From a virus: a stretch of DNA of 26,354 bases. Numbering within the stretch: the stretch's first letter is position 1; each line of letters starts with the position of its first letter. Below the pieces are notes generated by a model that made no database searches, was not told where the DNA came from, and saw only the letters and a list, made by a program, of their open reading frames with translations. The translations under genes and the position numbers were made by a program. The DNA is taken from positions 1-26,354 of the IMG/VR virus record IMGVR_UViG_3300045016_000127; one strand, written 5' to 3'. Below are positions 1-26,354 of the stretch, one piece after another.

Positions 1-436
1 GGTCCCGCTTGCGGATGTCGATGGTGACCTCGGTGAGCACCGAGTCGACGATCCGTTCGATGAGGTCGTCGTCGACGTTGCGTTCGAGGGTGAGCCACAG
101 GTTCGAGGTGGCCGCGGTGAGCGTGTGGGTGTACGGGTCGCTGGCGCCGCTGATGGTGTCGTCGCCGAGCAGGAAGGCGAGGATGGCGCCGGCGAGGATG
201 GGGCGGGCGGCGCAGCCGAACTTGAGGCCGGGCACGTAGAGGTCTTTCGTGTGCCGGGCGATGTAGGGGCCGGTGCCGCCCTCCCGGATGACCCTCATGC
301 CGGCGTTCGGGTTTAGTTCGACCCCGCCGAGGAAGGCGGCGAAGTAGGAGGGGGCGATGGCGGAGCCTTTCGCCGCCTGCTTCCCGAACCCGACGTAGGC
401 GTTGGCGTTGGCGGGCGAGTAGATGTCGGTTGGCAT
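1..436 (-). CDS. Tail tube (major tail) protein, 3' end cut off by the window
   Basis: About 145 N-terminal residues are visible; the frame stays open to base 1, so the C-terminus is missing. The protein begins MPTDIYSPANANAYVGFG and contains a hydrophobic alanine/leucine stretch followed by a TLTAATSNLWLTLERNV segment. This layout (early VGFGKQ turn, then repeated beta strands near a THTLT motif) is what I know from siphoviral tail tube proteins, which polymerise around the tape measure. The ATG at 434-436 follows an excellent ribosome binding site (AAGGAG, about 5 nt upstream) and overlaps the TGA of the preceding gene by one base. Its place after tail-completion genes fits. No tape measure or chaperone gene is in the window. 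Tail tube is likely; another beta-rich structural protein is possible. Confidence 0.7.
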   Translation of the reverse strand, partial: MPTDIYSPANANAYVGFGKQAAKGSAIAPSYFAAFLGGVELNPNAGMRVIREGGTGPYIARHTKDLYVPGLKFGCAARPILAGAILAFLLGDDTISGASDPYTHTLTAATSNLWLTLERNVDDDLIERIVDSVLTEVTIDIRKRD

Positions 437-627
437 CACGGCTCCTTCGGGCTGGCCGCCTTCGGCGGCTCCAGGTAGTAGGCGGCTTCGACCTGCTCGG
501 CGGTGAGTCCGGGCACTTCCTCCCCGTCGGAGACGGTGCGGCCGAGGTGTGGCCAGTAGCGGTCGGGGCCCCGGTGGATGCCGACCACCTGCCGGGGCTC
601 GTCGGGTTTCGGCTTCGCGGGTGTCAT
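436..627 (-). CDS. Small hypothetical protein in the tail operon
   Basis: 63 residues, charged and proline/lysine-rich at both ends (MTPAKPKPDEP at the start, PPKAASPKEP at the end), with a short tyrosine-containing middle (VPGLTAEQVEAAYYLEP). I recognise no family. The ATG is preceded by a good purine-rich ribosome binding site (GAGAGGGAG), and the stop overlaps the start of the tail tube gene by one base, so it is almost certainly translated with the tail operon. No membrane segment or cysteine motif is present. Small proteins at this position in siphoviruses are often of unknown role. Confidence 0.6.
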   Translation of the reverse strand: MTPAKPKPDEPRQVVGIHRGPDRYWPHLGRTVSDGEEVPGLTAEQVEAAYYLEPPKAASPKEP

Positions 628-639
628 CGGGGCTCCCTC

Positions 640-1098
640 TCAGAGTTCGTAGGTTGTGAACCGGATGGTAACGGTCCAGCAGAGCGGGCCGCTGCCAATC
701 TCGACGGTGCCTGGCTCCGACACGTCGGGCACCCCGCCGTTCTCCCCGACCATGTTGAGGCAGGTGCCGGCGAGGGTGGTGTCCCCCTCGAGGGCGGCCC
801 GGATGCTTTCGGCGAGGGCGATGATGGTGTTGTAGGCGGCGGCCTGGTCGTCGAGGCCGAGGTAGCCGCGGATGAGCCAGTTGATGTAGTGGGCGACGTG
901 GACCTCGGTGTGCCGCAGCGCCTGGATGCCGGACTCGTCAAGGCCGATCTCCCAGGCGCGGACCTGCGGCTCCCCGTCGATGGTGGTGACCCAGTGTTCG
1001 GCGGCGTCCCCGTAGCGGGGCCAGGTGTGGACCCGGCCGACGTCGGTGACCCCTTCGACGAGGGTGGCGATGCGGGCGAGTTGGGCGGCGTGGCTCAT
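640..1098 (-). CDS. Tail terminator / tail-completion-like protein
   Basis: 152 residues. It starts MSHAAQLARIATLVEGVTDVG and ends with a beta-rich half (GPLCWTVTIRFTTYEL). An N-terminal helix, a central W-x-x-x-x-D region and a final strand pair resemble phage tail terminator proteins, which cap the tube at the head-proximal end and set the join to the head. Position supports this: it directly follows the gp10-like protein by an ATGA overlap (1095-1098) and precedes the tail tube. The family is very divergent in sequence, so the assignment leans on synteny and length (these proteins are commonly 120-160 aa). It could also be another neck component. Confidence 0.5.
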   Translation of the reverse strand: MSHAAQLARIATLVEGVTDVGRVHTWPRYGDAAEHWVTTIDGEPQVRAWEIGLDESGIQALRHTEVHVAHYINWLIRGYLGLDDQAAAYNTIIALAESIRAALEGDTTLAGTCLNMVGENGGVPDVSEPGTVEIGSGPLCWTVTIRFTTYEL

Positions 1099-1589
1099 CG
1101 GTCGATGTCCTGGACGATGGCGTAACCCATTTTGGCGAGCATGGGGCTGATGACGGTCTCGGCTTCCCGCCAGCCGTCCCGCACCATGTGGGCCCCCCGG
1201 TAGCCTTTGCGGCCGATCTTGCGGGCCACCGCGAACGCGACCTGCTCCCGTTCCGGGCCTGGCGGGATCCCCAACTTGGAGCCGACCCAGGGGATGAGGG
1301 CGGCGACGGGGGGCCGCTTCCCGGGGCGGCGTCCCCGTTCCCGTATGTCGTGGTAGGGGGTCGGGTTGGAGAGCACCCCGCGGGCGCTGGTGGGGCCGAT
1401 GCGGGTCATGGTGACCTGGTATCCGCCGCGGAGGGTGCGGGAGAAGCCGACGGGGGTGCGTTCGACGATGCTGCTGCGGGCCTGCTCGAGGACGGTGTGG
1501 ACGAGGACGGCGATGCGGCCCGGGATGGCCCGGCGGGCCCGGCCCAGGGCGGGGCCGGTGGTGTTCGGCACCAGGCGGGCTTTGATCAT
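1095..1589 (-). CDS. HK97 gp10-like head-tail/tail completion protein
   Basis: 164 residues from the ATG at 1587-1589, which overlaps the stop of the previous gene by one base (TGATG); the open frame extends further upstream but would overlap that gene deeply. A long amphipathic N-terminal helix (RIAVLVHTVLEQARSSIV) is followed by a TPVGFSRTLRGGYQV turn, then a segment with PTPYHDIRERGRRPGKRPP and a basic C-terminal part. The pattern 'ERTPVGxSRxLRxG' then 'YHxIxExGRRPGKxPP' is typical of HK97 gp10-like proteins, which sit at the head-tail interface. Genes on both sides are also connector or tail-completion types, and the order is standard for siphoviruses. Confidence in the family is good; the exact position in the virion is inferred. 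Confidence 0.68.
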   Translation of the reverse strand: MIKARLVPNTTGPALGRARRAIPGRIAVLVHTVLEQARSSIVERTPVGFSRTLRGGYQVTMTRIGPTSARGVLSNPTPYHDIRERGRRPGKRPPVAALIPWVGSKLGIPPGPEREQVAFAVARKIGRKGYRGAHMVRDGWREAETVISPMLAKMGYAIVQDIDR

Positions 1590-1945
1590 CAGGCCGCTCC
1601 GGGGCCGGGGCCTATCGAGTAGCGGAAGCGGGCGGAGGGTTCCTTCGCCCCGCCGCCGGGCGGGGTGAGCCACACTCGGCCTTCGTAGATGCCGGCGGCA
1701 GCGTAGATAGGGTCGGCGGTGCCGGGGGTGTAGGAGACGACCCCGGAGGTGGCGGGGCTGGCGATAGCGGCGGTGCCGGTGAGGGTGAGGACGGTGTTAG
1801 TGAGGAGGTCCCACACCCGGAGTTGGGGGGCGGTGTATCCGGTCAGGTCCCAGGTCGCGCCGAGTCTTTGGAGGGTGAGGTAGAGGGGCCGGAGGATGCC
1901 GCCGACAGCGCCGAGTTCCCCTAGCCAGGCGACGGTTTCGGTCAC
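1589..1945 (-). CDS. Small beta-sandwich structural protein, baseplate/appendage type
   Basis: 118 residues starting at a GTG (1943-1945) with a near-perfect ribosome binding site (AAGGAG, about 6 nt upstream), which decides this start. The sequence is beta-rich: DLTGYTAPQLRVWDLLTN, LTLTGTAAI, GVVSYTPGTADPIYAAAG, YEGRVWLTPP. This strand pattern, with 'G-x-Y-E-G-x-x-x-L' near the end, resembles the N-terminal domains of phage baseplate upper proteins and other Ig-like virion proteins. It follows the long appendage gene and precedes the gp10-like gene, so a virion role is very likely. Whether it attaches appendages or is a free decoration cannot be told from the sequence. Confidence 0.5.
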   Translation of the reverse strand: MTETVAWLGELGAVGGILRPLYLTLQRLGATWDLTGYTAPQLRVWDLLTNTVLTLTGTAAIASPATSGVVSYTPGTADPIYAAAGIYEGRVWLTPPGGGAKEPSARFRYSIGPGPGAA

Positions 1946-1955
1946 GGCGGTCTCC

Positions 1956-4535
1956 TTAGTCGGGGGGGATGGTAGACGGCTGGGCCGGCCGGGCGATGAC
2001 AGACGGTTGGGCCGGCCGGGCGATGGTAGGCGGTTGGGCCGGCCGGGGGATGGCAGAGGTTCGGAAGGTGCGGGTGAGCCGGCCAGAAGGCTGCCCGGCC
2101 GCCTGGCCGTCGGCTGCTATGCGGCGGTGTCGGAGAACCGACGCCGCTACCGGCTGCGCGGCGGCCCTTCCGCTCCCGGTGAGGCGTCGGCGTCTGAGGG
2201 TCGTCGCGGCTACCGGCTGCCCCGCCGCCTGCCCGGTCCCGGCCATGTGGAGGGCGTAGGTGACTTCCAGCCAGGGGACAACCGAGTGAATGTAGATGTT
2301 CGGGAAGTTGCGGTAGGCGTTGGTCGAGGAGCCGTTGTCGAGCAGGAGCAGGGCGATCCGGTTGCCTGACGCCCAAGAGGTTTGGAGGACGATCTCTTGG
2401 ATGACCGCGGCGATGTCCGCATACGCGACCCCGACGTTGGCCGTTTGGGCGGCGAGAGCGTTCCAGTCGACGTAGGCGACGGTTTGGGGGAGGGCGGCGA
2501 GGTCGGCGGCGGTGGCGGCGGTGAGGTCGGTCGAGTTGTCCGCCTGGAGGACGGCCCGCACTCTGACGTTGCAGGTGGCGGCGGATAGGGTGCTGATGGA
2601 CTGTTGCCGGAGGACGGCGGTGAGGATGGTCGCCCCGCGGGGCACCCGGAGTCGGCGGCGCAGGATAGTGTTCAGCGAAGTAGCACCGCTCTTGCCCATC
2701 TGTACCTGAATGCCGTACCAGCCGTTTGCCCCGGTCCAGTAGTAGGTGTCCTCGCCTTGGCCGACGACGTTGGTGACCGCGGTGTTGGCGGGTGGGGTGA
2801 TGATCGCCCACAGGGTTATCAGGCCGGGCAGCCCGTAGGCTGTCCCGTACCAGCCTCGGTTTGCATAGGTGGAGGAGCCGTTGTCGCGGAGGACGAACTG
2901 GACGGCGTTGCCGGAGGCGTATCCGGCCCGGTTCACGATGGTCTGTAACGGTGCAGCGATGTCCGGGCTTTGGCAGCCGTGCCCCTTGTAGTAACTAGCG
3001 ACGGGGCAGGCCGGTATGGCGTTCCAGGCAACCGCGGCGGTGAGGGCGAGGGCTTCCCCTTGGGCGGCGGTGGTGGGGGCTACCGCGTTGTCGGTGTCGT
3101 TGCCGTAGACGTTCGCGTTGACTGTCGTGACTTGGCCGAGCATCCCACCTGCCAGCCACGCCTCATGGACGGTTGAGCCCTTCGGGATGGGGCACATGGG
3201 GATGCGGACGAACCCGCCGTAGGGTGTCGTCGCTGTCTTGCCGAAGTAGCAGATGCCCGCAGCGAAAGAGGAGCCCCACCAGGCGCCTGAGTCGCCTGCG
3301 ACTTCGATCATCTTGGCGACCAGCACCGCGTTCGGGTCGGTCGTCCAGATGATCTGCAGGGCGGGCGGTGAGAGGGCGGCGTCTTTCGCCACAAGGTCGA
3401 AGGCGTTCCAGTCGCCGCAGGCCGGGTCGGGTTGGGCGACGATCTGCATGGCGTTGCCGGACACCCAGCCGGGCCGGTCCACGATCTCCTGAATCACCGC
3501 CGCCAGGTTCGGGGATTGGTAATCCACGGTGCCCGTGATGCCGTGGAGGTCCCGCCAATACAGGTAGGCGGAGGTCAGGGTGAGCGCCTCCGCCTCCGCG
3601 TAGGAGGTGGGGGCCACGGCGTTGTCGGTGTCCTCCGCGTAGAACCGCAGAATCTTGTCCCCCAGCGTGATCGACTGCGAGTACCCGGCGACTCCACGGT
3701 GAATGATGCGGGCGCTGAGTATCCGTGCCCCCTGCGGGATGGTGACGGAGGGGACACGGAACCCGGCTTTGAGGGTGCCGCCCATCCCCACCCAGGCGTT
3801 GCCCACGAGGGTCCAAGTGTTCCCCTGGGCGTCGGCCTTCGAGGTCTGCTGGGCAGCCCAGGTGGTGAAGTCGGGGGAGGCGACGATGGTGCCGCCGATG
3901 CCGTCGCGGATTTCCGCCGAGTAGAAGCGGCCAGGCAAACCCCCCAGCCCTGCCGCCGTGTAAGCCCCCACCTTCATGCCTGTTCCCACAGGCGAGTAAA
4001 GGGTGTACGGCCCCGCAGCGTCGGTCACCGTCGACCCCAACTGTGTCCAGGTGGAGCCGTCGGACGAGGTGTAGAACTTGGTCACGGCGTTGCCCGCGCC
4101 GTCGTCGGCGTCAAATGTGACCCTGACCCAAATGTCGGTCACACGGTCCACCACGCCGGGCAGACTCGCCGTACAAAGATGCTGGATGAAAGTGGAGCCG
4201 TTTACAGTGAAGAGAAAGTCCGGGGCGCCGGTCGCAAGCAGTCGCAGACCCCAGCCGAAATGAGTGGCATCAACCGCATGGGAGGCAAGGTACTGCGCCG
4301 AAGCAGGGGTCCAGTCCAACGCTGTGCATCGCACCCGAACATCCAAGTCCCCGGTGATGGCCGTCGTCAGATTCGACGTGACACAGTCGCCCGTCCCGTC
4401 GAGGTGGACGGCCATGACCGTGCCCGAGCACTTCCCGCACCGCAGGTAGGTGTCCGCCGCGGAGAAGTAGGAGTCTGCCGACCGGGTGTGCCAGTCGTCC
4501 GCTCCGACACCAGCCGGGAAGATGCCGAGGGGCAT
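1956..4535 (-). CDS. Large appendage/fibre protein with three repeated beta-sandwich domains
   Basis: 859 residues. Residues about 40-230 look like a lectin/LamG-type sandwich (DLDVRVRCTALDW, FLFTVNGSTFIQHL, DIWVRVTFDADDG, KFYTSSDGSTWTQLG). Three diverged copies of one domain follow at about 262-400, 410-580 and 592-762. Each has a 'P-x-G-A/S-x-I/V-x-x-A' start, a 'DN-x-x-x-x-T' loop, an 'A-A-V-I-Q-E-I-V' type helix and a 'W/Y-x-S-G-N' turn, as in DNRLRE-like sandwiches of surface proteins. The tail (about 765-859) is arginine-rich with QPVAA repeats and three tandem RPAQP units. It overlaps no neighbour but starts 2 nt after the preceding stop with no clear ribosome binding site, so translation is probably coupled. 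Likely a host- or surface-binding appendage. It lies in the neck/connector part of the operon, so it could be a head or neck fibre, not a tail fibre. Confidence 0.6.
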   Translation of the reverse strand: MPLGIFPAGVGADDWHTRSADSYFSAADTYLRCGKCSGTVMAVHLDGTGDCVTSNLTTAITGDLDVRVRCTALDWTPASAQYLASHAVDATHFGWGLRLLATGAPDFLFTVNGSTFIQHLCTASLPGVVDRVTDIWVRVTFDADDGAGNAVTKFYTSSDGSTWTQLGSTVTDAAGPYTLYSPVGTGMKVGAYTAAGLGGLPGRFYSAEIRDGIGGTIVASPDFTTWAAQQTSKADAQGNTWTLVGNAWVGMGGTLKAGFRVPSVTIPQGARILSARIIHRGVAGYSQSITLGDKILRFYAEDTDNAVAPTSYAEAEALTLTSAYLYWRDLHGITGTVDYQSPNLAAVIQEIVDRPGWVSGNAMQIVAQPDPACGDWNAFDLVAKDAALSPPALQIIWTTDPNAVLVAKMIEVAGDSGAWWGSSFAAGICYFGKTATTPYGGFVRIPMCPIPKGSTVHEAWLAGGMLGQVTTVNANVYGNDTDNAVAPTTAAQGEALALTAAVAWNAIPACPVASYYKGHGCQSPDIAAPLQTIVNRAGYASGNAVQFVLRDNGSSTYANRGWYGTAYGLPGLITLWAIITPPANTAVTNVVGQGEDTYYWTGANGWYGIQVQMGKSGATSLNTILRRRLRVPRGATILTAVLRQQSISTLSAATCNVRVRAVLQADNSTDLTAATAADLAALPQTVAYVDWNALAAQTANVGVAYADIAAVIQEIVLQTSWASGNRIALLLLDNGSSTNAYRNFPNIYIHSVVPWLEVTYALHMAGTGQAAGQPVAATTLRRRRLTGSGRAAAQPVAASVLRHRRIAADGQAAGQPSGRLTRTFRTSAIPRPAQPPTIARPAQPSVIARPAQPSTIPPD
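1968..2048 (-). repeat. Three tandem 27-bp units encoding RPAQP repeats
   Basis: Units at 1968-1994, 1995-2021 and 2022-2048 differ at only a few bases and share the core GGCCGGCCGGG. They encode the C-terminal nine-residue repeats with core ARPAQPS/P and a variable pair before the next isoleucine-alanine. Being an exact multiple of three, unit gain or loss would keep the reading frame and only change tail length. Confidence 0.9.
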
Positions 4536-4537
4536 GG

Positions 4538-4987
4538 CTAGTAGGTGTCGGTCGGGTCACCGAGTTTCGCGATGAGGGCGCCGGGTTGGAAGTCGGGGGC
4601 GTCGTTGATGGCCACCTCCACGTTGCTGCTGAGCGGCCCGAAGTAGAGGAGTGTTCCTGAGGTGCTGGCAGTCCAGTATCCCCAGCCGACGATGGTGCCC
4701 CACGCGACGGTGGCGGTCGGGAACAGGACCGCGACCAGGTTCTGGATGGTGGCGGGCGACCCGACCCCGCCCGCGGAGGACGACCCCCAGTTCGTGCCGT
4801 TCGCGGCTAAGGCGACCCGGGCGTAGGAGCCGCCGGTGGCCTCCACCCCGCCCGTCCCGGCGTCAGCGGTCGGCAGGGTGGTGAACAGTCCGATATGCGT
4901 CGGGGTGCGGGGCAGCGCCGTCCGCGCGAACCAGGATTCGAGTAGGTCCTGCTCCTCGTCGGAAGTCCAGCCGGTAGGAGGTGTCAT
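4538..4987 (-). CDS. Phage fibre-like structural protein
   Basis: 149 residues. The N-terminus is a short helix (SDEEQDLLESWFAR), followed by THIGLFTTLPTADAGTGG and then VEATGGSYARVALA, NLVAVLFPTATVAWGTIVGWGYW and LLYFGPLSS. The combination 'HIGLFT..P...G..EA.GG.YARV' with 'FP.A...WG.I.GWG' is the signature I associate with a family annotated as phage tail fibre proteins. The ATG at 4985-4987 has only a weak purine stretch upstream. Its stop lies 2 nt before the large appendage gene, suggesting the two are made together and perhaps assemble together. It directly follows the connector gene, so a neck-located appendage base is a fair alternative to a true tail fibre. Confidence 0.6.
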   Translation of the reverse strand: MTPPTGWTSDEEQDLLESWFARTALPRTPTHIGLFTTLPTADAGTGGVEATGGSYARVALAANGTNWGSSSAGGVGSPATIQNLVAVLFPTATVAWGTIVGWGYWTASTSGTLLYFGPLSSNVEVAINDAPDFQPGALIAKLGDPTDTY

Positions 4988-5001
4988 TTGTTGTCGGCCT
5001 C

Positions 5002-5712
5002 TCAGGGGGTGTAGGTGCTGCGGCGGTGGAACAGGGAGCGGGAGAAGGTCTCCTGATCTTCGACGGCGAGGCCGACCGGGCCGGCGGGGGCTCCTGCCCC
5101 CGCTCGGGCTTCGCCGGCGGCGCCGAGGACGATCTGCTCGTAGAGGCGGCGGAGTTGGGCGGCGGCGGTGAACAGGGGTTCGGCGTCAAGGGTGTGCAGG
5201 TCCCCCTGGACGAAGGTCGACTGCCGGCGGGCGTACTCGACGGCCTGCGCCTTGGTCGCCTCCGCGGCGGCGAGGGCGCAGACAGCCTCAAACCAGGGGG
5301 CGGGCACCTGGTCGGTGGTGGTGGTGTCGTCCGGGTAGGGCCAGCGGACGGAGTAGGTGACGGTGCAGGATTCGCCGACGGCCGGGGTGTCGGCGAGGAG
5401 GCGAAAGGTGGTGGTGCCGGGGAGGACCATCCAGCGGCGGGCTTCCATGTAGGAGGGTTCCCGCTCCCCGGTCGGGTACTCGACGCGGAGGACCCGGGAC
5501 CAGCGGTCCACCCACTGAGTGAGGGTGAGGTTGTAGGTGGAGCCGTCGCCGGTGAGGGTGGCGGTGGCTTCCCTCGGCCGGTCGTTCGACAGGACGGCGA
5601 GGGCGGTTTCGAGGGCGAGGGGGATGCGTTCGGCTGGCACCCTTTGGAGGACGCCGAAGTCGCCGAGGTGTCCCCGGATGCGGGTTTCGTATGCGGTGCG
5701 GGTCTGACCCAT
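5002..5712 (-). CDS. Head-tail connector/adaptor-like protein
   Basis: 236 residues starting at the ATG 5710-5712 with a strong ribosome binding site (GGGAGGGA). The first 45 residues are helical (YETRIRGHLGDFGVLQRVP, IPLALETALAVLSNDRP), the middle is beta-rich with tryptophans (LTQWVDRWSRVLRVEYP, CTVTYSVRWPYPDD), and a second helical part (PWFEAVCALAAAEATKAQAVEYARRQ, AAQLRRLYEQIVLGAA) precedes a flexible alanine/glycine-rich end. Helix-sheet-helix proteins with an LSNDRP motif between capsid and tail genes are, as I know them, connector or neck proteins. It follows the capsid and decoration genes after a hairpin. No catalytic motif is seen. The family name is uncertain; the connector role is inferred from position and shape. 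Confidence 0.5.
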   Translation of the reverse strand: MGQTRTAYETRIRGHLGDFGVLQRVPAERIPLALETALAVLSNDRPREATATLTGDGSTYNLTLTQWVDRWSRVLRVEYPTGEREPSYMEARRWMVLPGTTTFRLLADTPAVGESCTVTYSVRWPYPDDTTTTDQVPAPWFEAVCALAAAEATKAQAVEYARRQSTFVQGDLHTLDAEPLFTAAAQLRRLYEQIVLGAAGEARAGAGAPAGPVGLAVEDQETFSRSLFHRRSTYTP

Positions 5713-5747
5713 CGGCGTCCCTCCCAGGGGTGCCTTCCCTCTGCCGG

Positions 5748-5787
5748 CTGGCGGGGCCCGAAAGGGTGGGGGTTCGGGCCCCGCCAG
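5748..5787 (-). terminator. GC-rich hairpin after the decoration gene
   Basis: A perfect 15-bp stem (5748-5762 pairing with 5773-5787) with a 10-nt loop lies in the 95-nt gap between the decoration-like gene and the connector gene. No T-run follows on the minus strand, so it may be a weak terminator, an RNA-processing site or a 3'-end stabiliser instead of a classic intrinsic terminator. Confidence 0.55.
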
Positions 5788-5807
5788 GGTTGCCCTGCCG
5801 GCGGCGG

Positions 5808-6233
5808 TTACGAGCCGACCGGGGTGCCCTCGATGATGATGATGCCGGAGACGGCGAGGCCGGAGGCGGCGACCGCCTTCTTGATCGACACCACGTCCCC
5901 GGCCACCAGGATGAGGTTGGCGGCGGTGCCGGAGAGGGTGATGGCCTTCTCGTCGAAGGCGGCGACGTCGTCGGTGGTCGGGGTGTCGAACGCGAAGGAG
6001 GCGACCTCGGTGGTGCCCGTCCCGGCGGCGCCCTTGTTCTCGACGCTGACGGTGGCGTAGTTGGTGGCGTGGCCGGTGATGGCCGCCTTCGCGATGAACC
6101 GGACGGCGGTCACCTGCAGGCGGATCGGGGCCCGCAGGGCGGGTTCCTCCCCGGTGGTGCCGGCGGTGGCCCAGGCGACCGGGATGTAGACGGCGAACCG
6201 GCGGGTGCCGAGCAGGGTGTCACGGGTTGTCAT
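5808..6233 (-). CDS. Probable capsid decoration / head protein
   Basis: 141 residues, strongly beta-structured and low in charge: RRFAVYIPVAWAT, LRAPIRLQVTAVRFIAKAAI, NYATVSVENKGAAG, NLILVAGDVVSIKKAVAA, SGIIIIEGTPVGS. It has no cysteine and no catalytic motif. The start ATG (6231-6233) has a GGAGGG ribosome binding site. The gene stands alone between two strong hairpins, directly after the capsid gene, the usual place for a decoration or head-stabilising protein made in large amounts. The alternation of hydrophobic strands and small-residue turns also fits the head-fibre-like or decoration folds seen in many phages. I cannot name the exact family. Confidence 0.5.
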   Translation of the reverse strand: MTTRDTLLGTRRFAVYIPVAWATAGTTGEEPALRAPIRLQVTAVRFIAKAAITGHATNYATVSVENKGAAGTGTTEVASFAFDTPTTDDVAAFDEKAITLSGTAANLILVAGDVVSIKKAVAASGLAVSGIIIIEGTPVGS

Positions 6234-6275
6234 GGTCGGCCCTCCTGCGGGTCGGGTTGTCCTGGTGGTGGTGGT

Positions 6276-6306
6276 GCCCCGCCGGGCCTGCGAAGCCCGG
6301 CGGGGC
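6276..6306 (-). terminator. GC-rich hairpin after the capsid gene
   Basis: A perfect 12-bp stem (6276-6287 with 6295-6306) and a 7-nt loop sit about 20 nt after the capsid stop codon, in the 91-nt gap before the decoration gene. As with the next hairpin there is no T-run, so termination, if any, would be partial. Confidence 0.6.
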
Positions 6307-6324
6307 GGGTGGTGTTATCCGGGC

Positions 6325-8721
6325 TTAGGCGACTTCCTCCCAGACGAAGCCGCGGTAGTCGAGGACGGCCAGGCCCCAGATGTGCCGGACCTTCCAGGTG
6401 ACCTTGTCGGCGGTGAACACCGACCCGGCGGCGGGGGCGTCCTGGATGATGACCTCGGGTTCCTCCCGGCCGTTGAGGAAGCCGACCTCGATGGTCGGGC
6501 AGGTCCGGGGGTCGGCGACGATCATGTAGTCGTTCGCGTCGGTCCACAGGGGCACCTCGATGGGCTGCAGGCCCGTCCACGGGGTCTCCGTGGTGCGTCC
6601 CGGCGCCGGGTTGAGGAGGGCGTGGACGGTGGCGAACAGTTCCGGCGGGTAGCAGAGGAACCGGGGGAGGATGCCGGCGGCGCCGGAGGTCTCCCCGGGG
6701 GCCGTCTGCGTCACCATCAGGTTCCGGGCGGCGGTGAGGCCGGCCCCGTCGGTGCCGATGGCGGTCGTGCCGAGGTTGGCGTGCGCCGCGTCGAACAGGG
6801 CGACCGAGTCGTAGATGGTGCCGTTCGACTGGAACACGGTGATCCAGATGGCCCGGGCCAGGGTGAGGGCGGCGCTCCGGCCGAGCCGCTGCGGGATGCG
6901 GCGCACCAGGCCGATGTCGTCGTTCGCGATGGCCTCCAGGGTCAGGTCCTCGGTGCCGCCCTTCTTCGACACGGAGTAGGTGGCCTCCACGTCGGTCGGG
7001 CTGGTGAGCGCCGGGTACGGGGCGCCCTCCCCGACCGTGCTCAGCACGTTGTAGAAGCCGAAGCCCTCCCTCCGCTGGGTGCGGAAGTCCTGGACGGGGA
7101 CGATGTCGGAGACGATCTTCCGCCAGTCGCCCCAGGCTTCGACGCCGGCGAGGTAGTCCTTGATGGCCTTGCGGGTGATCGAGTCGCCGAGGGCGCTCGA
7201 CCAGGTGGCCGCGGTGACCGACTCGGTGAGCCGGCGGCCGGCGCTGGCGACCCCGCCGGCCGACTCGGCGAGGACCCGGCGGGCGTAGTCCTCCGAGTCG
7301 AGGAGCGGGTTCGCGCCGGTGAACCGGGCGTGCGCCTCCCGCAGGCTGCGGAAGGGCTTGACCCCGTTGACGGGGGCCCCTTCGAGCATGCCGTCGAGGC
7401 CGGCCCGCAGGTTGTCGAGGGCCTCCTGGCCGACCTCGACGGTGGCCTGCCCGGGCAGGGCCTGCGCGCGGGCGCCGAGCACCGCCGACCACAGGTCGGC
7501 GGCCTCTTTGACCTCCGCCTGGATGGCGGCCTCGGAGGCGAGGGCCTGCGCCCGGGCCTGCACCTTCGCTTTGAGGTCGGGTGGGAGGGTGACCCCCTCG
7601 AGGGCCTCCCGGATGACGATGCGGCGCTCGATGGCGCTCAGCGATTCGGCGGCCGGGGCCGGGTCTCCCGCCGGCGCCGCGGTGCTGGCGGCCCTGGCGG
7701 CGAGGTGGGCGGTGGCGGCGGCTCGGTCCTCGTCGGAGAGCCCGTCGAGGAACGCTGCGAGTTCCTTCGGGTCCATGGTCGTTCCTTCCTGGTCGTGCCT
7801 CGACGCGACGAGGCGTTCGAGTCGGCCGCCGGCCGCGGGGTCGGCGACGACATCCACTGAGTTGACGGCGGTGATGCGGGCGGTGTCGGAGATGGCGCGG
7901 CCGCCTTCCACGGCCGGTTGGGGGATGCCGACGACGTCGTGGGAGAAGCCGACGAGGTCCGGGCGGCCGTTCCTCCAGGCGGTGAGGAGGGTGTGCCGGA
8001 CGTGCTCGGCGGCCTCGGTGAGGTGCAGGTCGGCCTGGATGCTGCCGTCGCCGCCGAGGGCGACGTTCTGATGCCAGCCGACGAGGCGGTGGATGCTGCT
8101 GGCGGCCCGTTCCGGGCCGGTGCGGTGCCCGTCGAAGCATTTCGCCCCTTCGTACAGGGGGAGGGCTTCGGCGAGGACTTCGGGCCGGTAGCGGCGGCCG
8201 TTCAGGCTGGTGCCCGGTTTGATGAGGGTGACCCGCCAGATGCGGCCCTCCCCGCCGTCGAGCGATTCGAGGAGGTGGCCGGGGAGGGCCTCGGTGAACC
8301 GTTCCCCCTCGGGCGGCTGCTCGGCGGCTTCGGGCTGGGCTTCGGGTTCGACCGCTTCGGGGTCTCCGAAGGCTTGGGCGGCGGCTTCCTGGCGGCCGTC
8401 GAGGGGGGCGGGGTCGGTGGCCTCCTGGATGCCTTCGGGCATGTCGTCGTCGTCCTTCCCCGGGTTCGCCTTCCTCCAGGCGGCCCGCACACGGCCCTTC
8501 ACGGCGGGCAGGTCGTCGTCGGGGATTTCCACCTTCTGGCCGCGGAAGCCGGGCCCCAGGGCGGCGCAGGCGGCGCCGACGATGGCCGGGTCCGGGTCGC
8601 CGCCCGGGGTGGAGGTGAGGCGCAGTTTCCAGGAGCCGGGGGCGTCCGGGTTCGGGGTGTAGGCGTAGTCGGCGGCGGTGAACCCGTCGGTGTCCTTCGC
8701 TGTGGCCTTCGACTTAGCCAT
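6325..8721 (-). CDS. Prohead protease fused to major capsid protein
   Basis: 798 residues from an ATG with an AGGAG ribosome binding site; it overlaps the preceding stop by 8 nt. Residues 11-100 form a conserved tryptophan-rich domain often found in front of phage proteases (WKLRL, GFRG, RVRAAWRK). Residues about 158-300 are a prohead protease: GTSLNGRRY, His199 in CFDGHR, Ser260 in GFSHD, then VNSVDVVADPAAGG; His and Ser are the expected catalytic residues. Residues about 316-460 are helical and charged, like a scaffold or delta domain. Residues about 460-798 are a major capsid protein with RKAIKDYLAGVEAWGDWRKI and FYNVLSTVGEGAPYP. Separate genes are more usual; the fusion implies self-cleavage during maturation. 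A strong internal start at Met316 could also give capsid protein alone. Confidence 0.88.
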   Translation of the reverse strand: MAKSKATAKDTDGFTAADYAYTPNPDAPGSWKLRLTSTPGGDPDPAIVGAACAALGPGFRGQKVEIPDDDLPAVKGRVRAAWRKANPGKDDDDMPEGIQEATDPAPLDGRQEAAAQAFGDPEAVEPEAQPEAAEQPPEGERFTEALPGHLLESLDGGEGRIWRVTLIKPGTSLNGRRYRPEVLAEALPLYEGAKCFDGHRTGPERAASSIHRLVGWHQNVALGGDGSIQADLHLTEAAEHVRHTLLTAWRNGRPDLVGFSHDVVGIPQPAVEGGRAISDTARITAVNSVDVVADPAAGGRLERLVASRHDQEGTTMDPKELAAFLDGLSDEDRAAATAHLAARAASTAAPAGDPAPAAESLSAIERRIVIREALEGVTLPPDLKAKVQARAQALASEAAIQAEVKEAADLWSAVLGARAQALPGQATVEVGQEALDNLRAGLDGMLEGAPVNGVKPFRSLREAHARFTGANPLLDSEDYARRVLAESAGGVASAGRRLTESVTAATWSSALGDSITRKAIKDYLAGVEAWGDWRKIVSDIVPVQDFRTQRREGFGFYNVLSTVGEGAPYPALTSPTDVEATYSVSKKGGTEDLTLEAIANDDIGLVRRIPQRLGRSAALTLARAIWITVFQSNGTIYDSVALFDAAHANLGTTAIGTDGAGLTAARNLMVTQTAPGETSGAAGILPRFLCYPPELFATVHALLNPAPGRTTETPWTGLQPIEVPLWTDANDYMIVADPRTCPTIEVGFLNGREEPEVIIQDAPAAGSVFTADKVTWKVRHIWGLAVLDYRGFVWEEVA
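7774..7790 (-). promoter_or_regulatory. Internal ribosome binding site and ATG inside the protease-capsid gene
   Basis: On the minus strand AGGAAGGAA lies 5 nt before an in-frame ATG (Met316, followed by DPKELAAFLDGLSDED). The site falls exactly at the boundary between the protease domain and the scaffold-like segment. Starting here would give a 483-residue scaffold-capsid protein without protease, letting one gene supply a few protease-bearing and many plain capsid chains. Seen in sequence; use is inferred. Confidence 0.6.
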
Positions 8722-9067
8722 TGGCGTGCTCCTGGAGGCGGGTGAGGAGGGCGGGCTTCGTGCCCTTCGGGTCGACCCCGATGCTGGTGGCGTAGGCGCG
8801 GAGGGCGGGGAGGGTGAGGGCGGCCAGGTCGGGTGGGGCGGCCGGCAGGGTGGGGGGGCTGGCGGCCTGCTCCGGGTAGGGGAGGTAGATGACGGTGCCG
8901 GTTTCGTGGACGGTGACTTTGAGTTCGGGGACGGGTTCCCCGGAGGTCTGCCCGTACCGGCTGGGCGGCCGTTCCCGCACTTGAACGACGGTGATGTCGG
9001 CGGGTTGGAGGGGGGCGCCTCGGCGGCCGGTGTTCAGGCGGTCGAGGGCGTAGGTGACAAGGTCCAC
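8714..9067 (-). CDS. Hypothetical head-operon protein with C-terminal SAP-like segment
   Basis: 117 residues from a GTG (9065-9067) placed 8 nt after a GGGAGG ribosome binding site. Residues 1-65 are mixed alpha/beta (DLVTYALDRLNTG, ELKVTVHETGTVIYLPYPE). A proline/alanine linker follows, and residues 81-115 read LAALTLPALRAYATSIG then a lysine/leucine helix; this helix-extended loop-helix pattern resembles SAP/HeH DNA-binding motifs. A comparable segment is inserted in the terminase-small-subunit-like protein of this window. The stop overlaps the start of the protease-capsid gene by 8 nt, so it is translated just before it. A role in linking DNA and the procapsid is conceivable but not shown. 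Confidence 0.55.
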   Translation of the reverse strand: MDLVTYALDRLNTGRRGAPLQPADITVVQVRERPPSRYGQTSGEPVPELKVTVHETGTVIYLPYPEQAASPPTLPAAPPDLAALTLPALRAYATSIGVDPKGTKPALLTRLQEHANG

Positions 9068-9150
9068 GGCATGCCTCCCGGTGGTGTTGCCTCCCGGGTG
9101 GTGTCGGGGGTGCTCGGGGGGAGTGTAACCGGCGCGCGGGGCGGGCGGTG

Positions 9151-9330
9151 TTATCGGGTCTGCCGGTTGAGGCGGCGGAGGCCGTTGAGGAAGTCGCGGG
9201 GCACCCGGGCCCGGCGGCGGAGGGCGGCGACCGCTTCGGCCTGGCCGGTCTGCTCGAGGTGTTCGGCGAGGTCGATGGCTTCGGCGGCTTCCTCGGCGGT
9301 GAGGCTGCCGGGCAGGTGCCCGTCGGTCAT
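9151..9330 (-). CDS. Small helical protein coupled to the MuF gene
   Basis: 59 residues, mostly helical and rich in alanine, glutamate and arginine (TAEEAAEAIDLAEHLEQTGQ, then a very basic C-terminus RRLNRQTR). Its ATG overlaps the stop codon of the MuF fusion protein (ATGA, 9327-9330), so the two are translationally coupled. I recognise no family. Because the partner carries ADP-ribosyltransferase-like and acetyltransferase-like domains, an immunity or chaperone role is one possibility; a minor head-assembly protein is equally possible. Confidence 0.55.
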   Translation of the reverse strand: MTDGHLPGSLTAEEAAEAIDLAEHLEQTGQAEAVAALRRRARVPRDFLNGLRRLNRQTR

Positions 9331-12212
9331 GGTGTGGCTCCCGCGAAGGGGTCGACGACGACGACGTTGCGCGGGTCGTAGATTACCAACTGTTCCCCGC
9401 CGGCGCTGGCGGCGACGTTGCCTTCGGCGGTGGTGGGGAAGGTGACGCGCATGCCGTCGTACCCGTGCCGGCCCATGACGTCGAGGTAGACCTGGTGCTT
9501 CTCGGCGGGGCTGCTGACCCGGCCGAGCGCCGCCGCTAGATCGTCGAGGAGGGGGACTAGGCCGCGCTGCTCCGCCCACTGGTGGGCGGCGTTCGCCTTG
9601 TCCCAGTGGCTGGGGGTCCAGTGGGCGGGCCGGTTGCCGCGGGCGATGGTGTGGACGAGGCCGGCGACGGTGTCGGGGGCTCCGGGGGCGTCGTCCCATT
9701 CGACGAGGCGGCGGGCCCGCCAGCGGAGCCGGAGGGCGTCGACGCCGACGCTGTGGCCGCGGCTGGCGTACCCGTACCAGGAGCGGACCCCCTGCCGGGT
9801 TTCGCAGCCGTAGACGCCGGGGCCGAACATGGAGACCCGGCTCGGCTGGAAGCCTCCGAGGCGGATGTCGTAGGCGAACTGGGTAGCGTGCCAGTAGGAG
9901 CCCTGCTCCCAGCCGGCCGCCCAGGCGTCGGCCTCCTGCGGGGCCATGACCGGCTTCCAGTCGGTGGTGGGCGGCGGGGTGCTGCGGGGCCTGGCGGCGC
10001 TGGCGGCGCGGCGTTCGGCGGCGGTCGTCGGCGTCGGGGTGGTGCCGGTGCCGGTCGGGGGGCGGGGGGAGCGGAGGCGGCGGGCGTCGAGGGCTCCCTG
10101 CGCGCCGCGTTTCTGCCCGGCGGTGGCTTGGGGGCTGCTGAGGACGTAGCGGAGTTCATCTTCGGAGAACAGGTAGTCGCCGCCCTGCCGCTTGGAGAGC
10201 ACGGTCGAGAAGGGCTTGTCGCCTTTGCGGGCGAGGATGCGGGCGAGTTCCGAGTCGGCGGCGGCGGGGGCGGCCCGGACGGGCTGGCCGAGGGAGAAGC
10301 GTAGGGTCTCGGCCGGGTCGAAGGCGAGGCGGCCCTGGCGGCCCTCGACTCGGCGCATGCCGAGACGCAGGTAGAAGTCGGCTGACTCGGGGCCGCTGAC
10401 GAGGGTGAGGGGTTTCCCTTCGGCGGCGGCCCGGATGGCGGCCTGCCGCATGAGGGCGGTGCCGGTGCCCTGCTCCCCGTAGGCGCCGACGTATTCGACG
10501 ACCACCTGGGCGGGTTCCACGTTGTAGCGGAGGGCGCCGGTGATGCGGCCGCTGGTGTCCCGGGCGACAACGACGCCGGCGCCGGGGCTGGCCGGGTCGA
10601 GGGCGAGGCGGGCGGCGTTGCGGTTAGCCGTCGGCCAGGTTTCCGCGGTGGCGGCCAGGTCGGCTGCGGCCTGCTCGATGGCGGCGGTGTCGGCGGGGAG
10701 GCCGGTGCCGTAGGAGGTGACCCCCGGCGGCCTCGGCGCTGGCGGCGGCGCTGGCCGGGCTGGCGGGGGCGCTCCGGCGGGTAGGGGCGCCCGGGCGGCG
10801 AGGGCTTTCCGGGCGGCGGTGCGCTGCTGCGCGGTAGCGGCCGGCGAGTTGACGACGGTGAGCAGGTCGTCGTCGGTGAGGCGGAAGCCGGCGCGGGTGC
10901 GGGCGTTGAGCGGATTCTGCCCGCGGAGGGCGACGACCCGGTCGAGGGCGGCGTCCTGGCCGGGCTGATACCAGCGGGGCACCCCGGCCCGGGTGGTAGG
11001 CGCCGGGCCGGTAGCCGGGACGGGCGGTTTGACGGTCGGCTCCGCCGCCCGGCTGATGCCGCGGGTGTCAACATGGCCGCCGTCCTGTAGTTCGGGGATG
11101 ACGGTGACGACGACGCAGTGGCAGTGGACCGACTCCCCGGCGGGCAGGGCCGGGTCGTGGGGGCCGTAGCAGTCGACGCCGGCCACCTGGAACAGGTCGT
11201 CGACGGGTATCGGGCCGGGGTCGCCGCCGGGGGCGTAGCGGCCCTCCGCTTCGAGGTGGGTCTGGCGGGCTCCGGGCAGGTGGGCGTTGAGCCACCGTTT
11301 CCTCACCGTGAAGGGGAGGGTCGGGTCGGCTCGAACGGCCCGGTCGAGGGCCTGCTGGGCGTAGTGGGTTCCGAGGGCCTGCGCCCGGCCCACCTCGGTC
11401 ATGGTGATGGCCCGGGCCCGGTGGGCGATGGTCGAGAAGTGGTTACGGTCGGTGAGGTTGCGGCCTATCGCCCGGGCGGCCTCATCGAACGGTTTGGAGC
11501 CGAGGGTGACGGCGGCGACCTCCTGGTGGATGCGGCGGCGCAGGTCGTCGGTCATCCCCTGGACGAGTTGGGGGCTCATCTGCCCGAGGAGGGCGGGGCT
11601 GTAGGGGGCGGCGCCGGCGGCTACTAGTTCGAGGCCGGGGATGGCGTGGGTGAGGGGCCGGGCGGCCAGGTCGACGCCCAGGTCGTAGCCGGCGGCGACG
11701 GCTTCGGAGAGGCTGGCGGCGTACCGTTCGGAGAAGCGGCCGATGGTGTCATCCACCCCTTCGAGGGCCCGCTGCCACATTTCCCGGCTGCGGCTCCCGG
11801 CGGGTAGGGAGGCGAGGGTGGCGAGGACGTCCTTCCGGGCCTGGTCGAGGAGGCGGAGGGTGTCGGCGGCTTGCCGGGCGGTCAGGTCCTCGAGGGCGGC
11901 GACGGCGGCGAGGAGTTCCCGGCGGTATTCGGCGGGGTTGATGGTGGTGCCGGACAGGTGGGTTTCGGCTAGTTCGGCGCTGACGGCTGCTCCCCGCTTG
12001 CCGTTGCAGGTTCGGCAGAGGATGCGGAGCGGGCCGGTTTCGCCGCCTTTCCGGCGGGGGGTCCAGTGGTCGGCGGTCAGGTCCCGGCTCGGGTGGGCGT
12101 CCTGGTCGCCCCAGCCGGGGCAGGTCCATCCGTGCTCGGCGACCCAGGCTTTGACCGCCTTCGCGCGCCGTTGCCGTTCGGCGTAGGTGCGGTCGGGCCC
12201 GGTGGCGGGCAT
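9327..12212 (-). CDS. MuF minor head protein fused to HNH, GNAT and ART-like domains
   Basis: 961 residues. (a) 29-75: HNH nuclease-like, Cys31, Asp48-His49 and CRTCN at 66-70. (b) About 95-375: MuF minor capsid domain, with FDEAARAIGRNLTDR, RARAITMTEVGRAQA and the closing SVHCHC (361-366). (c) About 421-474: helical module ending ATAQQRTAARKALAAR. (d) About 510-630: GNAT acetyltransferase-like, QGTGTALMRQAA acetyl-CoA loop and FYLRLGMRR. (e) About 653-711: second copy of module (c). (f) About 770-955: ADP-ribosyltransferase-like, WHAT with His775, FGPGVY with Tyr801, and GYDGMRV then GGEQLVIYDP with Glu940, a possible H-Y-E triad. MuF proteins lie near the portal inside the head and many carry C-terminal toxins; T4 Alt is a packaged, injected ART. 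The ATG lies 3 nt after the portal stop. MuF is confident; the enzyme domains are motif-level calls. Confidence 0.8.
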   Translation of the reverse strand: MPATGPDRTYAERQRRAKAVKAWVAEHGWTCPGWGDQDAHPSRDLTADHWTPRRKGGETGPLRILCRTCNGKRGAAVSAELAETHLSGTTINPAEYRRELLAAVAALEDLTARQAADTLRLLDQARKDVLATLASLPAGSRSREMWQRALEGVDDTIGRFSERYAASLSEAVAAGYDLGVDLAARPLTHAIPGLELVAAGAAPYSPALLGQMSPQLVQGMTDDLRRRIHQEVAAVTLGSKPFDEAARAIGRNLTDRNHFSTIAHRARAITMTEVGRAQALGTHYAQQALDRAVRADPTLPFTVRKRWLNAHLPGARQTHLEAEGRYAPGGDPGPIPVDDLFQVAGVDCYGPHDPALPAGESVHCHCVVVTVIPELQDGGHVDTRGISRAAEPTVKPPVPATGPAPTTRAGVPRWYQPGQDAALDRVVALRGQNPLNARTRAGFRLTDDDLLTVVNSPAATAQQRTAARKALAARAPLPAGAPPPARPAPPPAPRPPGVTSYGTGLPADTAAIEQAAADLAATAETWPTANRNAARLALDPASPGAGVVVARDTSGRITGALRYNVEPAQVVVEYVGAYGEQGTGTALMRQAAIRAAAEGKPLTLVSGPESADFYLRLGMRRVEGRQGRLAFDPAETLRFSLGQPVRAAPAAADSELARILARKGDKPFSTVLSKRQGGDYLFSEDELRYVLSSPQATAGQKRGAQGALDARRLRSPRPPTGTGTTPTPTTAAERRAASAARPRSTPPPTTDWKPVMAPQEADAWAAGWEQGSYWHATQFAYDIRLGGFQPSRVSMFGPGVYGCETRQGVRSWYGYASRGHSVGVDALRLRWRARRLVEWDDAPGAPDTVAGLVHTIARGNRPAHWTPSHWDKANAAHQWAEQRGLVPLLDDLAAALGRVSSPAEKHQVYLDVMGRHGYDGMRVTFPTTAEGNVAASAGGEQLVIYDPRNVVVVDPFAGATP

Positions 12213-12215
12213 GGG

Positions 12216-13652
12216 TTAGCCTCGGTAGCGGCGGTAGGACTCCAGGGCGGCGACCGCCTGCTCCTGCTCGGCGGCCAGGTCCTGCTCGTCGTCGGGTAGT
12301 TCCTCGGGGGGGATACCGAGGGCGGGGAGCATCTGCCGGACGACCATGCGGGCGGTCTCCGGGCCGATGGCGCCGAGCAGGTCAAGTTGGCCGAACGCGG
12401 TGGCGACGGAGGCGAGGGCGGCGGCGGCGGTCTGCACTTGGGCGTCCCTGACCTCCGGGAGTTGGACGGTGAACAGGCGGCGGGCCGGTTGGATGTCCTG
12501 CGACTCCCCGTCGGCGCCGGTGGCGGTGGCTGGCTTCCCGGTGCGGTCGTAGCGGGGCAGGGTCGGGTCGAGGTAGCCGGCGGCGACCTTCGCGTCGACG
12601 GCGATCTCGACCAGTTCGGTGATGCGGGCCCGCCAGTCGGCCTGAGTGTCCTGGAGGGAGCGGAGGACGGGGATGTCCATCTGCTCGGCGGTGCTCCGGT
12701 TGGCGTCCTCGGGGGAGCCGAGCCAGTGGGGGGCGAGGCCGCCGCCGACGGCCAGGTGCTGCCGCATGTACCGGGCGGCGGCGACGTCCTCCTGCGCTCC
12801 CAGGCTGGGGGCGACGATGCTGGGGCGGATGTTCGGGGTGCGGAACCGTACCGACCCGGAGCGGGGGGCGGTGGTGCCCCACAGGGTGCGGGCCTGGTCT
12901 AGTTGGTCGTCGGTGTCGACCTCCACGTCCCAGAAGTGGGCGCGGAGGGCTTTCTGCCGTTCGAGCAGTTCCCATAGGACCTGGTCGTAGGCGTCGAGCC
13001 AGTCGAGGGCGGGCAGGAGGAACGGGTTGCCGCGGCTGCTGGCGGCGACCCGGTCGTACAGCCAGGCGCAGACGTCGCCCTGCCAGATGCCGGGCTGCTC
13101 GGCGGCCGGGTCGTTGTTGATGGTGGCGACCTGGTAGGTGCGGGGCTGGGCCCCTGCCGGCTGGACGGTGATGGTGTCCAGGATGCGGTTGTTGAGCGGG
13201 TTCCGGCCGACGGCGGTGACGGTGGACGGGTCGATGAAGCCGGCGGTGAGGTTCCCGGCGGCGTCCCGGGCGAGGGGGGGGAACAGTTCGCCGAACAGGA
13301 GCCAGTCGCGGGCGTCGTCCTTCCCGTACTGATCGAGCCGGTTGCGGGGCGAGGTCCAGAAGTCGTCGACGACGGCCTGCACCTCGGGGTTGTGGCAGGC
13401 GATGTTGAAGCCGGTGCCGGCCATGTACGAGCGGTAGATGGCGACCATGCGGTGGGCGAGCGGGTTCGCCCGGTAGAGGGCGACGGAGAGGTCCTGCGCC
13501 CGGCGGAGGGTGGAGCCTTGCAGGTCGCGGGGGGTGCCGCCGAGGCCGCGGTAGAGGTAGTCGTCGGAGTCGATGGTGTAGGGGGTGGTGTCGACAACGG
13601 ACGCTTCCCTCTGGCGGCGGGTGGGGGCGGTCGGGGTCCAGAACAGGCTCAT
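12216..13652 (-). CDS. Portal protein
   Basis: 478 residues. The N-terminal third has the portal pattern: LRRAQDLSVALYRANPLAHRMVAIYRSYMAGTG, where residues before the pore domain meet a conserved 'NPLA-x-R-x-V' motif; DDARDWLLFGELFPPLARD follows, then FIDPSTV, the wing region. A long helix (LDWLDAYDQVLWELLERQKALRAHFWDVEVD) and LGSPEDANRSTAEQM match the stem and crown-side conserved sites of SPP1-type portals. The portal forms the dodecameric DNA entry ring and binds the terminase. Its ATG overlaps the stop of the small membrane protein (ATGA), and it is followed by the MuF protein, its usual partner. Length is typical. Confidence 0.85.
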   Translation of the reverse strand: MSLFWTPTAPTRRQREASVVDTTPYTIDSDDYLYRGLGGTPRDLQGSTLRRAQDLSVALYRANPLAHRMVAIYRSYMAGTGFNIACHNPEVQAVVDDFWTSPRNRLDQYGKDDARDWLLFGELFPPLARDAAGNLTAGFIDPSTVTAVGRNPLNNRILDTITVQPAGAQPRTYQVATINNDPAAEQPGIWQGDVCAWLYDRVAASSRGNPFLLPALDWLDAYDQVLWELLERQKALRAHFWDVEVDTDDQLDQARTLWGTTAPRSGSVRFRTPNIRPSIVAPSLGAQEDVAAARYMRQHLAVGGGLAPHWLGSPEDANRSTAEQMDIPVLRSLQDTQADWRARITELVEIAVDAKVAAGYLDPTLPRYDRTGKPATATGADGESQDIQPARRLFTVQLPEVRDAQVQTAAAALASVATAFGQLDLLGAIGPETARMVVRQMLPALGIPPEELPDDEQDLAAEQEQAVAALESYRRYRG

Positions 13653-13825
13653 GGTCGGGGGCTCCTGGTGAGGGTGCGGGCCGCCCAGAGGGCGAGGGTG
13701 CCGGCTACCAGGAGGGCTGCTGCGGTGGCGGCCTGCCAGCCGGCGTAGGAGGCGGCGAAGGCTGCCGCTGCTACGAGGGCGGCGGCCCCGGCGGTTTCGA
13801 GGACGGTGGTGAGCATGGGGCGCAT
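13649..13825 (-). CDS. Small two-helix membrane protein
   Basis: 58 residues from ATG 13823-13825; a second in-frame ATG lies 9 nt downstream. Residues 8-28 (alanine/valine-rich) and 31-51 (ATAAALLVAGTLALWAA) are two probable transmembrane helices with a short loop containing Y27-A-G-W30; the end is basic (RTLTRSPRP). I recognise no family. It lies between the large terminase and portal genes and overlaps the portal start. Holin-like size and topology are notable, but a position away from any lysin makes that only a guess. TAGCAT lies 7 nt before the second ATG, echoing the -10 element of the two repeat promoters, but no matching -35 is seen. Confidence 0.5.
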   Translation of the reverse strand: MRPMLTTVLETAGAAALVAAAAFAASYAGWQAATAAALLVAGTLALWAARTLTRSPRP

Positions 13826-13859
13826 GCTAACCGGCGGGTCCGGGCGGGAGTGCGCTAGT

Positions 13860-15428
13860 TCACTGTTGCCAGCGGGACTGGCGGGGGGCGGCGTAGGGGT
13901 CGTCGGCCCAGGAGCGGCTGCCCTTCGGGGCGGGCACCTGGTCGTCGTGGGCGCTGGCGCCGACCGGGCCCCCGGAGCGCAGGTCGGCCCAGGACCAGTA
14001 GGCGGCGTCGACAAGGTCGTGCGGCTTCGTTTTCGGGAACCGGCGGAGGGCCCGTTCGAGGGGGGCGCTGCCGCCCCGGACGTGCCGGATGGTGCCCCGT
14101 TCATAGTCGGCGAGCATCAGGCTGGCCCGGTGCGTCTTAGGGCCGGCGCCGGCGCCGGCTTTCGCGTCCCGGCAGGGCGGGGCGGCCCCCTTCGGGATTT
14201 GCCGTTCCCGTTCGAGGTGCCGGACCGCTTCCCGGTAGCCGGCGCGCCAGAGGTCGCCGCCCTGGTCGGTCTCGATGCCGACCCAGTCGGCGCCCAGGTC
14301 GACGGCGGTGAGGATGGCCTGCTCGAGGGCTTCCTCCGGGGTGGTGACCCCTTCCCAGGAGTAGAGGCGGTAGACGCGGCCGTCGGTGCCGGCGGCGTCG
14401 GCTTGGATGCCCTGGCAGTCGGAGCCGTCGGCGCTGCTGACGGCCGGGTCGACCCAGACGACGGCGCGGACTAGTTCGGGCACCTGGTCGGGTTCGACGG
14501 TGAGGGCGGGGAAGTCGAGATGGTCGAACATGCCGCCGGCGGGGGGTTCCACCTGGTGCTGGCATTCGGAGAGGAACGCGGTGAGGCCGATCTGGTGCAT
14601 CTCCGCTTGGGCCCGGTCAAGGTCGAAGCCTACCCAGGAGGGGGTGCCGCCGGTGATGTACCAGCGGAGGTCGGGGCCCTGCCGGTAGGCGAGGTCCCAG
14701 ACGGCGGGGACCGGGCCGGAGAGGCGGCGGCGGGTGAGGTAGTCGGCTCGGCCGTCGACGAGGCGGGCGAAGAACGAGTCGGGGTGGACGAGGTTCTGGA
14801 TGGCGATGACGGCCAGGTCGGCGCTCCCTGCGGGCAGGATCTTTTTCGTGATGGCGGTGATCTTGTGGGCGGTGGTGGCGGGGCCGTCGAGGGCGTCGTC
14901 GACGTCGTCGAGGATGATGAGGTCGGGGCGGTCCTCCACCATGCGGCGGCCCCGGACGGCCTTGTCCAGGCCGATGGCGTCGACGGTGAACGGCTGGTCG
15001 GTGCTGAGGCGGTTGCCGCGCCAGCCGCGGGCGCTGCCGTACTTGCCGAGGCGGCGGCGGGCCAGGTCCGGGTAGAAGGTGGCGACGGTGTCGGCTTCGA
15101 GGAGGGCGCTGATGGCGAGGACGTGGTCGTCGGCGGAGTCCTGCGTTGCGCTCACGTACCAGGCGTACCGGCGGGCCTGGCGGGCGCCGAGGGCGACGGT
15201 GGCCATCTCGGCGCTGGCTGATTTGGCGCCGCCGCGGTTCCAGACGGCGACGTAGTCGTCGCTGCGTTGCCCTCGGCGGATGGCCCAGACCCACTGCCAG
15301 AAGTCCCGGTGGTGGGGGCCGTCGCCGATGGGCTGCCCGTGGGCGTCCTGGAGCCAGCCGGGGAACAGGGCGTGACGCCAGATGAACGGGTCGGCTTCGA
15401 GGTCGGCTAGGAGGTCGGTGGTGGTCAC
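13860..15428 (-). CDS. terL: Large terminase subunit
   Basis: 522 residues. N-terminal ATPase: a Walker A-like NRGGAKSAS at about 64-72 and Walker B DLIILDDVDD at 169-178. C-terminal RNase H-like nuclease: VVWVDPAVSS with Asp327, DWVGIETDQGGDLW with Glu386, and HDLVDAAYW with Asp471/Asp474. Motif order and length match large terminases, which cut concatemeric DNA and pump it through the portal. The start is a GTG (15426-15428) with no strong ribosome binding site, 10 nt after the preceding stop; coupling is likely. The Walker A loop departs from the usual GKS form (GGAKS), as many terminases do. The small-subunit candidate lies about 4 kb away, across the methyltransferase cassette. Confidence 0.9.
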   Translation of the reverse strand: MTTTDLLADLEADPFIWRHALFPGWLQDAHGQPIGDGPHHRDFWQWVWAIRRGQRSDDYVAVWNRGGAKSASAEMATVALGARQARRYAWYVSATQDSADDHVLAISALLEADTVATFYPDLARRRLGKYGSARGWRGNRLSTDQPFTVDAIGLDKAVRGRRMVEDRPDLIILDDVDDALDGPATTAHKITAITKKILPAGSADLAVIAIQNLVHPDSFFARLVDGRADYLTRRRLSGPVPAVWDLAYRQGPDLRWYITGGTPSWVGFDLDRAQAEMHQIGLTAFLSECQHQVEPPAGGMFDHLDFPALTVEPDQVPELVRAVVWVDPAVSSADGSDCQGIQADAAGTDGRVYRLYSWEGVTTPEEALEQAILTAVDLGADWVGIETDQGGDLWRAGYREAVRHLERERQIPKGAAPPCRDAKAGAGAGPKTHRASLMLADYERGTIRHVRGGSAPLERALRRFPKTKPHDLVDAAYWSWADLRSGGPVGASAHDDQVPAPKGSRSWADDPYAAPRQSRWQQ

Positions 15429-15438
15429 CGTGCCGACG

Positions 15439-15615
15439 TTAGCGGGGGTCTCCGCTCTCCCGCGGGTCGTCGAGGTCGACGTCCTCCCGGCTGGTCCGGG
15501 CGGCGACGGCAGCGGTGGCGGTGGGCCAGGTGTCGGCCCGGTCGCAGCGCCGGCAGGCCAGGACCCCCCGGATGAGGGGCTGGTAGGCGCCGCAGAGGCC
15601 GCAGCGGGTGGTCAT
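15439..15615 (-). CDS. Small zinc-ribbon protein
   Basis: 58 residues with two CxxC knuckles (Cys5/Cys8 in RCGLCG and Cys21/Cys24 in ACRRCD), which together should bind one zinc, followed by an acidic/basic tail ending PRESGDPR. I know of no specific function; tiny zinc ribbons beside terminase genes are frequent in phages. The start ATG (15613-15615) has no ribosome binding site, but TACACT lies exactly 7 nt upstream, so the mRNA could be leaderless. The gene ends 10 nt before the large terminase start. Confidence 0.6.
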   Translation of the reverse strand: MTTRCGLCGAYQPLIRGVLACRRCDRADTWPTATAAVAARTSREDVDLDDPRESGDPR

Positions 15616-15700
15616 GCTGCCGAGTGTAGTGGGGCGCCTGGTCGGATGGGGCGCTGTAGCGGCCCACACGGGCCGGGGCGGGTGCCGGGGTGTAACAGGG

Positions 15701-15723
15701 CCGGGCCCCTCGGCGGGGCCCGG
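15701..15723 (-). terminator. Hairpin in the intergenic gap before the terminase operon
   Basis: A 9-bp perfect G/C stem (15701-15709 with 15715-15723) and 5-nt loop lie about 30 nt after the stop of the small gene at 15754, in a 138-nt gap. On the minus strand it is followed by CCCTGTTAC, a very weak T-rich tail. It probably separates the small-gene transcript from the morphogenesis transcript. Confidence 0.5.
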
Positions 15724-15753
15724 TTAGGTGCCAATGGTGGGCTGAGCGGCCCG

Positions 15754-15960
15754 TTAGGGGAGCACGGCGACCCAGGAGGCCCAGTAGAAGTGGCGGAGGG
15801 CTTGCCGGCGGGCCTCGGTGTAGGTGCCCTGCGCCCAGAAGATGGGGCTGTAGGGCTGGCCGAGGTCGGTGAAGGCCTGGAAGGCCCAGGAGCCGCGGCC
15901 GCGGGGTCGGCGGCCGTGGCTGCTTTCGTAGGGGGTGGTGTCGATGGCGGTGGTGGTTAT
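15754..15960 (-). CDS. Small conserved-looking protein with an apparent ATA start
   Basis: 68 residues: after the start TTTAIDTTPYESSHGRR, then GRGSWAFQAFTDLG, IFWAQGTYTEARRQAL and a WVAVLP end. 'RGRGSWAF ... GTYTEAxxxA ... VxVLP' is a pattern I associate with small proteins common in phages of high-GC hosts, role unknown. No ATG, GTG or TTG exists at the expected place. A strong ribosome binding site (GGGAGGA) sits 6 nt before ATA, and the ATAA junction overlaps the TAA of the preceding gene just as ATGA does elsewhere here. The simplest reading is a G-to-A change at an ancestral ATGA. Translation could start at ATA weakly, at the CTG 9 nt further upstream, or not at all. Confidence 0.55.
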   Translation of the reverse strand: MTTTAIDTTPYESSHGRRPRGRGSWAFQAFTDLGQPYSPIFWAQGTYTEARRQALRHFYWASWVAVLP

Positions 15961-16232
15961 CGGAGGTCCTCCCAGGTGAGGGCGTCGCGGCGGCAGGTGC
16001 TGGTCTGCTGCTCGGGGCTGATGGTCGCCTTGTGCCAGCGGCCGCAGCGGTCGCAGCGGACGGTGTAGGTGGTCGGCTTGCGGCGGTAGGGGTCGATGGC
16101 GAAGCGGACGAGGTTCCCGCAGCAGGGAAAGTGGCCGGCGATGGTCATGGTCGGCCTGGTGTAGATGATCTCGGGGTTCGGGTAGGCGGGGCCTTCCCGG
16201 TCCTCGGTGGTGGCGGTGGTGTTTCGTGCCAT
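15957..16232 (-). CDS. Small cysteine-rich, probably zinc-binding protein
   Basis: 91 residues. Cys37-Cys38 (HFPCCGN) and Cys60/Cys63 (VRCDRCGRWH) form a plausible zinc ribbon, with an extra Cys80; the context 'GNLVRF ... YTVRCDRCGRWHKATI' resembles nucleic-acid-binding ribbons. Function unknown. Two in-frame ATGs lie 9 nt apart; the inner one (16230-16232) is chosen because it sits exactly where transcription from the repeat promoter (16240-16268) should begin, giving a leaderless mRNA. There is no ribosome binding site for either. It is the first gene after the methyltransferase cassette. Confidence 0.6.
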   Translation of the reverse strand: MARNTTATTEDREGPAYPNPEIIYTRPTMTIAGHFPCCGNLVRFAIDPYRRKPTTYTVRCDRCGRWHKATISPEQQTSTCRRDALTWEDLR

Positions 16233-16283
16233 GCCGCACATGGTAAGGCACCCGGCGGGGGGTGTCAAGTAGGGTTCGGCAGG
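16229..16283 (-). repeat. 55-bp direct repeat, copy A (downstream edge of MTase cassette)
   Basis: 54 of 55 bases match copy B at 18333-18387 (the one difference is at 16246). In transcription order it holds the last codons of the upstream gene (PNPT and TGA), a promoter, and the ATG of the next gene. Identity stops abruptly on both sides. Confidence 0.93.
16240..16268 (-). promoter_or_regulatory. Sigma70-type promoter inside repeat copy A
   Basis: Minus strand: TTGACA at 16263-16268, a 17-bp spacer, and TACCAT at 16240-16245, then 7 nt to the ATG at 16230-16232. The -35 is a perfect consensus and carries the stop codon of the m4C-type methyltransferase gene. The distance predicts a transcript beginning at the start codon (leaderless). 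Confidence 0.75.
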
Positions 16284-17338
16284 GTGTGCGGTAGGGGTTC
16301 CTGCCGGTCGGCCCAGGTTTGGTCCTCGGCCCGGGCGAAGTGGCCGCTCTCGATTCTCCACCGGGCGAGCCGGCAGTAGTCGGCGGAAAGGTCCACGCCG
16401 AGGCCCTGCCGGCCGAGGTGGTGGGCGACCCCGACGGTCGTGCCCGTCCCGCAGAAGGGGTCGACGACGCGGCCGCCTCGGGGGGACCAGCCGAGGATGA
16501 TGCGGCGGCATAGTTCCGGCGGGTAGGCGGCGAAATGGTCGGGTAGCCGGTAGTGCTGTTTGGCCTGGTCGGGGACGATGAGGGGGCTGCTGGTGATGGT
16601 CCAGACGGAACCGGGCAGGCGGCCGAGGGGTGACGCGAAGCGGTCGGTGTTCTGCGCAAGGCCGGATTGCGAATGGCCGCGGCTAGGGGCGTCGTCCTGC
16701 CAGGTGTTAGCGATGTCGGGCCGTTTCTGCGACGGGGTGCGCCCGTAGAGGTCGAGGAAGGCTCCGCGCTCGTCGGTCGCTGTGCGGTAGGGCTCCCGTA
16801 TCTCATCCACCGCCGAGTAGTAGGTGGGGCTCAGGGTGAGGTGGAAGATGGTCTCATGGGAGCGGCGTACCCGGTCCCGCACCGACTCGGGCAGCCCGTT
16901 CGGCTTCGCCCAGATGATCTCGGCGCGGAGTATCCAGGCCCGGTCGATGAGGGCGAGGGCGATGCGCCAGGGCAGCCCTAGCCGCGACTTGGGGCGGGCC
17001 ATGCTCCTGGTGTCCTCGCCTCGCGTGGCTTGGGCGCCACCCTGGTACTTGGATTGATTCACCTGATAGGAGCGAACCGCCGAATACTTGTCGTCGAGCA
17101 CCAGGAACAGGCTGCCCGCCGGTTTCAGCACCCTGCGCCACTCCGAGTCAATCATCCCCACCAGTTCATCCACATACGCCTGCGGCGACGGCTCCGCGCC
17201 GACCTGCCCTTCGATGTGCTCCCCGCCGTCACGGTACGACCGGAGGCCCCAGTAGGGGGGCGACGTGAGGATGAGGTCGGCGGTCCCGTCGGCTAGGGGC
17301 AGGTTGCGGGCGTCGGCTTGCGCGACTAGCCAGGACAC
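16265..17338 (-). CDS. Beta-class DNA methyltransferase, probably N4-cytosine or N6-adenine
   Basis: 357 residues from a GTG at 17336-17338, which overlaps the C5-methyltransferase by 13 nt; the upstream extension of the frame has no methyltransferase features. Motif IV (TSPPYW, residues 25-30) comes first and motif I (DPFCGTGTT, from residue 293) near the end, the order of beta-class amino-methyltransferases. The SPPY form is commonest in N4-cytosine enzymes but also occurs in N6-adenine ones. The AdoMet pocket is complete (GLGVDLSADYCRLA after motif I). The middle (about 90-270), WRIALALIDRAWILRAEIIWAKPNGLPESV, is typical of this family. No specificity subunit or nuclease is adjacent, so it may be a protective methyltransferase of the phage. 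Its last residues (PNPT) come from repeat copy A. Confidence 0.85.
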   Translation of the reverse strand: MSWLVAQADARNLPLADGTADLILTSPPYWGLRSYRDGGEHIEGQVGAEPSPQAYVDELVGMIDSEWRRVLKPAGSLFLVLDDKYSAVRSYQVNQSKYQGGAQATRGEDTRSMARPKSRLGLPWRIALALIDRAWILRAEIIWAKPNGLPESVRDRVRRSHETIFHLTLSPTYYSAVDEIREPYRTATDERGAFLDLYGRTPSQKRPDIANTWQDDAPSRGHSQSGLAQNTDRFASPLGRLPGSVWTITSSPLIVPDQAKQHYRLPDHFAAYPPELCRRIILGWSPRGGRVVDPFCGTGTTVGVAHHLGRQGLGVDLSADYCRLARWRIESGHFARAEDQTWADRQEPLPHTLPNPT

Positions 17339-18336
17339 GGCTGGTGTCCGGTTGGGGGGGGCAGGGTGGCCCAGGAGCGGCGGGCTGCTGCTACCAGGCG
17401 TGCGCCGATCCATTCGGCGACCGGGACGCAGACAGCGTTGCCGAACTGGCGGTAACGGTGCGAGTCGGCAAGGTGGTCGTTCCAATGGTCGGGGAACCCT
17501 TGGAGGCGGGCGCACTCGGTCGGGGTGAGCCGTCGGACCCCTGTCGATGCGAGCAGGGTTTCCATCCTGGTGGTCCCCGAGTGCTCTGCTGGGAGTGCCA
17601 CGGCGAGGTCGCCGATCGCGCGTACCTCGTCCCGCTGGTTGTGGGCGAAGGCGACGGTTGGCACCCACGCCCCTTGCCCGTCTAGATCGGTGGACCGGAA
17701 ACCGCCCTTAGAGAGGCTTCCAAGTGTGCCGGCAACCTCTTGCCCCGCTTCGCGGCGCGGCGGAGGATCCCCTGCGCAGCCCTGGCCGAGATCGAGTACC
17801 CGGACAGGTCCCCGGTGGTCTCCAAGATGGCCGACAACGAAGACGCGGCGGCGCCGCTGGGCCACTCCGAACCATTGAGCGTCAAGCACCCGCCAGGCCA
17901 CGCTATACCCGAGTTCCGCCAACCCCCCGAGGAGGGCGGCGAAATCCTCCCCCCGGTTTGCGGAGAGCAGGCCGGGGACGTTCTCGACAACGCACCAGGC
18001 GGGGCGGCTGCCAGCCAGGATGCGATGGAACTCCCACCAGAGGCCGGAGCGTTCCCCAGCCAGGCCTCGACGGCGCCCGGCGACGGAGAGGTCCTGACAC
18101 GGGAACCCGCCGGAAACAACGTCGGCTGCTCCGGGCTCGGCGGGGTAGGTTCGGACGTCGTCCCATCGTGGCACATTGGGCCACCACCTTTCCAGCACGC
18201 TTACGCAGCGGGGGTCGTTCTCTACCTGGCCGACGGTTGTCATCCCGGCCCGGTGGAACCCGAGGTCGAGGCCGCCGATGCCGGAGAAAAGGGAGAGGTG
18301 TCGGGGCGGGCTGGCCTTCCTCGGGGGCGTTCCCAT
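17326..18336 (-). CDS. DNA C5-cytosine methyltransferase
   Basis: 336 residues with all key motifs in order: I (LFSGIGGLDLGF, 16-27), IV (GGFPCQDLS with catalytic Cys80), VI (ENV, 118-120), VIII (QRRRRVFVVG), IX target-side (RRLTPTECARLQGFPD) and X (GNAVCVPVAEW). The target-recognition region between VIII and IX is of ordinary size, so it is probably a full single-target enzyme that transfers a methyl from AdoMet to cytosine C5. The start ATG (18334-18336) lies 7 nt after the -10 of the repeat promoter and has no ribosome binding site. The C-terminal tail (AARRSWATLPPPTG) resembles the tail of the upstream HNH protein, also at DNA level. It is first of a two-gene cassette with the next methyltransferase. 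Confidence 0.93.
   Translation of the reverse strand: MGTPPRKASPPRHLSLFSGIGGLDLGFHRAGMTTVGQVENDPRCVSVLERWWPNVPRWDDVRTYPAEPGAADVVSGGFPCQDLSVAGRRRGLAGERSGLWWEFHRILAGSRPAWCVVENVPGLLSANRGEDFAALLGGLAELGYSVAWRVLDAQWFGVAQRRRRVFVVGHLGDHRGPVRVLDLGQGCAGDPPPRREAGQEVAGTLGSLSKGGFRSTDLDGQGAWVPTVAFAHNQRDEVRAIGDLAVALPAEHSGTTRMETLLASTGVRRLTPTECARLQGFPDHWNDHLADSHRYRQFGNAVCVPVAEWIGARLVAAARRSWATLPPPTGHQPCPG
17368..17388 (-). repeat. 21-bp segment shared with the end of the HNH gene
   Basis: These 21 bases near the 3' end of the C5-methyltransferase gene are identical to 18390-18410 near the 3' end of the HNH gene, in the same reading frame (encoding AARRSWA). The following 22 bases still match at about 16 positions. 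It looks like a degenerate extension of the 55-bp repeat block. Confidence 0.75.
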
Positions 18337-18387
18337 GCCGCACATGGTAGGGCACCCGGCGGGGGGTGTCAAGTAGGGTTCGGCAGG
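18333..18387 (-). repeat. 55-bp direct repeat, copy B (upstream edge of MTase cassette)
   Basis: Partner of copy A (16229-16283), 54/55 identical, same orientation, 2,104 bp apart. It ends the HNH gene (PNPT plus TGA), carries a promoter and supplies the ATG of the C5-methyltransferase. Confidence 0.93.
18344..18372 (-). promoter_or_regulatory. Sigma70-type promoter inside repeat copy B
   Basis: TTGACA at 18367-18372, 17-bp spacer, TACCAT at 18344-18349, then 7 nt to the ATG of the C5-methyltransferase. The TGA of the HNH gene is embedded in the -35 element. A leaderless methyltransferase mRNA is predicted. Confidence 0.75.
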
Positions 18388-18743
18388 TCGGCCCAGGAGC
18401 GGCGGGCTGCCAGGAGGCCCCGCAGGTGCTCCGCCCGGGCGTAGGCGAGCCGGTCGGGGTGGACGAGCAGGTGCCGGGCCTGCCGGCCGAGCAGCCGGTA
18501 GTGGGCGTCGGCGTACTCGGCCCAGGAGCCGTCGCCGGTCTCCCCGTCGGTGTACCGGGCGTGCCGCCAGCAGGCACACATGAGGTTGGTCGGATGGTCG
18601 CGGGCGCCGTCGGGGGTGCCGCCCATGCCGCGGGAGTGGAGGTGGGCGATCTCGGTGGCGGGGTGTTCGCAGCCGGGCCACTGGCAGGCTCCGCCGTCGA
18701 GTTCGATCACCAGGGCGCGGGTGGCCGGGTCGAGGGGTTTCAC
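18369..18743 (-). CDS. HNH endonuclease
   Basis: 124 residues from the GTG at 18741-18743 that overlaps the preceding stop (GTGA); a GTG 15 nt upstream is an alternative. The HNH core is clear: zinc ligands Cys20/Cys25 (ACQWPGCEHP) and Cys56/Cys58 (MCACWRH), His34/His36 (AHLHSRGMGG), Asn53 and His61. A helical C-terminal half (residues 75-124) ends in the repeat-encoded PNPT. Small HNH proteins next to terminase genes are needed for DNA cleavage and packaging in HK97-like phages; here it lies between the small- and large-terminase genes, which fits. It could instead be part of the neighbouring methyltransferase group as a restriction-type enzyme, but it lies outside the repeats that bracket the methyltransferases. 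Confidence 0.82.
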   Translation of the reverse strand: MKPLDPATRALVIELDGGACQWPGCEHPATEIAHLHSRGMGGTPDGARDHPTNLMCACWRHARYTDGETGDGSWAEYADAHYRLLGRQARHLLVHPDRLAYARAEHLRGLLAARRSWADLPNPT

Positions 18744-18985
18744 CAGGCTTCCGCCCACAGGTCGCCGCCGTGCGGGAGGCAGCGGTCCCGGCCCACCTGC
18801 CCGCCCGCCTCGAGGCAGCGGAGCCGGTAGTAGAGGGCTGAGCGTTCCATGCCGAGCCGGCGGGCCAGGCTTCGGATGGTGGCCGGGCCCTGCCGGAGCG
18901 CCAGGATGATCTGGCGGTCGTCGACGCGGCGGGGTCGGCCCATCTGCGGGTTGATCTCCCAGCGGGGCCGGACGGGGGGGCTCAT
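18740..18985 (-). CDS. Small helix-turn-helix protein
   Basis: 81 residues from the ATG 18983-18985, overlapping the previous stop (ATGA). Residues 22-68 form a winged-helix-like DNA-binding domain: DRQIILALRQGPATIRSLARRLGMERSALYYRLRCLEAGGQV, a classic helix-turn-helix with a recognition helix MERSALYYRLR. The N-terminus is basic and proline-rich, and the C-terminus has a lone Cys and a tryptophan pair. It could regulate this operon or act in packaging; neither can be told apart here. Confidence 0.65.
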   Translation of the reverse strand: MSPPVRPRWEINPQMGRPRRVDDRQIILALRQGPATIRSLARRLGMERSALYYRLRCLEAGGQVGRDRCLPHGGDLWAEAW

Positions 18986-19182
18986 GTAGGCAGGTCGTCG
19001 GCAGGGTCGGCGGGGGAGTCCGGCTGCTGGGGCTCCGGGGTGAAGGTGGGGGCCTTGCCGGCCCGCCAGGTCCAGGCGCCGCGGCTGGTCGGGTGCCGGT
19101 GCGGGCCCCGGTGCCGGGCCGGCTCGGCGCATCCGACGGCGCGGCTGGGGGTGTCGGCGGTGGCGTGGCAGCGGTCAGGCAT
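18982..19182 (-). CDS. Small hypothetical protein with Cys/His motif
   Basis: 66 residues. MPDRCHATA at the start and CAEPARHRGPHRHPTSRGAWTW in the middle give a 'C ... HRGPHR ... W' pattern; the same pattern occurs in the initiator-like protein (residues 192-212). It is likely a small metal-binding motif seen across phage proteins of high-GC hosts. The C-terminus is acidic and proline-rich. Its start overlaps the C2H2 gene by 8 nt and its stop overlaps the HTH gene. Confidence 0.5.
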   Translation of the reverse strand: MPDRCHATADTPSRAVGCAEPARHRGPHRHPTSRGAWTWRAGKAPTFTPEPQQPDSPADPADDLPT

Positions 19183-19381
19183 GCGGGTGCTCCTGGATAA
19201 GAAGGCCTGAGCGGAGCCGGCGCACCCGGGGCGGGGCGGCAGGCTGGCCGAGGTGCCGGTAGACGGCCCGGCTCATCTTGTGGGCGCCGGAGAGGTGCTC
19301 CCCCAGGTTCGGGTTAGTGGCGCAGTCGAGGCCGCAGAGCCGGCAGACGGCGTAGGCGGCGGGGGCCTGCCCGGGTTTCAC
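19175..19381 (-). CDS. Small C2H2 zinc-finger protein
   Basis: 68 residues from a GTG that overlaps the preceding stop (GTGA, 19378-19381). Cys13/Cys16 (VCRLCGLDC) and His29/His34 (LGEHLSGAHKMS) give a C-x2-C-x12-H-x4-H spacing, the classic C2H2 finger. The segment 'GEHLSGAHKMSRAVYRHLG' is like the single fingers of Ros/MucR-type bacterial proteins and of phage zinc-finger proteins. The tail is arginine-rich (PPRVRRLRSG), good for DNA contact. Probable DNA-binding protein; its position directly after the terminase small-subunit gene may indicate a packaging or regulatory role. Confidence 0.65.
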   Translation of the reverse strand: MKPGQAPAAYAVCRLCGLDCATNPNLGEHLSGAHKMSRAVYRHLGQPAAPPRVRRLRSGLLIQEHPHA

Positions 19382-19914
19382 TGGCGGCCTCCCTGTAGGG
19401 CCAGGAGGCGGGCGCGGGCGCCGGCGATGGCCTGGTGCGGGTCGACGGTGCCCTGCCCGGCGGCGGGCTGCTGCTCCGGCTCGGGCCGCACCCAGCCGAA
19501 GCGGCGTTCGAGGATGGTCATCCACATGCGCCAGTCGTCGCCGCCGGCGGCTATGCAGCGGCCGAGGATGTAGCCTTCGGCGGCGGCCTCGGCGGTTTTG
19601 ATGGCGTGCCGGAAGTCCCGAAAGGGGGAGGGGGCGGTGAGAAGGTTGGCGATGGCGGCCCGGGTCGGCTTGGGTCCCAGGTTGCCGAGGGGGACGTGCT
19701 GGTCGGCGGCCATCTTGCGGAGTTGGGGGAGGGTGTAGGCGGTCGGGTCCGGGTGGTGTTCCTCGGCGCCCTGCTGCATCCAGCGGTAGTAGGTGGTGCG
19801 GCCGACTCCGACGGATTGGGCGGCCCGTTCGGGGGCGAGGCCGCCTTTGACGAGGTCGACGATGCGTTCCTGGAGGGCGGGGGTGAGGGTGAGGGGTCTG
19901 CCGGTGGGGGGCAT
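19378..19914 (-). CDS. Terminase small subunit-like DNA-binding protein
   Basis: 178 residues. Residues 9-50 are a helix-turn-helix (TPALQERIVDLVKGGLAPERAAQSVGVGRTTYYRWMQQG) like those that recognise packaging sites, and residues 97-140 (FRDFRHAIKTAEAAAEG then WRMWMTILERRFGWVRP) match the oligomerisation half of small terminases. Between them lies a SAP-like insertion (about 59-94, YTLPQLRKMAADQHVPLGNL). Such proteins bind phage DNA and start packaging with the large subunit. An AGGATCAC ribosome binding site precedes the ATG. It sits alone after the PLP-enzyme gene, about 4 kb from the large subunit, with the HNH gene and the methyltransferase cassette between. It could also be a regulator. 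Confidence 0.6.
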   Translation of the reverse strand: MPPTGRPLTLTPALQERIVDLVKGGLAPERAAQSVGVGRTTYYRWMQQGAEEHHPDPTAYTLPQLRKMAADQHVPLGNLGPKPTRAAIANLLTAPSPFRDFRHAIKTAEAAAEGYILGRCIAAGGDDWRMWMTILERRFGWVRPEPEQQPAAGQGTVDPHQAIAGARARLLALQGGRQ

Positions 19915-19924
19915 GGGGGTGATC

Positions 19925-20737
19925 CTAGTTGAGGCGGTGGCCGACGACCCAGAACAGGTCGCCGGGTCGGGTGTAGGGCCAGGCTTTGGCTTCGTAGTGG
20001 GGGTCGAGGGGGGTGCCGTCGGGGAGGGTGGCGTGGGCGGGCCGCTGGTAGCGGCTGCCGGCGGGTTGGAGGGTGACCCGGTCGGGCCACCAGGCGGGGG
20101 CCCAGCGGTTGAGGCGGCGGGTCGGGTCGGCGCCGACGACGATGCCGAGGATGGGGGGCCGGTGCTCGGGCCGCCAGTAGTGGGCGGCGTGGAGGATGCC
20201 GGCGAGGGTCATGCCGGAGCCGACGGCGAGGACGATGCGGGTCGGCTCGGGGGCCTGCCCGGGCAGGTAGGTGGCCTGATGGGCGGTTTCCTCGACGGCG
20301 GCGGCGCATTCCATGCCGAAGGGGATGAGGGGCCAGTGGCGGTCGGCGGCGTCCTGGCGGGCTCTGGCGGCGATCACGTTGTTGTAGCCGGGGCGGTGCC
20401 AGATGAGTTCGGCCTGGTCGTCGAGGGCGTGGAGTTGGGCGGGGGTCGGGTCGGCGGTGGCGGCGGTGTGGCAGCGGGCTTGGAGGCCTCGCAGGCGGGC
20501 CACACGGGCGACGATTTCGACTTGTGGGGAGTCTGAGGCGCCGGCGGTCACCACCCCGGGGGCGTGCCGGCGGGCGGCCTGGTCGACGAGGCGGGCGCAG
20601 GTGCGGACTTTGCCGCCGTTGAGGCCGCCGTAGGAGTAGAGGTCGTCCCGCTTCACCCAGATGGGCCCGGCGGCGGTGTCGTGCCGGTCGACGCGGGTGA
20701 GGCCCAGGTCGTCGGTGCCGGTGGCTGGGCGGGTCAT
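19925..20737 (-). CDS. Fold-type-II PLP-dependent enzyme (ACC deaminase / D-cysteine desulfhydrase-like)
   Basis: 270 residues. The N-terminus has the family motif WVKRDDLYSYGGLNGGKVR, with Lys43 as the expected Schiff-base lysine; GASDSPQVEIV (66-76) takes the place of the substrate-carboxylate SNH loop; AVGSGMTLAG (171-180) is the glycine-rich phosphate-binding loop; DPHYEAKAW and LFWVVGH near the end are also typical. The usual SNH is altered to SDSPQ, so substrate choice is probably different. Known members act on ACC, D-cysteine or related amino acids; some cysteine-synthase relatives do beta-replacement. The start overlaps the ParB-methyltransferase stop (ATGA). Phages use PLP enzymes in some thymidine hypermodification pathways, so a DNA-modification role is a reasonable inference, not shown. 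Confidence 0.82.
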   Translation of the reverse strand: MTRPATGTDDLGLTRVDRHDTAAGPIWVKRDDLYSYGGLNGGKVRTCARLVDQAARRHAPGVVTAGASDSPQVEIVARVARLRGLQARCHTAATADPTPAQLHALDDQAELIWHRPGYNNVIAARARQDAADRHWPLIPFGMECAAAVEETAHQATYLPGQAPEPTRIVLAVGSGMTLAGILHAAHYWRPEHRPPILGIVVGADPTRRLNRWAPAWWPDRVTLQPAGSRYQRPAHATLPDGTPLDPHYEAKAWPYTRPGDLFWVVGHRLN

Positions 20738-22137
20738 GCGGGCTTGTCCTTCCGGGGTTTGGAGGGCGGGGTGTCGGGGGGGTTGACGGCTTTCGCTGCC
20801 TTGCGGGGGGTGCCTTTGACGAAGACGAGGGCCCGGTCGTGGGCGGCGTGGTCTTTCAGGAAGACGAGGGCGTGCTGGTGGACCCGGGTCAGGCGGCGGT
20901 TAGTCCGCATGGGGGTGCCGGCGCGGAGGGGGGCGGTGCCGGCCGGTTTGACGAGGATGAGTTCATCGTGCCAGCGGGCCCCTGCTGCGGTGAACGCGTC
21001 GATGGTCTTGCGGGCCAGGTTGCGCGGGTAGCCGTCCGGGTCGCGGACGTCGCCGACTACCCAGACGGCGAAACGGTCGGGGTGTAGGCGGCTGACGGCT
21101 TTGCCGATGATGTCGGCGTGGGCCTGGTCGAAGTCGTCGGGGCTCATGTGGCTCAGGTCGGCGGGCTGGTCGGAGTACACCTCGAGGTCGTAGTAGGGGG
21201 GGCAGGAGAACAGGAGGTCGGCGAGGCCGGGGGCCTTCCGGCCGGTGAGGGCTTGGGCGGCGTCGGCGCAGTCCCAGGTGGGCCGCTCGGTGCCCGCCGG
21301 CCAGGGCAGTTCGGCGGTGTTGCGGCGGTTGGCTTCCACCTGCTCGGGGAGGAGGTCGATGCCCCGGTAGCGGTAGCCGAGTTGGCCGGCGACGATGCCC
21401 CGGACGGGGCCGCCGGCGAACGGGTCGAGGATGAGGCCGCCCGGTGGGCAGTACCAGCGGTAGACGAGTTCGCAGAGGGTCGGGTCGAACAGGGAGAGGC
21501 CGCCCTGCATGTCCAGGATCTTCGCCGACACGGGGTTAGTGGGGGCGGTGTCGTAGGCGCCGTCGGCGTGCTCCCTCCCAACTTCGGGGCGGATGCCGAG
21601 GGTGCGCCAGTAGCGGTTGCGGTCCAGCCAGGGGCCCTGCCGGGTGTCAACGACGGAGAAGGGGGGCCAGCCGAACTCGGCGGCGAGGCTGCCGAGGTGC
21701 TGGTCGGGCTGGTCGGGTTGGGCGGCTACTTGCGGGGCGAGGAGGCGGGCCAGGTCGTCGGGGCCGTAGCCGGTGCCTTCGAGGCGGTCGGCGCTGCGGC
21801 CAATGTCGGCGAGGAGGGCGGTGAGGGCGTCGGTGTCGTAGGTGGCGGCGTCGGAGGCGGCGTTGTCGACGAGGAGGATGCGGCGGGCCTGGTCGTCGTC
21901 GACGTCGACTTTGACGACGGTGATGCGCTTCCAGCCGAGGTGGGCGGCGGCCTGCCAGGTGTGGTTGCCGGCGAGGACGTGCCCGGTCGACTGCTGGACG
22001 ACGAGGGGCCGGTAGAGGCCGTGGGCCTGTAGGGAGCGGGCGATCCTTTGGACGTCGCCCCGGCGGGGGTTCGCCGGGTGCGGCTGGATGGAGTCGAGGG
22101 GAACGACGGCCGTTCGGAGGGTGGTGATGCGGCGCAT
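20734..22137 (-). CDS. ParB-domain / DNA methyltransferase fusion
   Basis: 467 residues from the inner ATG (22135-22137), 6 nt after AAGGTG; a GTG 9 nt upstream is possible. Residues 8-115 are a ParB/Srx-type domain: IQPHPANPRRGDVQRIARSLQAHG, VLAGNHTWQAAAHLGW and a DDDQARRILLVDN end. Residues about 150-430 are a methyltransferase: PPFSVVDTRQGPWLDRNRYW, motif I DPFAGG (238-243) and motif IV SCPPYYD (311-317), then VGDVRDP and VFLKD. Motif I before IV suits the N6-adenine/N4-cytosine group; the usual S/D/N before PPY is a cysteine here (Cys312), worth noting. ParB-methylase fusions are common in phages. It is directly coupled to the PLP enzyme. Target base is unknown. Confidence 0.88.
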   Translation of the reverse strand: MRRITTLRTAVVPLDSIQPHPANPRRGDVQRIARSLQAHGLYRPLVVQQSTGHVLAGNHTWQAAAHLGWKRITVVKVDVDDDQARRILLVDNAASDAATYDTDALTALLADIGRSADRLEGTGYGPDDLARLLAPQVAAQPDQPDQHLGSLAAEFGWPPFSVVDTRQGPWLDRNRYWRTLGIRPEVGREHADGAYDTAPTNPVSAKILDMQGGLSLFDPTLCELVYRWYCPPGGLILDPFAGGPVRGIVAGQLGYRYRGIDLLPEQVEANRRNTAELPWPAGTERPTWDCADAAQALTGRKAPGLADLLFSCPPYYDLEVYSDQPADLSHMSPDDFDQAHADIIGKAVSRLHPDRFAVWVVGDVRDPDGYPRNLARKTIDAFTAAGARWHDELILVKPAGTAPLRAGTPMRTNRRLTRVHQHALVFLKDHAAHDRALVFVKGTPRKAAKAVNPPDTPPSKPRKDKPA

Positions 22138-22147
22138 GGCGGGCACC

Positions 22148-22630
22148 TTAGCGGGGCAGGGTGTCGGCGGGGTTGAGGGCCCGGTAGGGGACGGCGTAGC
22201 AGGGGCGGCCGGGCTGGGGCTCCCGCCAGAGGCTGGGCTGCTGCCCCTGCTCGGCGCGGAGCCAGCCGGCGATGGTGTAGGTGTAGGCGGTGTCGCGGCG
22301 CACGGCGACGAACAGGTCGGTGGGCTTATCGGCGGGGTGGAGGTAGAGGTGGCCGGTGAGGCTGGTGCGGACCTGGAGGCGGCCGGCTGGGTTGCCGATG
22401 TCGACGGGGCATTCGAGCCAGGGGTTGCCGGCGACGGGCTTCCAGAACAGGTTGAGGAGGGCGGCGGCGCAGTACTCCCCGTAGCAGCCGAGGGCCTCCT
22501 GGTCGCGGCCGTCGCCGAGGAGGCCGTAGCGGTTGGGTCGGCCCAGGTTCTCGGTGTGGCGGAGGGCGGCGACGAGTTCGATGAGGCGGGCCTCGGTGCG
22601 GGTGAGGCGGTAAGTCCAGCGGGGGCTCAC
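22148..22630 (-). CDS. PD-(D/E)XK-like nuclease-fold protein
   Basis: 160 residues from a GTG overlapping the previous stop (GTGA). A helix with Glu52 (GCYGEYCAAALLNLFW), then Asp77 (CPVDIG) and Q86-V-R88 (LQVRTS) give an E...D...QxR layout, a relaxed form of the PD-(D/E)XK core, as in several small phage nucleases. The later part, DLFVAVRRDTAYTYTIAGWL, fits the beta-strand and 'GW' finish of the same family. With glutamine at the last position the catalysis may be weak or absent; DNA binding is equally possible. It precedes the ParB-methyltransferase by about 10 nt. Confidence 0.5.
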   Translation of the reverse strand: MSPRWTYRLTRTEARLIELVAALRHTENLGRPNRYGLLGDGRDQEALGCYGEYCAAALLNLFWKPVAGNPWLECPVDIGNPAGRLQVRTSLTGHLYLHPADKPTDLFVAVRRDTAYTYTIAGWLRAEQGQQPSLWREPQPGRPCYAVPYRALNPADTLPR

Positions 22631-22848
22631 GGCTCCCTCGGGGTGAGGTGGCAGCGGGGTCGTCGGCAGGGGCGGCGGCCTGCCGCCTCCGCCTGCCGGG
22701 GCAGGCCCTCGAGGCTGCGGTATTGCGGGCAGTCGAGGATGGCGCCGCAGGCGGCGGTGCGGGTCTGCCCGTCGTCGTGGCCGCCGTGGATGCGGTGGTA
22801 GATGGTGGAGGGTGGGGGCCGCCAGGCGACCCGCGGGGGGCGGCTCAC
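22627..22848 (-). CDS. Small cysteine-containing hypothetical protein
   Basis: 73 residues from a GTG that overlaps the previous stop (GTGA, 22845-22848). Four cysteines (34, 40, 61, 66) spaced 'C-x5-C ... C-x4-C' and several histidines (STIYHRIHGGHDD) may form a zinc site. The ends are arginine- and proline-rich. No family is recognised. It is tightly packed with the nuclease-like gene. Confidence 0.5.
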   Translation of the reverse strand: MSRPPRVAWRPPPSTIYHRIHGGHDDGQTRTAACGAILDCPQYRSLEGLPRQAEAAGRRPCRRPRCHLTPREP

Positions 22849-23081
22849 CGGGGCTCCGAGGGGCTTTGCCCGGTGGCTTCGAGGAGGCTGGCCGCGAGGA
22901 GGCGGGCCTCGGCGTGAGTGAGGGAGAGGTAGGAGCCGGTCGGCCAGTGGAGTCGCACTTCCTCCCGGGGGGTTCCCCGCTCGTCCTCCCATCCGACCCG
23001 GGCGACGAGGAGGGGCCTCCCCTCGAGCATGGCGAGAGGGACCAGCAGGCCGAGGGGCAGCGGCTCGCCGCAGCGGCTCAT
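22845..23081 (-). CDS. Hypothetical protein
   Basis: 78 residues: LGLLVPLAMLEGRPLLVARVGWEDE, a beta-rich EEVRLHWPTGSYLSL and a terminal helix (THAEARLLAASLLEATG). No family is recognised and no signature residues stand out. Start and stop both overlap neighbours by 4 nt (ATGA and GTGA), so it is part of a tight early operon. Confidence 0.5.
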   Translation of the reverse strand: MSRCGEPLPLGLLVPLAMLEGRPLLVARVGWEDERGTPREEVRLHWPTGSYLSLTHAEARLLAASLLEATGQSPSEPR

Positions 23082-23398
23082 CGGCTGCTCCGGGCTCGGC
23101 GGCGGCGGTCGTCGGCGACGGCGCTGGCGCCGGCGGTCTCCAGGGTGGCGGTGAGGCCGACGAGCAGGTTGGCGCCTTCGCCGTCGGCGAGGAGGCGCAC
23201 GGTCTCGGCCTGCGCGGTGGCGAACGGGTGCGGGGGGCCGTCGGCGTCGTGGGCCATGCCGGCCTTGCGGACGGTGGCTTTGACCAGGAGCACGATCTCC
23301 TGGTCGACCTCGAGGTCGGCGGCGATGAGGCCCTGGCCGGATAGGTGGAGGGTGGTGAGGGCGGGGGGCAGGTCGACGGGCAGGCGAGGCTCGGGCAT
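23078..23398 (-). CDS. Hypothetical protein of the early region
   Basis: 106 residues from the ATG 23396-23398, chosen because AAAGGAAC lies just before it; the ATG-like start 42 nt upstream has no such site. The sequence is PALTTLHLSGQGLIAADLEVD, a strand (EIVLLVKATVRKAGM), and a helix (FATAQAETVRLLADGEGANLLVG). Beta strands around a 'VDQEIVLLVKATV' core with a Met-rich loop recall small phage proteins of unknown function near recombination genes. Arginine-rich end. Confidence 0.5.
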   Translation of the reverse strand: MPEPRLPVDLPPALTTLHLSGQGLIAADLEVDQEIVLLVKATVRKAGMAHDADGPPHPFATAQAETVRLLADGEGANLLVGLTATLETAGASAVADDRRRRARSSR

Positions 23399-23411
23399 GG
23401 TGTTCCTTTCG

Positions 23412-23888
23412 TTAGGTGGTGTGTAGTTCCCGGGTGTCAAAGAAGCCGGCCAGGTCGGGTTCGGCTTCCATGATGAGCCGGGCGTACCGGCTGCGGTAGG
23501 AGTTGTTGAGGCGGTGCTCCCCCTCGTCGGGGATGCCGTGGAGTAGCCAGCCTTCCCAGCGGACCACTTCGTAGAGCATGGCGATGCTGCCCCTGGTGCG
23601 GCCGGCCCGGCGGCCTTCTAGGGCGAGGACCCGGAGTCGCTGGTACACGTCGGGGTGGGCCTGGTGGAAGGCGAGGAAGCGGGCGGTCAGGTCCTGCTCG
23701 GGGTTGAGGCTGCGGGCGGTGCGGATGCGGCCGTGGCCGCTGAGGGTGATCTCCCCGGCGATATCGGGGGCGGGTGTCCCGTCGTCGGTGAAAAGGGGAG
23801 GGGGGCTGGCGGGGTTGCCGGGCGGCCTGCCGGGCGGCCTGCCGGGCGGGGTCGGGTGGCGGGTGTTCCAGTCGTCGCGGGTGCTCAT
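23412..23888 (-). CDS. Conserved hypothetical phage protein
   Basis: 158 residues. The N-terminus (to about 45) is proline-rich and disordered. Residues 60-158 are helical: DLTARFLAFHQAHPDVYQRL, GSIAMLYEVVRWEGWLLHG, then the strongly conserved-looking LNNSYRSRYARLIMEAEPDL and FDTREL. 'FHxAHPxVYxxL ... LNNxYRSRYARLIMxxEPDLAxxFxxREL' is a pattern I recognise from many phages and prophages of high-GC bacteria, always of unknown role and often beside replication genes. No metal-binding or nucleotide-binding motif is clear. Confidence 0.65.
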   Translation of the reverse strand: MSTRDDWNTRHPTPPGRPPGRPPGNPASPPPLFTDDGTPAPDIAGEITLSGHGRIRTARSLNPEQDLTARFLAFHQAHPDVYQRLRVLALEGRRAGRTRGSIAMLYEVVRWEGWLLHGIPDEGEHRLNNSYRSRYARLIMEAEPDLAGFFDTRELHTT

Positions 23889-24898
23889 GCGCTGGCGGTC
23901 CTTTGCCCTTCGGGGCAGCCGGGGACGGTGCAGACCTGCAGGTCGGGCCGCTTATGGTGCGGCGCCCACTGGTGGACGTGGCTGGGGCCTGCCGGGCCGC
24001 GGCGGGGCAGGCGGGCGGTGAGGCGGCGGCGGACCTGGTCGGCGTTCCGGGCGAGTTCCCCCGTCGCCCGTTCGTAATGCTGGTTGAGGCAGCCGAGGGT
24101 GAGACGGTCGGGGCCCCAGGTGGTGTGTATCCAGTCGGCCGCTTCGAGGATGCGCTCCGGCGGATGCCCCGCCTTCCTCGCCCTGGCGGCGAGGCGGCCG
24201 GCGAGTTTCTCCTGGTGCTCCGGGATGCCCTCCCCCGGGTAGACGGCTTCGGCGATGGCGTCCCACCAGGGGTTGCGGTGCGGGCCCCGGTGGCCCTGGT
24301 GCCGGTCGCAGCCGGGTTCCCGGCAGCCGGGGCCCAGGGCTTCGGCGGCGGTCGGGTAGTCGGGGTCCACGTCCGAGACGTGGGAGCGGGCCGAGGTCGG
24401 TAGGGACCGTGGGGCCGCCTCGGCTTCCCCGCTCCCGCCTTGCGGCCGCTGCGGTGCGGCGGCCGCAAGGTGTGGATCAGAGGGCTCTCGTTCAGAGGGG
24501 CTCTCTACTTGTGCCGCACGGGTGCGGCTACCCGTGGCCGCGTCGGTGCGGCTACAGGTGGCCGCAGAGGTGCGGCTACCTTGCCGCACGGGTGCGGCGT
24601 GGACGGTGTAGAGGCTGGAGGTCGGGTCGCCGGCCGGGTCCAGGCGGCGCTCCCAGGTGACGGCGCCGGCGTCGCGGAGTTCCCGGAGGGCCCGGTCGAC
24701 CGAGTCGAGGGAGCAGCGGAGCAGTTCGGCGAGGGTGCTCCGGGCGGGGAAGGCGCCCTCCCCCTGCTGGTCTGCCCGGCGGCGGAGGGTGCCGTACAAG
24801 CGGACGGCCCGGTCGGAGAGGTCCCGGTGCCAGAGCACCCATTCGGGGATGACGGTGAAGTAGGCGTCGGCGGTGAGGTGGCTGCTGCGTTCGGGCAT
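23885..24898 (-). CDS. Winged-helix replication initiator-like protein
   Basis: 337 residues. Residues 10-100 are a winged-helix domain: FTVIPEWVLWHRDLSDRAV, LYGTLRRRADQQGEGAFP and the recognition-type STLAELLRCSLDSVDRAL followed by LRDAGAV. A linker (about 105-180) is rich in Arg/Ser/Thr/Ala repeats coded by 24-bp iterons. Residues 185-330 hold a Cys/His motif (GCREPGC ... HRGPHRNPWWD, 191-212), a helical region (LAGRLAARARKAGHPPERIL, WIHTTWGPDRLT) and a C-terminal zinc-type site (HVHQW ... VCTVPGCPEG). HTH-linker-helical layout is typical of phage initiators that bind an internal origin (lambda O-like). GGGAGGG lies 10 nt before the ATG. Confidence 0.65.
   Translation of the reverse strand: MPERSSHLTADAYFTVIPEWVLWHRDLSDRAVRLYGTLRRRADQQGEGAFPARSTLAELLRCSLDSVDRALRELRDAGAVTWERRLDPAGDPTSSLYTVHAAPVRQGSRTSAATCSRTDAATGSRTRAAQVESPSEREPSDPHLAAAAPQRPQGGSGEAEAAPRSLPTSARSHVSDVDPDYPTAAEALGPGCREPGCDRHQGHRGPHRNPWWDAIAEAVYPGEGIPEHQEKLAGRLAARARKAGHPPERILEAADWIHTTWGPDRLTLGCLNQHYERATGELARNADQVRRRLTARLPRRGPAGPSHVHQWAPHHKRPDLQVCTVPGCPEGQRTASA
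24438..24470. repeat. Large inverted repeat in the initiator gene
   Basis: A perfect 12-bp inverted repeat (24438-24449 with 24459-24470) with a 9-nt loop. It is within the coding region of the initiator linker, just beside the iterons. The neighbouring 24471-24515 is the least GC-rich stretch locally. Confidence 0.8.
24521..24592. repeat. Three 24-bp iterons, candidate replication origin
   Basis: Three direct 24-bp units (24521, 24545, 24569) share GGTGCGGCTAC, and a fourth partial core (GGTGCGGC) begins at 24591. Short palindromes GCCGCAC-GG-GTGCGGC flank the set on both sides (near 24513 and 24583). The units encode the repeated SRT-x-AA linker of the initiator-like protein. Placement inside an initiator gene resembles the lambda origin within O. 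Confidence 0.7.
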
Positions 24899-24954
24899 GG
24901 TGGTGGTGGGCCCTCCCGGCGGCGGTTAGGTGGTGGTGGTCGGATGGTAGCGGG

Positions 24955-25119
24955 TCAGGTGCCGGTCTGCCGGCAGCGGGCGTCCATGGCCGCGATGGCT
25001 CGGCGCAGCGTGGCCCTGGCGTCGGTGTCCTCCCGGGCCAGGTCGAGGGCGGCGGCGAGGCGTTCCCGCCGTCGGCGGCGTTCGGCGAGGGTGAGGGGCG
25101 GGTCGTAGCGGGTCGGCAT
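24955..25119 (-). CDS. Small hypothetical, highly charged helical protein
   Basis: 54 residues beginning MPTRYDPPLTLAERRRRRERLAAA; a helix rich in Arg/Glu/Ala runs to about residue 45 and the end carries one Cys. No family is recognised. It lies between the recT and initiator genes with 82 nt upstream and 56 nt downstream free of genes. The upstream gap carries G/C-rich inverted segments but no clear promoter. Confidence 0.45.
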   Translation of the reverse strand: MPTRYDPPLTLAERRRRRERLAAALDLAREDTDARATLRRAIAAMDARCRQTGT

Positions 25120-25201
25120 AGGCTGAGAGCGTACCCGTCGGGGGTCGGGCCCGCCTTCCCCAACCTCCCGGCTGGCCGGGCCCGGCCCCCTCGGGGGATG
25201 C

Positions 25202-26354
25202 TCACTGGTAGCCGTTGCCGGGCTGGCCGCCGAGGCGGGCGGCCCGTACCGAGTCGGCCATGAGCCGGTTAGCCTTCCCGCCTTCCACGGTGCGGGGGTC
25301 GAGGCCCATGCTGGCGGCGGTGTCCTCGACGACCGCTTCGGCGACCAGGAGGTCGCCGCCGGTGAACCGGGCGACCGCCTGCACGATCCGGTCGTAGGTG
25401 CTGGTGCTCTGCGGCTCCCCGGCGGGGTCGCCGGCGTCCCTCTGGATGGGAATGTCGGCGAGGCTATAGGCGGCCCAGGGCCAGCGGCCGTCGCCCCGCT
25501 TGCGCTTGCCGCCGCCTTCGCAGCGGCGGTTGGAGCAGGTGTAGGGCGGCTTCTCCCCCAGGTCCGGGTCGGTGCTGCGGTCGATGATGCGGCTGCCGCA
25601 GGTGGGGCATTGCGCGTTCGGCACGTAGACGGTGGTGTCGGGTTCGGCCTCCCCGCCGCCGAGGGCGCCGCGGGCCTGGTCCATCTCGGCGTCGGTGTAG
25701 ATGCCGGAGAGTTCGGCGGGGAACGCTTTGCGGAGGGCGAGCGCCTCGGCGCATTTGCCGAGCATCAGGTAGGGCAGTTTCGCCCACATGAACCCGGCGG
25801 GTTCCCGCAGGTCGGGGGCGTACTCGTCCCAGCGGGCGGTCGCGGTGTACGGGTAGCGGTGCCCGTCGGCGGCTATCCGGTAGACGGTGACGGTGGCGGC
25901 GAAGGGGCGGGTGCCGCCCTGGCAGCGGTCGTCGTCGATCTCGCCGTCGAAGGTCGGATCGTCGGAGCCGGCCATGAGGCCGGTGCGGGCGGCGACGAGG
26001 CGGTAGCCGTCGATGCCGGTCTGGATGGTCATGCGGTCCTGCCCGCCGGAGGTGCGGCGCTTCACCAGGTATATCTGATGCGCGATCGGGTCGAGGCCGG
26101 TGCGGGCCGCCTGGTAGAAGAAGACGGCGAGTTCCCCGGCCGTCGCGGTCGGGTTGAGTTGGGCGATGAGTTCCTTCTGCGCCGGGGTGAGGGCCACCTC
26201 GCCGGCGGCCAGGGCGGGCGGGTCGGGTCGGCGGGCGGGCAGCACCTCGGGCCGTTCCGCCCGGCGGGCGGCGGCCTCGGTAGTCTCTCGGGCTTGGGCC
26301 AGGTCGGCCAGGTCGGCCGGGTCGGGTTCCTGCCCGCCGTTGATGCGGGCCTGC
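25202..26354 (-). CDS. bet: RecT/Bet-type DNA annealase with zinc ribbon, 5' end cut off
   Basis: The frame is open to the window edge; 36 more residues (QARINGG ... AAARRAERPE) precede the GTG at 26243-26245, so the true start is outside. The core reads LNPTATAGELAVFFYQAA, LDPIAHQIYLVKRR, MTIQTGIDGYRLVAARTG, GSDDPTFDGEID, FAATVTVYR and LMLGKCAEALALRKAFPAELSGIYT, the signature of Bet single-strand annealing proteins (lambda Red beta family), which pair complementary strands in phage recombination. After it comes a zinc ribbon (CPTCGSRIIDR ... TCSNRRCEGG) and a variable tail with DTAASMGLDPRTVEG. No exonuclease partner is in the window. Confidence 0.85.
   Translation of the reverse strand, partial: QARINGGQEPDPADLADLAQARETTEAAARRAERPEVLPARRPDPPALAAGEVALTPAQKELIAQLNPTATAGELAVFFYQAARTGLDPIAHQIYLVKRRTSGGQDRMTIQTGIDGYRLVAARTGLMAGSDDPTFDGEIDDDRCQGGTRPFAATVTVYRIAADGHRYPYTATARWDEYAPDLREPAGFMWAKLPYLMLGKCAEALALRKAFPAELSGIYTDAEMDQARGALGGGEAEPDTTVYVPNAQCPTCGSRIIDRSTDPDLGEKPPYTCSNRRCEGGGKRKRGDGRWPWAAYSLADIPIQRDAGDPAGEPQSTSTYDRIVQAVARFTGGDLLVAEAVVEDTAASMGLDPRTVEGGKANRLMADSVRAARLGGQPGNGYQ

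Follow-up and report, generated by a model that had tools for sequence, protein, structure and literature searches.

Two DNA methyltransferase genes in the window (the whole 26,354-bp stretch of DNA that was analysed, an IMG/VR record) are bracketed by copies of a single gene boundary. They were probably inserted serially at the 3' end of an HNH endonuclease gene, each insertion leaving behind a copy of the HNH tail; a rough probability of two in three is attached to this reading. The promoter found in the intact copies is better read as simply part of the duplicated boundary, and serial insertion fits the locus better than does a promoter-bounded mobile element. The locus is a variant of known phage mosaicism. 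Mosaic genomes usually allow only an indirect view of how phages take up and exchange counter-restriction genes without breaking tight operons; here the insertion scar is legible as a copied tail of the neighbouring gene, which includes stop, promoter, and start, so that every gene stays expressible.

Structure of the repeat and the surrounding genes

The window is a phage genome fragment, the record probably lacking part of the genome, and carries genes for RecT, HNH, and head and tail proteins together with terminase small-subunit, TerL, and portal matches, all on the minus strand. The HNH endonuclease gene (129 aa, 18369-18758, minus strand; phrog_333, E 1.4e-6; phrog_740, E 2e-6) is placed by gene order and these matches directly upstream of a C5-cytosine DNA methyltransferase gene (336 aa, 17326-18336, minus strand; PF00145, E 3.6e-65). 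Next in order are an N4/N6 (m4C-type) DNA methyltransferase gene (16265-17338, minus strand; PF01555, E 1.3e-38), which probably uses the GTG start at 17338, and a small gene of 91 aa with CxxC pairs (15957-16232, minus strand) that is reached from the promoter in copy A of the repeat. No homologue of the small gene besides itself was found in phages or IMG/VR. The RecT single-strand annealing protein (25202-26245, minus strand; PF03837, E 4e-21) is a candidate agent of recombination between short repeats.

Repeat copies A (16229-16283) and B (18333-18387) are both read on the minus strand, are identical at 54 of 55 bases, and lie in direct orientation with a spacing of 2,104 bp; these properties, reported in the initial annotation, were confirmed by comparison and in a second contig. 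No exact repeat in the window is longer than their 37-bp core, the runner-up being 22 bp, and the hairpin in the repeat is weak (z -1.7). On the coding (minus) strand the repeat reads CCTGCCGAACCCTAC-TTGACA-17 nt-TACCAT-GTGCGGC-ATG. Copy B holds the last codons and stop of HNH, the promoter TTGACA-17-TACCAT, and the ATG of the C5 methyltransferase. Copy A, which is read here as a left-over HNH tail, supplies the m4C-type methyltransferase with its final codons and stop, and also holds the promoter and the ATG of the small gene. The promoter spans 18344-18372 in copy B (TTGACA 18372-18367, TACCAT 18349-18344) and 16240-16268 in copy A (TTGACA 16268-16263, TACCAT 16245-16240), in both cases on the minus strand. 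Gene coordinates bear out the earlier description of each copy as a stop inside TTGACA, a promoter, and a start codon: the TGA codons of HNH (18369-18371) and of the m4C-type methyltransferase (16265-16267) fall within TTGACA, and the C5 methyltransferase starts with an ATG at 18336 and the small gene with one at 16232, each 7 nt past TACCAT, so that the predicted transcripts would be leaderless. These promoters are presumably active.

When 2,104 bp (one copy and the intervening DNA) were removed in silico, neither the HNH gene (129 aa) nor the small gene (91 aa) was damaged, and one promoter was kept. The claim that recombination between A and B would fuse HNH, promoter, and small gene undamaged was thereby reproduced exactly, and such a deletion would restore the ancestral order HNH - promoter - small gene, the small gene being, in this reading, the ancestral neighbour of HNH.

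Foreign genes probably inserted at an HNH 3' end

Synonymous codon usage of the methyltransferase genes departs strongly from that of the rest (z -9.7 for C5, -5.2 for m4C), and that of the flanking genes is ordinary (HNH, +0.5; small gene, +1.3). That both methyltransferases form a foreign insert between two phage-typical genes is supported. The protein ends carry traces of the boundary. The nearest m4C homologues end WADRQ..L*, whereas the window protein continues into PHTLPNPT; its last codons and stop (LPNPT*) come from the repeat and, given where the homologues end, are a repeat-derived addition. A repeat origin of the WAD motif was considered and dropped, since the homologues carry WAD natively. 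Homologues of the C5 enzyme stop about where the window protein gains the tail AARRSWATLPPPT, which resembles the HNH tail AARRSWADLPNPT.

The corresponding DNA at the 3' end of the C5 gene (17342-17387, minus strand) is a third copy of the HNH-end boundary, now degraded, with 37 of 46 positions identical, 21 bp exact, and the promoter lost. The maximum reached in 200 synonymous (protein-keeping) shuffles was 35, and the resemblance could in principle be due to chance. Since this copy lies between the methyltransferases, the locus has the order HNH-[B]-C5-[degraded]-m4C-[A]-small gene. The initial annotation had missed the third copy. At the TerL 3' end (13880-13918), a candidate fourth copy has 28 of 46 identities, which falls inside the shuffle null, and it was discarded. 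The window also has another, unrelated 22-bp exact repeat.

An equivalent HNH locus was examined in mycobacteriophages using junction alignments that yielded a series of empty, single, double, and HNH-flanked alleles. Homologues of the m4C enzyme lie directly behind the HNH gene in most of the Cheoctovirus mycobacteriophages examined. In the empty alleles of Cornucopia, Dorothy, and Nitzel, HNH ends TACCGRATMCCTAACCCTGTGGAGGCAACACAATGA and overlaps or abuts the next small gene. In the single-insert alleles of SimranZ1, Ibhubesi, and Avani, HNH is followed by a methyltransferase, a 36-bp HNH tail without its gene, and the small gene, and the tail is the same 36 bp that ends HNH in the empty alleles. 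Juniper1 carries a double allele (HNH - MT66 - tail - MT67 - tail - small gene), in which the two methyltransferases share a 52-bp repeat at their starts and a 24-bp repeat at their ends; beyond its last tail, 412 bp match the DNA after the Dorothy HNH at 99% identity. In MadMen the order is HNH, methyltransferase, a second whole HNH, and small gene, which is plausible as an intermediate. Sequences similar to the mycobacteriophage HNH boundary occur in 297 phage records; among those listed, some have the identical 42 bp as the HNH end, followed by an unrelated gene, and in about two dozen more the boundary, at times with a few mismatches, stands after a methyltransferase. The HNH proteins are only remotely alike (26% identity over 57 aa, E 0.011; phrog_740 matched at E 2e-6 in the window and E 1e-53 in the mycobacteriophages), and the comparison is therefore one of architecture, not descent. 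The presence or absence of methylases was noted for Tweety (PMC2884959), and no published description of the tail duplication was found in the literature.

Under the serial-insertion reading, the ancestral order would have been HNH - [stop / leaderless promoter / start] - small gene, and foreign methyltransferase genes would have entered beside the HNH 3' end at least twice, every insertion leaving the HNH 3' tail with promoter and start signals before the next gene. Of the three copies, A would be the remnant preceding the small gene; an older one, between the methyltransferases, would be the degraded copy at 17342-17387, and B would be the live HNH end, now driving the C5 gene. The likeliest course is that an incoming methyltransferase gene lands next to an HNH gene and recombines at the 3' end of the latter; the HNH already there would later shrink to its tail, the tail retaining stop and start signals for the next gene. 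As the window tail happens to contain a leaderless promoter, a promoter would be provided for each cargo and for the displaced gene. Nicking or breaking by HNH together with RecT-type annealing may drive the insertions, with SegB in T6 (PMC13096335) and the repeat-mediated deletions of cluster O phages (PMC4351075) as precedents. The methyltransferases would protect phage DNA from restriction, as phage enzymes of this kind usually do.

In a wider check of IMG/VR, direct repeats at gene edges were found to bracket 4 of about 110 methyltransferase genes (loci L059, 35 bp; L074, 25 bp; L118, 24 bp; L030, 21 bp) versus 2 of 597 other genes (p about 0.006-0.02). This enrichment is modest and partly post hoc and, with a small locus set to which L059 was added by hand on account of a misplaced ORF start, is suggestive only. 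In two related phages with collinear backbones, a methyltransferase of 77% identity sits at different places, one inverted relative to the other, and each place has a separate local repeat, which suggests that in these phages the repeat goes with the site rather than with the enzyme. In IMG/VR, the 35-bp repeat of L059 was found only in its own record, and it was absent from the phage collection. When an empty site for L074 was sought via the downstream gene, a related phage was found to have the gene in a rearranged neighbourhood.

Alternative explanations

The first alternative is that the module is still excisable, with frequent RecT or host recombination between A and B switching populations between the presence and absence of the methyltransferases or amplifying the module; this is a tenable possibility, if somewhat doubtful. 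It is compatible with serial insertion as to origin. The near-identity of the copies (54/55) in the same orientation, the exact restoration of both neighbours, and the presence of RecT all favour it, and A and B would still permit loss or tandem amplification of the 2.1-kb module. Precedents are the repeat-mediated deletion documented between cluster O mycobacteriophages (PMC4351075) and the nuclease-driven amplification of anti-defence genes in T6 (PMC13096335). Against it, the module is complete and invariant in both contigs spanning the locus, and no single-copy junction was present among 2.9 million viral contigs in IMG/VR, where the exact 25-bp promoter core was found in the same phage only, in two copies. 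The known relatives of the window phage are all near-identical, related contigs stemming from IMG data sets 3300045116 and 3300045117, and excision was consequently not observed; no allele lacking the methyltransferases was found for this phage in IMG/VR. Relatives of HNH besides itself were found neither in IMG/VR nor in phages, relatives at the TerL level (about 50%) are without this locus, and no prophage relatives were recovered from bacterial genomes via TerL. The proposal of a plug-in or excisable module in the initial annotation therefore stands as history, given the foreign codon usage and duplicated boundary, with ongoing mobility unproven. The variation between relatives that it anticipated was likewise seen in part, as empty and other-methyltransferase alleles at the equivalent mycobacteriophage locus; the window phage itself offers near-identical contigs only.

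A second explanation, that a mobile promoter cassette of the PeSL type has spread as one piece and that two of its insertions happen to flank the methyltransferases, is unlikely. The repeat does carry a complete promoter with stop and start codons, and shuffling of PeSL promoter cassettes in T4-type phages, as outlined in PMC4503421 (citing Arbiol 2010 and Comeau 2014), provides a precedent. However, a search for TTGACA-N16-18-TANNNT on both strands of the record gave 2 matches (0.02 expected), both in the repeat copies, and a looser promoter scan of 12-26 kb again returned only the promoters of A and B. The widely dispersed promoter that the initial annotation had held against its own proposal was thus not what was found: the 26 kb of this probably incomplete genome contain just two intact copies, and the exact core turned up in IMG/VR in no phage but this one. 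In addition, no terminator-like stem-loop was found at copy A or copy B, the shared sequence extends into HNH coding sequence and recurs promoter-less after the C5 gene, and the duplicated mycobacteriophage tail has no such promoter.

Acquisition of HNH, C5, and m4C as the block of one restriction-modification system is still less probable. A nuclease gene does adjoin two methyltransferase genes, both of which match type II methyltransferase models, but the codon usage of HNH is native and that of the methyltransferases is not, and HNH matches no PADLOC model. The mycobacteriophage HNH, moreover, occurs without methyltransferases or beside different ones, and the Tweety authors reported no well-defined restriction-modification cassettes (PMC2884959). 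A transposon or insertion sequence was also considered and rejected: two methyltransferase genes only lie between the copies, and the flanking repeats are direct and are parts of genes. Assembly error or chance similarity, to which a GC-rich window with many weak repeats might lend itself, can be set aside in view of the 37-bp exact core, the 54/55 identity overall, and a second IMG/VR contig that aligns over 11,774 bp at 99.97% identity, has both copies, and shows zero differences within 16229-18387; its same structure makes a chance assembly error unlikely.

HNH genes as possible insertion sites and comparison with known systems

A broader proposal, put forward only speculatively and rather unlikely to hold in full, is that phage HNH genes serve as landing pads for anti-restriction methyltransferases through their own 3'-end nicking or cutting together with phage annealing proteins, the duplicated tail being both scar and substrate for deletion or amplification. 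If true, unrelated phage groups could add, swap, or lose methyltransferases at a fixed place. Cultured M. smegmatis phages with the same scar differ at this locus by the insert, and so allow a direct test of whether the mechanism is HNH-driven, annealing-driven, or plain rare recombination. According to a 2025 study of phage methylases (PMC11855218), a strong association of HNH nucleases with methylases is not yet known.

The Cheoctovirus/Avanivirus locus resembles that of the window in that methyltransferases follow HNH directly and the HNH 3' tail is repeated after each; there, empty-site alleles exist and the start of the next gene is included in the repeated HNH end. It differs in belonging to another phage group with a remote HNH and no C5 enzyme seen, in lying among right-arm genes whereas the window locus lies between the small and large terminase genes, and in having a tail without the internal promoter that the window tail has. 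In lambdoid phages, morons are foreign genes that bring a promoter of their own and sit between native neighbours. The window insert is like them in its foreign composition, own promoter, and position between native genes, but no terminator was seen and the insert is bracketed by a duplicated native boundary. From what PMC4503421 relates of PeSL in T4-type phages, the window shares a repeated promoter-bearing boundary linked to gene shuffling, and differs in having two intact copies, no stem-loop terminator, and a sequence tied to the HNH end. As in the cluster O mycobacteriophages (PMC4351075), a segment lies between direct repeats; there, relatives have a single repeat, and the repeat, unlike that of the window, is a 17-bp palindrome dispersed more than 30 times. 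The T6 SegB system (PMC13096335) involves a GIY-YIG nuclease and tRNA cargo and was shown experimentally, whereas the window case is inferred only; like the window locus, it places a phage nuclease gene beside a counter-defence gene, and in T6 short homology at the 3' end of the nuclease gene is used in recombination.

Methyltransferase placement and boundary duplication in compared loci

A methyltransferase found in two related phages (IMG/VR loci L074 and L059; copies at G001:C1:23668-24621 and G002:C1:33699-34589, coordinates on the respective genomes) was 77% identical at the nucleotide level. The backbones of these phages were collinear, and the methyltransferase was located at different places and inverted, each placement being bracketed by its own, different local direct repeat. 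A small phage gene in another compared locus, L018 (17701-18192), was bracketed by a 31-bp repeat, TTAAACTAAAAAGGGAGGCAACATGAAAACA, which contains a ribosome site and a start codon; this is a boundary duplication of the same kind around a gene other than a methyltransferase.

Other repeats and genes of the window

A 22-bp exact direct repeat (18122-18143 and 23081-23102), which is shared by the C5 methyltransferase gene and the end of an unrelated gene, is probably due to chance, the sequence being GC-rich. A long gene in the tail region (1956-4535) deviated strongly in codon usage (z -18.9) and contained repeats of about 80 bp (2892/3438 and 3034/3568) and, close to its 3' end, a 27-bp tandem array (1964-2071). 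At 19925-22146, a ParB-methyltransferase gene is followed by a PALP (pyridoxal-phosphate) enzyme gene. In several phages with about 50% TerL likeness to the window phage (L006 1339-4065, L008 1554-4280, L009 3982-6142, and L017 1402-4453), the ParB-methyltransferase match encloses the PALP match at approximately residues 280 to 300, as if the latter had been inserted into the former.

Methyltransferases of cultured mycobacteriophages

In MadMen (L162, MZ747512; 1200-2601), two different HNH genes flank one methyltransferase gene, an order that is a possible intermediate in the series of methyltransferase insertions. The two tandem methyltransferase genes of Juniper1 (L151, PQ201084) share a start-boundary repeat (2420-2471/3405-3456; 52 bp, 94%) and an end-boundary repeat (3379-3402/4085-4108; 24 bp, 100%), yet the enclosed proteins are different enzymes.
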